From contig NZ_QNUM01000002.1 of the NCBI RefSeq assembly GCF_003574655.1, positions 62,001 through 126,000 of the forward strand: a stretch of 64,000 bases of DNA. The letters run 5' to 3'. Of the stretch, positions 1 through 64,000 are shown in pieces. Both the position numbers and the translations under genes were made by a program. Each line of letters begins with the position of its first letter. The first letter of the stretch is position 1. The stretch comes from Cohaesibacter haloalkalitolerans. Its GTDB lineage: Bacteria; Pseudomonadota; Alphaproteobacteria; Rhizobiales; Cohaesibacteraceae. The notes below the pieces were generated by a model, which saw only the letters and a program-made list of their open reading frames with translations, had not been told where the DNA came from and did not search any database.

Positions 1-41
1 CCAGAGCCGTATCACAGGCTCTCTACCAAAAGGTGGCCCTG

Positions 42-1334
42 ATGACCGATCGCCTCAATGTCCTTCTCATCGGCTCTGGCGGGCGCGAGCATGCGCTGGC
101 CTACCGTCTCAAGACATCCCCCCGTCTTGGTGCGCTCTATGTGGCCCCTGGCAACGCCGGGATCCTGACACTGGCGCAAAAGGCCGACATCAGCGAGAGC
201 GATCACGATGCGGTCATCGCCTTCTGCAAGGACAAGGCCATCGACTTCGTGATCGTCGGCCCGGAAGCACCATTGGTGGATGGTCTGGTCGACAGCCTCA
301 CGGGCGCGGGCATCCTGACCTTCGGCCCCACGAAAGAGGCCGCCCAGCTTGAAGGCTCCAAGGGCTACACCAAGGATCTGTGTGCCGAATTCGACATCCC
401 GACAGCAGCCTATGCGCGCTTTGGTGATTGCCCTTCGGCGCTCGCCTATCTCAAGGATCATCCGGCCCCGATCGTTGTCAAGGCCGATGGCCTTGCCGCT
501 GGCAAGGGCGTGACCGTGGCCATGAGCGACGCCGAGGCGGAAGCCGCCATCAGGGAATGCTTCGACGGCGCGTTTGGCGATGCCGGAGCGGAAGTCGTGA
601 TCGAAGCTTTCCTGCAGGGTGAGGAAGCCAGCCTGTTTGCGTTATGCGATGGCAAGACCGCTCTGCATCTAGCTTCGGCACAGGATCACAAGCCGGTTGG
701 CGAAGGCGACACCGGCCCGAACACCGGCGGCATGGGCGCCTACAGCCCGGCTCCGGTGATGACCGATGCCCTCACGGAAGAGGTCATGGAGAAAATTGTT
801 CGTCCGACCATCAACGGCATGGCCAGCCGCGGTGCGCCCTTCACCGGCATCCTGTTCGTCGGCCTGATGATCACCGACAAGGGGCCGGAGCTGATCGAAT
901 ACAACGTCCGCTTCGGTGATCCGGAGTGCCAGACCCTGATGATGCGCCTTGAAAGCGACCTGCTCGAACTGCTGCTTGCTGCGGCCAAGGGCGAGCTGGA
1001 CGGCGTCGATGCCAAATGGTCCAACGATGTGGTGATGAATGTGGTGCTCGCCTCCAAGGGTTACCCCGGCTCCTATGAGAAGGGCACCGTGATCGAGGAT
1101 CTCTCCGCCGCCGAAGCCATCGAAGGCGTCACGGTTTTCCATGCTGGTACGGCCGAGAAAGACGGCAAACTGCTGGCGACCGGCGGCCGAGTCCTCAATG
1201 TCTGCGCCCGCGGCAAGACCGTGACGGAAGCCCAGAGCCTTGCCTACAAGGCGGTTGATGCCGTGCGCTGGGACAACGGCTTCTGCCGCCGTGATATCGG
1301 CTGGCGGGCCGTGGCCCGCGAACAGAAAGCCTGA
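42..1334 (+). CDS. purD: Phosphoribosylamine--glycine ligase (GARS)
   Basis: Cytosolic ATP-grasp enzyme of de novo purine synthesis; it joins glycine to phosphoribosylamine with ATP hydrolysis. The N-terminal motif [10 protein letters not shown] (about residues 11-20) and the ATP-grasp core with [12 protein letters not shown] near residue 150 are typical of PurD, and the length of 430 residues matches the family. An in-frame GTG lies at 33, but the ATG at 42 is preferred because AAAAGG at 28-33 sits 8 bases before it and the protein then begins [11 protein letters not shown], as orthologues do. It stands alone and is followed by a clear intrinsic terminator. Confidence 0.97.
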
Positions 1335-1377
1335 CATCCAGCCCAAGCGTCAATGCGCATTGGCTCATACCGATAGC

Positions 1378-1412
1378 AAAACCCGCCGCGATCCGATCGA
1401 GGCGGGTTTTTT
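1378..1412 (+). terminator. Intrinsic terminator after purD
   Basis: The arms ACCCGCC (1381-1387) and GGCGGGT (1401-1407) form a GC-rich stem followed by a run of T. It lies 44 bases after the purD stop, between purD and the convergent FecR gene. On the minus strand the stem is followed only by TTTTG, so it is mainly a plus-strand terminator. Confidence 0.85.
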
Positions 1413-1437
1413 GATGCTTTTGCGCTGCCCTTGAATT

Positions 1438-2460
1438 CTAGCGGCGGCGGAAGAATACCAGACACAGAGACCCCAGCCCGAGGATCAATCCGACGACAAC
1501 ACCCACGAGCGCGACGCGAACCCAATAGTTGATGCCGGCAAATTGCGCATTCAGATCGATAAACGGCGATAGGGCGACAACAATGAGGCCCGTGACCCAG
1601 CCGATGGCTGTGTTGATGATCTCTCCCAGATAGCCGATGACAATCGCCAGACCGTCGGTAATTGTTAATCCGACCCGGCCAATCGGGCTGGCTCGCCAGC
1701 GCTCTCGTTCCTGCCTGTGTCTGACTGTTTCGATTTCTTCGGGACTGTCTTCGCCACGCGCACTGAAGGTCAATCGTGCACTACCGGCTTTTGTCCCGTT
1801 GTTGCCGCCCATGAACAATCCGTGCCCTGAAAACAGATCCCTGCCAGAAGCCAGACCGGAGGAGAGGCTCGCCACATTCATGGTCACAGCTTCCCCGGCC
1901 TTCACGTCAAAAGCTTCATCCTCCACCTGGTTCTTCACCTCAACGACGCCTTCGTGCACGCGCACCTTGGCCCATTCATCGTCGATGGAAACGGTAAATT
2001 CGGTGCCTTTGACAACGGCAACCAGATAAGGTGTTTGCACCTTGAAATGCTGGCTCTTCTGCTTGTCTATCGACAGCGTGATTGTGCCCCGCGTCTGACG
2101 GACAATCGTCATGTCGGGCTTTGTTTCCTCTTCGGGAGGCAGGCTGAGCGTCGTGTTCGAGCTGACCTGGATATGCTGTTTGCCGTTTGACAGCATCAAT
2201 CGGGTGCGTGGACCTGTCTTCAGCGTTTGGCCGGCAAGCAGAATCTGCCCGCTCTCAACCGCCACAGGCTCGGCTCCCGTCGCCTCAACATGGGCAACGC
2301 CACTCAATTGCAGAACTTTCCAGACATCAGACACAGGACTGACATCAGATACGGGATTGCTGGTTTCCTGCGCCTGGACAACCGCGCCAAGAGACAGGAA
2401 AAGCGCAACACAAATTGCGAACAGAGTTTTCAAGGTGGGTCCCCTTATTGTCCGCGCCAT
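1438..2460 (-). CDS. FecR-domain membrane protein
   Basis: A signal-peptide-like start (MARTIRGPTLKTLFAICVALF, cleavage expected near VVQAQ) is followed by a FecR domain over about residues 40-170, including an LMLSNGKQHIQV strand and KTPYLVAVVKGTEFTV-type core (here VQTPYLVAVVKGTEFTV). The C-terminal third carries two hydrophobic segments and ends with FFRRR, so the domain is probably held in the periplasm by the membrane. FecR domains usually pass a signal to an ECF sigma factor, but no sigma factor or TonB receptor is nearby. A GTG 18 bases upstream (2478) is an alternative start. A second FecR-domain gene lies at 43519-44589. Confidence 0.8.
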   Translation of the reverse strand: MARTIRGPTLKTLFAICVALFLSLGAVVQAQETSNPVSDVSPVSDVWKVLQLSGVAHVEATGAEPVAVESGQILLAGQTLKTGPRTRLMLSNGKQHIQVSSNTTLSLPPEEETKPDMTIVRQTRGTITLSIDKQKSQHFKVQTPYLVAVVKGTEFTVSIDDEWAKVRVHEGVVEVKNQVEDEAFDVKAGEAVTMNVASLSSGLASGRDLFSGHGLFMGGNNGTKAGSARLTFSARGEDSPEEIETVRHRQERERWRASPIGRVGLTITDGLAIVIGYLGEIINTAIGWVTGLIVVALSPFIDLNAQFAGINYWVRVALVGVVVGLILGLGSLCLVFFRRR

Positions 2461-2478
2461 GTTCCGGATCACCCCCAC

Positions 2479-2842
2479 CCCGCTCGCGATCCAAATTTGG
2501 CAGAACTAACCATGACAGGAGTATCAATAGGCCCAATCGGTGAAGGATCTTTAAACAGCGGCCAGACTCTGCGCTTTTGGTAAAGATTGTTCAAATATTC
2601 ATTTGCATAAATAATAATCATATCTCTTAAATCGAGATTTTGTTCCTCCCGCAGGTTCCTTCCCTGGGGCTTCCTGATTTGCGCTGTGGAAAGCTCAACA
2701 GCAGGCATGCGCGATCCTTTCACCTGAATGAAATTCTCAATACGACAAAGCTGCACGAATCCTATAGTTTCATAGGATACAAAGGCGTTCCCACCTGAGT
2801 CACTGGCCATGTGACGCCGGAACGCGGACCCTCTGGAGGACC
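2479..2842. other. Intergenic region between divergent FecR and RNA methyltransferase genes
   Basis: About 360 bases that must contain both divergent promoters. It is more AT-rich than its flanks (about 2575-2645). Open frames here have no ribosome site or protein-like character. I see no repeat or RNA gene. Confidence 0.5.
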
Positions 2843-4090
2843 ATGAGCAAGGTGACAGATCCTGTTGAAATCACGATAGACGAACTTGGCGGCAAAGGAG
2901 ACGGGATCGCCTACCACAGCGGCGGCAGCCTTTACGTTCCCTATGCCCTTGCAGGGGAGCGCGTTCGGGTCACTCCCATGGGTGAACGAGGCGATCTGGA
3001 AGATGTCATCACGGCCTCTCCGCAACGGGCCGATCCGATCTGTCCGCTGTTCATGACCTGTGGCGGCTGCTCCATGCAGCATATGGATGCCGACCTTTAT
3101 GGTGCATGGAAGGCGTCACTGGTGCGCGATGCACTGGCTTCACGCGGGTTCGATGATGTGCCCATCAATCCATTGATATCGACAAAGCCGGGAGGACGGC
3201 GCCGAGCCGTGCTAACCGCCCGGCTTATCGGGCGGCGGCTGTTGTTCGGCTATCATGAGGCACGTTCCAACCGGGTTGTCGATGTGGATCGCTGCCCGCT
3301 GCTGGTCCCTGCCCTCAATGCGTTGTTGCCCCGGTTGGCCGATTTCCTGCCGCTGTTCGTGACCAAGAAGAACGAAGCCCGCATCACCATGCTTGCCACC
3401 AGCTCCGGGGTCGACCTCAGCCTTGATGATGTCAAGGACATGCGCAACGGGCAGGATTATCTCAAGGCCGTCGAGATGGCCGAAACGCTGGATCTGGCGC
3501 GGCTCACGGCCAATGGCGACATCCTGCTCGAGCGCCGTCCGCCACTCCTTTCCATGGGCGGAGCCGAAGTCAGCCCACCACCGGGCGCCTTTGTGCAGGC
3601 CGAGGAAAGCGCCGAGCTGGCCATGGCCAAGATGGTGGTTGACAGCATTGGCGACGCCAAGCGGGTCATCGACCTGTTCTGCGGCTCCGGCACCTTTGCC
3701 CTCAGGCTTGCCAAAAAGGCTCAGGTCTGGGCTCTGGAGAGCGAGGACGCTGCGATCAAGTCGCTGGAGAAGGCCTGGCGCTTTGGCAATCAGCTCAAGG
3801 GCATCAAGATGGAACGGCGCGATCTTTTCCGCCGCCCCTTGCTGGCCGCCGAGATGAAGAAATTTGATGCGCTGGTGTTCGACCCACCTCGGGCCGGCGC
3901 CAAGGCACAGTGCGAGGAAATCGCCAAGACCCACATTCCGGTAGTCGTCGCGGTTTCCTGCAATCCCGGCACGCTGGCGCGTGATCTGCGCATTCTGGTC
4001 GATGGAGGCTACAAGATTGCCTCAGTCACGCCGGTTGACCAGTTTCTCTATTCCCCGCATGTCGAGTGCGTGGCGACGCTCACCCGCTGA
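2843..4090 (+). CDS. TrmA/RlmD-family uracil-5 RNA methyltransferase
   Basis: SAM-dependent methyltransferase predicted to make 5-methyluridine in rRNA or tRNA. Residues 5-60 form a TRAM-like RNA-binding domain. C67, C73, C76 and C151 match the four cysteines that bind the [4Fe-4S] cluster in RlmD-type enzymes. VIDLFCGSGTF (about residue 275) is the SAM-binding motif, DPPRAGA the catalytic loop, and VSCNPGTLARDL (about 371) holds the catalytic cysteine. The start is set by GGAGGA five bases before the ATG. At 415 residues it is a full-length member. Whether the target is rRNA (RlmD/RlmC) or tRNA cannot be told from sequence alone. Confidence 0.92.
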   Translation: MSKVTDPVEITIDELGGKGDGIAYHSGGSLYVPYALAGERVRVTPMGERGDLEDVITASPQRADPICPLFMTCGGCSMQHMDADLYGAWKASLVRDALASRGFDDVPINPLISTKPGGRRRAVLTARLIGRRLLFGYHEARSNRVVDVDRCPLLVPALNALLPRLADFLPLFVTKKNEARITMLATSSGVDLSLDDVKDMRNGQDYLKAVEMAETLDLARLTANGDILLERRPPLLSMGGAEVSPPPGAFVQAEESAELAMAKMVVDSIGDAKRVIDLFCGSGTFALRLAKKAQVWALESEDAAIKSLEKAWRFGNQLKGIKMERRDLFRRPLLAAEMKKFDALVFDPPRAGAKAQCEEIAKTHIPVVVAVSCNPGTLARDLRILVDGGYKIASVTPVDQFLYSPHVECVATLTR

Positions 4091-4313
4091 CCTCATCCGG
4101 GCGGCAGACAGCCGATCTCAACAGCTTTTGCGCTCCACTCTGGTTCTGCCGGGGTGGAGCGTTTGATTCCATTGGAAAAATACGCCACGGGCCGTCCTAT
4201 TCCGCTGCATTTCGTCAGGCTCGACTTGATCTTGCCACGAAGCTGACTAGATATTGCATAAAATGACAAGTTTTGGGTGTGCATCAGCTCAAGCTCGGAA
4301 AGGGCACCGCCAG

Positions 4314-4619
4314 ATGGTCCACATAAAGCGATGGGTGATCATCGCCTTCGCTATCATGCTGTTTGTCGTCGGGCTGGCTTCCGTCTGGACACCCGTGCCG
4401 ATCGGCGCTGTGCTGATGACCTTTGCCACCTTCCTGCTGATTGCCTATAGCAGACGCGGCCGGGCTCTCGTGCGCGGTGTTCGCCGCCGGTCTGCCCTGA
4501 TTGACAAGCAGATGCGCTGGTTCGAAACCCGCAGCAAGGCCAAGATGGTACGGGTTCTCAAGACCACTCAGCCTCTGGAATCCCGTTTGCGCTTTGGCAC
4601 CAGACATATCAAGCCCTGA
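4314..4619 (+). CDS. Small two-helix membrane protein, paralogue A
   Basis: 101-residue protein with one or two hydrophobic helices (about residues 7-45, containing VVGLASVWTPVPIGAVLM) followed by a basic tail with SRRGRALVRGVRRR. The ATG at 4314 has GGAAAGGG nine bases before it. The next gene (4906-5250) has the same plan: a WxPxP turn between helices, a basic loop, and a shared VLKTTxPL near the end. The layout resembles the small PGPGW/YbaN-like membrane families, but I cannot place it firmly. Function unknown. Confidence 0.7.
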   Translation: MVHIKRWVIIAFAIMLFVVGLASVWTPVPIGAVLMTFATFLLIAYSRRGRALVRGVRRRSALIDKQMRWFETRSKAKMVRVLKTTQPLESRLRFGTRHIKP

Positions 4620-4905
4620 CCGGATCAAAGCAGGCCCGACTAAGGCTGCTCCGTTGACATCTCTCCCTCATCCTTCCCCAATTCCCGGTTACCCGCTTTT
4701 GTCCCGGCGTCCTCCCCATGCTTTCATCTGCGGATTGGGGATCGCATCGCAAGGCAGGCAAAAGGCGGAGCCGCTGTCTTCCGTTTGTCACAGACCCGTC
4801 CTAATGGAAAGGAATCGGCCGCTCGCAATGGGCAGACCCCGTCATGCCTGAAGGCTGAATGGACACCCGGGAGACCGGTTGCCCATCGTGAAGGAGCGTC
4901 AAACG

Positions 4906-5250
4906 GTGATCACGAATCTCCGACAATGGGCGATATTGGGCTTCGCCTTTCTATGTCTGATTGCCGGGCTGGCAACGATCTGGCTGCCGATTCCCACCGG
5001 TGTGCCCCTGCTGGCGCTCGGCGCTTTTCTGGTGATCGCCAATAGCCGGACAGGCCGCAATGCGGTCCGTCGCCTGCGCAAGGCCATTGGCTGGCTGGAC
5101 CATGCTCTGGTCTGGCTGGAGGACCGGGCAAGTCGCCCCTTCGGACGCGTTCTCAAGACCACCCGCCCGCTGATGACACGCCATCGTCGCAAAGCTGAAG
5201 AGGCATCGATACGCCAAAAGGCAGGGCGTGACAATCAGCCGGAAATCTAG
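4906..5250 (+). CDS. Small two-helix membrane protein, paralogue B
   Basis: Start taken as the GTG at 4906, 12 bases after AAGGAG (4888-4893), because the protein then aligns end to end with its neighbour at 4314 (VITNLRQWAILGF against MVHIKRWVIIAF). It has GLATIWLPIPTGVPLLALGAF as the helix-turn-helix membrane part, then NSRTGRNAVRRLRKA, and VLKTTRPL near the end. Tandem duplication is the simplest origin. The 286 bases between the two paralogues hold nothing I recognise. Function unknown. Confidence 0.7.
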   Translation: MITNLRQWAILGFAFLCLIAGLATIWLPIPTGVPLLALGAFLVIANSRTGRNAVRRLRKAIGWLDHALVWLEDRASRPFGRVLKTTRPLMTRHRRKAEEASIRQKAGRDNQPEI

Positions 5251-5510
5251 GAGCCTTTCCTTGGTGAGCGTCAGCGTGGGGGTTTGAAATCCCCTTTCTG
5301 ATTCAACCACTTAAAACATCAGGTTGCAAAACGATCAGGCGCCCACCCTACCAAGGACGCCTTGTGCGGATCGCGCCAAATCTTTATCTTTTGACAATGG
5401 TTTACAGGAACGCTGCGCGGCAAGAATCGCTCAATCGTTCTTTCGATGTTTCACACCACCACCCCCAAATGGCAGGAAGGCACAGGGGCTGGCCTGATCA
5501 GGATTGCGCG

Positions 5511-5990
5511 ATGTATAAACCGATCGTCAAAGTGATAGAAGTGCCAACCGATGCACTCACGGCCTATCGTCTGTTCACGGTGGAGATGGGAAGCTGGTGG
5601 CCGCTTGATACGCGTTCCATTTCGATACACAGCACCGGGATTCCGGCCAAGGCGCTGGAAACCGATCCTCTCGCGGGCGGTGCCATCATCGAAATCGCAT
5701 CCGACGACACGCGCCATGTCTGGGGCAATTTCACCGACTGTGACGAACCGAATTCGGTCGCGCTGGATTTTCACATGGGGCAGCCGATGGATCAGGCGAC
5801 CCATCTGGTCGTCAGCTTCTTTGAAACCCGCCCCCAGCAGACCATGGTCAAACTGGTGCATGGCGGATGGGACTGTTATGGCCCGATCGCGTCGATGATG
5901 CGCGATGGCTATGACAAGGGCTGGAACGAGATCTTTTCGTTTCACTTTGCCCGGGCGTGCGAGAAAACCCGGTTTCTGCGCCGCGCCTGA
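5511..5990 (+). CDS. SRPBCC (AHSA1-like) domain protein
   Basis: 159-residue protein of the START/Bet v1-like fold: N-terminal beta strand with VPTDALTAYRLFTVEMGSWWP, then a strand with GGAIIEI and a long C-terminal helix containing DGYDKGWNEIFSFHFAR, which is the usual AHSA1/SRPBCC end. These proteins bind hydrophobic ligands; the ligand here cannot be predicted. The ATG at 5511 (MYKPIVK) is preferred over upstream in-frame codons because it begins the domain directly. It is followed by a terminator. Confidence 0.75.
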   Translation: MYKPIVKVIEVPTDALTAYRLFTVEMGSWWPLDTRSISIHSTGIPAKALETDPLAGGAIIEIASDDTRHVWGNFTDCDEPNSVALDFHMGQPMDQATHLVVSFFETRPQQTMVKLVHGGWDCYGPIASMMRDGYDKGWNEIFSFHFARACEKTRFLRRA

Positions 5991-6080
5991 GCGGACATCC
6001 GACGCGAGGGAAGCACGCCGAAGGATCGCACCAATTGCCCCCGCGAACCGGCATTCCCCCTTGAAGCAGAACACAATAAA

Positions 6081-6112
6081 CGCCCGATTGTGCCTGACAA
6101 TCGGGCGTTTTC
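6081..6112 (+). terminator. Intrinsic terminator downstream of SRPBCC gene
   Basis: CGCCCGATTGT and ACAATCGGGCG pair with a short loop and are followed by TTTTC on the plus strand. It lies about 90 bases after the SRPBCC stop and separates it from the convergent ald gene. Confidence 0.75.
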
Positions 6113-6232
6113 ATTCAAGGCCGCCAAATCCTCGGGAAGTACCTGCCCGAGCCTGGACGAGAGGGGGACCGAAAGCCCTTCGCGATCGAAATTCGATCCA
6201 CGCAGGGCTATCCCGGTTTTGGCCATCCAGCG

Positions 6233-6263
6233 CCTGTCTGACCGAGGGGGACGATCAGACAGG
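6233..6263 (-). terminator. Hairpin just downstream of ald
   Basis: CCTGTCTGA (6233-6241) and TCAGACAGG (6255-6263) form a perfect nine-base stem starting eight bases after the ald stop codon. There is no T run on the minus strand, so it is either a 3'-end stabilising hairpin or a terminator that does not need a U tract. Confidence 0.4.
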
Positions 6264-6270
6264 AGATGCT

Positions 6271-7389
6271 TCAGAGGCCCAGAATGCTTTCAGCCGAAAC
6301 ATAATCATAGCCAAGAGCCTTGGCGACGGCTTCATAGGTTACCTTGCCGTCGTGGACGTTGAGGCCAGCACGCAGATATTTGTCATCCTTGCAAGCCTGT
6401 TCCCAGCCCTTGTTGGCCAGAGCCAGAGCGAACGGCAGGGTGGCGTTGTTAAGCGCGAAGGTCGAGGTACGTGCAACGCAGCCCGGCATGTTGGCAACGC
6501 AATAGTGAACAACACCGTCGACCACATAGGTCGGATCGGAGTGGGTGGTTGCCTTCGAAGTTTCAAAGCAGCCGCCCTGATCGATGGCCACGTCAACAAC
6601 AGCAGAGCCCGGACGCATGGTCTTGATCATTTCGGCGGTGACCAGCTTCGGGGTTTCCGCACCCGGGATCAGCACGGTGCCGATGACCAGATCAGCCTTG
6701 GCAACGAGGCGAGCGATGTTGCCCTTGTTGGAATAGACCGTCTTGATGGCCGTACCGAAGCGGTCAACTGCAGCACGCAAGGCATTGGTGTTGCTGTCGA
6801 CCATGGTCACGCTGGCACCCATGCCAAGAGCCACACGGGCCGCGTTGGTGCCGGACACGCCAGCGCCGATGATGACAACTTCAGCCGGATCAACGCCCGG
6901 CACGCCGCCGAGCAGAACGCCCATGCCGCCACCGGTGTTTTCCAGAGCCTGCGCACCGACCTGCGGAGCCAGACGGCCAGCCACTTCGGACATCGGGAAC
7001 AGCAGCGGCAGAGCGCCGGTCGGGGATGTTACGGTTTCATAGGCGATGCAGGTTGCACCGGATTTGACGAGGTCTGCAGTCTGGGCAGGATCCGGAGCCA
7101 GATGCAGGTAGGTGAAGAGAAGCTGGCCGGGGCGCAGTTTGGCGCGCTCGACAGCAAGCGGTTCCTTCACCTTGACGACCATTTCGGCCTTGGCGAAGAT
7201 TTCGTCCGGGGTAGCAACGATCGTGGCTCCTGCTGCGACATAGTCTTCGTCGGCACAGCCGATGCCAGCGCCAGCGCCGGTTTCAATCATCACTTCATGG
7301 CCGCAAGCGACCAGTTCCTGAACAGAGGACGGAACAAGACCAACGCGGTCTTCATGGTCCTTGATCTCTTTTGGGCATCCGATAAGCAT
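6271..7389 (-). CDS. ald: Alanine dehydrogenase
   Basis: NAD-dependent interconversion of L-alanine with pyruvate and ammonia. The 372-residue length and start MLIGCPKEIK match the family exactly. K75 (VKVKEP) and H96 (TYLHLAPD) are at the positions of the substrate-binding and catalytic residues, and VIIGAGVSGTNAARVA is the Rossmann dinucleotide motif. Upstream in-frame codons to 7446 are not used because GGAGA precedes the ATG at 7389. It is divergent from an Lrp-family regulator, the usual arrangement for alanine-inducible ald control. Confidence 0.97.
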   Translation of the reverse strand: MLIGCPKEIKDHEDRVGLVPSSVQELVACGHEVMIETGAGAGIGCADEDYVAAGATIVATPDEIFAKAEMVVKVKEPLAVERAKLRPGQLLFTYLHLAPDPAQTADLVKSGATCIAYETVTSPTGALPLLFPMSEVAGRLAPQVGAQALENTGGGMGVLLGGVPGVDPAEVVIIGAGVSGTNAARVALGMGASVTMVDSNTNALRAAVDRFGTAIKTVYSNKGNIARLVAKADLVIGTVLIPGAETPKLVTAEMIKTMRPGSAVVDVAIDQGGCFETSKATTHSDPTYVVDGVVHYCVANMPGCVARTSTFALNNATLPFALALANKGWEQACKDDKYLRAGLNVHDGKVTYEAVAKALGYDYVSAESILGL

Positions 7390-7515
7390 TGTTTGGTTCT
7401 CCGTGGTGTATTGCTGCCAATACGTCGCCTTGTTGGGCGTGCACACCCTTCTGAGGGGTCATTCACACGCAGTTCGGGACGCTTTTGGGTCTTCGAATTA
7501 CCTGTCAATGATGAA

Positions 7516-7590
7516 CCAAATTTTGCGCAATGTGCGGCGAAAGGATCTTGTTTTACCAGTATCTTTTCGCATATAATTGCGCAAATTATC
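7516..7590. promoter_or_regulatory. Probable Lrp-type operator in the ald/lrp intergenic region
   Basis: The palindrome TTGCGCAA occurs twice (7523-7530 and 7577-7584) with centres 54 bases apart, about five helical turns. The second copy sits inside a longer inverted repeat, ATAATT-GCGCA-AATTAT (7573-7589), flanked by AT-rich sequence. Phased, AT-flanked palindromes are what Lrp/AsnC octamers bind. The second site is 18 bases upstream of the regulator's ATG, which suggests autoregulation. Confidence 0.55.
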
Positions 7591-7607
7591 AAAATTATCG
7601 AATTTTC

Positions 7608-8075
7608 ATGACGCTCGAAAAACTCGACAAAAGGGACCGCCAAATCCTCAATCTGCTGCAGGACAACGGACGGCTGAGCAACGCGGAGCTGGCAGAGAAG
7701 GTGAACCTTTCCCCTTCGGCCTGCCTCAGGCGCGTCAAGCAGCTGGAAGACAGCGGGCTGGTGGAAGGCTATCACATGCAGCTGGACATGAAGGCCTGCG
7801 GCATGTCGGGTGCTGCCTTCGTGTTCGTGACGCTTGATGGACAGGGACGGGATTCTTTGGCGCGCTTCGAGCGGGCAATCAAGGAAATCAACGAGATACA
7901 GGACTGCTACCTGCTCGCCGGACAGTATGACTATCTGTTGCGGGTCATCTATCGCAATGCGGCCGATCTGGAGCGCATCCACCACGACATCCTGACCAAC
8001 CTGCCCGGCGTTGTCAGGGTCAACTCCACCCTGACTCTGAGAGCGGTCAAGCACACCGGCAAGCTCGAAGTCTGA
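7608..8075 (+). CDS. Lrp/AsnC-family transcriptional regulator
   Basis: 155-residue regulator. Residues 5-60 form the winged helix (LDKRDRQILNLLQDNGRLSN, then ELAEKVNLSPSACLRRVKQL) and residues 70-150 the RAM ligand-binding domain, with the typical LLAGQYDYLLRV strand. The ATG at 7608 starts at the conserved N-terminus; earlier in-frame codons lie in the operator region. Divergent transcription from ald makes it the likely alanine-responsive activator of ald (AldR-like); this is inferred from context. Confidence 0.92.
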   Translation: MTLEKLDKRDRQILNLLQDNGRLSNAELAEKVNLSPSACLRRVKQLEDSGLVEGYHMQLDMKACGMSGAAFVFVTLDGQGRDSLARFERAIKEINEIQDCYLLAGQYDYLLRVIYRNAADLERIHHDILTNLPGVVRVNSTLTLRAVKHTGKLEV

Positions 8076-8090
8076 AGAAATCCGACGCGA

Positions 8091-9521
8091 TCACTTAGCC
8101 AGCGGGAAGCGCACGATCACGGTGAGACCACCGCCTTCGGTATCGGTCATCTCGATGGCGGCGTCATGGCTTTCGGCCACCTTGCGAGCAATTGCAAGGC
8201 CAAGACCAAAGCCAGACTTGTCGTTCATGGTCCGCGCCTTATCGCCACGGGCAAAAGGCTCCTGCAACAAAAACCTGTCTTCCAGAGCGATGCCCGGGCC
8301 ATGATCGATCACCCGCAGGCAGGCAAAGGCGCCTTCCTTTTTCAGCGAGATTTCACAAGCCCCGGCGTATTTGACGGCATTGTCAATCAGGTTGTCGACC
8401 AAGCGGGAGAGATCGTTGGGACGGGCCAAAATGGTCAGGTTGGTGTAGTCGGTCAGTTCAACAGCTTCGCCAGCATCACTCCACTCACAGGCCAGACTGT
8501 CGACCAGACTGCTCAGTTCCAGACGGACCGGTTTCTCCCCAGTTTCTCCCTTGCTGAAATAGGTCATCAAGCGGGTCAGCAATCCGTCCATCATCGTAAG
8601 ATCGCGCAGGAAAGCCTTGCGCAGCTCTTCCGGCTCGACCGTATCGGCCCTGAGGCGCAGGCGCGTAACCGGGGTACGCAAATCATGGCCAACAGCGGCC
8701 AACATGCGCGTGCGATCCTCGATCAACTGGTGGATGCGATCCTGCATCTTGTTGAGCGCCATGGACGCCACACGCAGCTCTGTGGGGCCAGCAACTTCGG
8801 CCATCTGCGGCTTGGCGTTTTCCTTGGCGATGTTGTTGGTCACCTGCGCCAGACGACGCAGGGGCCGGATCAGGAAAAGGATGGCCCACAGCAGCAGCAG
8901 CAGGGTGCACACAAGGGAGTAGATCAGGACATTTTCAAGCGCATGATTGGGCATTTCCGGCGCTCTGAGGGTAATGCTGGCGCTCAGGACACGCTGATCC
9001 GGCAGCCGGGAATAGACCGTCACCTGCGACTGATTGTCTTCAATTTGATGAACCGAGCGCGCAAAGGACAATCCGATTGCCTGAGGATTGGCAAAACCCT
9101 TTGCAATATCGGCACTAGAGGGAGGTTCTCCAAGAGGCGAGATCAGTCGTGACAGAAAACCTAGAGGTTCGGCAGGAGGGGCAGGCGGCAGATCGGCAAC
9201 ACCAATGTTGCGGCGCATCCACTCAAGCGACGCAACAACCGGGTCCGAGCCGGAGAGGAGCAAGTAGGTGACGTTGGGGTGCTCGACTCGTAGCTGTTGC
9301 AGAGCTGGCTCGACAGCATCTGACGGCAACTGCGCCAGGGCTTCGGCTATACCGACCTGGCGTTCGGAATAGAGCATGATTGGCGGAGCCAGCGGCGCCA
9401 CACGCGCCGCCTGCACCGAAACATAGATGCCGGTCAAGAACATTCCCATTGCCAGAATCAGAAGGATCAGCAACTGACCGGCAATGGAATTGAGAAAGTG
9501 GAACCAGCGAGCCTTTCTCAT
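8091..9521 (-). CDS. Membrane sensor histidine kinase, EnvZ-like
   Basis: 476-residue inner-membrane kinase. A transmembrane helix (about 15-36) is followed by a periplasmic sensor region to about residue 195, a second helix (about 197-218), a HAMP linker, a HisKA domain with H279 in AAVGHDLRTPVTRLRLRA, and a HATPase domain with LIDNAVKYA, DHGPGI and GFGLGLAIARKV. The start ATG overlaps the stop of the response regulator by four bases (ATGA), so the two are translationally coupled. The signal is unknown. Confidence 0.93.
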   Translation of the reverse strand: MRKARWFHFLNSIAGQLLILLILAMGMFLTGIYVSVQAARVAPLAPPIMLYSERQVGIAEALAQLPSDAVEPALQQLRVEHPNVTYLLLSGSDPVVASLEWMRRNIGVADLPPAPPAEPLGFLSRLISPLGEPPSSADIAKGFANPQAIGLSFARSVHQIEDNQSQVTVYSRLPDQRVLSASITLRAPEMPNHALENVLIYSLVCTLLLLLWAILFLIRPLRRLAQVTNNIAKENAKPQMAEVAGPTELRVASMALNKMQDRIHQLIEDRTRMLAAVGHDLRTPVTRLRLRADTVEPEELRKAFLRDLTMMDGLLTRLMTYFSKGETGEKPVRLELSSLVDSLACEWSDAGEAVELTDYTNLTILARPNDLSRLVDNLIDNAVKYAGACEISLKKEGAFACLRVIDHGPGIALEDRFLLQEPFARGDKARTMNDKSGFGLGLAIARKVAESHDAAIEMTDTEGGGLTVIVRFPLAK

Positions 9522-10249
9522 ACAGTCTCGCGCTGTTCATGGACTTCCGCGATGAACTCATAGCCACCGGAACGAACGGTGTGAATGAGTTTCTGGCTGT
9601 TCGGTCCGTTTTCCAGCTTGCGGCGCAAACGGGAGATCAGGATGTCGATACTGCGCTCGGTCGCGCCGGAGCTCGGGCCCTGTGTCAGCTCGATCAACTG
9701 TTCACGGGTCAATGTCAGGCCGGGTCTTTCGCAGAAAACACGCAGCAGATCGAACTCGGCTGGCGTCAGATGGATCTGCACGCCATTGTAATCGTTTAAC
9801 TCTCGTTTTCTGATGTCGAGCTGCCATTTGCCTCCGAAATAGAGGATTGGCGCCTGCATGCGGCTGTCCTTGATCGACATGCGGCTGCGACGCAGCATTG
9901 CCTTGATGCGAGCTTCCAGCTCCCTGGGATTGAACGGCTTGGCCATGTAATCGTCAGCGCCCAGTTCCAACCCGACCACCCTGTCGATATCCTCGCTCTT
10001 GGCAGAGAGAATCATGATGGGTACTGTTGAAATGGACCGAATGCGGGAGCAAATGCTCAACCCGTCTTCGCCGGGAAGCATGACATCCAAAAGGATCAGG
10101 TCGATATTGCTGCGGGCCAAAATGGCGTCTGCCTCGCGCCCGTTGGAAGCCAACGAGGCCATCCAGCCATTGCGCTGCAATAACGCAGCCAGCAGCGACT
10201 GGATTTCAGTGTCATCTTCGATGACCAGGATGTGCGTTGTATTCTGCAT
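9518..10249 (-). CDS. OmpR-family response regulator
   Basis: 243 residues: a receiver domain with acidic residues E11, D12 and D13, the phosphoacceptor D55 in LILLDVMLPGEDG, and the conserved K in MILSAKSED, then a winged-helix DNA-binding domain (about 140-235) with LTPAEFDLLRVFCERPG and the SIDILISRLRRKLE recognition helix. First gene of a two-gene operon with the kinase; its promoter must lie in the long non-coding stretch upstream. The target genes are not evident from this window. Confidence 0.94.
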   Translation of the reverse strand: MQNTTHILVIEDDTEIQSLLAALLQRNGWMASLASNGREADAILARSNIDLILLDVMLPGEDGLSICSRIRSISTVPIMILSAKSEDIDRVVGLELGADDYMAKPFNPRELEARIKAMLRRSRMSIKDSRMQAPILYFGGKWQLDIRKRELNDYNGVQIHLTPAEFDLLRVFCERPGLTLTREQLIELTQGPSSGATERSIDILISRLRRKLENGPNSQKLIHTVRSGGYEFIAEVHEQRETV

Positions 10250-11692
10250 GGCGTTTCTTCTGGTTCAAGTGGAATCATGTTTGCGGGCTTGTTGAGAAAA
10301 AATCAAAGGAACCTTCAGCTTTTGCGCAGATTTTCTCACGGTTTTGTTTCCTGCCATGTCTATATCAGAATCCGAAACACGCAGACATTGTTAGAAATAT
10401 GCAAGAGCACGTGCAATTGAGAATTATCCCAGTTTATGAGGCACCATGCGCGGGACAATCGCTCACCACTTCCCCGATGACCCCCACTAAAAGCTCTGCA
10501 TCAGGAGAATCGGTCCGGGACCGCATTTCTTCAGCCCCACAGATTTCAAACGATCTGGAAAGATGTGACCCTGTGCCAAACAGGAAAGACAAGCAACAAA
10601 ATGAGCTGCTGAACTTTCAGTCTGTGAGGGCGAATAGGATATACGGCGGGCAAGAGCCTCTGGGGCTTTTCTGTTGGAGGAAAAGAGAGGCAGCAGACAA
10701 ACATCCACCACTGCCCAGACCTGTCCTGACAGGCGCCTCTGCTCAGGGTTTTCAAACACGGGAGGCCCACGATCCGGGAGACTGCAAAACGAAGGAGCCT
10801 TAGAACAGGCGGTTCTTTATGCCAACAACCATGGAGAACAAATGCTTGGTCAGAATTCCGATTGCCGTCAAAAATAACATGTTGCGCATAATATAAACCT
10901 CATCAACAGAGCTTTCACTCTCATAACTCTCAAGAGAGGACTTTGTTCCATCGCCATCGAAATTTTTCACTTCTTTATATGGTGGCATTTTCGATCGCTT
11001 CAACTGGCCTGTCCGCCCTGCCCCGTGGCTTCTTCCAGAATTCCGGACTGACATGCGGGGCGTTTGCCCTTTCAGCCGTCTCGACAGCAATTCCCTGTCG
11101 TGCAATCGGGTTGCTCTGCTTGGCCAATTCCTCATTGCCCTGTCAGATCATCAATCCCGTTTCACCACTGTCGCGGTGGTCCAAGTTCAGAACATCATCG
11201 AGTTTTCAAATTCGCGTCAGAATTTCTCTTGCCTCTGAAAGATACGCACAAAATCCCTCAGGATTATGGCATGAGGTAACCCCGCTGCAGCAAATTGTAT
11301 CAAACTGTAACCCGGGGCCGAGCGACAAATCGAAAAACCTCCGATAGCCATTTGCGACCACTGCGGGTAAAGCGAAACCGTAAAATTCTTTTGATCTATT
11401 TAATTTCTCCAAGAACACAAAAAGAACAAAAATCAAACAAATGAATCGCACCCGGAACACCGGACCATCAAAGAGAACATACAGAAAACAAACATACGTA
11501 AATCCATTTGATTTCTAATGGGTTTTTGGTAAATTCGCACTACTTAACCCATCATTAATTTTTTTCTGACAATCGGCGCTATCAGCTACACACAGGGTCA
11601 ACCGCGTTTGCAGTTCAGGTGGTTGCTTTGTTGGCGGAAATCTGCCTAATCATGCCCGCAGAGAGTATCCGTTACCGAAAGGCTTACAAGCC
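10250..11692. other. Long non-coding gap (about 1.44 kb)
   Basis: No convincing gene over 1.4 kb between the divergent response regulator and the TRIC-like channel. The open frames on both strands lack ribosome sites and protein-like composition, apart from one tiny hydrophobic frame listed separately. A perfect palindrome, CGGTCC-G-GGACCG, lies near 10511-10523. From about 11380 to 11580 the DNA turns AT-rich, probably the promoter region of the channel gene. It may be a decayed gene remnant. Confidence 0.4.
10800..10889 (-). CDS. Possible 29-residue hydrophobic peptide
   Basis: A short frame, MRNMLFLTAIG through to GIKNRLF, with a single hydrophobic helix and basic ends, is preceded by TGAGG eight bases before its ATG. 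The same frame can be extended upstream to an ATG at 10988 (62 residues) with a poorer ribosome site. It is in a non-coding gap and could be chance. Listed only because small membrane peptides are often missed. Confidence 0.22.
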   Translation of the reverse strand: MRNMLFLTAIGILTKHLFSMVVGIKNRLF

Positions 11693-12370
11693 ATGTCATT
11701 CACCCAGCCCCTGTTGATGGCACCCGAGTTGTTTCTCGACAAGATCGTGCCGATTTTCTTTTATGCCGGGCTGATTGTCTTTGCCATGACCGGAGGCCTA
11801 CGGGCTCTGCAGTCGGAAATGGATTTCTTCGGCGTGTTGATGGTCGGCTTTGTGACAGCCACTGGTGGCGGCACCCTGCGCGACATCCTCATTGGCGCTT
11901 TGCCCGTCAACTGGGTCAGCGACCCGACGCCGCTGGCCATTGTCATGCCAGCATCCCTTTTGGCCTATGCGGTCGAGCGCATCGGCTGGTCTCAGCGCCA
12001 GATCTTCAACTGGATCGATGCCATCGGCATGGCAATCTTCTCGGTGACAGGTACCGTGCTGACCCTGGAGCTTGGCCACCATCCGGCAATCTGCATCATG
12101 ATGGGCGTGATCACTGCAACCTTTGGCGGCCTCATCCGCGACATCCTGTGCAACGTGGTGCCCTTCCTGCTGCGGCAGGAGATCTATGCCACGGCGGCGC
12201 TTCTTGGCTCTTGCCTGTTTGTCGGCTTCCACTATCTGGAGGTGGATCCGGCAATCAGCGCCATCATCTCGATGGGTGCGGCGCTGCTGCTGCGTGGACT
12301 GGCGATCCGCTACAAGTTCAATGTGCGGGATGAAGACCAGAAAGCCTCCCCCCGCATCATCCAGCGCTGA
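11693..12370 (+). CDS. TRIC/YadS (UPF0126) family membrane channel or transporter
   Basis: 225-residue inner-membrane protein with seven predicted helices built from two three-helix repeats. Each repeat carries the family signature: GGGTLRDIL near residue 62 and GGLIRDIL near residue 147. Bacterial members are trimeric; some conduct cations and others have been described as glycine transporters, so the substrate is left open. The C-terminal tail is short and basic. The start ATG at 11693 follows AAAGG-containing sequence. Confidence 0.88.
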   Translation: MSFTQPLLMAPELFLDKIVPIFFYAGLIVFAMTGGLRALQSEMDFFGVLMVGFVTATGGGTLRDILIGALPVNWVSDPTPLAIVMPASLLAYAVERIGWSQRQIFNWIDAIGMAIFSVTGTVLTLELGHHPAICIMMGVITATFGGLIRDILCNVVPFLLRQEIYATAALLGSCLFVGFHYLEVDPAISAIISMGAALLLRGLAIRYKFNVRDEDQKASPRIIQR

Positions 12371-12415
12371 TCGCCCACCCGCCAGCTTCGCAAGACAGAC
12401 CTGCCGGCTTCAGCC

Positions 12416-12937
12416 TCAAAGGGCATGCACCATTTGCACGCGCAAGGGCTGGAAACCGAGCTGCTCATAAAATCTCTTTGCTCCTTCATTGAAGTCATAG
12501 ACGTTGAGCAGCATTTCCTTGGCGCCATTGCTGCGTGCCCAGGTCTCCGCTTCACCAAGCAGGGCCCGCGCCACGCCCTGCCGCCGTATGGTTTCGTCAA
12601 CCACCAGATTTTCGACCTCGAAAATGACCCGCACCGGGTAGACCGGGCCCGGCGGGCAGGTTCTCAGCGTCACAAGGCACAGGCCAATAAGCCGCGATGC
12701 CTCCCCCTCAAGGCTGGGGCAGCTTTCTGCCAGCAACAGCGCCCTGTCGGCGCAATGGATAACCTCGGCGATATACTCGCGAGAACGCGGTGCCTCATCC
12801 TGTTTGTGCGGGAAGCGCTGCGGGTCACGGGCCTGATGGTAGCCGTCGAGCTGACGCCACAGCGGTTCCATGGCCTCGAAATCATCAAGGCGCGCCTGTC
12901 GTATGGTGAAGGGTCGTATCTTTGAAAGATGGGTCAT
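12416..12937 (-). CDS. GNAT-family N-acetyltransferase under a putative attenuator
   Basis: 173 residues with the GNAT core: an N-terminal IRQARLDDFEAMEPLWRQL helix pair, the acetyl-CoA loop VDETIRRQGVARALLGEAE, and the C-terminal NVYDFNEGAKRFYEQLGF. The ATG at 12937 follows AAGGAGAGAC; codons further upstream in frame are part of the leader. Its acceptor substrate is unknown. The transcript starting at 13114 would have to read through an intrinsic terminator 71 bases before this gene, so expression is probably set by attenuation. Confidence 0.85.
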   Translation of the reverse strand: MTHLSKIRPFTIRQARLDDFEAMEPLWRQLDGYHQARDPQRFPHKQDEAPRSREYIAEVIHCADRALLLAESCPSLEGEASRLIGLCLVTLRTCPPGPVYPVRVIFEVENLVVDETIRRQGVARALLGEAETWARSNGAKEMLLNVYDFNEGAKRFYEQLGFQPLRVQMVHAL

Positions 12938-13008
12938 GTCGTCTCTCCTTGCCTCGGTCTTTGAGCGAGGGCGTTTCAGGGTGCGGAGATCAGACATCAG
13001 AAACAAGA

Positions 13009-13030
13009 AGACCACCGAACCCGGTGGTCT
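13009..13030 (-). terminator. Attenuator terminator hairpin (segments 3:4)
   Basis: On the minus strand AGACCACCG pairs with CGGTGGTCT around a GGTT tetraloop, a perfect nine-base stem (13009-13017 / 13022-13030) followed by TCTTGTTTCT. It lies between the leader peptide and the GNAT gene, pointing toward the GNAT gene. Confidence 0.7.
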
Positions 13031-13051
13031 GTCTTAAGCACGCAAAAGCCA

Positions 13052-13074
13052 ACCACCCATCTAACAGGATGGGT
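13052..13074 (-). promoter_or_regulatory. Attenuator segments 1 and 2 with alternative pairing
   Basis: On the minus strand ACCCATC (13074-13068) pairs with GATGGGT (13061-13055), a seven-base stem with a six-base loop that overlaps the last codons and the stop of the leader peptide. The next bases give GGTGGT (13057-13052), which can instead pair with ACCACC (13028-13023) of the terminator's 5' arm. The two pairings exclude each other, as in trp-type attenuators. Confidence 0.6.
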
Positions 13075-13114
13075 ACCAATAGGATACGGTAGCGATGGTC
13101 AGGTTTTTGCTCAT
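13061..13114 (-). CDS. Putative leaderless leader peptide, 17 residues
   Basis: The peptide is MSKNLTIATVSYWYPSC, ending at a TAG that lies in the first attenuator hairpin. It has no Shine-Dalgarno sequence, which fits the promoter reading: the predicted transcription start is the A of the ATG. The Tyr-Trp-Tyr codons come immediately before hairpin segment 1, where a stalled ribosome would mask it. Tryptophan or tyrosine supply, or a ribosome-targeting compound, could be the signal; the sequence does not decide. Confidence 0.6.
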   Translation of the reverse strand: MSKNLTIATVSYWYPSC

Positions 13115-13120
13115 GCAGGC

Positions 13121-13149
13121 AAAATAAGCGCAGGGGCGGCATCGGTCAA
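13121..13149 (-). promoter_or_regulatory. Sigma-70-like promoter for the attenuator transcript
   Basis: On the minus strand TTGACC (13149-13144) and TATTTT (13126-13121) are separated by exactly 17 bases. Six bases follow before the A of the leader-peptide ATG at 13114, which is the expected +1. The mRNA would therefore begin with AUG. Confidence 0.6.
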
Positions 13150-13274
13150 GAGACATCTTGCCACCGGCGGCCGGGAACCCACGCTTTCCGCAAAGGCCGG
13201 AGCGCCCATCCTGCGCCTTCCCCGAAAGGCCTGTCCGGTCAGCCATTGCCGAGCGGCCTTGCCCCATGCCGTCC

Positions 13275-13763
13275 TCAGATTTCATCCATCGCCTTGATGG
13301 CCTCGTTAAAGCGGATGACATGATCGGCAAACTGGCAAAGATCCTCGCCCGGCCAGTCTTTCATCATGGTCTGCAGGCTCCGGCGACGGGCAAGCTGCAT
13401 CTGCTGGAACAGCTCAAGCCCCTTTGCTTCAATCTCGATCATGATCCCGCGGCCATCATCGGGATTGCTTTTGCGCAGAACATATCCCTTCTTCTCCATG
13501 GCCACGATCTGTCTGGTCACCGTGGATTGGTCAAGCCCGAGCATGGTGGCCAGTTCGCCACTGGAGTGGGCTCGTTCCCTGAGCACCATCAGGGCAAGAT
13601 AGTGCGCCCGTTCAAGAGGATAGCGTCTTTTCCGATAGATCGAATCCAGTCGCCGGATCATGAAGGCGATCTCCCGCTCCAGCTGGGAAATAGCATCAGC
13701 AGAACGAGCATCCGACTCGCCTGTGCCCGCGTCCTGTCCGTTGGTCTCACTATGCTCAGACAT
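13275..13763 (-). CDS. MarR-family transcriptional regulator
   Basis: 162 residues with a winged helix over about residues 50-130: RAHSSGELATMLGLDQSTVT is the helix-turn-helix and RKSNPDDGRGIMIEI the wing. The N-terminal 25 residues are polar and variable. A good ribosome site (GGAGG) precedes the ATG. It is divergent from an MFS-UspA fusion transporter, and a palindrome in the shared intergenic region is a likely operator, so it probably represses that exporter and itself. Confidence 0.9.
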   Translation of the reverse strand: MSEHSETNGQDAGTGESDARSADAISQLEREIAFMIRRLDSIYRKRRYPLERAHYLALMVLRERAHSSGELATMLGLDQSTVTRQIVAMEKKGYVLRKSNPDDGRGIMIEIEAKGLELFQQMQLARRRSLQTMMKDWPGEDLCQFADHVIRFNEAIKAMDEI

Positions 13764-13788
13764 GCATATCCTCCGTCATTTTATTTTC

Positions 13789-13801
13789 TTGTACCATACA
13801 A
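13789..13801. promoter_or_regulatory. Likely MarR operator
   Basis: TTGTA-CCA-TACAA is a perfect inverted repeat 26 bases upstream of the MarR start, in the 142-base divergent region. MarR dimers commonly bind short TTGNA-type palindromes of this size. Confidence 0.5.
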
Positions 13802-13905
13802 CTTGATTTCCATGCGGGCTATCTGTAGTTTTTCCAAACTTGTTTCCTCCCCATCGGGGACAGCATCGATCGCGTTTCTTCCCATTTCATTTCTGCGAGT
13901 AATCC

Positions 13906-15555
13906 ATGTCTGCGACAGAGTCCCATCTTTCCATTGCCACCCCCAAGGCGGCAAGCAGTTTCAGGGATCAGCCGATTGCCGTCTGGGCCACTGCATTTGC
14001 CTGCGTTGTCGGCTTCATGTCAATTGGTCTGGTTGATCCAATCTTGACAGCCATCGCTGCGGGCCTCCATGCGTCGGCCAGTCAGGTGTCCCTGCTCTTC
14101 ACATCCTACTTCTTCGTCACCTCGATCATGATGCTGATCACCGGCTTCGTATCCAGCCGCCTTGGCAGCCGCGTCACCCTGCTGATCGGCGCTGCTCTGA
14201 TCATCGTCTTTGCGGCGTTGGCGGGCACCTCCCAATCTGTCGCCGAGCTGATCGGCTTCCGGGCCGGTTGGGGGCTGGGCAACGCCTTCTTCGTGGTGAC
14301 GGCCCTGTCGGTGCTGGTGGCGGTCACCCGCGGTGGTACGGGCAAGGCCGTGCTGATCTATGAGGCCGCCATCGGGCTTGGCCTCTCGGGAGGTCCGCTC
14401 GTCGGAGCGCTGCTCGGCGCACAGTCGTGGCGTTATCCCTTCTTCGGAACGGCGACCCTGATGGCAATCGGCTTTGTGTCGATCCTGCTATTCCTGCCGA
14501 AATTGCCAAAGCCTGACAAGAAGATAGCCATCAGCGCACCGATCAGGGCCCTTGGCCATCCGGGGCTGTTCACCGTTTCGCTCGCGTCCTTCTTCTACTT
14601 CTTCGCCTTTTTCACTGTGCTGGCCTTTGCGCCCTTTGTTCTGGATCTGTCGGCCTACGCAGTCGGCGGCATCTTCTTTGGCTGGGGCGTTTTGCTGGCG
14701 ATCTTTTCGGTGTTTGTCGCACCGCGCGTTGATGCCCGTTTTGGCATCCTGCCGGTGATTTCGGTCTGTCTCGTTCTGCTGGCAACGATGCTGATTGCCA
14801 TGGGTGTTGGCAGCAAGCTGGTGGTGGCAGTCTGCGTCATTCTTTCCGGCGCGGTCATGGGGGTGTGCAACACGCTGTTTACGGAACTGGCGCTGGAAGT
14901 GTCGGACGTTCCGCGCCCTGTTGCCTCGGCCGGTTACAATTTCCTGCGCTGGTTTGCCGGTGTCATCGCTCCATTCGCAGTCCCTCATCTGGCAGAATCA
15001 TTCGGGGTTCTGCCGGCCTTCTCTGTTGCCGCTGTGGCGGCCCTTCTGGCGCCGGTCATCATGGGACTCCGGCGGGCCAGCATCGCCCCTGCCACGCATG
15101 AAGCCAGCTCGGCAGCAGGCGTGCAGCAGGCCTCGGTCGTCATCGCTGTTGATGGCAGTAACCGGGACGTCCGTGTGATCGAACAGGCCATTGCGCTGGC
15201 GCGGGCATCAGCCGTCAGCAAGGTCACAGCCTTGCATGTGCGGATGCGGGAAGTTGTCGAAGGAGAGGAGGCAGCTCTGGAAAGTGAGGAAAGGGCCAGG
15301 CGCATTCTGGCCGATGCCAGCAGCCGACTTGCGGCAGGTGGGCTCGACGTCGATGTGCTTCTGCTCGATGCACCAGCCGGTCAGGCAGCCCGCAGGGCCG
15401 TTGATCATGCCCGTGCGGCAGGGGCTCGGCATCTGGTGCTCGGAGCACCGCACGCCCATGAGATCGAGGATCTCCTTCACGGCAGCTTTGCCCTGACGAC
15501 AAAGGCTCTGGTGCACACCACGAAAGATGGCCCGTCGGTATTCTTCGCCTACTGA
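13906..15555 (+). CDS. MFS transporter with C-terminal universal stress (UspA) domain
   Basis: 549 residues. Residues 25-395 give twelve membrane helices of a drug-exporter-type MFS protein, with a loop VSSRLGSRVTLLIGAAL after helix 2. From about residue 405 the sequence changes to a soluble UspA fold: VVIAVDGSNRDVRVIEQAIALA, then ALHVRMREVVEG and ARHLVLGAPHA. The GxxxH/GS phosphate-binding signature is only partly kept (GAPHAHEIEDLLHGSFA), so ATP binding is uncertain. Adjacent divergent MarR suggests control by a toxic ligand that the transporter may export. Confidence 0.88.
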   Translation: MSATESHLSIATPKAASSFRDQPIAVWATAFACVVGFMSIGLVDPILTAIAAGLHASASQVSLLFTSYFFVTSIMMLITGFVSSRLGSRVTLLIGAALIIVFAALAGTSQSVAELIGFRAGWGLGNAFFVVTALSVLVAVTRGGTGKAVLIYEAAIGLGLSGGPLVGALLGAQSWRYPFFGTATLMAIGFVSILLFLPKLPKPDKKIAISAPIRALGHPGLFTVSLASFFYFFAFFTVLAFAPFVLDLSAYAVGGIFFGWGVLLAIFSVFVAPRVDARFGILPVISVCLVLLATMLIAMGVGSKLVVAVCVILSGAVMGVCNTLFTELALEVSDVPRPVASAGYNFLRWFAGVIAPFAVPHLAESFGVLPAFSVAAVAALLAPVIMGLRRASIAPATHEASSAAGVQQASVVIAVDGSNRDVRVIEQAIALARASAVSKVTALHVRMREVVEGEEAALESEERARRILADASSRLAAGGLDVDVLLLDAPAGQAARRAVDHARAAGARHLVLGAPHAHEIEDLLHGSFALTTKALVHTTKDGPSVFFAY

Positions 15556-15732
15556 CGGGCACACACACGCATCCTTATCGCCATGAATGGACAAGGCGAA
15601 CCAGTTGCTTCTCACGAAAGCCCCTCATCAACCGTGCTCATGGCCGGTGACGGGGCGGGAGTCAATAGATAATGGAGGATGCGGGCCAGCAGGCAAGCCG
15701 CTCGCATGGATCAATTCAAGCCGAAAGGCCGA

Positions 15733-15843
15733 TCAGTTCACGGAAAGCCAGAACAGGCCGTAGGCGACCAGCCCCAGACTCAGCATTGCGGCATATTTGG
15801 CGACATCAATGGAAGCGCTTTTTGCGATTGCTTTTTTTGCCAT
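15733..15843 (-). CDS. 36-residue small membrane protein
   Basis: A short frame reading MAKKAIAKSASIDVAKYAAM and then a hydrophobic helix ending GLFWLSVN. AGGTGG lies six bases before the ATG at 15843, a better ribosome site than many annotated genes here. Basic, Ala-rich N-terminus plus one membrane helix is the pattern of conserved small inner-membrane proteins. It lies alone between the MFS-UspA fusion and the PepSY gene, and is too short for most gene finders. No function can be assigned. Confidence 0.6.
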   Translation of the reverse strand: MAKKAIAKSASIDVAKYAAMLSLGLVAYGLFWLSVN

Positions 15844-16241
15844 TTTTTCCACCTGTTCCTAAGACCATTGCTCAAGTGTAAGAAGCAAAAGTGAATCAGA
15901 TGTGAACTTTTGCTCTTCCTTATATTTAGGCACACCCGCGAAGAGTTCAAATGGTTCCAAAGATTAATTTGTCCTTTAGAGCCAGAAATCCGCACCGTTT
16001 GCCCCTTCTTATCGCCGAACAGGGCATTTTTCACACGCACCCCCTGCCAAAGAACAATACCCATCGTGTTGAAAAGCACTCTTCCAACCCACGGCAGGCA
16101 GGAAGAGTGTATCGAAATGTAACCAGAAAGGAGACTGCGACATTTCATGACAATTGCGGGAATTGTCGAGATTTTTTTGAGCAGAAGCTGCAGTATGCTT
16201 GGCAATAGTATCGATAAAATCTCTTGAGCGGAGACGCTGCA
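15844..16241. other. Intergenic region with a nine-base inverted repeat
   Basis: About 400 bases serving as upstream DNA for both the small membrane protein (minus) and the PepSY gene (plus). AGCAAAAGT (15884-15892) and ACTTTTGCT (15906-15914) form a perfect inverted repeat 41 bases upstream of the small protein's ATG; it may be an operator. No gene is otherwise convincing. Confidence 0.4.
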
Positions 16242-17405
16242 ATGTCTTTCAGACGCATTATTTTTTGGACCCACCTTGTCGTGGGCGTAGCCACCGGCCT
16301 TGTCATTTTTGCGTTGGCCTTTACGGGCGTCATGTTGACCTATGAGGCGCAGATCAAGGCAGCCTTTGATCCATCGGTTGCTCCGACAGCCGACTATACC
16401 GAGATGATGTCGGCTGACGACATCATGAAGATCGCCCAACCGGCATTTCCGGGCGAGACCGCCACGCTCAATTTCTACAGCGATGCGTCAAAGCCGGTTT
16501 CTGTGTCTGCCGGACGGCATGAAGCCAAGCTGATCGATCCCTACAGCGGCGCCTTCATCGAGGCAGACAGCAATCCGACTGAAGGTTTCTTCGGACTGAT
16601 GGAAAACATTCACCGCAATCTGGCGATGGGCTTCGACTCCGCCGGCAGCCAGATGGTCAAGATCAGCAACGTCGCCTTCCTGTTCATCATCCTGTCGGGT
16701 ATCTATCTATGGCTGCCGCGCAAATGGAAATGGTCCTTCATCAGGCAGAAGATCTTCTTCCAGAAAATGCCGACCGCCAAGGCGCGCGACTTCAACTGGC
16801 ACCATGTCTTTTCCTTCTGGGTGGTGATCCCGCTAGTGGCGGTGGTCGGCTCCGGGGCCGTGCTGTCCTATCAGTGGGCCAACAATCTGGTGTTTGCCGC
16901 AGCGGGCCTTGAAGCGCCACAGGGGCGCGGACAGGGCAAGGGCATGTGGGCCAAGAGCTCAGGTGGCGGTACTTCCTCGCTGCCTGCCGAGCAGTTGGTT
17001 TCCTTCCAGTCCATTCTGGACAAGGCAGAGGGCGTGGAAAGCAACTGGAAGACCATTTCCATCATCGTTCCGGCCTCTGATCAGGCCAAGACGGTCGATG
17101 TGCTGATCGACACCGGCAATGGCAAACAGGGTGCAACCCAGCAGACCATCACCTATGATCGCGAGAGTGGCGAGGTTGCTTCGGTCAAAGGGCCGGATGA
17201 AATGGCCACCCCGACCCAGTCGCTGCGGCGCTACATCCGCTTCCTGCACACCGGCGAGGTCTATGGGGTAATCGGGCAGACCCTCGCGGGTATCGCATCT
17301 CTGGCCTGCCTGTTCCTCGTCTGGACCGGCTTTGCCCTGGCCTGGCGGCGCCTCATCTCGCCGCTGTTCCGGCCAAAGGCCAAACCGACGCTTAGCATGC
17401 GCTAG
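16242..17405 (+). CDS. PepSY-associated transmembrane protein (PiuB/FoxB-like)
   Basis: 387-residue inner-membrane protein. The family plan is clear: a first helix (TGLVIFALAFTGVMLTYE), a large periplasmic part with PepSY-like repeats, a second helix pair around VAFLFIILSGIYLWLPRKWK, NWHHVFSFWVVIPLV as the third, and a last helix before the C-terminus. Relatives are often tied to siderophore uptake or ferric reduction, but no receptor is next to it. The ATG at 16242 follows GGAG eight bases upstream and is preferred over the upstream in-frame codon at 16224. Confidence 0.82.
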   Translation: MSFRRIIFWTHLVVGVATGLVIFALAFTGVMLTYEAQIKAAFDPSVAPTADYTEMMSADDIMKIAQPAFPGETATLNFYSDASKPVSVSAGRHEAKLIDPYSGAFIEADSNPTEGFFGLMENIHRNLAMGFDSAGSQMVKISNVAFLFIILSGIYLWLPRKWKWSFIRQKIFFQKMPTAKARDFNWHHVFSFWVVIPLVAVVGSGAVLSYQWANNLVFAAAGLEAPQGRGQGKGMWAKSSGGGTSSLPAEQLVSFQSILDKAEGVESNWKTISIIVPASDQAKTVDVLIDTGNGKQGATQQTITYDRESGEVASVKGPDEMATPTQSLRRYIRFLHTGEVYGVIGQTLAGIASLACLFLVWTGFALAWRRLISPLFRPKAKPTLSMR

Positions 17406-17455
17406 GCCATCGGACACATTGTGGGCCCCTTCCGCACAAGCGGGTGGGCAAGCGA

Positions 17456-17490
17456 AACCCGCAGAGCTTTTTAAGGCTCTGCGGGTTTTT
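17456..17490 (+). terminator. Intrinsic terminator after PepSY gene
   Basis: AACCCGCAGAGC (17456-17467) pairs perfectly with GCTCTGCGGGTT (17476-17487) and is followed by T residues. It lies 50 bases past the PepSY stop and before the convergent ribB gene. Confidence 0.88.
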
Positions 17491-17519
17491 CATTGTTGCT
17501 CAATAGCGGACGGGTCTGC

Positions 17520-18623
17520 TCAGATGATATCCGTGCCCGAGATCTCAAGGCCAAAACCATCCAGCCCCACATAAGTGCGCTCGCGAGACGACAGCAGACG
17601 GATAGAGGAAATGCCAAGGTCTTTCAGGATCTGCGCGCCAAGCCCGATGTCGCGCCAGCTATTCTCGCGGCCTTTTGCACTTTTATGCTCTTCATTCTGG
17701 GCCAGTTCCAGAGCGTCACGCGGGCGCATGGAGCCAGTGGCCACACAAGGCGAGCCATCACGCAAATAGACAAGAACGCCACGATCAGCGGCAAATCTCT
17801 CGGAAATCTTGTCAAGAGTGCCGGAGGTGCCGAAAATGTCGGCCAGCACGTTTTCCTGATGGATACGAACCGGAATGTCCTTGCCATCGCGGATATCGCC
17901 GAAAATCAGGGCGACATGTTCCATATCATCGAACTTGGCCTTGAAGGTCACAGCGCGGGCCGGGCCGAAACGGGTGTCGATCTGGAAGTCTTCAATGCGG
18001 TCAACCAGACGCTCGATGCGCTGACGATAGGCGATGAGGTCGGCAACGGATACATGGGTGATGCCATGCTCTTTGGCAAAGGCGATAATGTCCGGGCCTT
18101 TCTTGACCGTGCCATCATCATTGACCAGCTCGGAAATCACACCAACCGGAGGCAGGCCAGCCAGATTGCAAAGGTCAACAGCTGCTTCGGTATGGCCGGA
18201 ACGGACCAGCACGCCGCCTTCCTTGGCGATCAGCGGGAAGATATGACCAGGGCGGACGAAATCGGTGGCACTGGAGTTGCCATTGGCAAGGCCATGCACG
18301 GTGATGCTGCGTTCTTCGGCAGAAATGCCCGTGGTGGTGCCATGCTTGAAGTCCACCGATACGGTGAAGGCCGTCGAGAGCGGCGCATCATTGTGCGCAA
18401 CCATCGGGGTCAGGTTGAGGCGGCGGGCATTCTCGCCCGTCATTGGCGCACAGACGATGCCTGAGCTGTGGCGAATGATGAAGCCCATCTGTTCAGGGGT
18501 GATCTTGGTCGCGGCAACGATCAGATCGCCTTCGTTTTCACGATCGTCATCGTCGGTGACGACCACCATTTCCCCTTTTTCAAATGCGCGAATGGCTTGC
18601 GCAACCCGTTCCATGTCGGCCAT
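17520..18623 (-). CDS. ribB: 3,4-dihydroxy-2-butanone-4-phosphate synthase with degenerate GTP cyclohydrolase II-like domain
   Basis: Makes the four-carbon unit of riboflavin from ribulose 5-phosphate. Residues 1-205 are the RibB domain with DDDDRENEGDLI, HSSGIVCAPMT and RSGHTEAAVDLC. Residues 210-367 have the outline of GTP cyclohydrolase II (EHVALIFGDIRDGKDIPVRI) but the zinc-binding cysteines found in active RibA are absent, so only the RibB activity is expected. That tail form is common in alphaproteobacteria. It lies downstream of aroC on the same strand with a 171-base gap; I see no FMN riboswitch in that gap. Confidence 0.93.
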   Translation of the reverse strand: MADMERVAQAIRAFEKGEMVVVTDDDDRENEGDLIVAATKITPEQMGFIIRHSSGIVCAPMTGENARRLNLTPMVAHNDAPLSTAFTVSVDFKHGTTTGISAEERSITVHGLANGNSSATDFVRPGHIFPLIAKEGGVLVRSGHTEAAVDLCNLAGLPPVGVISELVNDDGTVKKGPDIIAFAKEHGITHVSVADLIAYRQRIERLVDRIEDFQIDTRFGPARAVTFKAKFDDMEHVALIFGDIRDGKDIPVRIHQENVLADIFGTSGTLDKISERFAADRGVLVYLRDGSPCVATGSMRPRDALELAQNEEHKSAKGRENSWRDIGLGAQILKDLGISSIRLLSSRERTYVGLDGFGLEISGTDII

Positions 18624-18794
18624 GTCGTTACTGTCCTCGTTGTTGTTATCCGTTGTCCGGTGCTGGTTTGCTCTTGTTGTTATTCTGCTTGTTCCGGGAG
18701 GCCTCGACCCTGCGTATTGACCCAGTACCGGTCAACGAGAGAGCGACAGTGTCCCTGCGGCCTAGACATAGTCCTTGTCCGCGAAAAAACAATC

Positions 18795-19889
18795 CTACAT
18801 TCCGCCCTGTTGTGCCCGATGCAGCAGCGTGTGGTCGGCCAGAACCAGCGCCAGCATGGCCTCGCCAACCGGCACAGCGCGGATGCCCACGCAAGGGTCG
18901 TGGCGTCCCTTGGTCATGACATCCACTTCCTCGCCGGAGCGGGTGATAGACTTTTTCGGGGTCAGGATGGAACTGGTTGGCTTGATGGCAAAGCGCACCA
19001 CGACATCCTGCCCGCTGGCGATACCGCCAAGGATACCTCCTGCGTGATTGGAGAGAAACTCCGGCTGTCCGTCCGGCCCGATGCGCATTTCATCGGCATT
19101 TTCTTCACCTGTCAGACAAGCTGCGTTGAATCCTTCACCGATCTCGACACCCTTGACCGCGTTGATCGACATCATCGCACTGGCGATATCCTGATCGAGC
19201 TTGGCATAGATCGGCGCGCCCAAGCCGGCAGGAACGCCAGAGGCAACAATCTCGATCACCGCGCCGATGGAGGAGCCAGATTTGCGGATACCGTCAAGAT
19301 AGTCGGCAAAGAAGGCCGCAGCCTCCTTGTCCGGGCAGAAGAAGGGATTGTTGTTAACCTCGTCCCAGTCCCAGTTGGCGCGATTGATCTTGTGCGGGCC
19401 CATTTGCACCAGAGCGCCGCGGATCGTGATGTCGGGAATGACCTTGCGGGCAACGGCACCGGCAGCAACGCGCATGGCGGTTTCGCGAGCCGAGGAGCGG
19501 CCACCGCCACGATAGTCGCGGATGCCGTATTTGGCATCATAGGTGAAGTCGGCATGGCCGGGACGATAGCGTTCGGCAATGTCGCCATAGTCCTTGGAGC
19601 GCTGGTCGGTGTTGTGAATGATGAGGCTGATCGAGGTACCGGTGGTCACCTGCTCACCGGTCTGGGGATGAGCGAAGACGCCGGACAGGATGTCCACCTG
19701 ATCGGCTTCCTGCCGCTGGGTGGTATAGCGCGACTGGCCCGGACGGCGACGGTCCAGGTCCTTCTGGATGTCCTCGCGGGTCAGGCCGATCAGCGAAGGG
19801 CAACCGTCGACGGTGCAGCCAATGGCCGGCCCGTGGCTTTCCCCCCAGGTGGTAACGCGAAAGAGGTGTCCGAAACTGTTATGTGACAT
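18795..19889 (-). CDS. aroC: Chorismate synthase
   Basis: FMN-dependent last step of the shikimate pathway, from EPSP to chorismate. 364 residues, with the N-terminal [20 protein letters not shown] signature, the central [20 protein letters not shown] motif, and the C-terminal [18 protein letters not shown] block. All are intact and length is standard. The aroC, ribB and nearby fabI order is frequent in Rhizobiales. Confidence 0.97.
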
Positions 19890-20343
19890 GTGTGGCGGGC
19901 TTCCCGTCTCTAGCGATCATCCGAGATGCGTGGCATATCGGCACCGACGGGAACCCTGTCCCCGAAGCCCCATGCCCATGCACGACGTCTCGCGACCGGG
20001 CGTACCGCAGCCGTTGCTGTGCACGCCAAGATAAATCCAACGAAACTGTCATAAAGAGCAAGGAGGAAAAGGTCAAACGCCTGAGCACATTTAAGCGCAT
20101 ATTTAGGGGCGTATTTATGCTCATGCCAGCTCAGAGACCAGCTCTGGGGCCAGCTCTGGGGCCAGCTCTGATACCAGCTCTGGGCTGTGGTCGGGGTGGA
20201 TACGCGACCAAGCGCACCCATTCCCGAGAATCCCGGGCGGGTATGCCTAGCGGCGGCGCTGATCACATTCAGGAGGAGGCGGAAGACGCGCTTGCCAGCA
20301 GCGTCTTCCTAATATTCGACCGAATGCTGAGCATCAGAGCCCG
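19890..20343. other. Intergenic region with repeats
   Basis: About 450 bases between aroC and the secreted protein gene. It contains the tandem 12-base repeat listed separately and a short region of imperfect TTTA-rich repetition (about 20090-20125). Open frames exist on both strands but consist mostly of the repeats. No gene is supported. Confidence 0.4.
20137..20185. repeat. Tandem 12-base repeat, about four copies
   Basis: Four consecutive copies of a (G/A)CCAGCTCTGGG-type unit, with two exact CCAGCTCTGGGG copies in the middle. Each unit contains the palindrome CCAGCTCTGG in part. Being a multiple of three, it keeps open frames on both strands (for example QSWPQSWPQSW on the minus strand), but there is no gene signal around it. 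Confidence 0.7.
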
Positions 20344-20871
20344 CTATTTGGCAAAGGTCGTGGACCAGTAACGGTTGCCCTTGCCGATGATCTTGTTGCC
20401 CACCTTCTGGCCACAGTCCCGCATGGTCTTGTGTGTCCAGTCTCGGGCACCGCTGACGCCGTTGTAGAGGACCATGGTGATCTGGTCATCATTCTTGTAA
20501 AGCTCATAGGTCGTGTAGATATGGCGGCTCTGTTTGGGGCTGCGCATGGAAACCCGTTCATAGAGATGGACGCGCCCTCCGCGCGTATCACTCAGGGTTT
20601 CGTAGCTCCAGTAGTCACCCAACTGGCCCTTGTTGGCACTGCCGATGTTGAACACCACTTCCTTGTCGGGAAAGCGCGGATCGATCCGGGAGATGGATCC
20701 CGATCCGGCCTTGAAGTGGTAGTCGCGCCCCGATGATTCATTGCCACCGCTGCAATAAAAGGAGCTTCCAGCCAATGCACTGACGATATCCTCGGAGGCA
20801 GCCGAGGCACCATGTGAGACCATGACACCACACACCAGTATCATGCCGGCAAGTTTCTTCGATATCCTCAT
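20344..20871 (-). CDS. Secreted protein of unknown function
   Basis: 175 residues with a typical signal peptide: MRISKKLAGMILVCGVMVSH, then ending GASA before AASEDI. The mature part has two cysteines (CSGG and RDCGQK) that could form a disulfide and is rich in polar and aromatic residues (SRHIYTTYELYKND). Starting at 20871 gives the signal peptide directly; earlier in-frame codons do not. I do not recognise the family. Confidence 0.6.
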   Translation of the reverse strand: MRISKKLAGMILVCGVMVSHGASAASEDIVSALAGSSFYCSGGNESSGRDYHFKAGSGSISRIDPRFPDKEVVFNIGSANKGQLGDYWSYETLSDTRGGRVHLYERVSMRSPKQSRHIYTTYELYKNDDQITMVLYNGVSGARDWTHKTMRDCGQKVGNKIIGKGNRYWSTTFAK

Positions 20872-21133
20872 TTCCAAGCTTCCCCAGACACACGGGTTTG
20901 GAAACCGTGTCTTAAGCTGATTTTGTTGAGATTCCCGTTTGCCGGGGAACATTATCAAAAGCTTCCTAAATTTTCGTCAGGAGCCGGGGGTAAATTTGAG
21001 AAAGATTTATCTATAACTTGAGTCAACGAGTGCGTGCATGGCAGAAATCTGCGCGTTTTCTTGCGACTCTTATTTCAAACATTTGAATAAACTGAAGAAA
21101 TATGTGCCACATGATCAGGCAGAAATGGCGAGA

Positions 21134-21730
21134 TCAGATCCAGCTCGCCTCCTGACCATCCCAGAAATAAATCTTGTCTTGTGGGGTTTTCAGCAACGGA
21201 GCTTCGAGTTCAGGCACTTTTTCCAGGAAATAGCGCACGATACGCAACACGCCGCCATGGCCGATGACCACTGTCGGCTTGTCCAGATTGTGGAACCAGC
21301 CTCCGACCCGCTCGGACAGCATCTGATAGCTTTCACCGTTTGGCATGCAGGTGCGCCATTTGTCCTTCTCGCGTTCCCAATAGAGCTCCGGCTCGCGTTC
21401 CTTGATCTCCTCCAGCGTCCAGCCTTCCCAGTCGCCGAAGGAAAATTCGATCAGCTTGTCTTCAAAAGTGACACTCCTGGCCCACTCGCTGCCTGACCAG
21501 CCAGCCTCTTCCATCACCAGCGCCAGCGTCTGGCGGGTGCGCGTCATCGGACTGCAGAACAGATTGGCTTCGGAAGGATCGGGGAGGATTTCGGCCAGCA
21601 CTCGCCCGTTGCGACGCGCCTGCCCCTCACCCTTCACATTGAGCGGAATGTCCTTCTGGCCCTGATACCGATATTCGGCGTTCCAGTCGGTTTCACCATG
21701 GCGAATGTAGTAAATGGGCGGGATCGGCAT
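21134..21730 (-). CDS. Histidine phosphatase family protein (phosphoglycerate-mutase-like)
   Basis: 198 residues. The catalytic YYIRHGETDWNAEYRYQG block gives the phosphorylated histidine; NLFCSPMTRTRQTL and VVIGHGGVLRIVR supply the other active-site arginine and histidine. The ATG at 21730 is five bases after AAGGAG; two upstream in-frame codons are closer or overlap it. Cofactor-dependent mutase or phosphatase; the substrate is unknown. This gene is commonly next to fabI in Rhizobiales. Confidence 0.9.
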   Translation of the reverse strand: MPIPPIYYIRHGETDWNAEYRYQGQKDIPLNVKGEGQARRNGRVLAEILPDPSEANLFCSPMTRTRQTLALVMEEAGWSGSEWARSVTFEDKLIEFSFGDWEGWTLEEIKEREPELYWEREKDKWRTCMPNGESYQMLSERVGGWFHNLDKPTVVIGHGGVLRIVRYFLEKVPELEAPLLKTPQDKIYFWDGQEASWI

Positions 21731-21878
21731 CATCTCTCCTTGGTGCATGCGGTTGGCTCGTTCGGTTGAGGCCAGAGGCTCGGTCCGGGTCCGGCGCTGG
21801 CGGCAAAGTGTTCAGCCTTCCATCCTGAGCGCGGGTCACCCTTAAGGGCCCTTCAGTTTGATGCCGTCTTTAGGCCAT

Positions 21879-21924
21879 AAAAAAGCATCCGCGGCAACTG
21901 CCAAATTTGGCAGACCACGGATGC
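21879..21924 (-). terminator. Intrinsic terminator after fabI
   Basis: On the minus strand GCATCCGTGG pairs with CCGCGGATGC (one mismatch), with a nested palindrome CTGCCAAATTTGGCAG in the middle, followed by TTTTTT. It lies about 70 bases past the fabI stop. Confidence 0.85.
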
Positions 21925-21991
21925 ATAATGCGGCAGCTATAGCAAGGCCCGGACGAAACCGGGCCTTGAAAGACGGGAAAGACGACGGCGC

Positions 21992-22801
21992 CTAAACGGT
22001 GATGTCCGGAGCGTCGACAGCCTTCATGCCGACAACATGGTAGCCAGCATCCACATGGTGGATTTCGCCGGTTACGCCACGTGCAAAGTCGGACAGCAAA
22101 TAGACGGCGGAATCACCGACTTCCTCGATGGAAACAACACGGCGCAGCGGCGAGTTGTATTCGTTCCATTTGAGGATGTAGCGGAAGTCGCCGATGCCGG
22201 AAGCAGCAAGGGTCTTGATTGGCCCTGCGGAAATGGCATTGACACGGATGTTGTTCTTGCCCAGATCTTCGGCCAGATATTTGACCGAGGTTTCCAGAGC
22301 AGACTTGGCAACGCCCATGACGTTGTAGTGCGGCATGACCTTTTCAGCACCATAATAGGTGAGGGTCAGCAGCGAGCCGCCTTCCGGCATGAGCTTTTCG
22401 GCGCGCTGGGCGATTGCCGTGAAGGAATAGGCCGAAATGAACATCGACTGGGTGAAGTTTTCGGCAGTGGTGTCGATGTAGCGGCCGGTCAGTTCGTCCT
22501 TGTCGGAGAAGGCAATGCAGTGCACGACAAAATCAATTGTGCCCCACTCTTCGGCCAGATTGGAGAAAACGGCATCGATCGTTGCACCATCGGTCACGTC
22601 GCAATGTCCCACCACAAGGGCATCAAGCTGTTCGGCGAGCGGCTCTACACGCTTCTTCATTGCATCACCCTGATAGGTCAGGGCCAGCTCCGCGCCAGCG
22701 TCCTTGCAGGCTTTGGCAATGCCCCAGGCGATGGAACGGTTGTTGGCAACACCCATAATCAGGCCGCGTTTGCCCTTCATCAATTGTGGTTTGTCAGACA
22801 T
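21992..22801 (-). CDS. fabI: Enoyl-[acyl-carrier-protein] reductase (NADH)
   Basis: Last reduction of each fatty-acid elongation cycle. 269 residues of the short-chain dehydrogenase fold with the FabI-type nucleotide motif GVANNRSIAWGIAKA and the catalytic Y159-x6-K166 pair in HYNVMGVAKSALE. The ATG at 22801 follows AGAGG; earlier codons in frame are not part of the family. It is the target of triclosan in other bacteria. Confidence 0.97.
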   Translation of the reverse strand: MSDKPQLMKGKRGLIMGVANNRSIAWGIAKACKDAGAELALTYQGDAMKKRVEPLAEQLDALVVGHCDVTDGATIDAVFSNLAEEWGTIDFVVHCIAFSDKDELTGRYIDTTAENFTQSMFISAYSFTAIAQRAEKLMPEGGSLLTLTYYGAEKVMPHYNVMGVAKSALETSVKYLAEDLGKNNIRVNAISAGPIKTLAASGIGDFRYILKWNEYNSPLRRVVSIEEVGDSAVYLLSDFARGVTGEIHHVDAGYHVVGMKAVDAPDITV

Positions 22802-23465
22802 AGGAACCTCTTGATTCTGTCGCGAGTGTCTCGCGTAATTCTGTGCCCCGCAGCCATCAGCGGTCAGGGCCAAGTAAGCCGGATGGTTGCAGTTTAAACC
22901 CTGCCAAGGCCTGTTCCTGAAGCAGCCCTGATAAAACTACCAGAAATGAATGCTGGAAACAGTGATCGGCGGAAGGTTGACAGGGCAATTTCCTGCCTCC
23001 ATGGCCCCCCACCATGGCCTTCGTGCAAACCATCACGAGATATGTGTGGCCTTTATCAACCATGTTGCAACAAAATTGCAATGCCTAAATTCAGGTGCGA
23101 TCATACGGCTGTGCTCAATATTTGTTACAGATTCTTAACCGCGCCGTATGGCAAAGCCCCATTTGTGACGCCCGGTTCGGGTGGCTCCGTTCCTGCAGAA
23201 TAATGACAGGCGTGAAAATACGGATATGCATACCTCCCCCTAGAAGACGAACGGCATTAGCTCGTTCGGCACGAACCAGCCGTGCGACACGGCAGAGCCA
23301 ACCGAGGGAGACTGAACAAGACAGACACGAGACAGGCGTGAAGCTGGCACAAGGCTGGCATGAAACCGGCGCAAAAAGGCAGGGCACCCGCTGACGCGGA
23401 CATCCTGCCTCTGATTATCATTGCGCCCTCCTGCCGGTTGAGCCCGACAGGAAAACGGCTAAGTT
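22802..23465. other. Non-coding gap upstream of fabI
   Basis: About 660 bases upstream of fabI and downstream of the TetR gene (both minus strand). The part near fabI must hold its promoter. There is some loosely repeated GGCGTGAA/GGCTGGCA sequence around 23330-23390. I see no gene, RNA or terminator I can support. Confidence 0.4.
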
Positions 23466-24164
23466 TCACGCGATGGCCGAGATCTGCATGCGGCTTCTGG
23501 GCTGGTCCGGCAGAAATTGATATCCTGCAAGGACACCCTCCAACGCGACGCCAAGACGCTGCTGCAAATCGAAACTGCGTTCGTCATTCAGCCACAGCTG
23601 CCCCATCCCGAAGAGGATGGACAGCATGATGTTGCTGATATCTTGCGGTTTCAAGAGATCGCTAACCTGCTTCTTGTCCCGGGCGGCGGAAAACAGCCGT
23701 TCCAGGGTATAGGTCAGTTGCGAGATGGCGCATTTGTTGCCCCGTCCCGATGCTTCGACCATGGGCAGTTCTGCCTCTGCGGCAATACTGCGCTGACAGA
23801 TCAAGGTCAGCCACACACCCGGCGAACGCTCGAAACTGGCCCCCATCTGGAAGATGACGTCCTGAAGCAGATTGATCGGATCGCTCCACATTTCGGAACG
23901 ACCGATCAGCAGTTTCAGTTCATCGATCACCCGCAGGTTGGCTTCCTCGAGAATTGCCCGATGCAATTGCTGCTTTGATCGAAAATGCCGGAAAATTGCC
24001 GGCTGAGAAATGCCTACCTTGTAGGCAAGTTCCGTTGTTGACAGCGACAAGTGTCCTGACGCGGCGATACAATCGAACGCAGCGTTCACGATCTCGAGCT
24101 GTCTTCTGGCGCTGTTCATACGTTGAACAGGCCTCTTTCTTGAAGATGAACCCATATTAGGCAT
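23466..24164 (-). CDS. TetR-family transcriptional regulator
   Basis: 232 residues. The helix-turn-helix is LSTTELAYKVGISQPAIFRH (about residues 40-60) followed by FRSKQQLHRAILEEA, the classic TetR continuation. The C-terminal ligand domain has no recognised signature. The ATG at 24164 has AAGGGGA eight bases upstream and is preferred over a TTG at 24194. It is divergent from the FAD oxidase gene 536 bases away and may regulate it or fabI-linked lipid functions; this is only context. Confidence 0.88.
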   Translation of the reverse strand: MPNMGSSSRKRPVQRMNSARRQLEIVNAAFDCIAASGHLSLSTTELAYKVGISQPAIFRHFRSKQQLHRAILEEANLRVIDELKLLIGRSEMWSDPINLLQDVIFQMGASFERSPGVWLTLICQRSIAAEAELPMVEASGRGNKCAISQLTYTLERLFSAARDKKQVSDLLKPQDISNIMLSILFGMGQLWLNDERSFDLQQRLGVALEGVLAGYQFLPDQPRSRMQISAIA

Positions 24165-24700
24165 CCAGCTGTCCCCTTGCTGTGATGCAGACAAATAGCA
24201 ATAGGCAATATTTTATATATATTTATTTGGCAAATGCTATGGGGTATGCAAATAAGTTGCCGAATATCATGGCTTCTGCGTCACTTTAGGCAACATCAAA
24301 CGATTTACCTGTGCGTAACTCTTCCCCAAAAGTATGATTTTGCCTTGGGTATTTACGCCCGGGTCCGGCACACGAGTCGCAGAGAGTTGCCATTTATTGC
24401 AATGTCTTCCCGATATTCCATCAGGCTTCCATGGCAAAGAAGTCGTCAAGACTAGACTGTAGTATTTCTTGCAAGGACAGGAACAGGCTCTGGCAACCGG
24501 ATGATGCGCATTGGCAGCCCTCAGCTCCGCCAGCCAGTCGCCTTCCCCCATCGTCCCTTATCTTCCCTCCCGAGGCATTCTCCACGTCCAAGTTGCTTTT
24601 CAGCCCGAGTTACTTCTGATAAGTTGGCCACAACAGACCCACCCCGGGGACCAACGACAGCGCTTGTTGTCTTGCCCCTCTCTATCAAGCGAAGCTGCCA
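24165..24700. other. Divergent region between TetR and FAD oxidase
   Basis: The TetR-proximal part is AT-rich (about 24195-24225). A perfect palindrome ATTTG-G-CAAAT at 24225-24235, 61 bases upstream of the TetR start, is a candidate operator. The remaining 450 bases show no gene or repeat. Confidence 0.4.
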
Positions 24701-26191
24701 GTGAAGAATCCTACCCTATCGCCAAACACGTCAGGGCACAGCCCTGTCGATCAAGCCGTCATCGATCAGTTCAAGGCCCTGCTGGGCGAGCAGCATTGCC
24801 TGACGAGCCATGCCGATACCGATCCCTATTGCCACGAATGGCGCGACAAGTTTGTCGGCAAGACAGCACTGGTGCTGAAGCCGGGCAGCACGGCCGAGGT
24901 GAGCGCGGTCATGAAGCTGGCCTACAGCCTCGATCTGGCCATCGTGCCGCAGGGGGGCAACACCGGTCTGGTTGGCGGGCAGATCCCGGACCAGAGCGGC
25001 AACCAGATCATTCTCTCCACCGAGCGGCTCAACCGCATCCGCCAGCTTGATCCGGACAGCAACGTGGCAATCGTCGAGTCAGGTGTCATTCTTGAGCAGT
25101 TGCAACGCGCAGCCGAAGAAGCCGACAGGCTGTTCCCGCTGACACTCGGCGCACAGGGGTCTTGCCAGATTGGCGGCAATCTTTCCACCAATGCCGGTGG
25201 CACCAGCGTGCTTTCCTACGGCAACAGCCGCGACATGGTGTTGGGGATCGAAGTGGTTCTGCCCGACGGGCGAATCCTCAACAGTCTGCGCACCCTGCGC
25301 AAGGACAACACCGGCTATGATCTCAAGCATCTGTTCATTGGGGCAGAGGGAACGCTGGGCATCATCACCGCCGCATCGCTGAAGCTCTATCCACGCCCCA
25401 TCGACCAGCAGGTCGCAATGTTCGGCGTGGCGACGCCAGAAGATGCCTTTTCACTGTTCATGCTGGCACGCCGCCATTCCGGCTCCATACTGACAGGCTT
25501 CGAGCTGATGCCGCGCATCGGCGTCGAATTTGCCATCAGGCACGCACAGGGCACCCGCGACATGATGGCCGAGCCACACCCGTGGTATTGCCTCATGGAG
25601 CTGTCGATCAACTCGCCTGCAGTCGATGGCCGGGCACTGATCGAGGCGATATTCGAGGAGGCCTTCGAAGCCGCCATCGTTGAAGACGCGGCGTTGGCGG
25701 AAAGCAGCCAGCAGGCGGCGGACTTCTGGCGGCTGCGCCATGGCATGAGCGAAGTGCAGAAAAATGAAGGCGGCTCGATCAAGCACGACATTTCCGTGCC
25801 GGTGAGCGCTGTTCCTGCGTTTCTGAGGCGGGCTATCCCGGCCTGCGAGGCAGCCATTCCGGGCTGCCGTCCCGTGCCCTTCGGCCATATGGGCGACGGC
25901 AACCTGCACTTCAACATCTCCCAGCCGATTGGCGCCGACCGGACAACCTTTCTTGCCCGTTGGGAAGAAATAAACGAGATGGTCCATGCCATTGTCACGG
26001 ACATGGGTGGCTCCATCTCGGCAGAGCATGGCATCGGTACTCTCAAGCGGGACCATCTGCCCGATGTCAAAGACCCGGTGGAAATGGAGCTGATGCGGCA
26101 GATCAAGGATCTTCTTGATCCCAAGGGGTTGATGAACCCTGACAAGCTGCTCAAGGCCGTTGCTGCCACGAAGAAGGAAACCAACCAATGA
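24701..26191 (+). CDS. FAD-linked oxidase, D-2-hydroxyacid dehydrogenase type (GlcD-like)
   Basis: 496-residue flavoprotein. The FAD_binding_4 (PCMH) domain shows VPQGGNTGLVGGQIPD and GNLSTNAGG and ends with TGYDLKHLFIGAEGTLGIIT. The FAD-oxidase C-terminal domain has PFGHMGDGNLHFN and SAEHGIGTLKRD. Likely substrates are D-2-hydroxyglutarate or D-lactate. The only start near the N-terminus is the GTG at 24701, with GAAG upstream. Its stop overlaps the next gene's start by four bases (ATGA), so the two are coupled. Confidence 0.92.
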   Translation: MKNPTLSPNTSGHSPVDQAVIDQFKALLGEQHCLTSHADTDPYCHEWRDKFVGKTALVLKPGSTAEVSAVMKLAYSLDLAIVPQGGNTGLVGGQIPDQSGNQIILSTERLNRIRQLDPDSNVAIVESGVILEQLQRAAEEADRLFPLTLGAQGSCQIGGNLSTNAGGTSVLSYGNSRDMVLGIEVVLPDGRILNSLRTLRKDNTGYDLKHLFIGAEGTLGIITAASLKLYPRPIDQQVAMFGVATPEDAFSLFMLARRHSGSILTGFELMPRIGVEFAIRHAQGTRDMMAEPHPWYCLMELSINSPAVDGRALIEAIFEEAFEAAIVEDAALAESSQQAADFWRLRHGMSEVQKNEGGSIKHDISVPVSAVPAFLRRAIPACEAAIPGCRPVPFGHMGDGNLHFNISQPIGADRTTFLARWEEINEMVHAIVTDMGGSISAEHGIGTLKRDHLPDVKDPVEMELMRQIKDLLDPKGLMNPDKLLKAVAATKKETNQ

Positions 26192-26634
26192 TACCCTTAG
26201 TCGTCTCGGATATTCAGGATGACGAAATCGAGACTGTCGTTGCCCTGTGGCAGGACTGCGGTCTGACACGCCCGTGGAACAACCCCTATAACGATATTGC
26301 CTTTGCCCGCTCCCAACCCAATTCGACCGTGCTGGTCGCCCGTCTCGAAGATGGCGGGCCGATTGTTGCTGCGGCGATGGCAGGCCATGACGGTCACCGC
26401 GGCTGGACCTACTATCTCTCGGTTGCTCCGGATCACCAGAGTGCAGGTCTCGGCAAGGCGATGATGAAGGCGGTTGAGGAATGGCATCTGGCACAAGGCA
26501 TCTGGAAGTCCCAGCTGATGGTGCGCACAGGCAACGAAAAGGTCATCAGCTTCTATGAAACACTGGGCTACAATGTTTCTGCAACCCAGTTGCTGGAGCG
26601 CTGGATCGACTCGTCAAAGCGCGGCGACGTCTGA
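26188..26634 (+). CDS. YpeA-like GNAT acetyltransferase
   Basis: 148 residues. It matches the YpeA subgroup by the N-terminal LWQDCGLTRPWNNPYNDI, then AGHDGHRGWTYYLSVAPDHQ, the acetyl-CoA loop QSAGLGKAMMKAVEEW, and a C-terminal FYETLGY. The start codon overlaps the stop of the oxidase gene, giving a two-gene operon. The acceptor is unknown. Confidence 0.88.
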   Translation: MIPLVVSDIQDDEIETVVALWQDCGLTRPWNNPYNDIAFARSQPNSTVLVARLEDGGPIVAAAMAGHDGHRGWTYYLSVAPDHQSAGLGKAMMKAVEEWHLAQGIWKSQLMVRTGNEKVISFYETLGYNVSATQLLERWIDSSKRGDV

Positions 26635-26853
26635 GCAGGCCCGGATGGTCGCCAGAGCCGTCGGAACCACCGAAAGACCGTCGGAAGAATGCTTGGGCTC
26701 GTTCGTATGGCACTCTTGAAAAGGAAAGTCTTTTGAGAGCAGGAAGACAGGGGGACGTGCAACGTCCTCTCGCCTGCCGCCCCTTCTTGCGACTGATGGC
26801 AGGTTATTTCCCAGCCAGATCGTCAGGTAGCTGACTGTTTGGCCTTGGCTTCG

Positions 26854-27111
26854 TCAGCGTCTGGGGCCAAAGAGGATCAGAATGATCCAGATCGGTACGA
26901 TAATCACCATCCCGACGAGGATATTGGGGACCACCCAGATCACCAGCCAATTCACCGTCAGCTCGATCGCATCGGTCAGTTGGTCAACATAACTTGCCAT
27001 GCCGGGAAAGATATCGCGGCTTGTGACACCGAGAAACCCCAGCACCGTGCCGGTAATCAACGAGGCAAGCAGGGCCTTGCCCAACCCAGACAGCATTCTG
27101 GCAAATCGCAT
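26854..27111 (-). CDS. Small membrane protein resembling DUF6460
   Basis: 85 residues with two hydrophobic helices: an N-terminal LLASLITGTVLGFLGV and a C-terminal NILVGMVIIVPIWIILILFG followed by PRR. The closing IVVPIW-type helix and basic tail resemble the alphaproteobacterial DUF6460 family. GAGGAGAAAAGC before the ATG at 27111 sets the start. Function unknown. Confidence 0.65.
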   Translation of the reverse strand: MRFARMLSGLGKALLASLITGTVLGFLGVTSRDIFPGMASYVDQLTDAIELTVNWLVIWVVPNILVGMVIIVPIWIILILFGPRR

Positions 27112-27386
27112 GCTTTTCTCCTCGCGGTCTCCCGTTGGCGTATAACGGACTTTCCTGCCCGACACACCTATCTCGGACCGGTGTCGGCCAGCATTAGGCA
27201 GAATGCCGAAGCCCCAACTCACCGGTTATCGCACAGCCACCGGAAACTGTTCACGTTTCCGGCTTCGGTTCACTTTCTTGTTCCGATTCCACCGCTGATG
27301 TCAATTTCTCAAGTCTGCCCCGATCCGCCCGCCTGCGCCATAAGACCAAAGGCTCTCACACTGCTTACCGTCTTCACCGCCCACCC

Positions 27387-29534
27387 TCAGGGCTTGAGGC
27401 TGAGGCCTGTGTCAGGGTCGGCAAGAGGGAAGCCATTGATGCCCCCTTCCAGAGGGATGGACAAGGAAGGCTTGCCCGGGGCCGCCCCTGACGGATCGAC
27501 AGGATCCGGCGGCGGGGTGCCTGCGGGTTCGTCCGTGACGGTCATGCCTTCAGTCGGAGCCGCGCCACCTGTCTCGACGGAAGATTGCTCCGGGGCAGCA
27601 TCGGAAGCCGACTGCCCTGCCTTATCCACCTCCTGAGGGATTACCTCTGGGGCAAGGACCGGATTGATCTCCTGATTGATCACCTGCGGAACACCGGGCG
27701 CCAGAATATCCTTGTTGTCGGGCACCACATTTTCCCTCACCTGACGAAGGGAAATACGGGGCGCGTCAAACGAGCCACTCATCAGGAACGGGATTTCCCG
27801 CTCCGGCGCTTCCGTCGAATGGCTGGCAGGGTCCGAGCTTCGGTAGATCGCCAGCGTGCCGGGGAAATCCAGCTCACCGTTTTCAAAGCCATAGCGCGCC
27901 GCCCCCAACAGGGCCCGCTTGCCTGATGTCATGCGCAGACCTTCGATATCCAGCGTCTGGTCGGCCAGTTGGCCACGGATCGAAAGCACATCGAACTCCG
28001 ACTTGCCCTGGCGCAGCTTTTCGCTGTCAATGTCGCGCCCTTCCTGCAAGGCACTCTGGAACAAGCCCAGATCGAAATGATTGAGCTCGCCATCGGTCAG
28101 CACCACCGACAGGGTGCCATGCGCATCGGCCAGCGTCTCATCAAGATGAGTGCCCCGTGCCTGCAGGTCCAGCTCCATCAGGGCCGTGCCCGTCAGCAGT
28201 TCGTCTCCGGACAGCTCCCGCGTTACACCGGCAGCCGAGATACCGTTGGCCTTGGCACGCAGGCTGGTGTTCATCCGGGTTGGATCATCGTTGTCCTGCT
28301 TCATGTCGAGGGTGGCTTCCAGCCGTCCGCCATAGGCATAGGCCTCGCCGATGGACACGGAAACCTGATTGTCGCGCGTCATCAGGGAAGCCGCAGCCCG
28401 CCCCAGATTGACCGGCCCGAGCTTCAGGTCCGTCGCGGACAGCCGGATGTCGAAGTCGACGGATGCCGCCTTGCTCCGGGTGAGATCATAGTGCATCAGT
28501 TCATCGATGCTTTCGGGCATACGCACATACTGGGCCAGATCCAGCACGTCGCTTGCCAGCGTCCCCTGAACCATCGGGCGGCTTTGGCGGAAATCAAGTT
28601 GCAGGACGCCGTTGATCTTGTTCTTGTCGAGGCTGGCGTCCAGATCGGAAAGCGCAATAGAGGCTCCAACCAGATTGGCGCGCGCCGACAGGGACGCAGG
28701 CCCCAGATCGCGGCCCGAGGGCAGGTCACGCCCCGACCAGTGCATGAAGTTGCTGAGCGACGGGGTGCTGAAGGAAAAATCTCCTTCAAACTGGAAGTTC
28801 GACATGGTCGCCGCAGATCCATCCAGCGAGATCTTGAAGAGCGGCGACGACAGATCAAGAGACAGCGGCGACAGCCCACCCGCAAACAGCTCCATCGGCT
28901 TGCCGGAGCTTGCCTTCAGCTCGACTGTTTCGTCACGCCACAGCGCTGTCCCCTTGATTGAGGCAGTCTTTTCGGTGCGCGGCCAGTCAAACGCCATGTT
29001 GATATCGGAAACCTGTTCCTCGGTGCCAGAAACATCGTCCTTGAAATGGGCGACGCCTTGGGTGATCTGGAAATTGCCCAAGGTCAGATCGGACAGAGTG
29101 AGACGCCCGTTGTCAGTCTTGAACAGGGAGCCGCCGCGCAGGTCCCAGGAGAAGGCTCCCTCCTTCTGGCGAACCAGTTCGAACACCGGCTCGATCAGAT
29201 GGAACCGGCGCACCTCGAATTTGCCAATGAGCAACGGTAGCCAGTACATCTGCGCCCGCAGGGTCTGCATAGAGACCAGCGGCGGTTCATTCTCTCCCAG
29301 ACTTGAGGCGATTTCGATGTCTTTTAGCTTGACCGTCAGATAGGGGAAAATCGTGACAACGGGTTCGCCGTGTACCGTGACGGGAAGCCCCAACCAGTCC
29401 GAAATCTGCTGGGAAATCTGGTTCTTGACCAGTCTGGTATTGATCAGATAGGGCGTAGCCATGACCAACCCGACCAGCAAGATCAGGAATGCCAATGTGC
29501 TCCACAGGATACGGATCCGCATGGTCCTTGTCAT
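27387..29534 (-). CDS. AsmA-family protein
   Basis: 715 residues. A signal-anchor helix (about residues 8-28) is followed by an AsmA N-terminal domain (TPYLINTRLVKNQISQQISD, then LGLPVTVHGEPVV) and the AsmA C-terminal repeat region with LSLSIG-like strands to about residue 600. The last 115 residues are rich in P, E and A and probably disordered. AsmA proteins lie in the periplasm, anchored in the inner membrane, and are tied to lipid transport to the outer membrane. An ATG at 29522 is an alternative start. Confidence 0.85.
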   Translation of the reverse strand: MTRTMRIRILWSTLAFLILLVGLVMATPYLINTRLVKNQISQQISDWLGLPVTVHGEPVVTIFPYLTVKLKDIEIASSLGENEPPLVSMQTLRAQMYWLPLLIGKFEVRRFHLIEPVFELVRQKEGAFSWDLRGGSLFKTDNGRLTLSDLTLGNFQITQGVAHFKDDVSGTEEQVSDINMAFDWPRTEKTASIKGTALWRDETVELKASSGKPMELFAGGLSPLSLDLSSPLFKISLDGSAATMSNFQFEGDFSFSTPSLSNFMHWSGRDLPSGRDLGPASLSARANLVGASIALSDLDASLDKNKINGVLQLDFRQSRPMVQGTLASDVLDLAQYVRMPESIDELMHYDLTRSKAASVDFDIRLSATDLKLGPVNLGRAAASLMTRDNQVSVSIGEAYAYGGRLEATLDMKQDNDDPTRMNTSLRAKANGISAAGVTRELSGDELLTGTALMELDLQARGTHLDETLADAHGTLSVVLTDGELNHFDLGLFQSALQEGRDIDSEKLRQGKSEFDVLSIRGQLADQTLDIEGLRMTSGKRALLGAARYGFENGELDFPGTLAIYRSSDPASHSTEAPEREIPFLMSGSFDAPRISLRQVRENVVPDNKDILAPGVPQVINQEINPVLAPEVIPQEVDKAGQSASDAAPEQSSVETGGAAPTEGMTVTDEPAGTPPPDPVDPSGAAPGKPSLSIPLEGGINGFPLADPDTGLSLKP

Positions 29535-30649
29535 CTATCAAACCGTTCCTTCTTAGTGGATCGCGGCTCGCCCACGGCCGTCAAGGGCGAGCGACCTTCA
29601 GCCCCGCACCTTCGATGTCAGGACCTGGGCCAAGAACTGCCAGCTGCCGACGGAAGCCCTATGGAAGCCCATAGAAGCCAGTCTGAAGAGTGGTCCTGAA
29701 GGCCATGTTACTGCCTCATACCTCTCGTCCTGTTGTCACCGGGAAACCGGTAACGACTGCGCACCGTGTGTCACGCTACGTGCCACTCAGCCCCATCGAA
29801 CCGGTCTGAGCCGATATCAACGTCAGTTTGGAACCATGGCCGCACATGCTGTTTGCCTTCAGCCGGAATCGCTCCCGTTCAGCAAACAATCGGCGTGACA
29901 GCCTCACCACGATAAAAATTTTCTTCTAAAGGCATAAATCTGCCCATATTTCGAGCACATACTATCTAGCCGAGGGAAGATTGTACAAATCAAAATGTGA
30001 CGGGCGGTTGGTTAACAACAGGGAAAGAAAAGACCACAGATGCGACGCGCTGCCGACAAGGATGAATTGCAGCAACCGGCATGATGAAATAGGCGGCGTT
30101 GACCTTTACGTTGGCGCCACCCATGTCAAAAGACGAGACGGGCAGATTTTCACATACGGAACCTCAAGGATTTCACGTTGATATTGAGAAACCCTCCTAC
30201 CGACAAGACCCTCCGTCAGCGGCAGTCAAAGCACCAACCCGCCCAATAATATTGATAAATAAGTTTTTTCTAATAGATATTTCCAACTAATAATTACGCC
30301 AAAAAACTTTAGCAATAATATTTTCAATTCCATTATTGCTCTTCATAAAAGAATAAATACACCAAATAAGAGAGAAATTCTCAACAGATGCCACAAAAAT
30401 ATGGATTATTTAACTGATATTTATGAATGAAATAACTTACATTCCCACTTTCTGATCAATTTAACAAGAAAGTACTTCATTATTCATTCTTAGACACGAT
30501 ATGTATGGATGACAGCTTCGGTGTGAGGCTCTTTGTCCAAGCGCCTTTTGGACGGGAGATTCACCCGAGATCAAGCGGGCGATGACAAGTCCGTGCATTC
30601 CGCTACCTATCCCGGCTCAGGCCGGGACCCTTTCATTCACCATGCCCGC
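29535..30649. other. Long non-coding, partly AT-rich region
   Basis: About 1.1 kb between AsmA and the ABC permease gene. From about 30180 to 30500 the DNA is strongly AT-rich compared with everything around it and has no ribosome sites or protein-like frames. Within it AGCAATAAT (30311-30319) and ATTATTGCT (30332-30340) form a perfect nine-base inverted repeat. Near the end, TCCCGGC-TCAG-GCCGGGA (30610-30627) is a strong hairpin that may end the permease transcript (minus), although no T run follows. Confidence 0.45.
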
Positions 30650-32377
30650 TCACTCGTGCATGGACCGCCCTGACGTGCGGGAGAGCAGAATGACCGGCAC
30701 GATTCCCACCAGCACGATTGTCAGCGCCGCGAGCGCGCCCTTCTCGAAGGCCTCCAGCGAGGCCTGCCCATAGACAAGGGTCGCCAGTGTGTTGAAGTTG
30801 AACGGCCGCAGCAAAATGGTTGCGGGCAGCTCTTTCATCACGTCGACAAAAACCAGCAATGCCCCGGACATGAGCGCCGGGCGGATCATTGGCAGATCGA
30901 TTTCCACCAGCGTCTGCCAGGGGGAGCGACCGAGCGTGCGGGCGGCAGCTTCCAGATTGGGAGAGACGCGCTGCAACCCGGTTTCCCCTGCCCCATAGGA
31001 CATGGCCATGAAGCGGACGCAGTAAGCGTACAGCATCGCAGCGCCGGAACCGATCAGAACAAGCCCGGAAGCGATGCCGAACCATTCCTTCATGCTTGAG
31101 GCAATGAGATTGTCGAGCCAGGCCACCGGAATGAGGATCCCCACGGCCAGCACAGTGCCGGGCACCGCATAGCCGATCGAGGATAGCCGCGTGACGGCCT
31201 TCACCAGTGCGCTCTTCTGGCTGCGAGCGAAATAGGCAAGCGCCGTACCGAGAGACGCTGTGAGCAAGGCGGCGACCGACGCCAGCAACAGCGAATTGCC
31301 TGCGGCGGCCAGAAAATCGCTGTTGATGTTGTCGCGCCAGTGGAACAGGACCGAGCGCATCAGAACCGATGCTGGCAGCACAAAGCCGAGCAGAATGGGC
31401 AGCAAGCAGACCAGAAAGGCCGCCCCTGCCCGCCAGCCTCTGAGCCGGAAGCTCGGCAGGGACTGATAGCGCCGGGTTGTCGTGGCAAAACGCTGTTCGC
31501 GTCGGCCGCGTCGTTCCAGCCACAGCAGCAACAGCACCACCACCAGCATGACCGTTGATATCTGCGCAGCCCCCGCAAGGCTGGCCCGATTGAGCCAGGT
31601 ATCATAGACGCTGAAGGTCAGGGTCTTGACCCCGAAGAATTCCACCGCCCCGATATCATTGAGGCATTCCATCATGGCCAGCGTCACCCCGACGACAATC
31701 GCCGGTCGCGCCAGCGGCAGGGCCACGGCAAAGAACAGCCGCACCGGCCCTGCCCCAAGGGTCCGCGCCACATCAAGGGCACAGGCCGACTGCATCAGAA
31801 AGGTCGCCCGCGTTGTCAGGAAGACATAGGGATAGAGCACGAAGCTCATCACCAGAATGCTGCCGGGCAGCGACCGCACCTCGGGAAACCAGTAATCGCG
31901 AGCGCTCTTGAAACCGAACAACCAGCGGATGAGCGTTTGCGCCGGGCCGGAATAGTCCAGCAGATCAACTGCCGTATAGGCGACGATATAGGTGGGGATG
32001 GCCAGCGGCAGCAGCAGAGCCCACAGGAACACCCCCCGACCGGGAAACCGGCACATGGTCACCAGCCAGGCGGAGGAGACCCCGAGCAGACTGGTCAGCC
32101 CCCCAACTCCAAGCATCAGCCAAACCGTCGTCATGATGGAGCGCGGCAGCACTGTTGACAGGAGATGTGGCCAGACATCGCCTGCGTCACCGAATGCAAT
32201 GGCCAACAGCGAAAGCACTGGCGCAATGACCAGCAGCAGGACCAGCAACAACAGCCAATAACCAAGACGCGAGCCGCCACCGGTGCGTGGTGGAACAATC
32301 AGGCTGGCGAGGCGTCCTGCCTCAGCCACCAGCCTTCTGACACCGGATACCTTGGTCGCATTTGCGGTTTCGGACAT
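30650..32377 (-). CDS. Ferric iron ABC transporter, fused double permease (FbpB/SfuB-like)
   Basis: 575-residue inner-membrane protein with about twelve helices and two BPD_transp_1 domains, the fused form usual for iron-specific permeases. Each half has an EAA-like loop; the second is EAARTLGRSPWQTLVEIDLP and the first DVARTLGAGPVRLFFAVALP. AAGGAGG directly before the ATG at 32377 sets the start. The matching binding protein is at 34423-35466 on the same strand, but a plus-strand MFS gene lies between, and no ATPase gene is in the window. Confidence 0.9.
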   Translation of the reverse strand: MSETANATKVSGVRRLVAEAGRLASLIVPPRTGGGSRLGYWLLLLVLLLVIAPVLSLLAIAFGDAGDVWPHLLSTVLPRSIMTTVWLMLGVGGLTSLLGVSSAWLVTMCRFPGRGVFLWALLLPLAIPTYIVAYTAVDLLDYSGPAQTLIRWLFGFKSARDYWFPEVRSLPGSILVMSFVLYPYVFLTTRATFLMQSACALDVARTLGAGPVRLFFAVALPLARPAIVVGVTLAMMECLNDIGAVEFFGVKTLTFSVYDTWLNRASLAGAAQISTVMLVVVLLLLWLERRGRREQRFATTTRRYQSLPSFRLRGWRAGAAFLVCLLPILLGFVLPASVLMRSVLFHWRDNINSDFLAAAGNSLLLASVAALLTASLGTALAYFARSQKSALVKAVTRLSSIGYAVPGTVLAVGILIPVAWLDNLIASSMKEWFGIASGLVLIGSGAAMLYAYCVRFMAMSYGAGETGLQRVSPNLEAAARTLGRSPWQTLVEIDLPMIRPALMSGALLVFVDVMKELPATILLRPFNFNTLATLVYGQASLEAFEKGALAALTIVLVGIVPVILLSRTSGRSMHE

Positions 32378-32701
32378 GCGACCTCCTTGGGCTGGCGCCG
32401 AACTCAGGGGAAAACCGTATTCTTGAGAATTAAACACATATTTTAATCAGGCCACGAAATCAAGCTGTCCCTAGGGCTGAACCAGTTGCATATGAGCCAT
32501 GTGGGCCGCCTTCGTGATCAGATTGTTCTTGCGCTTGGCGTTAAATTAAGTATTTTCCATCAATATAGGCCCAATATCCCAAGTCTCCCCCGATCGCTTC
32601 TCTCGTTTCAGTCTCGTCTCAAGTACGGGCTCGTCTCAAGCGCGGGGCTTTTCCGATTCCTGAAATTTGAACTGCATGGCCCCTTGCGGGTGCCTGCAAG
32701 C
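32378..32701. promoter_or_regulatory. Divergent promoter region of the ferric permease and the MFS gene
   Basis: About 320 bases, with an AT-rich core around 32425-32450 close to the permease start. I looked for Fur- or Irr-type boxes and saw no good match, so iron control cannot be shown from the sequence. Confidence 0.4.
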
Positions 32702-33904
32702 ATGCAAGTGTCCACCGTTATGCCCAATCAATATCTCGTTCTCGTGCTGGTTTTTGTCGGCTCCTTCTCCAATGCCGCGACGGTCCCTTTCATGGGACTG
32801 TTCATCATTGAAGATCTCCAGAAGTCGCCGATGATGATCAGCGTCTACTCCCTTGTGGCCACCGTACTGGCCGTTGCGGCGAACCGCTTCGTGGGGCACA
32901 AGATCGATCAGGGTTGGGACATCCGCAAGCTCCTCCTCGCCTCCATCCTTGCCTATCTTGCTGCGATGAGCTCGCTGCTGTTCGTCACCAGCTACTGGAC
33001 GCTTGTGACGATGTTCGCGGCCTGTCTGGCGATCGCCAACACCGCCATCGGCACCATCCTCAGCTTTGCCCGCTTCTATGCAGACCAGAGCCATCTGGAC
33101 TCGGCCAAATTCAATTCCCGTGTACGCGCCATGATGTCCCTTGCCTGGATGGTCGCTCCGGCGCTCTGCTTTGCGCTGGCCAGCGTCTATGGCCACATGA
33201 TCGTTTTCCAGCTGGCTGTCGCGATCGGCTGCGTCTGGTTGCTGGTGTGGAACATCACACTGAAGCAGCCATTTCGCCGTACCCATCCGGCCCATCAGGA
33301 TTCTGCGGCAGCCAGTGCAGCAGCGGCCAGCAATTTCAACTTCCCGCTCTGGGCCGCCACGGTCGCCTGCTTCTTCATTGCCCTTGGCAACTCGCTGGCG
33401 CTTTCCTCGGCACCGCTGTTCATGATCAAGGAAGCGCATCTGCCCGACTATGCGCCGGGGCTGGCCATCGCCGTCAAATGCTTTTTTGAAGTGGTGGTCA
33501 TTCTGGGCACGCCGGGGCTGCTGAAAAAGATGGGTGCCCGCAACGCGATGATCCTGGCCAGCATGATGGCCGTTGTCTGCTATGGCTATCTTTCCACCAT
33601 CACGTCACTGACGGAAATGTCCATAGCCTCGGCCATCGAAGGCACCTATTTCGGCATCTTCGCGGCGGTCAGCATTTCCTTCATGCAGTCCTTTGCTCGT
33701 GGCTTCATCGGCAACGCCATGGCGCTCTACACCAACTCGATGTTCCTTTCAGGGCTGGTGGGCGGCTCGCTGATGGGCATCATCGCCAGCTACAGCGACT
33801 ATCGCACCGCCGTGCTGTCTGCCTCGCTTGCTGCGGTTGCCGGTATCATCACGCTGGTGGCGACCCGTCGTGCCGACAGGGAAGCAGAAGAACTGCCAGC
33901 CTGA
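32702..33904 (+). CDS. MFS transporter, sugar-efflux (SetA)-like
   Basis: 400 residues with about twelve helices. The start region QYLVLVLVFVGSFSNAATVP, the loop NRFVGHKIDQGWDIRKLLL after helix 2 and the central cytoplasmic loop rich in alanine match the sugar efflux transporter subgroup. The ATG at 32702 is preferred; MPNQY at 32720 is also possible and neither has a strong ribosome site. Codons further upstream in frame encode no membrane or conserved sequence. It interrupts the ferric transport genes on the opposite strand. Confidence 0.82.
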   Translation: MQVSTVMPNQYLVLVLVFVGSFSNAATVPFMGLFIIEDLQKSPMMISVYSLVATVLAVAANRFVGHKIDQGWDIRKLLLASILAYLAAMSSLLFVTSYWTLVTMFAACLAIANTAIGTILSFARFYADQSHLDSAKFNSRVRAMMSLAWMVAPALCFALASVYGHMIVFQLAVAIGCVWLLVWNITLKQPFRRTHPAHQDSAAASAAAASNFNFPLWAATVACFFIALGNSLALSSAPLFMIKEAHLPDYAPGLAIAVKCFFEVVVILGTPGLLKKMGARNAMILASMMAVVCYGYLSTITSLTEMSIASAIEGTYFGIFAAVSISFMQSFARGFIGNAMALYTNSMFLSGLVGGSLMGIIASYSDYRTAVLSASLAAVAGIITLVATRRADREAEELPA

Positions 33905-33928
33905 GACGGTTCTCTCAGGAGACTTCGA

Positions 33929-33993
33929 GCGGGAGAAACCGAGAGACTCCCGCCCCAAAATGAAAGTGCCACGACGGGAAGCCGTCGTGGCAC
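33929..33993. terminator. Two adjacent hairpins after the MFS gene
   Basis: GCGGGAG / CTCCCGC (33929-33935 / 33947-33953) is followed by a perfect twelve-base stem GTGCCACGACGG-GAAG-CCGTCGTGGCAC (33966-33993). On the plus strand no T run follows. On the minus strand the second stem is followed by TTTCATTTT, so it could terminate minus-strand transcripts crossing the hairpin array at 34029-34312. Confidence 0.6.
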
Positions 33994-34028
33994 AATCCAT
34001 TAAAGGCAATCGGACAGGCGGAGAGTAA

Positions 34029-34312
34029 ACAAGGGACCAGCTTGTCCACTATTTTGACCGAATGCCTTCATGTCCAATCCCGCATTCTTGTCTTGTGGGC
34101 AAAAGCCCGGTATGCATAAGACCGTATCGTTCGATGACGCGCATAATAAAGGGACCAGCTTTATTTTCATGCCACCGAATGCGGGACCGTTTGGGGTTGC
34201 GCTCCTTACAGTCGGTCGACGCGAGAGGACCAGTATCGCATCTGTCGTCTGCCAAGCGCTTATTGGGTGAAGGGTCGCCTAACGGCCATGGACTGTAGGA
34301 CCAGTACAGTCC
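34029..34312. ncRNA. Array of four hairpins with identical GGACCAG loops
   Basis: Four inverted repeats enclose the same seven bases GGACCAG. Hairpin 1: ACAAG / CTTGT (34029-34045). Hairpin 2: AATAAAG / CTTTATT (34145-34165). Hairpin 3: GCGAGA / TATCGC with one mismatch (34221-34239). Hairpin 4: GGACTGTA / TACAGTCC (34290-34312). The stems share no sequence but all pair, so structure plus loop is what is kept. Further smaller stems lie between them (GGGC-AAAA-GCCC at 34097-34108; TATGC / GCATA at 34111-34145). The strand of the RNA is not decided. No open frame here has a ribosome site. Confidence 0.55.
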
Positions 34313-34319
34313 GCCTCGC

Positions 34320-34412
34320 TTTGCCACTGGGGGCAAATCGGCTTGCCTTCAACCAATTCGATAAAATTCCTTCTTTCCTTCGGTTCGAACCACCCGGATT
34401 ATTCCAATCCGG
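34320..34412. other. Hairpins between the array and the ferric-binding gene
   Basis: TTTGCC-ACTGGG-GGCAAA at 34320-34337 and CCGGATT-ATTCC-AATCCGG at 34394-34412. The second starts 11 bases past the stop of the ferric-binding protein gene and may be its 3' end, though no T run follows on either strand. Confidence 0.45.
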
Positions 34413-34422
34413 TCAGCGTCCC

Positions 34423-35466
34423 CTAGTTGGCACCAGCATCAAAATCCACGATATCGACCAGCTCGGACGCCTTCTTGCGCGCATCGGCAATCTCGCCGAG
34501 GGCAACGCTATCGGGCTTGAAACTACCCCAGCTCTTGACGATGGCTGACGGCTCGACACCATCCAGCACAGGATATTCGAAGTTGCCTTCCGCATAGATC
34601 TGCTGGGCTTCGGCCGAAGACAGGAATTCCATCAGTTTGATGGCGTTATCCCGGTTCGGCGCATGCTTGACCAGCAGCATGCCGGAAATGTTGACATGGG
34701 TGCCGCGCCCGTCGGTGTTGGGGAACAGAATGCGGACCGAGGCGGCCCATTCCTTCTGTTCGGGCTCCTTGTCATTGGTTTGCATCTGACCCATGTAGTA
34801 GGTGTTGCCGAGAGCAAGATCGCATTCACCCGCATAGACGGCCTTGACCTGGGCGCGATCATTGCTGGTTGGGCGGCGCGCCAGATTGGCCTTCAGCCCT
34901 TCCAGCCATGCACGGGTTTCTTCTTCACCATGATGCACGATCATCGAAGCGATCAGGCCGATGGTGTAATCATGCTGGCCGGAGCGGGTGCAGATGCGGC
35001 CCTTCCATTTCGGATCGGCCAGGTCTTCATAGGTGATGCTATCCTGTTTGACCCGTTCTTTCGAGGCGTAGACCACCCGTGCCCTGGTGGTAAGACCAAA
35101 CCACTGGTTATCGGCATCACGGTATCGGGCGGGAATATTTGCCTTGAGAATATCGGAAGCCACAGGCTGGGCGATGCCCTGTTGCTTTGCAGCTTCCAGA
35201 CGACCGACATCGGTGCTGAGCAGCAGGTCTGCAGGGGAGTTCTCCCCTTCTGCCTCAATGCGGGTCTCCAGACCCTGCTTGGCAAAGATCAGATTGGCTC
35301 GAATGCCCGTCTCTTTCTGGAAGGCTTCCAGAAGTGGCTCGATCAGGAACGGCTGGCGGTAGGAGTAGATATTCACTTCGCTGGCAGCAAGGCTGGCGTT
35401 TGTGGATATCGTAAGCAGGGCGGCAACGGATACCGTCGCTCGGAGGGCCCGGCAGGAATGTCTCAT
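34423..35466 (-). CDS. Ferric iron ABC transporter substrate-binding protein (FutA/FbpA-like)
   Basis: 347-residue periplasmic protein with a signal peptide (MRHSCRALRATVSVAALLTI, cleavage near ASLAASEV). The mature protein opens with EVNIYSYRQPFLIEPLLEAF and has NTYYMGQM, the paired tyrosines used for iron in this family, and a C-terminal EGNFEYPVLDGV. GGAGACAGAC before the ATG at 35466 sets the start; upstream in-frame codons would bury the signal. It belongs with the permease at 30650-32377; the ATPase is missing here. Confidence 0.92.
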   Translation of the reverse strand: MRHSCRALRATVSVAALLTISTNASLAASEVNIYSYRQPFLIEPLLEAFQKETGIRANLIFAKQGLETRIEAEGENSPADLLLSTDVGRLEAAKQQGIAQPVASDILKANIPARYRDADNQWFGLTTRARVVYASKERVKQDSITYEDLADPKWKGRICTRSGQHDYTIGLIASMIVHHGEEETRAWLEGLKANLARRPTSNDRAQVKAVYAGECDLALGNTYYMGQMQTNDKEPEQKEWAASVRILFPNTDGRGTHVNISGMLLVKHAPNRDNAIKLMEFLSSAEAQQIYAEGNFEYPVLDGVEPSAIVKSWGSFKPDSVALGEIADARKKASELVDIVDFDAGAN

Positions 35467-35879
35467 GTCTGTCTCCAATGGTGGGTTCAAGGCCCAAGAT
35501 CGGTTGTGATGCGCTGAACTTGATGCGAAACGTTCGCAAAGTCAACGCAAAAGCCATAACAAAACAGTGAGTTAGGCTGAGATTTGCCGTCGATCTTCTT
35601 AGAATCTTTCAAATTGTCATTGGTAAGTAGCTTGAATTGTTGCATTTCATTCTCAAAAATTGAATACAATATTGTCCGTATTTAATTGTTGAAAATTATC
35701 CTCACCTTTTAGAACCATGTCCTTTTCCCAATGCGATGGAGCGATGTGGAACGCCACGCGGTCCGCACGATTGCTTGCGCATGAAATTGTCGTGAGATCC
35801 TCGGATTTTCCATACCAATGACAGGCCGATTGGTTTAGGTCATGACTGAACACGCCCCAGCCAAGATTTGGAGACTGAC
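35467..35879. other. Divergent region upstream of the ferric-binding gene and HD gene
   Basis: About 410 bases, AT-rich from roughly 35580 to 35700, which suits promoters for both flanking genes. I see no clear iron-regulator box or RNA element. Confidence 0.4.
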
Positions 35880-36488
35880 ATGGCCCTGAAATCCGAAGCC
35901 CCCCGTGCCTGGCAGCGCATGCTTTCCGGGCGACGGCTTGATTTGCTCGATCCGTCACCGCTTGACATCGAGATCGAGGATATCGCCCATGGCCTCGCCC
36001 GCGTCGCCCGCTGGAATGGCCAGACCATCGGCGAGCACCCATTCTCCGTGGCCCAGCATTGCCTGATCGTCGAGATGATCATGCGCCAGAAGTTTCCCGC
36101 CCTACCAGTCGCGGCCCTGATGATGGGGCTTCTGCATGACGGCGCGGAATATGTGGTCGGCGACATGATCTCGCCGTTCAAGTCGGCGATCGGTGCCGAT
36201 TACAAGCGCATTGAAGACCGGCTTGAGGCCGCCATTCACATCCGGTTCGGCCTTGCGCCACACCCCACGGCCGCCCTCAAGAAGCAGATCAAGCAGGCGG
36301 ACCGGATTTCAGCCTATTTCGAGGCGGTTCATCTGGCTGGCTTCGAGGCAACAGAGGCCCGGCAGCTGTTCGGCGCCCCCGATGGCCTGGATGAGGAGGC
36401 GCTGCCGATCACGCCGTGGAGCACCGGCGAGGCCGAGGAAGCCTTTCTCCAGCGCTTCCATAACCTGCATCAGGCTCTGGGTGCCTGA
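35880..36488 (+). CDS. HD-domain hydrolase (YfbR-like)
   Basis: 202 residues. Metal ligands are visible as H in GEHPFSVAQHCLIVE, the HD pair in MGLLHDGAEYVVGDMISP and a later D in KQADRISAYF. This is the pattern of small HD phosphohydrolases such as the 5'-deoxynucleotidase YfbR. GGAG six bases before the ATG at 35880 sets the start. It leads a co-directional run with a tyrosine phosphatase and an NAD regulator, so a role in nucleotide or NAD metabolism is plausible but inferred. Confidence 0.87.
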   Translation: MALKSEAPRAWQRMLSGRRLDLLDPSPLDIEIEDIAHGLARVARWNGQTIGEHPFSVAQHCLIVEMIMRQKFPALPVAALMMGLLHDGAEYVVGDMISPFKSAIGADYKRIEDRLEAAIHIRFGLAPHPTAALKKQIKQADRISAYFEAVHLAGFEATEARQLFGAPDGLDEEALPITPWSTGEAEEAFLQRFHNLHQALGA

Positions 36489-36682
36489 GGGATGGCATTC
36501 CCGCAATTCCCGGGTCTGAGACGAAGGGTTTGCGACCAAATGGTAAGCGCCGGTTGAGCGCAAGGGACATGAAAAGCTGCTAGTCTTGTCCTGTCCTCTC
36601 AGGGCAGCCATCAAAGCGCCTCTCGCAGCGTGGGTGATTGAAGTCCGGTCAGGGGACCGGCAGGAAAGGTACGGTTCGTTCG

Positions 36683-37192
36683 ATGCTCTATGTTTGCTCC
36701 CTCTCCAAGCTCGACAGGGTGGTCGAGGCAGTCAAGGCCTCTCATCTGGTCAGCGTGGTCAATCCTGACATGGAGGTCATCCGTCCGAAGCGCATCGCAC
36801 CGGAAAATCATCTGTTTCTCGGCATGAACGATATTGCCGCCACCATCCCCGGTTTCACGCTCAGCACCGGACAGCAGGTCGCGCAGCTGATTGCCTTTCT
36901 GCACAAATGGGACCGCAGTGCGCCAATGGTCATCCATTGCTGGGCCGGTGTCAGCCGGTCGACCGCTTCGGCCTATATCGCCGCCTGTGCCCTGCGGCCC
37001 GATCTTGACGAGATGTTGCTGGCCGAGGATCTGCGCAAGGCGTCCCCGCCTGCAACGCCCAACCGGCGGCTGGTGGAGTTGGCTGACGAGCTGTTGGGGC
37101 GCGATGGGCGCATGAATGAAGCCATCAGAAGCATCGGCCGTGGCGCCGACTGCTATGAAGGCAACGTATTTGCCATGCCCCATATCGACTGA
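36683..37192 (+). CDS. Protein tyrosine phosphatase-like protein
   Basis: 169 residues. The HCWAGVSRS loop gives the P-loop catalytic C86 and R92 of cysteine phosphatases (HCxxGxxRS), and the fold is otherwise compact, without the extra domains of classical PTPs. Start at 36683 (MLYVCSLSKLDRVV); the ribosome site is weak. It is the second gene after the HD hydrolase and before the NrtR-like regulator. The substrate may not be a protein. Confidence 0.85.
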   Translation: MLYVCSLSKLDRVVEAVKASHLVSVVNPDMEVIRPKRIAPENHLFLGMNDIAATIPGFTLSTGQQVAQLIAFLHKWDRSAPMVIHCWAGVSRSTASAYIAACALRPDLDEMLLAEDLRKASPPATPNRRLVELADELLGRDGRMNEAIRSIGRGADCYEGNVFAMPHID

Positions 37193-37312
37193 TTGTGGTG
37201 CCGCCTCGATAGCGCACGCCAGCCCTCGGTCGGAAATGGTTTTCTTCCTCCTCCTGATGCTGTAACCATACACGAAAGACCTTTGACCGGATTCTGAGAA
37301 CAAGGGCAGATC

Positions 37313-38416
37313 GTGGATCAGGACGCCGATAACACATCGATGGTTTCCATCGCCATCGGGCTCAATGCCGCCATTCTCGCCGTACGGGCGCTGACGCCGA
37401 TGGTGCTGGAAGTGCATCTGCCCGACAATGCCCGTCGCAATGACGCCCCTGCCCTTCAGCCCCTTCGCTCGCAGCATCCAGCCACGCCGGAACCGAAAAT
37501 GTCCACCGGCACCATTGGCAATCAGGCCTCGCTGCCGTTCGGTCCGTTTGAACCGGCCCGGCATCGCACGCTGGAAGCCGGGTTGCGCGCCTGGGTGCGC
37601 AGCCAGACCGGCCTGCGCCTTGGCTATGTGGAGCAGCTTTATACGTTCGGCGACAGGGGCCGCAGAGTGGAGGCCGACGCGGGAGACCTGCACGAGGTAT
37701 CGATCGGTTATCTGGCCCTCACGCATCTGGCGGAGACTGCCAACAACGGCAATGACGAGCAACTGAACGGCTTCGGCGGGCGCTGGCGCAGCTGGTACAG
37801 CCATTTCCCCTGGGAAGACTGGCGCGATGATCGCCCCCCGATGCTCGATGGCCAATTGATCCCGGCGCTGCGCGACTGGGCCGCCACGGCAACAGACGAC
37901 GGCAACAAGGCGCTGAGCCCGATGCAGCGGTTGCGTCTGTTCTTTGGCATTGACGGCGCAGTTTGGGATGAGGAACGGGTGCTGGAACGCTATGAGCTGC
38001 TTTACGAGGCCGGTCTGGTGCTTGAGCACTATCGTGATCGCGGCGCCCCCCCCGCAGCTGGCACACAGCTGTTCGGTCTGCCAATGCAGATGGATCACCG
38101 GCGTATCCTCGCAACCGCCATTTCACGCCTGCGCAGCAAGCTCAAATATCGGCCGGTGATCTTCGAGCTGCTGCCCGACAGTTTCACCCTCACCGAGCTG
38201 CAGGCAACGGTGGAGGCCATATCGGGGCGCCATCTGCACAAGCAGAATTTCCGGCGACTGGTGGAACAGGGCCAACTGGTCGAGCCGACCGGGGCATCCT
38301 CAACGAGCACCGGCGGCAGACCGGCCAAACTGTTCCGCTTCCGGCGGTCGGTGCTGGTCGAACGTCCGGCACCGGGGCTGCGCGTCGGCAGCGTCAACAA
38401 GATGGACGCCGGATAG
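37313..38416 (+). CDS. NrtR-type NAD regulator (Nudix-like plus winged helix)
   Basis: 367 residues. The N-terminal two thirds is a divergent Nudix-like domain without a recognisable catalytic Nudix box, and the C-terminal 90 residues form a winged helix: DSFTLTELQATVEAISGRHL, KQNFRRLVEQGQLVEPTG and the closing GRPAKLFRF, the signature of NrtR repressors. NrtR proteins sense ADP-ribose or NAD-related metabolites. The GTG at 37313 follows AAGGGC. It sits ten bases upstream of rnhB, in the order usual for Rhizobiales; targets are not seen here. Confidence 0.83.
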   Translation: MDQDADNTSMVSIAIGLNAAILAVRALTPMVLEVHLPDNARRNDAPALQPLRSQHPATPEPKMSTGTIGNQASLPFGPFEPARHRTLEAGLRAWVRSQTGLRLGYVEQLYTFGDRGRRVEADAGDLHEVSIGYLALTHLAETANNGNDEQLNGFGGRWRSWYSHFPWEDWRDDRPPMLDGQLIPALRDWAATATDDGNKALSPMQRLRLFFGIDGAVWDEERVLERYELLYEAGLVLEHYRDRGAPPAAGTQLFGLPMQMDHRRILATAISRLRSKLKYRPVIFELLPDSFTLTELQATVEAISGRHLHKQNFRRLVEQGQLVEPTGASSTSTGGRPAKLFRFRRSVLVERPAPGLRVGSVNKMDAG

Positions 38417-38426
38417 GAACAGCGCC

Positions 38427-39128
38427 ATGAAACGCAAGGGATCATTCCCAAACAGCAAGACCACACAAGGCGGTCTATTCGACCTCGCCAGTAACGGACC
38501 GGACTATTCGCTTGAAGAAGAGATCATCAAGCAGATCGGTGGGCCGGTCGCCGGAGTCGATGAGGTGGGGCGCGGGCCACTGGCCGGTCCTGTGGTAACG
38601 GCTGCGGTGATCCTCGACCCTATGGCCATTCCTGATGGGCTCAATGATTCAAAGAAGCTGTCGGAAGCAAAGCGTGAGAGGCTGTTCAAGGAGATCTGCA
38701 CCAGCGCCCATGTGTCGGTCGCCTCGGCCTCTCCGGCCCAGATCGACGCCCTCAACATTCGCGGGGCAACGCTATGGGCAATGGCTCGGGCTCTGGAAGG
38801 CCTGCCGGTGCGGCCCGCCTTTGCGCTGTTTGACGGGCGCGATGTCGCCACAGCGTCGCCCTGCCCCGGACGTCACGTCATCAAGGGAGACAGCCGGTCG
38901 CTCTCCATTGCGGCAGCGTCCATCGTTGCCAAGGTCACCCGCGATCACCTGATGATGCGCATGGGGCGCGCCTTCCCCGGCTATGGCTTCGAGAGCCACA
39001 TGGGCTATGGCACGAAACAGCATCTGGACGCGCTAGACCGCTTGGGGGTTACCATCCACCACCGGCGCAGCTTCCGGCCCATATACGAACGCCTGCCAAC
39101 GCTGACGCCTGAAGAGGCCGCTGACTGA
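38427..39128 (+). CDS. rnhB: Ribonuclease HII
   Basis: Removes RNA from RNA-DNA hybrids, including single ribonucleotides. 233 residues with the catalytic D45 and E46 in AGVDEVGRGPLAGPVVTAAV, the GDSRSLSIAAASIVAKVTRD block and the C-terminal SHMGYGTKQHLDAL. Close spacing to the NrtR gene (ten bases) implies co-transcription. The ACTGAAGC / GCTTCAGT stem at 39131-39151, just past the stop, may mark the 3' end. Confidence 0.95.
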   Translation: MKRKGSFPNSKTTQGGLFDLASNGPDYSLEEEIIKQIGGPVAGVDEVGRGPLAGPVVTAAVILDPMAIPDGLNDSKKLSEAKRERLFKEICTSAHVSVASASPAQIDALNIRGATLWAMARALEGLPVRPAFALFDGRDVATASPCPGRHVIKGDSRSLSIAAASIVAKVTRDHLMMRMGRAFPGYGFESHMGYGTKQHLDALDRLGVTIHHRRSFRPIYERLPTLTPEEAAD

Positions 39129-39184
39129 ATACTGAAGCCGTCCGCTTCAGTCCAGCGGGGTGCATGGAAGGCGATTGCCAGCAA

Positions 39185-41170
39185 TTACCAGCCGCCACCG
39201 CCGCCGCCACCGCCGCCGCCACCGGATGAGCCGCCACCCGAGGAGCCCGAGGACGAGGAGGCAGGAGGCGTCATTGCGCTCTTGAGATTGGTGCCAATGG
39301 CGTCGGTGACCTGTGCAAGGGAGGCAGTCGGTTTCGACGTATCGAAGTGCCCCGCATACCAGACCGGCTGATAGGATTGTCCGGGAGGCATCTGCGAGAA
39401 GACCTTCTTTTCCATGATCTTGGACCACTTGCGTTCAACCCCCAAAGCAATGGCATAGGGCAGAAGATCTTCATAGAGCCTGGGCGTCAGCTCCGGCATG
39501 CCCGCCGCGCTGGCCTGATAGGCCTGTTCGCCTGCGGTCACGGTCATGAACAGCTTGAGCCCCTCAACCTTGTCCATGATCTCGCGGCCCTTGAGGGTCG
39601 GCGCCTTCATCCAGTGATAGAAGGCAATCGCCAACAGCCACATGAAAACGGCCAGCAACGTTGGCCCGACTGCAAAGAAATCGGACCCTGGCATCACATC
39701 GGTCTGTTCACCAACCATGATCAAGATGGCAACAATGGCCAGACCAGCGAGGATGATGGTTCTCAGACCATTGCTGATCCTCTCCGGCAGCAGAGCTCCC
39801 GCAAAGACAAAGAAGAGGGTCATGAACACGCCAAGGAAGACTGCAGTTGCCACTTCCAGAATGGGAAACTCGAAGGGAGGCGCCAGAAAAGTCCGCAACA
39901 GAACAAACAGCACCATCGATGCAACGGCGATCATGAGGCCAATAAAGCTCTTCCCCATATTCTCGTGGAAATAGGTTTCGCCGGTCTCCTTGTCGATGGC
40001 GCTGGTAAAGGCCGACATGATCTTGCTCATCTGCTCATATTGCATGGTCTTCAGTTTGACCACATCGCGCCCCTTGAACAGCGCCTTGAACAGGGCCTTC
40101 TCGCCAGCAGGCAAAGCCTTGACGCGGCTGTCCATCTGTTTTCTGCCCGAAGCTGTGCTACCCGGATTGTCGGTGCGATGAATCTCGACGCTCTTGCCTT
40201 CCTCCTTGATGGAAATGAGGCCCTTGGTGCCCAGCGAGATCAGGGCCGCCATGAAGGAGGTCTGGTCGCCTTCCTCGAAGGTGCCCATGCCATAGATATA
40301 GCTGGCGATGGCGGGGGATATGGTGTCGGGTGCCCGGAACAGGGGAATGACGGTGCCACGCTCGGGGTCTTTTCCAACCTTGATCCACGAATAGACCAGC
40401 CAGAGGAATTGCAGCACGGCGCCGAGTATGATGACCATCATCGGGCTGTTGTCGAGGAAGCTTCCAACGGCCCGTTCGGCTTTGCTCGGTTCCGGCACGA
40501 TGCCCTTTGGCCAGGCCACGGCGACAGTCATGCCCTCGCCGACATCAAACCGGCGTGTCGCCTCGAAGGCGATGGCGTTTTCGCTTTGGCCAGCCACCCG
40601 ATAGCTATTGCCCTTCTCGCCTTCGCTGCCGGTATAAACCGAGTATTGCAGAACGCTTGCCCCATCGGGCAATTGCACGACCACGCGGGCGGCATCAATG
40701 GGGAAGGCCCACTCCGTGCCGATGGCGTTCCAGTAGATCTCGTCATAGTCATCGAAAAAGCCGATGGAATCGTCGACGCTGTAGGAGATCTCGTAGGTGT
40801 GGACACCATTCTGCAAAAGCACATCGGCGTCGCCGATGCGCAGGCGGAAATAGCGCCCCTCGTGGCTGGTCTGGTATGGCTCGCTCTGCCCATCGCGCAG
40901 CACGGCACTGACCGTGGGATTGATGTGAACATAGCTGCCGCCTCTGCCACGATAGGTCTCCGGGATATCCCGCAGCAGGCCGCGCTTGATCTGATCGCCC
41001 TCGACAGTGACCGAAATGACCTCGGTGATATCAACCGTGCGGTCTGGATTGACGGTAATGGCAACCTGATAATCGGTAATGCGCTCGCGGGCGAAGGCCT
41101 CGGGGCTGCCCGTTCCGAACAACAGACAAAGGGTTGCGATGACTGAATAGAACAGGCTACGGAGCATCAT
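39185..41170 (-). CDS. DUF2207 membrane protein
   Basis: 661 residues. A signal peptide and the DUF2207 N-terminal domain (ERITDYQVAITVNPDRTVDI, then DIPETYRGRGG) lie outside the membrane; helices follow near residues 260 and 420-540, and the tail ends in a serine then glycine run (GGGGGGGGW), the usual end of this family. AAGGTGG five bases before the ATG at 41170 sets the start; a second ATG follows at once. It is the downstream partner of lemA, an arrangement found in many bacteria. Function unknown. Confidence 0.88.
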   Translation of the reverse strand: MMLRSLFYSVIATLCLLFGTGSPEAFARERITDYQVAITVNPDRTVDITEVISVTVEGDQIKRGLLRDIPETYRGRGGSYVHINPTVSAVLRDGQSEPYQTSHEGRYFRLRIGDADVLLQNGVHTYEISYSVDDSIGFFDDYDEIYWNAIGTEWAFPIDAARVVVQLPDGASVLQYSVYTGSEGEKGNSYRVAGQSENAIAFEATRRFDVGEGMTVAVAWPKGIVPEPSKAERAVGSFLDNSPMMVIILGAVLQFLWLVYSWIKVGKDPERGTVIPLFRAPDTISPAIASYIYGMGTFEEGDQTSFMAALISLGTKGLISIKEEGKSVEIHRTDNPGSTASGRKQMDSRVKALPAGEKALFKALFKGRDVVKLKTMQYEQMSKIMSAFTSAIDKETGETYFHENMGKSFIGLMIAVASMVLFVLLRTFLAPPFEFPILEVATAVFLGVFMTLFFVFAGALLPERISNGLRTIILAGLAIVAILIMVGEQTDVMPGSDFFAVGPTLLAVFMWLLAIAFYHWMKAPTLKGREIMDKVEGLKLFMTVTAGEQAYQASAAGMPELTPRLYEDLLPYAIALGVERKWSKIMEKKVFSQMPPGQSYQPVWYAGHFDTSKPTASLAQVTDAIGTNLKSAMTPPASSSSGSSGGGSSGGGGGGGGGGGW

Positions 41171-41299
41171 ACCGGCCACCTTCCGATCATGTACGGCAAA
41201 TGGGAAAGCCCGACGCGGCACCGGACATCGGCACACTGCGGCGGGCATCAACATGGAGACCCGGCAGCGTCGAGCCACCGAGCGCTGAACAGACCTCTG

Positions 41300-41860
41300 T
41301 CAGAACTTGACCTGCGGCGTTGCGCGGTCTGCTTCATTGTCCAGTTCGAAATAGTCCTTCTTGTCATAAGAGAAGAAGCCGGCAACGATATTGGACGGAA
41401 ACTGTTCGATCATCGTGTTGAGGTTGCGAACCGTACCGTTGTAATAGCGGCGAGCAAGCTGGATTTCATCCTCGGCCTTGGCCAGCTCCTGCTGCAGGTT
41501 CTGGAACCCCTCGTTGGCCTTGAGGTCAGGGTAGTTTTCGGCAACAGCCATCAGATTGACCAGCGCCTTGGACAGGTTGCCTTCGGCCTGAGCGCGTTCC
41601 ATGGCACCGCCGCCAGAGGCGTTGGCAGCACGGGCACGCATTTCGGTGACCTTTTCAAGGGTCTCGCGTTCATGGCCCATGTAGCCTTTCACGGCTTCGA
41701 CTAGGTTTGGAATGAGATTGGCCCGGCGCTTCAACTGCACATCAATACCCGACCATCCTTCATTGACCATCTGCCGGGTCTTGACCAGCTTGTTGTAGAT
41801 GGCGATGGCGTAAAGGCCCAAAAGAACCACGATCCCGAGAAGGACCCAGCTGATAGCCAT
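41300..41860 (-). CDS. lemA: LemA-family protein
   Basis: 186 residues. One N-terminal helix (ISWVLLGIVVLLGLYAIAIY) anchors a coiled, helical domain with NEGWSGIDVQLKRRANLIPN and VAENYPDLKANEGF, the standard LemA core. GGGAG eight bases before the ATG at 41860 sets the start; three further in-frame ATGs lie just upstream. Operon with the DUF2207 gene, 129 bases downstream. The cellular role is not established. Confidence 0.93.
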   Translation of the reverse strand: MAISWVLLGIVVLLGLYAIAIYNKLVKTRQMVNEGWSGIDVQLKRRANLIPNLVEAVKGYMGHERETLEKVTEMRARAANASGGGAMERAQAEGNLSKALVNLMAVAENYPDLKANEGFQNLQQELAKAEDEIQLARRYYNGTVRNLNTMIEQFPSNIVAGFFSYDKKDYFELDNEADRATPQVKF

Positions 41861-42141
41861 AATCATGTCTCCCATACTATAAATTCGTATTCCTGTGAGC
41901 CAGGTTTGTTTCCGGAGATTAACCCACAGAAGGCAAAGTGCAAGCAAGAGTTGGAGGGGGCCACAGTATTTACCCTCCGCCTACTTCTTTCGGCCAACGG
42001 CACCGCGTGGCTGCTGTACTCACTGGCGGGATGGTTTAAAATGGCTTCCGTCCGTCACCGCAACCAGTCGCCGGAAAGGATTGCAGATCAAAAGTGCGAA
42101 GCCGGGCACCCCTCGGCATCAGGAAATGAGGAGGAAAAACC

Positions 42142-43341
42142 ATGCCCCATGGCAGAAGCCATGATACAAAGCCGGACAGAAATCATGACAGCAATCATGA
42201 CAATATTCATGACGGGCTACCGCAGCGCTCACTCGCCCGCCGCGTCTTTGTCTTCATCCTGTTTGCAGTCATTCTGGCATTCCTGTTCATTCTCGTCCTG
42301 TTTTTCGCTGCAGGTTTCTTTGGTGCCCCGCCGCTTGCACAGGCGGCAAGCGCCCCCGCACCTGCACAGGCACCCGGAAACAGCGAGCGGTCCATGATAC
42401 TGACAGACCATCCATTGTCCGACAGCCTCTGGAACACACGAACCGGACAGAAAGCCTCAGTGCAGGAGCTTGCTGACGCCATCGCCGGGGCCCGTTATCT
42501 GCTGCTGGGAGAAAAACACGACAATCCCCGCCATCATGCATTGCAGGCCCGGATGATTGAGGAGGCCGCTGTGCGGATTGCCCCGAGCGGACGCAAGGGA
42601 CATGTGATCCTTGAAATGCTGGAGCCACATTACCAGCCTGCTCTTGATGCCATCTCGCAAAAGGCTGCCGAAACCGTTGTTTCCGGTCCTGAGGCGCAGA
42701 AAACTGCCGAAAATTTAACAAAGCCCCTTGGGCTGACGCTGGAATGGGAGACACGCGGCTGGCCCGACTGGGCGCTCTACCAACCGATTTTTACCACAGC
42801 TCTTGCCCATCACATGACCTTGCACGCAGGCAATCCGGAACGGGACGACCTGCTGGCGGCTGGCCGCAAGGGGATCCTGTCTGATGATTTGCAGAAAGAC
42901 CTCAGGTGGGAGCTGGACTATGACGTCAGCCAGCGCGACAGCCTCACCGAGGAATTGGTCGCCGCTCATTGCGGCATGATGGGGCCCGGCTCGGTCGGCC
43001 CGCTGATGACGATGCAGCGGCTCAAGGATGCCCATATGGCGCGGGCCATGCGGCAGGCTGGCACTGCAGACGATCTTTCAATCCTCATCGCCGGTAACGG
43101 CCACACCCGAAAGGACCGCGGCGTGCCGATGTTTCTGGAGCCCGGCAAGACCGTGGTCTCCGTCTCCTTCATGGAGGTCATGAGGGGCAGCAATGATCCG
43201 GCCACCTACCCCGGCTTCGATCCTGCACTCTATGATTTTGTCTGGTTCACTCCCCGCGTTGATGAGATCGACCCTTGCGAGAAGTTCAAGGAGCAACTGA
43301 AGGCGATGCAACACGGACAGACATCTTCAAACACGCAGTAA
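42142..43341 (+). CDS. Membrane-anchored ChaN-like (Tiki-superfamily) protein
   Basis: 399 residues. The N-terminus carries a repeated DxNHD motif (RNHDSNHDNIHD) coded by near-identical ATCATGACA units, then a hydrophobic helix (about residues 34-65). The soluble part has LLLGEKHDNPRHHALQ and LIAGNGHTRKDRGVP, the metal- or haem-binding histidine motifs of ChaN. ChaN proteins relate to haem or iron handling. AGGAGG before the ATG fixes the start. The anchor helix in place of a lipoprotein signal is less usual. Confidence 0.83.
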   Translation: MPHGRSHDTKPDRNHDSNHDNIHDGLPQRSLARRVFVFILFAVILAFLFILVLFFAAGFFGAPPLAQAASAPAPAQAPGNSERSMILTDHPLSDSLWNTRTGQKASVQELADAIAGARYLLLGEKHDNPRHHALQARMIEEAAVRIAPSGRKGHVILEMLEPHYQPALDAISQKAAETVVSGPEAQKTAENLTKPLGLTLEWETRGWPDWALYQPIFTTALAHHMTLHAGNPERDDLLAAGRKGILSDDLQKDLRWELDYDVSQRDSLTEELVAAHCGMMGPGSVGPLMTMQRLKDAHMARAMRQAGTADDLSILIAGNGHTRKDRGVPMFLEPGKTVVSVSFMEVMRGSNDPATYPGFDPALYDFVWFTPRVDEIDPCEKFKEQLKAMQHGQTSSNTQ

Positions 43342-43518
43342 AGCACCATTAACGTTTGCTTAACCGACTTGGACACTTTTGCGCACTATTGTAACGATTG
43401 CCTCCATTTTGATCACTGCATTAATCTCACGTTCAGGCTGCCGCGGTCATATCTCGCAGAACGAATATGTCTTTCTGACGCTTGATTGCCCGTCTTCAAA
43501 TACCAAGGATATGCAGTA

Positions 43519-44589
43519 ATGCATCGTATTGCCTTCATTCTCGCGCTCTTCCTGCTCTTTCCGTCAGCAGCCTTCGCCCAGACAACTGCCAGCTGGACCG
43601 TAAAGAAGGTTACCGGTCTTGCCTATATCGCCGAAAAGGGCGCAACTGCCATCAAGGTGCGTCAAGGCTCAATACTGGCTCCGGGACAGACTCTTTCGAC
43701 ATCAAACCGGACGCGCCTGCTGCTCACCAGAGGCAAGGAACGCATTCAGGTCGGGCCGGGAACAATCATGGCGATCCCGCCTGATAAATACATCCAGCCG
43801 GGCAAGACTCTCATCCTTCAGCAAAGCGGGCAGCTTCAGCTATCGGTCAACAAGAAGGATGTGCAGCATTTCGCTGTCAAGACACCCTATCTCACTGCCG
43901 TGGTCAAGGGTACGACCTTCACGGTTGACGTAGCAAAGAACCGCTCCAATGTATCCGTGCACAACGGCCGCGTGGAAGTCTCCGATGGGGCGACCGGGAA
44001 CACCACGGAGATCACGCGCGGCCAGACAGCATCTGTCACGCAGAGTGCAACGGGCAAGACTGAGATGAATGTCACGGCAGCAGGAGCAAAACCCGCCGTG
44101 CGGACCATCCGTTCCAAGATCAGCAAGCCGAATTTCTATGCAACGGTCAAGGTCAAGGACAAAGTGGTCGCTCTCAAACCGGGTGCCCGGCTTGAGACCA
44201 CCACCATTGAGGCGGTTCGCAAAGCAGTCACCACATCGGCATCCAACAATGGCAAGCGAGGCAAGGCGGCAGCAAACAACCGTGCTTATGGATCACAGAC
44301 TGCTGGTAGTGATGATGACAGTGACAATGACCATGGGAGCAATAGCGATAGCATCAGCTCCACAGCCGAGGATTCCTCATCTTCTGATGCTTCTTCCTCG
44401 ACTTCCAGTCCCGGCAACAGTAATAACGCAGGCAACTCGGAAAACTCCAGCGCCAGCGATACGGCAACAGAGAGCAACCCAGGTTCATCGTCTTCCGATA
44501 CAACCACCTCAACGACCAGTCCGGGCAACAGCCACGGCGCAGGCAACTCGGAAAACTCTAACGCCAGCGACACGGCTCTCGGCAAGTAG
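43519..44589 (+). CDS. Secreted FecR-domain protein with repetitive tail
   Basis: 356 residues. A signal peptide (IAFILALFLLFPSAAFA) leads to a FecR domain of about 140 residues with RTRLLLTRGKERIQVGPG and VKTPYLTAVVKGTTFTVDV, very like the FecR protein at 1438-2460. The C-terminal 100 residues are low-complexity, rich in Ser, Asn, Asp and Gly, with two imperfect copies of a 22-residue SPGNSxxAGNSENSxASDTA unit. There is no C-terminal membrane segment. No sigma factor or receptor gene is nearby. Confidence 0.82.
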   Translation: MHRIAFILALFLLFPSAAFAQTTASWTVKKVTGLAYIAEKGATAIKVRQGSILAPGQTLSTSNRTRLLLTRGKERIQVGPGTIMAIPPDKYIQPGKTLILQQSGQLQLSVNKKDVQHFAVKTPYLTAVVKGTTFTVDVAKNRSNVSVHNGRVEVSDGATGNTTEITRGQTASVTQSATGKTEMNVTAAGAKPAVRTIRSKISKPNFYATVKVKDKVVALKPGARLETTTIEAVRKAVTTSASNNGKRGKAAANNRAYGSQTAGSDDDSDNDHGSNSDSISSTAEDSSSSDASSSTSSPGNSNNAGNSENSSASDTATESNPGSSSSDTTTSTTSPGNSHGAGNSENSNASDTALGK

Positions 44590-44623
44590 GGTCTGCGAAG
44601 GCCGTTCACCAGATGGACTTACG

Positions 44624-44658
44624 AAAAAACCGGCTTCATTTGATGAAGCCGGTTTTTT
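44624..44658. terminator. Bidirectional terminator between FecR gene and glyQ
   Basis: AAAAAACCGGCTTCAT and ATGAAGCCGGTTTTTT pair perfectly over sixteen bases around a three-base loop. The A/T ends make it a terminator in both directions, serving the two convergent genes. Confidence 0.93.
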
Positions 44659-44694
44659 GATATCGGGCGCCAATCGCCTGAGTGCCGCGAAAGG

Positions 44695-45642
44695 TCAGCC
44701 TTCATAGCCAAGGCCACCGGCCTTGGTCTTGAGGAATGCCTCGCCGCAGGCCTTGGCCAGCTCGCGCACGCGCAGAATATAGCTCTGACGTTCGGTGACG
44801 GAAATCACGCCACGGGCGTCAAGCAGGTTGAAGACGTGAGATGCCTTGATGCACTGGTCATAGGCCGGGAAGACGCAATAATGCATGCCGGCTTCGCTGC
44901 CAGCCTTCTCGCCCTGCTCCAGCAGTGCCTTGCACTCGCCTTCGGCATCCTTGAAATGCTGAAAGAGCATTTCGGTGTTGGCATATTCGAAGTTATGGCG
45001 GGAATATTCCTGCTCGGTCTGCAGGAAGACGTCGCCATAGGTGATGCGCTCGTCGCCATCACGGCCGTTGAAATTGAGGTCGTAGACATTGTCGACGCCC
45101 TGAACATACATCGCAATGCGTTCCAGACCGTAGGTCAGCTCGCCGGCAACCGGCGCACACTCGATACCTGCCACCTGCTGGAAATAGGTAAACTGACTGA
45201 CTTCCATGCCATCACACCAGCATTCCCAGCCAAGGCCCCATGCGCCAAGGGTCGGGCTTTCCCAGTCGTCCTCGACAAAGCGGATGTCATGGACAGAGCT
45301 GTCGATGCCGATGGCCTTGAGAGACCCCAGATAGAGCTCCTGCAGATTTTCCGGGCTCGGTTTCAGAAGCACCTGGAACTGATAATAGTGCTGGAGACGG
45401 TTCGGGTTCTCGCCATAGCGGCCATCGGTCGGACGGCGCGAAGGCTGCACATAGGCAGCGCGCCATGGGCGCGGCCCGAGCGCACGCAGGGTGGTTGACG
45501 GATGGAACGTACCGGCACCGACTTCCATGTCATAGGGCTGAAGAACTGCGCAGCCGTAATCGGCCCAGTATTTCTGCAGCGCAAGGATCATGCCCTGAAA
45601 AGAGCGTGCAGGCTGCATGTGGGGGGCAAGAATGTCGGTCAT
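44695..45642 (-). CDS. glyQ: Glycyl-tRNA synthetase alpha subunit
   Basis: Catalytic subunit of the alpha2-beta2 glycyl-tRNA synthetase. 315 residues with the class II motifs: [20 protein letters not shown], the [20 protein letters not shown] block and a C-terminal [12 protein letters not shown]. Length and sequence are standard. The beta subunit gene (glyS) normally follows, but here the next sequence is a terminator and a convergent gene, so glyS must be elsewhere. Confidence 0.97.
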
Positions 45643-46425
45643 CTTCCTAAGTGTCTCGTTCGAAGTGAAAAATTCAATACTCGATTGTCCCGAAGGCTCG
45701 AGCGGACCCTAATGCAATCGAACCCATAAGAAAAGCGGGTTTTTGCTCTGTGACTATCTTCTGCAGGTCCTATGCTGGCGCTCCCCTGCTTGGCATTCTC
45801 TGTAAGATAAAGACAAATTCCGCTGGACCTCTTTGAATATATCTCCTACGATCTCAAATAGGCATCTGTTGATTAGCTCCTGATGCCAATATGAACGGAA
45901 TATGAATGAGCCACTCAGACTGCATTCATATCGGCTGCTGTATAAGCCCGCGCATCGGCCTCAGGAGATGCGACTTGGTCCTGCGCCACAAGAAAACGAA
46001 TTCCCTAAATCCATAATCAAATCGGTTCGGTTGTCTTTTTGATGGCTGAACCCGCGATCTGCCTTTGACATCACGCTGTCGGGCTCTCCGCCTTCCTTGT
46101 CCCCACTCGAAGGCTGAAAGCGTATGGTTTCGTGATGAAATTGCTCTTGCGTCCCCCAACGCGCAATTTGTTCAAAGGCAGATCGCATCTCTTTTTCTTC
46201 CCATATCTTCCCTGTGGCGTTGCCTCTGTTCCCGACGAGCCTTTGGCAACATCGGCAACACGGTTGCAAAGCGTCCCTTTGCCACTTGTATTGTTCATTG
46301 GCTGCGCGTTCAGAGCAAACCTGCCTTGAAGCATGCCTTTCCTGAACTTTTCCACTAGCATCCTGGCGACGAGTTCTTTAGATGCTGGCCATCGATCCGT
46401 CGAGCCAAAGGGATGGCCCATCAAG
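45643..46425. other. Non-coding gap between glyQ and the YitT gene
   Basis: About 780 bases. ATATGAATG (45900-45908) and CATTCATAT (45923-45931) form a perfect nine-base inverted repeat in AT-rich sequence. The open frames on the minus strand overlapping the YitT start look like shadows. I see nothing else to annotate. Confidence 0.4.
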
Positions 46426-47046
46426 ATGAAAATGACCAACACCATAAAAAGCAGCGACAAGCACAGTCTTCTGGAAGATGTCCAGGGCCTCGCCTTCGGG
46501 GTGTTCGCCTGCTCTCTGGGCATGGTATTCCTGACCCAACTGGGCTTTCTGACCGGCCAGACGGCGGGGCTTGCCCTACTGATCACCTATCTGACAGGAT
46601 ATGATTTCGGCACGGTGTTTTTTCTGGTCAACATTCCCTTCTACTGGTTCACCTATCACCGCATGGGGATGCGTTTTACCATCAAGTCCGTCATCTGCGT
46701 TGTTGGCATGTCGGGGATGATGAAATTTGTCAGCCCGGCCATCGGCTTTGAGCATCTGGACCCGCTGGTTGGCATGCTGGCCTTCGGGGCCATGGTCGGC
46801 GCGGGGTTGCTGGCCATCATCCGCCATGAGGGCAGCCTCGGCGGTGCAGGCGCGATGGCGGTGACCATTCAGGAGTTTACCGGTTTCCGCGCAGGCTATG
46901 TGCAGCAGTTGCTGGATTTCGTGATCTTTGCGACCGCCTTGTTCTTTTTCCCGTGGCAGACCGTGGCCTGGTCGGTTTTCGGCTCCATCGTGCTCAACTC
47001 CATCATCGCCATCAACCACCGCCGCGACCGCTATATCGGCAGATGA
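46426..47046 (+). CDS. YitT/DUF161-like membrane protein
   Basis: 206 residues with five to six helices. The GFLTGQTAGLALLITYLTGY and VFFLVNIPFYWFTYHRMG segments match YitT-family proteins, which have no settled function. No C-terminal DUF2179 domain is present, so it is the short form. The ATG at 46426 (MKMTNTIKSS) is chosen because upstream in-frame codons add only non-conserved sequence; the ribosome site AAAGGG is 13 bases away. Confidence 0.82.
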   Translation: MKMTNTIKSSDKHSLLEDVQGLAFGVFACSLGMVFLTQLGFLTGQTAGLALLITYLTGYDFGTVFFLVNIPFYWFTYHRMGMRFTIKSVICVVGMSGMMKFVSPAIGFEHLDPLVGMLAFGAMVGAGLLAIIRHEGSLGGAGAMAVTIQEFTGFRAGYVQQLLDFVIFATALFFFPWQTVAWSVFGSIVLNSIIAINHRRDRYIGR

Positions 47047-47180
47047 ACGCCGAAATGAGCATCGGGCCAACAGCAGCGGCACATTGCTCCGGGGTGGCCG
47101 CTTGACAGGATGGAGGGAAAAGCTGATAGATCAGGTTCCGGTTTCAATCACCCCGCATCCAGCTCGACAGGACTGACGCC

Positions 47181-47741
47181 ATGGCCCATGCCCCTTCTGA
47201 TCGCCCCCTCGCCTTCATCCCCCTGAAAATCGCGATCCTGACTGTCTCCGATACCCGGACGATGGCTGACGACAAGTCCGGCCAGACGCTGGTCGACCGC
47301 CTTGAAGCAGCGGGGCACATTCTGGCAGACCGGGCCATCGTCAAAGACGAGGTTGAGGCCATTCAGGCGCAGGCCAAGGCATGGATTGCCAACGAGAGCA
47401 TTGATGTGATCATTTCGACCGGCGGCACTGGCTTTACCGGTCGCGATGTGACACCGGAAGCGATGATGCCGCTGTTCGACAAGCATATGGACGGCTTTTC
47501 CTGGCTGTTTCACAAGATATCATTCGAAACTATCGGCACGTCGACCATCCAGTCACGAGCAACTGCCGGGCTTGCCGGCACGACCTTCATTTTCAGCATC
47601 CCCGGTTCAACGGGAGCCTGCAAGGACGCATGGGACGGCATTTTCGCCCCTCAGCTCGACTATCGCCACCGCCCCTGCAATTTCGTCGAGATCATGCCGC
47701 GGCTTGATGAGCATCTAAAAAGAGAAAAAGCCCGCACCTGA
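47181..47741 (+). CDS. moaB: Molybdenum cofactor biosynthesis protein B
   Basis: MoaB/MogA-fold protein for molybdopterin adenylylation or a related step. 186 residues with KIAILTVSDTRTMADDKSGQ at the start and IISTGGTGFTGRDVTPEA, the conserved nucleotide-binding loop. It is 134 bases past the YitT gene and stands apart from other molybdenum cofactor genes. Confidence 0.94.
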   Translation: MAHAPSDRPLAFIPLKIAILTVSDTRTMADDKSGQTLVDRLEAAGHILADRAIVKDEVEAIQAQAKAWIANESIDVIISTGGTGFTGRDVTPEAMMPLFDKHMDGFSWLFHKISFETIGTSTIQSRATAGLAGTTFIFSIPGSTGACKDAWDGIFAPQLDYRHRPCNFVEIMPRLDEHLKREKART

Positions 47742-47882
47742 GAATGGCCTGTGCTGGCGACCCCTCCTAGAACCGGGTACGGGGCATTGCCGCAATCTGC
47801 AACAGAGCGTGTGGCCTGAACCATCGTTGCCGTGATGGCAGTTACTGCGTCAGGGGCTTGAAAGGCTATCGCCGGTGACTGC

Positions 47883-48218
47883 TCAGGCCACCTCACGCAA
47901 CGAGGCGCCCAGACGGCGGATGGCATCGAAATCGCTAAGCGTCGTGTTCATCCGCGGGAAGGCTTCCATGCTGGCTGCCGTCATGGCGACATAGAAGCTG
48001 TCCAGCTGCTCGTCCTGATCCAGGGCGCGCAATTTCTGCAGGGCGTCGATGATATTCTGACAATCAGAGTAGCATGGTGTGCCAGACTGGGTGCACCACG
48101 CCAGTTTCACATATGCGCCGAAACGCGGCCCCGAAAGGTTGCCTTCCTCAAGCTGCCTTTTGGCATAAGCCGCCATGTCCTCGACCAATGAATCCAACAC
48201 AAACAAGTCTGTCGGCAT
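47883..48218 (-). CDS. Hypothetical protein, 111 residues
   Basis: Soluble, mostly helical, no signal peptide. The central part has three cysteines (AWCTQSGTPCYSDCQNI) and the C-terminus is DAIRRLGASLREVA. AAGGAA six bases before the ATG supports translation. I do not recognise a family; the cysteine spacing does not match a standard cluster or zinc site. Confidence 0.6.
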   Translation of the reverse strand: MPTDLFVLDSLVEDMAAYAKRQLEEGNLSGPRFGAYVKLAWCTQSGTPCYSDCQNIIDALQKLRALDQDEQLDSFYVAMTAASMEAFPRMNTTLSDFDAIRRLGASLREVA

Positions 48219-48377
48219 CTGATTGTTCCTTCGTCCCCACTGGACTCCAGACTAGGCAGAGATGCTTAATAAAGGATTGAGGGACGAGGAGCGATTGTAT
48301 TTTTGTTAAGCATAGACCAAAAGTGATATTCGGCCCGCATCGCCTTGCCCGTTGATCACACAGGCTTTTCGGCGATC

Positions 48378-49241
48378 TCAACGATCGAGGGAAAAATCGG
48401 CATAATCCGGCAGCTCAACGCGCACGGGAATGCCTTTCACCGTCAGGGGCACCATTTCCTTAAGGGCCTCGCCGACACGATCAAGGCGCACCACGGCCAG
48501 AGCCCGCTTGTCAAGCACGGCTCCCACGGTTCCGACGGGCTTGCCGTCAGCCTCAATTGTGGCTCCACCGGTCGGGATCGGCATATCGGCCTCAACGCGC
48601 ACCAGCCGCCTGCGGGCCGTGCCGCGATGATGCATGCGGGAGACCACTTCCTGGCCGACATAGCATCCCTTGTCGAAAAACAGCCCGCCCAGAAAATCCA
48701 TATTGATGTCATAGGGGAAGGCATCTTCCAGCGTGAAATCCAGCCCGGCCTGAGGCACGATGGCGGCGATGTGGCGTGCCAGATAGTCGCTCTTCTGCCC
48801 ATCTGTTGCCTGCCAGCCCTCGCCCTTGCCATAGAGGCGCCAGCCCAGCAGGTCCGACCGGATATCCCGCACGGCAAGCGCATCCGGATCGGCATCGGCC
48901 CTGAAGGCGACCCCGACCCTCTCGTCGCTCTCTTTGATCGTGACATCGGAGCGCATGCGGTAGAGCGTCATCTTCTTGATGAAGGCCGCAACGATAGCCT
49001 GGTCGAGGTCGAACAGCACGGCGTCGCCATCCCGGCAGATCAGGAAATCCATGGCGATCTTGCCCTGCGGCGTCAGCAGGGCACCATGGCGCACCTCGTC
49101 CGCCTTGAGTTCATCCATGTCAATGGTGACAAGCCGTTGCAGCAGGCTCTCCGTGTCAGCGCCGGACAGGCGCACGACAGCGCGGTTGGCAAGATGGAGG
49201 ATTGCATCTTCGGACATGGAGGGGGACACGACATCGGACAT
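48378..49241 (-). CDS. ygfZ: YgfZ/GcvT-domain protein
   Basis: Folate-binding protein that helps iron-sulfur cluster enzymes. 287 residues, with the signature FDKGCYVGQEVVSRMHHRGT containing the essential cysteine. The N-terminal GcvT-like part shows ANRAVVRLSGADTESLLQRL. AAAGGAATGAGCCC before the ATG at 49241 sets the start. It is followed on the same strand by no close gene and is preceded by the HAD phosphatase (150 bases). Confidence 0.93.
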   Translation of the reverse strand: MSDVVSPSMSEDAILHLANRAVVRLSGADTESLLQRLVTIDMDELKADEVRHGALLTPQGKIAMDFLICRDGDAVLFDLDQAIVAAFIKKMTLYRMRSDVTIKESDERVGVAFRADADPDALAVRDIRSDLLGWRLYGKGEGWQATDGQKSDYLARHIAAIVPQAGLDFTLEDAFPYDINMDFLGGLFFDKGCYVGQEVVSRMHHRGTARRRLVRVEADMPIPTGGATIEADGKPVGTVGAVLDKRALAVVRLDRVGEALKEMVPLTVKGIPVRVELPDYADFSLDR

Positions 49242-49391
49242 GGGCTCATTCCTTTTTCGGCGGAAGCGGCGGGCAGCAGAGGTCTTCTCTTCTGACAAGA
49301 TATAGGCGCAGAGCGTCATCAATCCAACCCTGCCGCGCTGCAAGTCCAAACCGGATCTGGCCGGACGGCAGGGTCCGAATGCTTGGCTTGC

Positions 49392-50252
49392 CTACCAGGC
49401 AAGCCGGGTCATGAAGCCGACTGTTTCCACGTCCTCATGGGTCAGGCGCAGATTGACACGCTCATCGTCCGGAGCGTCGTGCGGACCAAAATCAAGCGCA
49501 TGAATGCCTGCAGTGATGAACAGCGCGTCGATTTTCTGGTAATGCGCACCGCGCATGTCGGTCGGCAGCGCATCGCCGACGATGAGGATGTCGTCCTTGG
49601 CCAGCGGAGCGCCATTGTTGAGCGCGGCAAAGCGGGCAAGTGAGGCTTCATAGATGGGAGCTTCCGGCTTGCCTGCCATGAAGATCTCGCCACCATAGGC
49701 TTCATAGCGATCGGCCAGAGCGCCGGCACAATAGACCAACTGGCCACCCTGATCGGCAATCCGGTCCGGGTTGGCACAGACAAAGGGCAATTGACGCCGG
49801 GCAAGGCGGCGCAGCAGGTCATCATAGTCATCCGGCGTTTCGGTCAGATTGTCCAGAAGGCTGGTGCAGCAGACCATCTCGGCGCTGGCCTCATCGACCA
49901 GGTCCAAGTCCAGCCCTTCAAAGAGCGTCAGGTTGCGCTCATGGCCCAGATGATAGACCCGCTTCTTGCCGGAATTGCGCAAGACATCCCGCGTTACGTC
50001 ACCGGATGTGACCACAGCGTCATAGGCGCTGTGCGGCACGCCCAGCATGTCGAGCTGTTCGCAGATCTTGGCAGAGGGACGCGGCGCGTTGGTGATCAGG
50101 ATGACCAGCCCGTTCTGCTTGCGAAAATTGCTCAGAGCATCGACCGTGCAGTCATTGACGGTCTCGCCATCGTGCAGGACCCCCCAGATATCCGAAAGCA
50201 GTCCCTTGTAGTTTGACGCGATGGTGGAAAGGCCGGCAAGGCGGGAAGACAT
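49392..50252 (-). CDS. HAD-superfamily class IIA hydrolase (TIGR01459 type)
   Basis: 286 residues. The usual HAD motif I is seen as SDIWGVLHDGE, motif II as ITNAPRP, the cap contains the class IIA features, and motif III/IV is AGKPEAPIYEA and ILIVGDALPTDMRGA. The nucleophile aspartate is present in SDIWGVLHDG. A sugar-phosphate substrate is usual for class IIA but not proven. It is upstream of ygfZ on the same strand. Confidence 0.9.
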   Translation of the reverse strand: MSSRLAGLSTIASNYKGLLSDIWGVLHDGETVNDCTVDALSNFRKQNGLVILITNAPRPSAKICEQLDMLGVPHSAYDAVVTSGDVTRDVLRNSGKKRVYHLGHERNLTLFEGLDLDLVDEASAEMVCCTSLLDNLTETPDDYDDLLRRLARRQLPFVCANPDRIADQGGQLVYCAGALADRYEAYGGEIFMAGKPEAPIYEASLARFAALNNGAPLAKDDILIVGDALPTDMRGAHYQKIDALFITAGIHALDFGPHDAPDDERVNLRLTHEDVETVGFMTRLAW

Positions 50253-50420
50253 GACAATCCCTTCAGATCGAGAGCAATTTTGAGGTTCCTCCCCTTGTCT
50301 CTTGTTAAAAATACAAGGTCAAGAGGCAGCCCCCCTCATCGGGCTCAAACATGTGTGCAAAGGCTGACAAAGGGTCGCGGCCACACGACTGACGCAGATC
50401 ATCCGGTGGCGCCCCGGCGA

Positions 50421-50495
50421 GACCTCGATATGCCAGACCTCGATATGCCAGATCTCGATATGCTAGATCTCGATATGCTAGATCTCAATGTACTG
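50421..50495. repeat. Tandem 15-base repeat across the end of the EAL gene
   Basis: Four clear copies and one diverged copy of GA(C/T)CTCGATATGC(C/T)A, at 50421, 50436, 50451, 50466 and 50481. The first two copies are identical, as are the third and fourth. The repeat length is five codons. On the minus strand it encodes the last residues of the EAL protein (YIEI) and, beyond the TAG at 50478-50480, repeats of HIE(I/V), partly separated by further TAG codons. Confidence 0.85.
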
Positions 50496-52505
50496 GCCGC
50501 GATCAGTCCCGGTCTGGAGGCCAAAGTCATCGGATGCAGGCAGACGGTCGGCAAGGGATTGCGCCCTTGGCTGCGGCGCGGCCATGCGCTGTTGACGCGG
50601 CGCGGCTACCGGTTCTGACGCATCGCCGGAGCCAAGCAGACCTGCGGCCTCGGCAAGGGCCGTGCGGAATTGATCGCGGGTTTCGCTATTGTTGCCATCT
50701 TCGGCCGCCATTGCGCGCAGGGCTTCAGCTATGCGCGGATTCTGCCCCAGAGTGCGGGACGACTCGTTTGGTCCTGGCCTGAGGCCAGACGCTGACTGGG
50801 CGGGAATCGCCGGAGCGGAGGACGGTGCTTGTGGTCGCTGCGCGGACCGGACGGCAGGTGCTGCTCTCTGCGCTTGCGTCGGAGCCATGCCCTGCTGTGG
50901 CTGAGGCCGCTGAGCCGTGCGCGCCTGAGCGGCGGGAGCTGGTCTTTGCTGGAGCTGGGGGGGCATGTCTCGGCGCGGTGGTTGCCCGGCGGCGGCCTGT
51001 TGCTGCTGGGCGATGGTGCCGGACTGCTCGCCCCCGCGCAAGGCCGTATCCGTCGAAGGGGCCTTGAGGGCCTTGGCCGGGGCAAAATGATTACCCTGCG
51101 CCAGATGGATATTGAAATCGATGAGGTTGACCAGATCCCGCTCACTCTCAACATGGGTGACGATGAGTTCAATACCCTTGCGCGAGAGAAGACGCGAGAA
51201 ATCGGCGGGATGAATATCCAGCCCGCGCCCGGCTTCCCGATGGGTCAGGATCGGTGCAGCGATCTTGGCGAATTTCACGCCCTTGTGGGCAAAATCATCA
51301 AACCCGGCCGCCAGATTGGTCACCCGGTCGACCGAGAAGCGGAAACCCATGGAGGTGAGCAGCTTGAGAGTTTCGTCTTCCAACAGGCCGAAGGACCGCA
51401 TGTCGGCCTGAGAGAACTCAAGGATCACATGGGACGACAAATCGCGGTTCTGGTCGAACAGATCGCGCATCAGATTGAAGAAGTCGACGTCAGCGAGGCT
51501 GTCGAGCGACAGGTTGCAGAACAGGTCAACCGCATGGCCGCGGTCTGTCAATCGGCGCAACAGGCGGAAAGCCTCGTTGATCGCCAGACGGTCCAGCATC
51601 GGCAGGAAATTGTTCTTGCGGCAGACTGGCAAGAAAATATCGGGGGTGATGATGCGATCATCATCGGTCTTGAGGCGCGTCAGAGCCTCATAGAACTGCG
51701 GCTTGCGCATGGGCAGGGAGACAATCGGCTGCATGAACAGCTCGATGTGGCCAAGGGCCAGAGCACGCCGAACATCTGTTTCATCCTGCGGATTGATCGG
51801 CTTCTCCGGGCGTGGTGCCAGAGCCGGACGTGGCACAGCGGCGGGCTCGGCAGCCATCGGAGCTGGACCTTCTGGCGTGGCTGGTTTGACCGTCGCAGCG
51901 GTTTCAAATGGCGTCGGCTCCATTAGTCTCTCCCCGAAAGGGGCGTCCGGTCCGGTGAACTCAACGCTTTCCCGAGCAACAGGCGCCGCAGGCCGGTCAC
52001 CTCTGGAAGCCAAAGACCGCGCACTAGCACGCAAGTGTTCTTCAAGCTGCTTGACTGAACTGGTTGCCGCGATCAGCTGGGCGTTGACCTCGGCCACCCG
52101 GCGGTCACCCTTCTGGACGCGGTCATCCAGCTCGGCGCAGCTCTCGGCCAATTGCTTGACCGGCGTACCGATAACATCGAGCTCGGCCAGAAAGGGTTCC
52201 ATTTCCTTTTCGAGACGCTCGGCGACCGAGGCATTGAGCTGACGCGCCATATCGCGCACCTCCTGCACTTCCTTGGTCAGGGAGAGCTTGAGCCGCGTCA
52301 TGTCATCCATCTGCTCATCAAGCATCAAGCGGTCACGCACGCGGCTGATCTGATAGTGTACCAACAGCAGGGTCAGCAAGACACCAAAGGAAAAGGGAGA
52401 TGCTTCCGTGATCGACAGGCCGAACTTGAAATGCAACATGGCGCCGACAGACGCGGAGATGGCTACCATACAAATGGCGATAAAAACGGCCCCTAGCCTT
52501 TGCAT
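50478..52505 (-). CDS. TipF-like membrane protein with degenerate EAL domain
   Basis: 675 residues. Two N-terminal helices (about 5-50) are followed by a coiled coil (60-165), a P/A-rich linker, an EAL domain (about 245-490) and a long Q/A/P-rich tail. The EAL motif itself is present (FYEALTRL), but LELTE is replaced by ILEFSQADM and the DDFG motif by FSVDRVTN, so phosphodiesterase activity is unlikely. The plan matches TipF of Caulobacter, which binds c-di-GMP and places the flagellum; the role here is inferred. GGAGATG before the ATG supports the start. Confidence 0.82.
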   Translation of the reverse strand: MQRLGAVFIAICMVAISASVGAMLHFKFGLSITEASPFSFGVLLTLLLVHYQISRVRDRLMLDEQMDDMTRLKLSLTKEVQEVRDMARQLNASVAERLEKEMEPFLAELDVIGTPVKQLAESCAELDDRVQKGDRRVAEVNAQLIAATSSVKQLEEHLRASARSLASRGDRPAAPVARESVEFTGPDAPFGERLMEPTPFETAATVKPATPEGPAPMAAEPAAVPRPALAPRPEKPINPQDETDVRRALALGHIELFMQPIVSLPMRKPQFYEALTRLKTDDDRIITPDIFLPVCRKNNFLPMLDRLAINEAFRLLRRLTDRGHAVDLFCNLSLDSLADVDFFNLMRDLFDQNRDLSSHVILEFSQADMRSFGLLEDETLKLLTSMGFRFSVDRVTNLAAGFDDFAHKGVKFAKIAAPILTHREAGRGLDIHPADFSRLLSRKGIELIVTHVESERDLVNLIDFNIHLAQGNHFAPAKALKAPSTDTALRGGEQSGTIAQQQQAAAGQPPRRDMPPQLQQRPAPAAQARTAQRPQPQQGMAPTQAQRAAPAVRSAQRPQAPSSAPAIPAQSASGLRPGPNESSRTLGQNPRIAEALRAMAAEDGNNSETRDQFRTALAEAAGLLGSGDASEPVAAPRQQRMAAPQPRAQSLADRLPASDDFGLQTGTDRGQYIEI

Positions 52506-53374
52506 GTTTTCATCTCCGTTGCAGGCGTCTTGTCGCGCCCGTTTTCTTACTGTTACTTCATCAGCATCAAGACACGCAGATCACGCTGTGCTTGTCGCCA
52601 TACTCTTGCCGGTCTCTCTCAGGGCAGATTTCAACGAATGGAAGCATCCGGGCTTGCGGGCCGATCCGAGAGCTTTTCAGCGCAAATACGCCGAATCATG
52701 CATTTAACCTTTTGTTAGGGTAATATGCCCGAGCGGGAGTGGGAAGTGTTTCACGCGAGGGTGTGGGCTATTTTGCGCCTCGCAAGTTCCTCAAACATTG
52801 CCAACGCCCCGTAGCTGGCCCGCAGCTATCTCCAAAAGGGTGCTTTTCCCATTCTCGGGGCACAACTTTGCAGCCGCCAGACCGATGACGGAATGGGCTT
52901 TGAGGAAGACGCAAAACACCAACCTTGACCGCTTGCGGGATGCATCATCCCGAAGAGATTGGCGATCCTGAAGAGATTGACGACGGCTGACAGGAATTCT
53001 GAAAAAATAGGCTGCCCCGCTCAAACCGCTTGGTAGCGACAGAAACGGGGCAGCTAGACGCGCGGTGAAGGGAAGCCACATTCACCACGCAGCAGGAACG
53101 ATGCGGCGTGTTCCTGCCAAGTGCGATCAAGCTCAGCTTACTCGCTGAAAGCCTAAACTGTCAGGCTCGCTACGCGATTCCATGACAATTCCAATTGATC
53201 CTGATCAAAACTGATGTATACCGAACCGATTTTGTCCGGTTATATCTAATTTCTTTTGATCCGATAGCGATTTCTTGTCCGCTATACGTCTCTGGTCCAG
53301 ATCAATTGCCCTGTCTGAGGCTTGAATGTCTCACGACTGAATCGATGTAATCCAAGTTGTCATCAAAAACTGCG
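52506..53374. other. Non-coding gap with orphan terminator
   Basis: About 870 bases. It holds a strong minus-strand terminator (listed separately) with no gene close upstream of it, a perfect stem GCAGGAAC / GTTCCTGC at 53092-53117, and a repeated GAAGAGATTG at about 52953 and 52971. Open frames here lack support. A small RNA transcribed on the minus strand and ending at about 53003 is possible. Confidence 0.45.
53003..53054 (-). terminator. Orphan intrinsic terminator
   Basis: On the minus strand GCTGCCCCG (53054-53046) pairs with CGGGGCAGC (53019-53011), then CTATTTTTTC. It lies 320 bases beyond the stop of the radical SAM gene, which is far for its own terminator, so it may end a separate small RNA. 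Confidence 0.65.
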
Positions 53375-54532
53375 TCAAAATAATGACAACTGATCCTCAT
53401 TTCTCTTTGGCCCCACAAAATGTTTCAAGGATAAGCGAGTCCTCTTGGTGCTATAGCCAAGATTTCTACAGGCGAGGTCCATTCTTTTATGCAGAAGTTC
53501 AGCAAAAGGACCCGTTCCACGCATCCGCTGACCGGTTCGACTGTCGTAATCCTTGCCGCCCCGCATGGATCGCAAGACATTCATCACATGTCTGTAGCGA
53601 TCCGGGTAGTTATGCAGCAACCAGTCCTGAAACAGCGGGCTGACTTCATGGGGCAGACGCAGAAGTATTGTTCCGGCTTCACGGGCTCCGGCTTCATAGG
53701 CCGCCTTGAGGATGGCTTCCAGTTCGCTATCGTTGAGCGCCGGGATGATCGGAGCAACCATGACTGCAGTGGGAATGCCAGCCTCGGCCAGCCGGGCAAT
53801 TGTCTCAAGGCGTCGTTGCGGACTGGCAGCACGAGGTTCCATCGCCCGCGAAAGCTTGTTGTCTAGTGTGGTGACCGACAAGGCGACCTTGACTAGGCCG
53901 CGCTCATTGAGCTTTTTGAGCTTGTCGAGATCTCTCAGGATCAACCCGGACTTGGTGACGATCCCCACCGGATGGCCGGTCTCTTCCAGAACATCCAGAA
54001 TGTCGGGCATAAGCCGATAGGTCCGCTCCACCGGCTGGTAGGGGTCGGTGTTGGTGCCGATGGCGATGGGACGCGGACGATAGCCGGGGGCGGACAATTC
54101 GCGCCGAAGCTGGTTGGCCGCATCCGGTTTGACAAACAGCTTGCTTTCAAAATCGAGCCCTGCCGACAGCCCCATATAGGCATGCGTCGGACGGGCGAAA
54201 CAATAGACACAGCCATGCTCGCAGCCTCGGTAAGGATTGATGGAGCGGTCAAAAGGGATATCGGGCGAGTCATTGCGCGTGATGATCGTGCGCGACTTCT
54301 CCTCCTGCACTTCCGTGCGCAGAGGCGGCAGCGCCTCGTCATCGACGTAATCGGACCAGCCGTCATTAATGGGCTCTGTCTGATAGGGCTCGAACCGGCC
54401 GGCCTGATTGCTACGGGTTCCCCGGCCACGGATGCGTTTGCCCTCGTGCAGATCGGGATCGACCTGAAAGCCGACAAACGGATCGGCATCTTCCTTAGCG
54501 GCTTGTTGAGCAGTTGCCCTGGCGGCTGCCAT
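53375..54532 (-). CDS. PA0069-family radical SAM protein (SplB-like)
   Basis: 385 residues. The cluster motif is GCEHGCVYCFARPTHAYMG (CxxxCxxC), followed by the usual radical SAM barrel strands with IAIGTNTDPYQPVE and VGIVTKSGLILRD. This belongs to the PA0069 / SplB-like group, whose reaction is not known. The ATG at 54532 has GGAG eight bases before it and is preferred over a GTG and an ATG just upstream. Confidence 0.9.
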   Translation of the reverse strand: MAAARATAQQAAKEDADPFVGFQVDPDLHEGKRIRGRGTRSNQAGRFEPYQTEPINDGWSDYVDDEALPPLRTEVQEEKSRTIITRNDSPDIPFDRSINPYRGCEHGCVYCFARPTHAYMGLSAGLDFESKLFVKPDAANQLRRELSAPGYRPRPIAIGTNTDPYQPVERTYRLMPDILDVLEETGHPVGIVTKSGLILRDLDKLKKLNERGLVKVALSVTTLDNKLSRAMEPRAASPQRRLETIARLAEAGIPTAVMVAPIIPALNDSELEAILKAAYEAGAREAGTILLRLPHEVSPLFQDWLLHNYPDRYRHVMNVLRSMRGGKDYDSRTGQRMRGTGPFAELLHKRMDLACRNLGYSTKRTRLSLKHFVGPKRNEDQLSLF

Positions 54533-54760
54533 TGTCATCACTCCATCGCTTGTCGAAGTCAGGCAGTTGCGCTTTGCCTTCGATTCTGTTAGCGCTTTGT
54601 TCTATTGGAATGATGCGATATTAAAAAGAACATATCAAGAACAAATTTGATTTGTCCGCTATCGGACGAGGCCCAGAAGATGGAGGGAGCATCTCCCCCC
54701 AACACAGAGGAAGCGGCGCGAAGTTCGGAGAACTTCGGCGACTGTCGATCGCTTCAGATG

Positions 54761-55090
54761 CTATTCGTTGAAGGTGAAGGTCCCGATCTTGCAAACATCG
54801 ACATCTTCCTTGGTGAGTTGATCGCCATCTTCGAACACAGCCAGGAAGTCGAACATGCAGTTTCCGGTCCCGTCATCAAAGTTGACGTCGATGGCATCAC
54901 CATGATTGAGGCGCTGACCACCCAGAATATTTTCTTCCCAGTCCTCGGTTCCGCTGTTGGATCCATAGAATTCAACAATCGCATAGCCGGTCTCATTCTT
55001 GATCGTGACCTTGCGGTCTGCGGCCTGTGCGGAAACGCTTGAAGCAACGGCCAGACCAAGAAGGGATGCTGCAAGGATATAGTTTTTCAT
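54761..55090 (-). CDS. Small secreted protein of unknown function
   Basis: 109 residues with a clear signal peptide (MKNYILAASLLGLAVASSVS, cleavage near AQA). The mature part has NETGYAIVEFYGSNSG, then DWEENILGG and two cysteines (GNCMFDF, DVCKIG), probably a disulfide. Related small secreted proteins with an asparagine-glycine strand and DWEExxLG motif occur in Rhizobiales, without known function. GGAGACC before the ATG at 55090 supports the start. Confidence 0.7.
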   Translation of the reverse strand: MKNYILAASLLGLAVASSVSAQAADRKVTIKNETGYAIVEFYGSNSGTEDWEENILGGQRLNHGDAIDVNFDDGTGNCMFDFLAVFEDGDQLTKEDVDVCKIGTFTFNE

Positions 55091-55495
55091 GAAAAAGGTC
55101 TCCAATCCCTTCGCAAAGCGCATGCAAAAGCGACCTTGCCCGGGTCGTTTGAAATATCAGACAGGTCTCCGCGCAAGAACAGACATGTACATTAAAAGTG
55201 TTTTAAACTCTGAGGTTTAACGGAGGTTGCATTGATTAGATTCCACAAAACCGGGCATTCGGCAACCTGTTTTGCCAGCTTCTCCTCTATAGACCCCTTG
55301 AGCAGACATGCAGCATTGTGCCCTTTTCTGCAAACAAAGCCTCGAAGATGCCTTCAATGAGCCATTTTGTTGCATTCATAAAAGGACTTGTTCACGTGTT
55401 GTTATTAAGGTGGGCGCGAACTATGTTTGATTCGACGCCCGGTTTGAGCCAGATGCCAAAAGGGCATAGTCAATTGCCATATGGGAGTTCGCACC
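55091..55495. other. Non-coding gap upstream of the ClpP-like gene
   Basis: About 400 bases that must contain divergent promoters of the secreted protein and the ClpP-like gene. I see no operator, repeat or small gene that I can support. Confidence 0.35.
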
Positions 55496-56077
55496 ATGAG
55501 CGAAGAAAATGAGAAAAAGTCGGAAGACTCGATGGGCAAGGATGCGGCCGAGGCCCTGTTCAAATCCCGGTCCGTCTTCATTTACGGTGAAGTCACGCAG
55601 GAAATGGCCCAGAAGGTCAGCGCCCAGTTGATTGCCCTTGCCGCAACAGGAGACGAGGACATCAAGGTCTTCATCAACTCCCCCGGCGGCCATGTCGAAT
55701 CCGGCGACTGCATGCATGACATCATCAAGTTCATCAAGCCGAAGGTCTGGATCATCGGTACCGGCTGGGTCGCATCCGCTGGTGCACTGATCTATATCTC
55801 GGTGCCAGTCGAGCGTCGTCTCTGCCTGCCGAACACCCGCTTCCTGCTGCATCAACCGTCCGGTGGCGCGCGGGGCATGGCATCGGACATCGAAATTCAG
55901 GCCCGCGAAATCATCAAGATGAACGAGCGCCTCAACAAGCTGTTCTCCGAGGCAACCGGTCAGCCGATCGAAAAGATCGCAGCCGATACCGACCGCGATT
56001 ACTGGCTGTCTGCTGAAGAGGCCAAGGATTATGGCCTTGTATCCAGAATCATCACCTCGCACACCGAAATCGGCTAA
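55496..56077 (+). CDS. ClpP-like serine protease subunit
   Basis: 193 residues. The catalytic triad is intact: S94 in [12 protein letters not shown]119 in FLLHQPSGG and D168 in [18 protein letters not shown]. The oligomer-forming [11 protein letters not shown] strand is present. The polar, highly charged N-terminus ([14 protein letters not shown]) is longer than in classical ClpP, and the gene is not next to clpX or lon, so it is probably a second ClpP paralogue. GGGAG nine bases before the ATG at 55496 sets the start. Confidence 0.9.
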
Positions 56078-56146
56078 GTCGGGGGACCTGCCTTGCGCCC
56101 AATCCAGTGCGCGAGGCGATGAGTTCCGAATGCTTTCACAAATGCC

Positions 56147-56173
56147 TTCTGGCAGGCTTCAGGCCTGCCAGAA
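56147..56173. terminator. Terminator overlapping the end of the DUF1127 gene
   Basis: TTCTGGCAGGC and GCCTGCCAGAA form a perfect eleven-base stem with a five-base loop. The loop contains the DUF1127 stop codon (56159-56161) and the stem encodes its last residues FWQA. On the plus strand it is followed by ATGTTTT and probably ends the clpP-like transcript. Confidence 0.75.
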
Positions 56174-56419
56174 ATGTTTTGCGGCTTCCCTTTCCGCCTG
56201 CTGCCGGGTCAACCCGAAGTCTTCGAGCACCGTGTCGGTAAAGCCGATCGAGTTGAGATCCCGCGCCATCTGCCGACGCTGCCTGTAGCGCCCCAGCCAG
56301 AGCACAAGTCTTTCCTGCATTGTTGCTGGTTTACCGGACCGTCCTGCTGCCTTTTCGATGAGCGCCAGCACTTCCCTGTCGCCGAAGCGGTTGAACTCGC
56401 CTTCAAACGTTGCCTTCAT
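56159..56419 (-). CDS. DUF1127-like small protein
   Basis: 86 residues. The C-terminal half contains RQRRQMARDLNSIGFTDTVLEDFGL, matching the DUF1127 pattern (basic helix, then a D-x-L-x-D-I/F-G-L turn), and ends with the YjiS-like FW. DUF1127 proteins in alphaproteobacteria are often small RNA-binding or stress proteins. A strong AAGGAG ribosome site precedes the ATG. The N-terminal 40 residues are unusual for the short forms. Confidence 0.8.
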   Translation of the reverse strand: MKATFEGEFNRFGDREVLALIEKAAGRSGKPATMQERLVLWLGRYRQRRQMARDLNSIGFTDTVLEDFGLTRQQAEREAAKHFWQA

Positions 56420-56580
56420 GGCCTTCTCCTTGATTGTTATTGTTATCCATTGCCCGTGCTATGCCGACAGGATTTGTCCTGATGCAATTATTGCGCTTTT
56501 TGCACTGTAATAAAATTGAAAAATAGAAACCTTATATGTGAGAAAAAGTGACATGCCCGCCTCTATCGGAGCCCCTTTCC

Positions 56581-57510
56581 ATGGTGCACCTGCCCCCGCT
56601 TGCCTCATTGCTGGCCTTTGACGCTCTCTATCACAGCGGATCGGTGACCGGCGCGGCCCATCAGCTCGGACGGACCCACAGCGCAGTAAGCAAGCAATTG
56701 CACCAGTTGCAGGATCTCGCTGGCGTCGCATTGTTCGAAAAGCATGGATCGGGCGTCCGGTTGACACCAGAGGGGCAGAAATTTGCCATTGTGGTTTCTG
56801 CGAGCCTTGCCGACATCCGCAGGGGCTACGCCGAGGTGACGCGCAGCCGGAAGCAACAGACGGTTTCCATCAAGGTCAGTTCAACCTTTGCCCGCGTCTG
56901 GGCGATACCGATTGTGGCCCGGTTCAACCGGCATCATCCCGATATCGAGATCCAGATCACCCTGACCGTGCCGCAAAATTCCCATGCCATCGATGGCTCT
57001 GTCGATCTGGTGCTCAGTTGGGACCGACTGGTAAGCCCGATGGAGGCCCATCCGAATGCCACCACCTTGGGAGATGTGCATATCGGGCCCGTCCTGTCTC
57101 CGACCTATGGCTACAGCATCGAGGGCGGTGCCTTCCGCTTTCGCACCCGGATCAACCGGCGCGGATCGGAAACAGGGTGGGAGCGCTGGTCCGAACTGAC
57201 TGGCCTCAGGATCGTGAGCGAAACCCAGCAGACCTTCGAGCTGGCAGGGCTTGCCTATGAAGCTGCCGAGCGAGGCATGGGCGTGGCGCTTGCGCCGAAG
57301 TTTCTGGTCGAGAAGGAGCTGAAGTCGGGGACCCTTGTTGCCCCTGCCGGTTTCTACTGCTTCCGGGAAGGACTGGTGGTGCGGCCCTCCTCGGAGCGCC
57401 CTCAGCCCAGCCCCGCAGCCCGGATCTTCCTGGACTGGCTGTCGAGCCATGGACGATTGGGTGACGACGGTTATCTGGCCGCTGACGTGCTGGACCCGGT
57501 GTGGGGTTAG
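56581..57510 (+). CDS. LysR-family transcriptional regulator
   Basis: 309 residues. The winged helix is seen as LLAFDALYHSGSVTGAAHQL and RTHSAVSKQLHQLQDLAGV, then LFEKHGSGVRLTPEGQKF. The substrate-binding half starts near residue 95. The ATG at 56581 is used; a GTG at 56548 would add 11 residues of no recognised domain. It may regulate the PP2C-like gene next to it; the effector is unknown. Confidence 0.92.
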   Translation: MVHLPPLASLLAFDALYHSGSVTGAAHQLGRTHSAVSKQLHQLQDLAGVALFEKHGSGVRLTPEGQKFAIVVSASLADIRRGYAEVTRSRKQQTVSIKVSSTFARVWAIPIVARFNRHHPDIEIQITLTVPQNSHAIDGSVDLVLSWDRLVSPMEAHPNATTLGDVHIGPVLSPTYGYSIEGGAFRFRTRINRRGSETGWERWSELTGLRIVSETQQTFELAGLAYEAAERGMGVALAPKFLVEKELKSGTLVAPAGFYCFREGLVVRPSSERPQPSPAARIFLDWLSSHGRLGDDGYLAADVLDPVWG

Positions 57511-57564
57511 TGCCACGATCTCACAGAAAGGCATCACACAGGCACCGTGCAAGGGAAACAGGCG

Positions 57565-58368
57565 ATGACATTCACTATTCTGGAACAATTCAGTTGCGGC
57601 AAGTCCGTCAGCGGATACACCGAGGACCGCGTTGTACTGTCCGACCATCATTTCGGCATATTGGATGGTTCGCGCGGGCCAGCGGTTTCCGGCCCGGATG
57701 TCATCACGGCCCTGCTCGACGCAGCCAAAGCCCTCATCGAGGCAATGCCATCGGACATCACGCTGCCCGCTTTGACAGAGGCATTGACCGGGCTGGCCGT
57801 TGATCACAAGAAAGCGGCAGGACTGAAAGACTTTCGGACAACCGGCGGCTTTGTCTTCTGTCTTTTCTCGCAATATCACCAAGAAATCTGGCGGATTGGC
57901 GACTGCAAATTTCGCAATGCGGGACAGGAAAACGCCGTGTTCTGGCAGACGGAGGAGATCTGCGCCAAGGCACGCGCGCTCAAGATCAATGCGCTATTGC
58001 AAGATGGCCATGAGGCCGATGCCATCATGGCCCGCCCTGACTATGACCATCTGATCGATGATCTGCTGCTGGACGAGGCGCGCTTCCTGAACCGGCAGGA
58101 CAACGCCTTCAGCTTTGGCGCGATCAACGGGCAAGGCGTGCCGGACGTGTATAGGGAGAGCTTTCCGGCCCGATCCGGCAGGCTGGTCATCACGTCGGAC
58201 GGCTACCCCAGTGTTCTTGACACACTCGATGAGTGCGAGCAGGAACTGTCCCGCCTGCTGATGATCGATCCGCTCTGCATTGCTGAAAACCTGCAATGCA
58301 AGGGGCTCGGCCCGGCGCGCCATTCCTTCGATGACCGGTCGCTGATTGCCGCCGACCTGACGCTCTGA
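57565..58368 (+). CDS. Divergent PP2C (PPM)-fold phosphatase-like protein
   Basis: 267 residues. I assign it by the spacing of PPM metal motifs rather than by overall identity: FGILDGSRGP (matching FDGHGG), TTGGFVFCLFSQYHQEIWRI followed by GDCKF (matching the GDS strand), RLVITSDGYPSVLD (matching the SDG loop) and the terminal DDRSLIAADL (matching the DNxT strand). All four metal-binding aspartates have a candidate. A role in signalling is inferred. The start at 57565 follows AAGGGAAACAGG; a GTG 18 bases upstream is an alternative. Confidence 0.62.
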   Translation: MTFTILEQFSCGKSVSGYTEDRVVLSDHHFGILDGSRGPAVSGPDVITALLDAAKALIEAMPSDITLPALTEALTGLAVDHKKAAGLKDFRTTGGFVFCLFSQYHQEIWRIGDCKFRNAGQENAVFWQTEEICAKARALKINALLQDGHEADAIMARPDYDHLIDDLLLDEARFLNRQDNAFSFGAINGQGVPDVYRESFPARSGRLVITSDGYPSVLDTLDECEQELSRLLMIDPLCIAENLQCKGLGPARHSFDDRSLIAADLTL

Positions 58369-58405
58369 GCCTTATCCCCTATCTGCTCCTGCCCCTCGCA
58401 GCGCA

Positions 58406-59344
58406 TCACAGCGTGGGGTGGAAGCCCAGATAGATGGAGAAAATCGCCAGACTGACCACCGTAGAGACCGCCAGTGCGTTGATCACATAGGCCTTCTCGT
58501 GTTCGGTTGCCTTCTGCATGAACAGCGGAATGATGAAGGGTGGCGGCAGGATCATCAAGGTGAAGAAGGCCATCTGGAAGGGCGCCCCGAGCCCGAGCAG
58601 ACCATCGAGCACAAGGCTGTTGAGCAGCAGGGCCAGCGGCACCAGAATGCCATAGCGCAAGGCGACCAGTTTCAGCACATCGCCAAGGCCTTCACGATGA
58701 ATGCGAATGCCATAGCCCACCACCAGCAGGATGAGTGGAATGGCCATGCCCGCCAGCAGTTTCATGGTGCCATAGAGGCTGGCCAGCACCGGCGTGGTCT
58801 TGATGGTCTCTGACAGGCCGAGCCCGTTGCAGACAAGACCCGCTACCAGCCCGATCACCACCGGCGAGGTGACAAACATCTTGAGGATGGCTGCAGGATC
58901 GCTCCGCCCATCGCGGCGGATCATCAGCATGGGAGCAAAAATGAACCAGATGAACAGCTCGTGCGCCAGATCGACCACCGCGATATAGCCCACGGCCTGC
59001 AGACCATAGGCACCACCGAACAGGCTCACCCCAAGCATGCCATATTCAAAGCCGGTCATCAGGAACGGGAAGTATGGGTGTCCGGGCGCGAGCTTCGGCC
59101 CGACCAGACGCCCAAGACCATAGAGCCCGCCGCAAATGGCTGCCGTTACCACAAACATCCCCAGATAGGATGCCTTCATCTCCATGTCGAGAAAGACCGT
59201 GAACAGCACGCTGGGCAAGACCAGATTGACCACCAGCCGGGTCAGCCCCTCCATGATCTCGGCGGACAGGACCTTGAGCAGGCGCAACGACATGCCAGCC
59301 AGAATGAGAAACAGAATTGGCAGGATCTGATCGAGCACAGACAT
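58406..59344 (-). CDS. AEC-family (auxin efflux carrier-like) transporter
   Basis: 312 residues with ten helices in two inverted five-helix repeats, the AEC plan. A conserved proline in VVNLVLPSVLFTVFLDM and the C-terminal LPPPFIIPLFMQKATEHEKA are characteristic. Likely a carboxylate exporter; the substrate is unknown. It is convergent with the PP2C-like gene. Confidence 0.9.
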   Translation of the reverse strand: MSVLDQILPILFLILAGMSLRLLKVLSAEIMEGLTRLVVNLVLPSVLFTVFLDMEMKASYLGMFVVTAAICGGLYGLGRLVGPKLAPGHPYFPFLMTGFEYGMLGVSLFGGAYGLQAVGYIAVVDLAHELFIWFIFAPMLMIRRDGRSDPAAILKMFVTSPVVIGLVAGLVCNGLGLSETIKTTPVLASLYGTMKLLAGMAIPLILLVVGYGIRIHREGLGDVLKLVALRYGILVPLALLLNSLVLDGLLGLGAPFQMAFFTLMILPPPFIIPLFMQKATEHEKAYVINALAVSTVVSLAIFSIYLGFHPTL

Positions 59345-59463
59345 GACAACGCCCCTCCCCCGGGCGATCTCTTCCCGCCATGCGTGCGGGACATTGTCAA
59401 TGCTAGTGTCCAGAATGGTCTCTTGGCAAGGGGGACGCAGTCGCCTTCCCCTGCGCTGTTCGG

Positions 59464-59697
59464 CTAACGCCTCTCGCGGAAATCGCCGGTTTCGGGGTCT
59501 TCTTCAAGATCGATGATATCGGCCTCGCGCTCGGCCCTTGCACGGTCTTCCCTGATGGCTTCAGCCTGTCGCTGCTGCACCTCGGCCTCACGGCGCCGGT
59601 TGAGTTCGGTGCCCTGGGCGCGGATCTTGACCAGCAGTTTCGATATGATCCAGAGCGCGGCCAATGCGGCCAGCATTACCATCAGTTTCGCAATCAA
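59464..59697 (-). CDS. Small membrane protein next to S49 peptidase
   Basis: 77 residues with a single N-terminal hydrophobic helix (MVMLAALAALWIISKLLV) followed by an extended charged, helical tail rich in Arg and Glu (AIREDRARAEREADIIDLEE). The start is taken as the TTG at 59697, nine bases after AGGGAG; an ATG at 59682 is possible but lacks a ribosome site. In Rhizobiales such a gene often sits between the S49 peptidase and glyS; glyS is not here. Function unknown. Confidence 0.65.
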   Translation of the reverse strand: MIAKLMVMLAALAALWIISKLLVKIRAQGTELNRRREAEVQQRQAEAIREDRARAEREADIIDLEEDPETGDFRERR

Positions 59698-59921
59698 CGG
59701 CGCTCTCCCTCTCTCGGCGGCCAATCCGGATGAACAGGACCGCGATAGCAAACCGCGGCGCCCCTGTCCAGCAGATGTCCTTCAGATGACAAGGTTGGTC
59801 AACAGGGGTTGGCTAACAGGGCGAGCCAACAGGTCATGTCTGAATTTGCTTCGAAATCCGGTCTTCAGCCAGCAAGGTGCAAGGGCCCGACGGCCTTGCC
59901 TCCAGTCATGAGAAGAGAGGA

Positions 59922-60842
59922 TCAGAGCCCGATGCGTGACCAGAGGGCCCGTTCTTCAAGGCTCGCCAGAACCCGCTCGGCGGATAGACCTTCGGCGATG
60001 CGATCAACCGGGTCGCCTGCACTGCCGCTGTGGCTTGATCCCATCGAGAGGGAGCTGGAGTGGAAGAGGCTGAAGAAGCCGGACGGTGGCGCAATCAGCT
60101 TTGTCTTCATGTCTTCGCCATAGCGACGCTTGAGATAGCTGTTCATATCGCCCAGTTCGTCAACCAGACCGTAGTCGAGCGCCTTGTTGCCGGTCCAGAA
60201 CGCACCGGTAAAGAGCTTGTCCTCCGGTTCGGTAAGCTTGTCGCCGCGGCGTCTGCGCACCAGATCCTTGAAGCTTTCGAACAGATCCTGCAGCAGCTCA
60301 TCCAGATGGGCCACATGCTCGGGGTTTTCCGGCTTGAACGGATCAAGCATCGCCTTCTGGGTGCCTGCGGTGTAGATCCGGCGCTCGACGCCGAGCTTGG
60401 CTATGGCGTCCACGAAACCGAAGCCGCCGGACACAACGCCGATGGAGCCCACGATCGAGCTGGGATCGGCGATGATCACGTCACCGGCGACGGCGATCAT
60501 GTAGCCGCCAGAGGCTGCCGCATCCTCACAGAAGACCAGCACGTCTTTGCCCTTTTCGGCGGCGAGCTGGCGGATGCGCTCATGGATGAGGCGACTTTGC
60601 ACGGGCGAACCGCCGGGGCTGTTGATCGAAATGGCGACGGCTGGCGCGTCCTTCATGTCGAAGGCCTTCTGCAACGGCCCGGCAATGGAGGCCATGTTGA
60701 GGCTTGACCGCATGTGGCCGCCATTGCTGACCATGATCGGCCCGACCATGCGCACCACCGGAATGACCACGGGCTCTTTCAACCATTTTTCAGGCAGAAT
60801 GCTCGAAGGAATGACTTTCCTGAGATATTTCATGATTTTCAT
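59922..60842 (-). CDS. S49 family signal-peptide peptidase-like serine protease
   Basis: 306 residues. The Ser-Lys dyad is S111 in EDAAASGGYMIA and K163 in TAGTQKAML. The SINSPGGSPVQS strand is also typical of the SppA/SohB fold. It lacks the second half of long SppA, so it is the short form. A membrane anchor is not obvious beyond the N-terminus. The ATG at 60842 has AGAGG nine bases upstream. Confidence 0.9.
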   Translation of the reverse strand: MKIMKYLRKVIPSSILPEKWLKEPVVIPVVRMVGPIMVSNGGHMRSSLNMASIAGPLQKAFDMKDAPAVAISINSPGGSPVQSRLIHERIRQLAAEKGKDVLVFCEDAAASGGYMIAVAGDVIIADPSSIVGSIGVVSGGFGFVDAIAKLGVERRIYTAGTQKAMLDPFKPENPEHVAHLDELLQDLFESFKDLVRRRRGDKLTEPEDKLFTGAFWTGNKALDYGLVDELGDMNSYLKRRYGEDMKTKLIAPPSGFFSLFHSSSLSMGSSHSGSAGDPVDRIAEGLSAERVLASLEERALWSRIGL

Positions 60843-61125
60843 GGCAGACATCCTCTGGTTCACGGTGATCGACGCGGATCGTTCGCCTTGTTTTGTCTTG
60901 TTTTATCTGGGGCCGACACTGCTGTATTTCCAGTGCGACGCATTCAAAAATTGTGTTGTCAACGCTCTAGCGCAGGAGCCGTTGAGGTTTGGTTGCATTT
61001 TTCTGCAATCTTGCACATTTCGGCCTTTTGGTCTCGCTTTTCCCCTTTTCTTTGCATCGGCGAGAGTCATAAGATGCGCGCGCCGATTGGCACCTACACG
61101 CAGACCAAGTTGGAATTTGGATATC

Positions 61126-62331
61126 ATGAGCACAGAGCTGACCAATGCCGAGATCAACCACCTGATCACCTTCCGGCAGGCACTGCACCGCCGACCCGAC
61201 CTGTCGGGGCAGGAGATGGCGACCGCGCAAAGGGTTGTCGCAGAGCTGGAACAGCTATCGCCGGACCGGATTGTGACCGGGCTCGGCCCATGGGCCGAGC
61301 CCGATGGCACCGCCCTTGGCGGCACCGGTATTGCGGCTCTGTTCGAGTCCGGCAAGGATGGTCCGACGCTGCTGTTTCGCTGCGAACTCGATGGCCTGCC
61401 CATCGAGGAACGGTCCGACGTACCCTATTGCTCGGAGCTTGAGACCAAGGCCCATCTATGCGGCCATGACGGTCACATGGCCATTCTTCTGGCGCTGGCC
61501 ATGCGCCTTGGCAAGCAACGCCCGGCCTCTGGCCGCGTGATACTGGTGTTCCAGCCTGCCGAGGAAACCGGCAAGGGCGCCAGAGCGCTGCTGCAGGATC
61601 CGGAATTTGCCACCCGTCTCCCCAAGCCGGACATGGCCTTTGCCCTTCACAATCTTCCCGGCCTCGGGCTTGGCAGCGTGGCGCTTAAATCCGGCGCCAT
61701 GTGCTGTGCCTCTCGCGGCATCCGCATTCAGCTGGAAGGCAAGACCTCACATGCCTCAATGCCACAGGACGGGATCTCTCCGGTCGAAGCTATGATGACC
61801 ATTGCCGCAGGCCTCAACGGCCTGTCGAATGGCCTTGATGCGGGGCAGGAACTCGATACCAGCTACAAGCTTGTAACCATCACCCACATGAGCGTCGGCG
61901 AACCCTGCTTCGGCGTGGCCCCCGGCGCAGGTGAAATCTGGGCGACGCTGCGCACGGTCACCGACGACGTGATGGGGGGGCTGGTCAAGGCAGCCGAAAC
62001 GCTGGCCAGCAATGCCGCCAAGACTGCCGGTCTTTCCCTGCACATCGAAGAAGACGACGTCTTTGACGCCTGCACAAATGCACAAGAGACCACCGCGATG
62101 GTGGCAAAGGCTCTTGCGGCGGAAGGCATCCGCACCGAGGAACAGACCGAGCCGATGCGCTGGTCGGAGGATTTCGGCCAGTTCGGCCATCACTGTCCCT
62201 CTACCCTGTTCGTGCTCGGCTCGGGCATCGATCAGCCGCAATTGCACAACCCGGATTTCGACTTCCCCGATGCCCTGACGCCTGTCGGGGCCCGCATCTT
62301 CGAGCGCATCATCCGTGATCGGCTGGGCTGA
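61126..62331 (+). CDS. M20-family amidohydrolase/peptidase
   Basis: 401 residues. The metal-binding motif is HLCGHDGHMAILLALAMRLG, the next VFQPAEETGKGARALLQDP, and the C-terminal histidine block is SEDFGQFGHHC. This is the N-acyl-amino-acid (hippurate-like) amidohydrolase group. The ATG at 61126 begins at the conserved N-terminus (NAEINHLITFRQALHRRPDL). Its stop overlaps the start of the GNAT gene by one base (TGATG), so the two are coupled. Confidence 0.93.
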   Translation: MSTELTNAEINHLITFRQALHRRPDLSGQEMATAQRVVAELEQLSPDRIVTGLGPWAEPDGTALGGTGIAALFESGKDGPTLLFRCELDGLPIEERSDVPYCSELETKAHLCGHDGHMAILLALAMRLGKQRPASGRVILVFQPAEETGKGARALLQDPEFATRLPKPDMAFALHNLPGLGLGSVALKSGAMCCASRGIRIQLEGKTSHASMPQDGISPVEAMMTIAAGLNGLSNGLDAGQELDTSYKLVTITHMSVGEPCFGVAPGAGEIWATLRTVTDDVMGGLVKAAETLASNAAKTAGLSLHIEEDDVFDACTNAQETTAMVAKALAAEGIRTEEQTEPMRWSEDFGQFGHHCPSTLFVLGSGIDQPQLHNPDFDFPDALTPVGARIFERIIRDRLG

Positions 62332-62852
62332 TGGTGATCAGGCCCGCACAACCCGAGGACGCCAGCGCTCTGGCCGCCCTCAGCCTTGAAGTGTGGCTGC
62401 ACACCTATTGCCGCCCCGGCATCCCGCCGGTCTTTGCCAGTTATGCGCTGGAGACATTCACAAAGGCCAATCTGGAAGCACAGACTGCCGATCCCGATCG
62501 CCATTTTCTGGTCGACGCCGTGCCCTACGCCGGGCAGGACGGGCTGCGGGGCTACCTCAGCTGGTGCTGCCCGACCGACCTGCCACAGCCTAACTGTCCA
62601 AAGAGCGAGATCGATACGCTCTATATACGGGAACGGCACAAGGGACAGGGCGTCGGGTCGGCGCTGCTCAAGGCCTGTTATCAGTCCATGGCAGGCGCGG
62701 GACACACGGCGGCATTCCTCCGGGTCAACGCGGAAAACCGCGAAGCCATCACCTTTTATGAGCGCAAGGGCTTCGAGACAATCGGCGAAACATGGTTCGG
62801 GATAGAAGGTGAGCGCTATCTCAATTTCGTCATGCGAAAAGGGTTTGTCTGA
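62331..62852 (+). CDS. GNAT-family acetyltransferase
   Basis: 173 residues. It has an N-terminal RPAQPEDASALAALSLEVWL helix, the acetyl-CoA loop YIRERHKGQGVGSALLKACY and the closing VNAENREAITFYERKGFETI. It shares an operon with an M20 amidohydrolase, suggesting that it acts on related amino-acid compounds, perhaps as the opposite reaction (acylation against deacylation); this is inference. Confidence 0.9.
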   Translation: MVIRPAQPEDASALAALSLEVWLHTYCRPGIPPVFASYALETFTKANLEAQTADPDRHFLVDAVPYAGQDGLRGYLSWCCPTDLPQPNCPKSEIDTLYIRERHKGQGVGSALLKACYQSMAGAGHTAAFLRVNAENREAITFYERKGFETIGETWFGIEGERYLNFVMRKGFV

Positions 62853-62856
62853 AACT

Positions 62857-63246
62857 TCAGAAAAGTGGCTCGCCTGTGGCCGGGTCAGTCCGCAGTTCGG
62901 TGCTGCGCCGCGATGTCATTTCGCTCAGGCATGACAGATGGGCCAGACCTGCCATTGATCCGCCGCGAAATGTGTCGGCCACCCGCGCACATTCGGCTTC
63001 GCGATAGGGAATCCATGCCCGCTGGGTGTCGCGTAGCAACAGCTTGCCCGGCTCATCAAGCATCGAACGCAGTTGCTGATAAACATCATTCAGCTCGTCA
63101 TCAGCTTTCTGATAATCGATTGCCGCGCATTCGCTCATATCGACGGTGGTCACCGGGTTTTGACAGTCCAGCGCATAGGCAGATGCTGTCATGGTCAGAC
63201 TGGATGCGAGTGCGAGAATAAACCGGGTTCGTCCATGGCCAGTCAT
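62857..63246 (-). CDS. LprI-like (DUF1311) secreted protein
   Basis: 129 residues with a signal peptide (RFILALASSLTMTASAYA) and the LprI/DUF1311 pattern: paired cysteines in ALDCQNPVTTVDMSECAAID and helical YQKADDELNDVYQQLRSM, then AWIPYREAECA with a third and fourth cysteine. Relatives inhibit lysozyme, but others have no known role. AAGGGG seven bases before the ATG at 63246 supports the start; upstream in-frame codons reach far into unrelated sequence. Confidence 0.88.
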   Translation of the reverse strand: MTGHGRTRFILALASSLTMTASAYALDCQNPVTTVDMSECAAIDYQKADDELNDVYQQLRSMLDEPGKLLLRDTQRAWIPYREAECARVADTFRGGSMAGLAHLSCLSEMTSRRSTELRTDPATGEPLF

Positions 63247-63358
63247 TGTATGCCCCTTTGCTGCTGTGCCTGAAAAGAGACCGTCTCTGTTCGCCGCCAT
63301 CATACAGCACGGATAGCTAAATCCATAGCGCCGAAAGGCCCGGGCGGGAATTCGACTC

Positions 63359-64000
63359 TTACCCCAGATCAATAGCCGCTCCGTGGCGGTGGACCGCTTC
63401 GACGCGGGCGCCGGGGGTGTCTGTGCCTGCATCATGCAGGGCAATGGCTGGCAACAGCCGGAACGGGCCGCGGGACTGTTTCTTGCCCTGAACCACCACA
63501 CGGTGGGCCGCCTCGCCTTCTCTTGGCGAGAAGGGTTGCACGGTAATGCCGCCAAAGCGGCCTTCCATCAGCGTGAGCAGAGCGGGCAATTCATCCGCCC
63601 GCTGGACAACGGTGAAGGTGCCACCGCTTTTGAGAATGGAAACGGCGGTGCGGAACCACGGCTCCATCCCCTCGTCGGTCAGCATGTGGGCCGTGGCGCG
63701 GGCCTCATTGGGCGAGGTCTGAAAGCGTTCCGGCCGGTAATAGGGCGGATTGGCAATGACGTGATGGGCGAGATTTTCCGTCAAGCCAGCCAGTTTGCGC
63801 GGCTCGCCCCGCAAAGCCACATCACAACAGATGACCGATGCGGCGGCCAGATATTTTGCCGAGCGGGCGATGTTGGTGGCGGCAATGGCAGCAACGTCCG
63901 GGTCAATCTCGACAGCAAGCAGCCGCAGCCCGCCGACGCGCGCGGCAACGCAAAGCCCGGCAGCCCCGACCCCGGAGCCCAGATCGACCACCAGTTCGCC
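63359..64000 (-). CDS. TrmN6-like tRNA adenine methyltransferase, partial
   Basis: The reading frame continues past the window end, so the N-terminus is missing. What is seen begins with the SAM motif VDLGSGVGAAGLCVAARV, then ANPPYYRPERFQTS, the NPPY motif that fixes N6-adenine methyltransferases, and the C-terminal VVVQGKKQSRGPFRLLP. This fits the tRNA1(Val) A37 methyltransferase group. It is a common neighbour of the S49 peptidase in Rhizobiales; here an M20 gene and others lie between. Confidence 0.85.
   Translation of the reverse strand, partial: GELVVDLGSGVGAAGLCVAARVGGLRLLAVEIDPDVAAIAATNIARSAKYLAAASVICCDVALRGEPRKLAGLTENLAHHVIANPPYYRPERFQTSPNEARATAHMLTDEGMEPWFRTAVSILKSGGTFTVVQRADELPALLTLMEGRFGGITVQPFSPREGEAAHRVVVQGKKQSRGPFRLLPAIALHDAGTDTPGARVEAVHRHGAAIDLG

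Follow-up and report, generated by a model that had tools for sequence, protein, structure and literature searches.

The window analysed here, a 64,000-nucleotide stretch of the Cohaesibacter haloalkalitolerans genome, carries on its minus strand a predicted RNA behind the iron-uptake gene fbpA, in which a closing helix around an inner CUGGUCC hairpin is repeated four times and followed by a terminator (Table 1). The structured RNA family itself is near certain, and iron proteins are over-represented at gene starts that carry the motif complementary to its loops. According to these features, the RNA is probably a trans-acting, iron-sparing small RNA (sRNA) embedded in the fbpA 3' UTR, with four identical seed loops and a role like that of RyhB, FsrA, or IsrR. 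This is the simplest account, because the RNA is linked to an iron importer and its fixed loops are complementary to the ribosome-binding sites of iron-protein mRNAs.

A preliminary description of the locus had pointed to four hairpins with one GGACCAG loop and unrelated stems. The 7-mer was found at plus-strand positions 34034, 34152, 34227, and 34298, every copy flanked by complementary arms, with one mismatch in the third stem. GGACCAG alone is ordinary in the 64-kb window (13 matches vs 9.5 expected); as for hairpins sharing one 7-nt loop inside 300 nt, at most two were seen in 100 order-1 Markov versions of the window, so the clustering of four is not due to chance. The region was also correctly placed between convergent genes, since fbpA ends at 34423 (minus) and a gene of the major facilitator superfamily (MFS) at 33904 (plus). 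It was rightly called noncoding as well: relatives show indels that are not multiples of three (for example, hairpin spacings of 71/75/118, 72/73/119, and 68/74/119), and a coding reading was rejected because these indels disrupt the region's ORFs of at least 60 aa.

The earlier proposal that selection acts on hairpin structure around a fixed loop is borne out by 18 homologues in which four (C/U)UGGUCC hairpins are kept while their arms covary. In a TGGTCC search, every one of the 18 Cohaesibacter genomes showed four copies that sit on hairpins and match in position, with CUGGUCC occurring 63 times and UUGGUCC nine times; one locus (L017) has a fifth TGGTCC match, which is stemless. Four genomes diverge: certain stems there contain mismatches or have their closing pair one base further out, and the last hairpin spacing is 56-58 vs 111-120 elsewhere; therefore, the 3' half appears to be rearranged in these genomes.

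The larger domains enclosing the hairpins, which were absent from the preliminary description, also covary. In Domain 1, the AUUGG/CCAAU pairs form in 18/18 genomes and are invariant, the next helix shows double-sided change in all six of its pairs, and hairpin A (helix 5) does so in seven of eight; taken together, helices 2, 3, and 5 show double-sided changes in 15 of 16 pairs. Over the 42 pairs of the 5' half in 18 sequences, 89.8% of 723 cells are paired vs 75.6% in shuffles, 31 pairs change on both sides vs 17.6 in shuffles, and the covariation score is 0.441 vs 0.190, all computed on an alignment fitted to the covariance model described below (R1), which leans towards the model. None of 500 shuffles reached the pairing, double-sided, or covariation values, and slid versions of the alignment were 31-42% paired. 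The stems thus appear to change by compensatory substitutions around fixed loops. Two outcomes that the preliminary description had named as speaking against it, namely that no other genome carries loop-conserved hairpins and that the arms are conserved as sequence rather than as pairing, were looked for, and neither was found.

The preliminary description had read the loops on the plus strand. Based on the terminator and the fold energies, we conclude that the predicted transcript comes from the minus strand, with loops reading CUGGUCC rather than GGACCAG. Compared with shuffles, the stretch 33960-34420 folds with a z score of -5.61 on the minus strand and -2.57 on the plus strand, and 33966-34362 on the minus strand reaches -6.07; the consensus fold energy of an 11-genome alignment is -92.9 kcal/mol for minus and -58.9 kcal/mol for plus. 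Five of the 18 single sequences fold better as plus when a fixed 445-nt stretch is taken, four of them being the divergent clade with the shorter RNA. Counts of G-U vs A-C on the RNAalifold pairs favour the minus strand by 89 to 13, a figure biased by the fold having been made on that strand; on the first five hairpin positions only, the count is about even (21 vs 19, two of the 19 coming from the stemless L017 match). A single terminator-like site lies in 33700-34700, on the minus strand at 33993-33966. Since shuffles also give one such site (1.0 expected), its weight rests on conservation: in 18/18 genomes, the RNA ends on the minus strand with a terminator 3' arm and, after it, a T-rich tract, and the hairpin is visible by eye in the 18-genome alignment, with pairs counted in 11. 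Both ends of the RNA were placed by conservation, giving an extent of about 34359 to 33957, which reaches past the coordinates of the preliminary description; homologues of the region span 33960-34420.

Table 1. Features of the fbpA locus in the window (all on the minus strand).
Feature	Coordinates	Strand	Sequence or remark
TTGAC, then inverted repeat TGCGAA-N3-TTCGCA	35521..35545	-	upstream of fbpA
fbpA leader hairpin	35482..35496	-	UGGGCCUUGAACCCA; immediately before the fbpA Shine-Dalgarno
fbpA, ferric-iron ABC transporter substrate-binding protein	34423..35466	-	ATG 35466 conserved; start in the ORF list is an upstream TTG, 35490
Whole RNA (predicted)	33957..34359	-	~395-nt core plus U-rich end, conserved GAAUUGG (34359) to terminator; in fbpA 3' UTR
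Domain 1	34262..34359	-	closing helix AUUGG.GAAGG / CCUUC.CCAAU around hairpin A
Hairpin A	34290..34312	-	GGACUGUA-CUGGUCC-UACAGUCC
Domain 2	34199..34261	-	closing helix AGCGCU / GGAGCGC around hairpin B; helices 6-8
Hairpin B	34218..34242	-	GAUGCGA-UACUGGUCCUC-UCGCGUC
Domain 3	34075..34189	-	closing helix CGGUCCCGCAUUC / GAAUGCGGGAUUG around hairpin C and a loop-less extra hairpin (34090-34123)
Hairpin C	34145..34165	-	AAUAAAG-CUGGUCC-CUUUAUU
Domain 4	34005..34066	-	helix GGCAUUCGG / CCGAUUGCC around hairpin D
Hairpin D	34029..34045	-	ACAAG-CUGGUCC-CUUGU
Rho-independent terminator	33957..33993	-	GUGCCACGACGG-CUUC-CCGUCGUGGCAC plus U-rich tail
fbpB, permease of the same transporter as fbpA	30650..32437	-	

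BLAST with the region gave matches in 11 of the 18 Cohaesibacter genomes, the window's own among them, and from these 11 sequences the covariance model R1 was built, covering 165 positions of the 5' half. R1 found exactly one copy in each of the 18 genomes; the 11 training sequences match by construction and the other seven scored E 9e-16 to 0.025. The match in the window's own genome (G000:C17:96196-96359) corresponds to window positions 34196-34359. No R1 match was found in two other genera of the family Cohaesibacteraceae. A sample of 397 genomes of the order gave, beyond 17 of the same genus, only seven matches at E 0.003-0.09, which count as noise because about 40 chance matches are expected at E 0.1; the filters here were stricter and missed one Cohaesibacter copy (G005) found in the genus-level search. 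A sample of 385 genomes of the class, searched at E 0.001 with the stricter filters, returned only the window's own genome. The earlier expectation that other genomes would carry loop-conserved hairpins thus holds throughout Cohaesibacter, and beyond the genus nothing rose above noise. A search of genome contigs for a triple-loop pattern found Cohaesibacter marisflavi, C. celericrescens, and one Clostridium match; the last (C. bornimense, L012 1080-1440) reads as a collagen-like repeat gene and was set aside as chance.

The preliminary description recognised no described family with this loop, and the window likewise had no Rfam match at gathering score. Relaxed searches gave five matches in 33900-34500 and seven in loci L002-L011, all below gathering and nearly all over the terminator hairpin; a tRNA/tmRNA search found none. 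In so far as RyhB, IsrR, or FsrA are represented in Rfam, the RNA matched none of them. No description of such an RNA was found among the titles and abstract openings of a mainly open-access literature. The RNA is apparently uncatalogued, a family of the marine bacterial genus Cohaesibacter without a match in Rfam 15.

Several known systems present fixed-loop hairpins in arrays. CsrB sequesters CsrA, and the preliminary description, noting GGA in the plus-strand loops, had suggested an RNA that presents several copies of a binding loop, as CsrA-titrating RNAs do. We give this idea practically no chance: the evidence above points to the minus strand, and CsrA was found in none of the 18 genomes by a search that was positive in three of 14 controls (E. 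coli, B. subtilis, and T. maritima). A CsrB/RsmZ-type sponge was rejected likewise, as the host genus lacks CsrA and the loops of the inferred minus strand contain no GGA. Iron-responsive elements (IREs) have a CAGUGN loop with a bulged C, which (C/U)UGGUCC does not fit, and ANTAR RNAs have a hexaloop with A1 and G4, which a 7-nt loop without A does not fit; both were rejected. The Cohaesibacter RNA shares with CsrB/RsmZ sponges and IRE arrays the fixed-loop hairpin array, whereas its loop sequence differs, CsrA is missing, and its strand is opposite to the one carrying GGA. The loop core also raises the question of self-assembly, in which GGUCC loops would kiss (G-C, G-C, U.U, C-G, C-G) and gather the domains or join molecules. 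The core is near-palindromic; however, the predicted loop-loop duplex amounts to only -3.1 kcal/mol, and the loops, which were found via the TGGTCC search, differ from one another at the first base alone and in no case form a perfect palindrome. We consider self-assembly very unlikely.

The RNA is tied to fbpA in every genome, starting 21-113 nt behind the fbpA stop codon in 18/18. The start of fbpA was placed by an 18-genome alignment of its leader, and the PDB relatives of its product are ferric-iron-binding proteins (best 1q35, E 3.2e-110; also 2pt1 and 7li0). In the ~1.3 kb covered downstream of the RNA, fbpB follows on the same strand in seven of the 18 genomes; 10 have a convergent MFS gene, which intervenes before fbpB or replaces it, and one has neither gene. 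Because the downstream gene varies while the linkage to fbpA is complete, the constant partner of the RNA is fbpA. Only 23 and 21 nt separate the fbpA stop codon from the RNA in G008 and G009, which leaves little room for a promoter of its own outside the coding sequence. Its location is that of a 3'UTR-derived sRNA, behind the fbpA stop codon and with a terminator at its end in 18/18 genomes, and it would be co-transcribed with fbpA. In the window, the MFS gene is sugar-efflux-like (32486-33904, plus) and separates fbpA from fbpB.

Such a position could also suit a purely cis-acting element, a 3'UTR or intercistronic structure that shields the fbpA mRNA and stops transcription ahead of the permease gene, yielding more binding protein than permease. 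The terminator, the invariable place behind fbpA, and the seven genomes with fbpB next on the same strand agree with this. However, the RNA is kept in the 10 genomes where the convergent MFS gene comes next, fixed 7-nt loops are not required just to stabilise an mRNA, and none of 26 fbpA loci of other genera (L040-L065; scripted check, seven folded) has a loop array behind fbpA; a function in cis only is thus improbable. In one of these loci, from a sister genus (L051, G018), the gap between fbpA and fbpB folds into a long structure that resembles a palindrome and lacks the loop array; the permease match there starts 416 nt past the fbpA stop, at residue 49.

The sequence AGGACCAG is the exact complement of the loop and the following U of hairpins A and B, and it contains a Shine-Dalgarno core; the corresponding motif for loops C and D is GGGACCAG. 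The 7-nt loop is predicted to pair with the site at -11.5 kcal/mol, or -12.9 kcal/mol including the following U, vs -7.5 kcal/mol for a control motif with one base changed (AGGACGAG). The target search covered only Shine-Dalgarno-placed AGGACCAG, and the pattern AGGACCAGN{4,9}ATG occurs 336 times in the 18 Cohaesibacter genomes summed. We examined 141 of these sites: 108 in five genomes (G000, G002, G003, G004, and G005), 17 in two (G001 and G010), and 16 loci from 11 further genomes. A fixed filter kept ORFs of at least 55 aa from that ATG with an in-frame stop at most 49 codons upstream, and Pfam families were assigned at E 1e-5.

In the five genomes, 108 sites led to 28 ORFs, 17 with a Pfam family, of which 10 were iron proteins, a label assigned in these small samples after the Pfam names had been seen and resting on Pfam/NCBIfam names and our judgement. 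They are cytochrome c (G002 and G005), the diiron protein PaaA (G002), a Rieske ferredoxin (G002), an XdhC-like 2Fe-2S subunit (G005), the 4Fe-4S dehydratase Edd (G000 and G004), a 2Fe-2S ferredoxin (G000), a ferric-reductase-like membrane protein (G003), and a multihaem-type cytochrome (G003, at a marginal E of 8.8e-6). As the ORFs were cut to 140 aa, most NCBIfam matches fell below whole-protein cut-offs, with the MocE ferredoxin above. The seven non-iron proteins are citramalate synthase (two), DctM (two), a metallo-beta-lactamase-fold hydrolase, an aminotransferase, and the hydrogenase accessory protein HyaE. The PaaA start in G005 (L145) also carries the site; it fails the ORF filter and was left uncounted. 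From the 16 further loci, four ORFs passed and three had a Pfam family, two being iron proteins (a nitrite/sulfite reductase domain in G015 and cytochrome c in G007), while in G001 and G010 four ORFs came from 17 sites, one of them with Pfam (cimA) and none an iron protein.

The control motif, searched as AGGACGAGN{4,9}ATG in the same five genomes with the same filter, gave 88 sites, 14 ORFs, seven with Pfam, and no iron protein. The difference is significant by Fisher's test whether counted by instance (10/17 vs 0/7, p 0.0099), with orthologues collapsed (8/13 vs 0/7, p 0.010), or per site (10/108 vs 0/88, p 0.002); annotated starts as such differ less (17/108 vs 7/88, p 0.074). Longer reads of four control ORFs added two families, PAS and UDG. 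The UDG carries GQDPY, which we take to be the motif of the iron-free UDG family 1; counting it as an iron protein weakens the contrast to p 0.024. In an outgroup of four genomes without the RNA, the original motif gave 57 sites, eight ORFs, one with Pfam, and no iron protein; when the eight are read at full length, L314 (G019) is a cytochrome c (10/108 vs 1/57, p 0.058), so the outgroup points the same way as the one-base control, more weakly. When pooled, all genus sites differ from control plus outgroup (12/141 vs 1/145, p 0.001). Iron proteins are over-represented at gene starts with the complementary motif, and the loops were found to be complementary to ribosome-binding sites of iron-protein mRNAs, as is expected of an iron-sparing RNA.

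Across genomes, the site stays unchanged at cimA, Edd, and cytochrome c while the bases upstream of it vary; at PaaA and DctM, conservation extends to the flanking bases. The recurrence of cimA and the DctM permease shows that non-iron genes carry the motif too; cimA, which does not encode an iron enzyme, may be an additional target, or else its ribosome-binding site is conserved for an unrelated reason. In four genomes (loci L083, L173, L067, and L121), AGGACCAG stands 4 nt before the cimA ATG, and only L083 and L121 have the same upstream flank.

These sites bear on another reading of the array, in which the four loops bind several copies of one RNA-binding protein, either stabilising the fbpA mRNA, much as IRP1 is bound by the IREs arrayed in transferrin-receptor mRNA, or sequestering the protein, in the manner of CsrB with CsrA. 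A protein site would be equally expected to show four constant loops per genome on stems that vary, and the linkage to an iron gene in 18/18 genomes also agrees with it. Nevertheless, CsrA is absent and the strand would be wrong for it, the loop is unlike that of an IRE, and the complementary motif at iron-protein starts is not predicted and would have to occur there by chance or for other reasons. A protein-binding array is accordingly unlikely, albeit the strongest competitor. Within the earlier suggestion of a multi-copy binding-loop RNA, titration of CsrA falls away, and titration of another protein is less favoured than base pairing with mRNAs.

For the preferred iron-sparing sRNA, we infer expression, iron control, processing, pairing, and repression along the following lines. 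The RNA would form the 3' end of the fbpA iron-uptake mRNA, with its own terminator. When iron is short, fbpA would be transcribed and its 3' part would accumulate, whole or cut off; the four CUGGUCC(U/C) loops could then base-pair with AGGACCAG where ribosomes bind the mRNAs of iron proteins. This pairing would block the translation of cytochrome c, the MocE-type Rieske ferredoxin, the 2Fe-2S ferredoxin, Edd, the XdhC-like 2Fe-2S subunit, PaaA, and nitrite/sulfite reductase, such that a single transcript may raise iron uptake and lower iron use. There are about even chances that the RNA is an alphaproteobacterial counterpart of RyhB which has no gene of its own and is instead the 3' end of an iron-importer mRNA, whose four seed copies silence up to four iron-protein mRNAs. 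The size of the RNA, 395 nt in four bulky domains, speaks against the sRNA reading, being large for one that acts by base pairing.

According to previous studies, RyhB, PrrF, NrrF, and FsrA are made in low iron and repress iron-containing proteins, a logic that the Cohaesibacter RNA is predicted to share; these are Fur-controlled sRNAs, whereas the present RNA lies behind fbpA, measures ~395 nt, and carries its putative seed four times (PMC9410917, PMC11005374). IsrR of Staphylococcus aureus is predicted to target iron-enzyme mRNAs, with modelled pairings that involve Shine-Dalgarno regions, and has repeated unpaired C-rich segments, two in hairpin loops (PMC9410917). Unlike IsrR, which has C-rich tracts and its own gene, the Cohaesibacter RNA has one fixed 7-mer on four domains behind fbpA. 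RusT of Caulobacter crescentus is likewise an iron-starvation sRNA of an alphaproteobacterium, as is predicted for the Cohaesibacter RNA, but is controlled by NtrYX; its authors state that no sRNA is known in the Caulobacter Fur regulon and term this intriguing (PMC11005374). A RyhB-like arm in another alphaproteobacterium would partly answer that puzzle. UdsC of Rhodobacter sphaeroides is also a 3'UTR-carried sRNA of an alphaproteobacterium; it derives from the mRNA of a hypothetical protein and not from fbpA, and the likeness is one of location (PMC9779115).

If the proposal is true, iron import and iron saving are joined in one transcript, and the architecture, with one seed loop repeated on four covarying stems in an iron-importer 3' UTR, would be unusual for a multi-target sRNA. 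With so sharply defined a seed, the predicted targets can be tested directly. A hint in the raw sequence, one loop on four unrelated stems, has here led to an RNA family without an Rfam 15 match.

The fbpA leader is likewise strikingly conserved, and the mRNA may carry in it another candidate regulatory element, the hairpin listed in Table 1: GGGCCTT(G/T)AACCC is present in 18/18 genomes (loci L015-L032), and in the four divergent ones a G-C pair takes the place of its outer U-A pair. Further upstream, the inverted repeat TGCGAA-N3-TTCGCA is exact in 12 of the 18 genomes and imperfect in the rest; together with TTGAC, we take it to be a probable promoter with a putative iron-regulator box. In the ~200 nt upstream of fbpA (35521-35720, minus), the blocks TTTTTCAACAA, ATTCTAA, TAACTTACTG, and TTGAC with the repeat are common to most or all genomes of the genus, which suggests that more than one regulator may act on fbpA.
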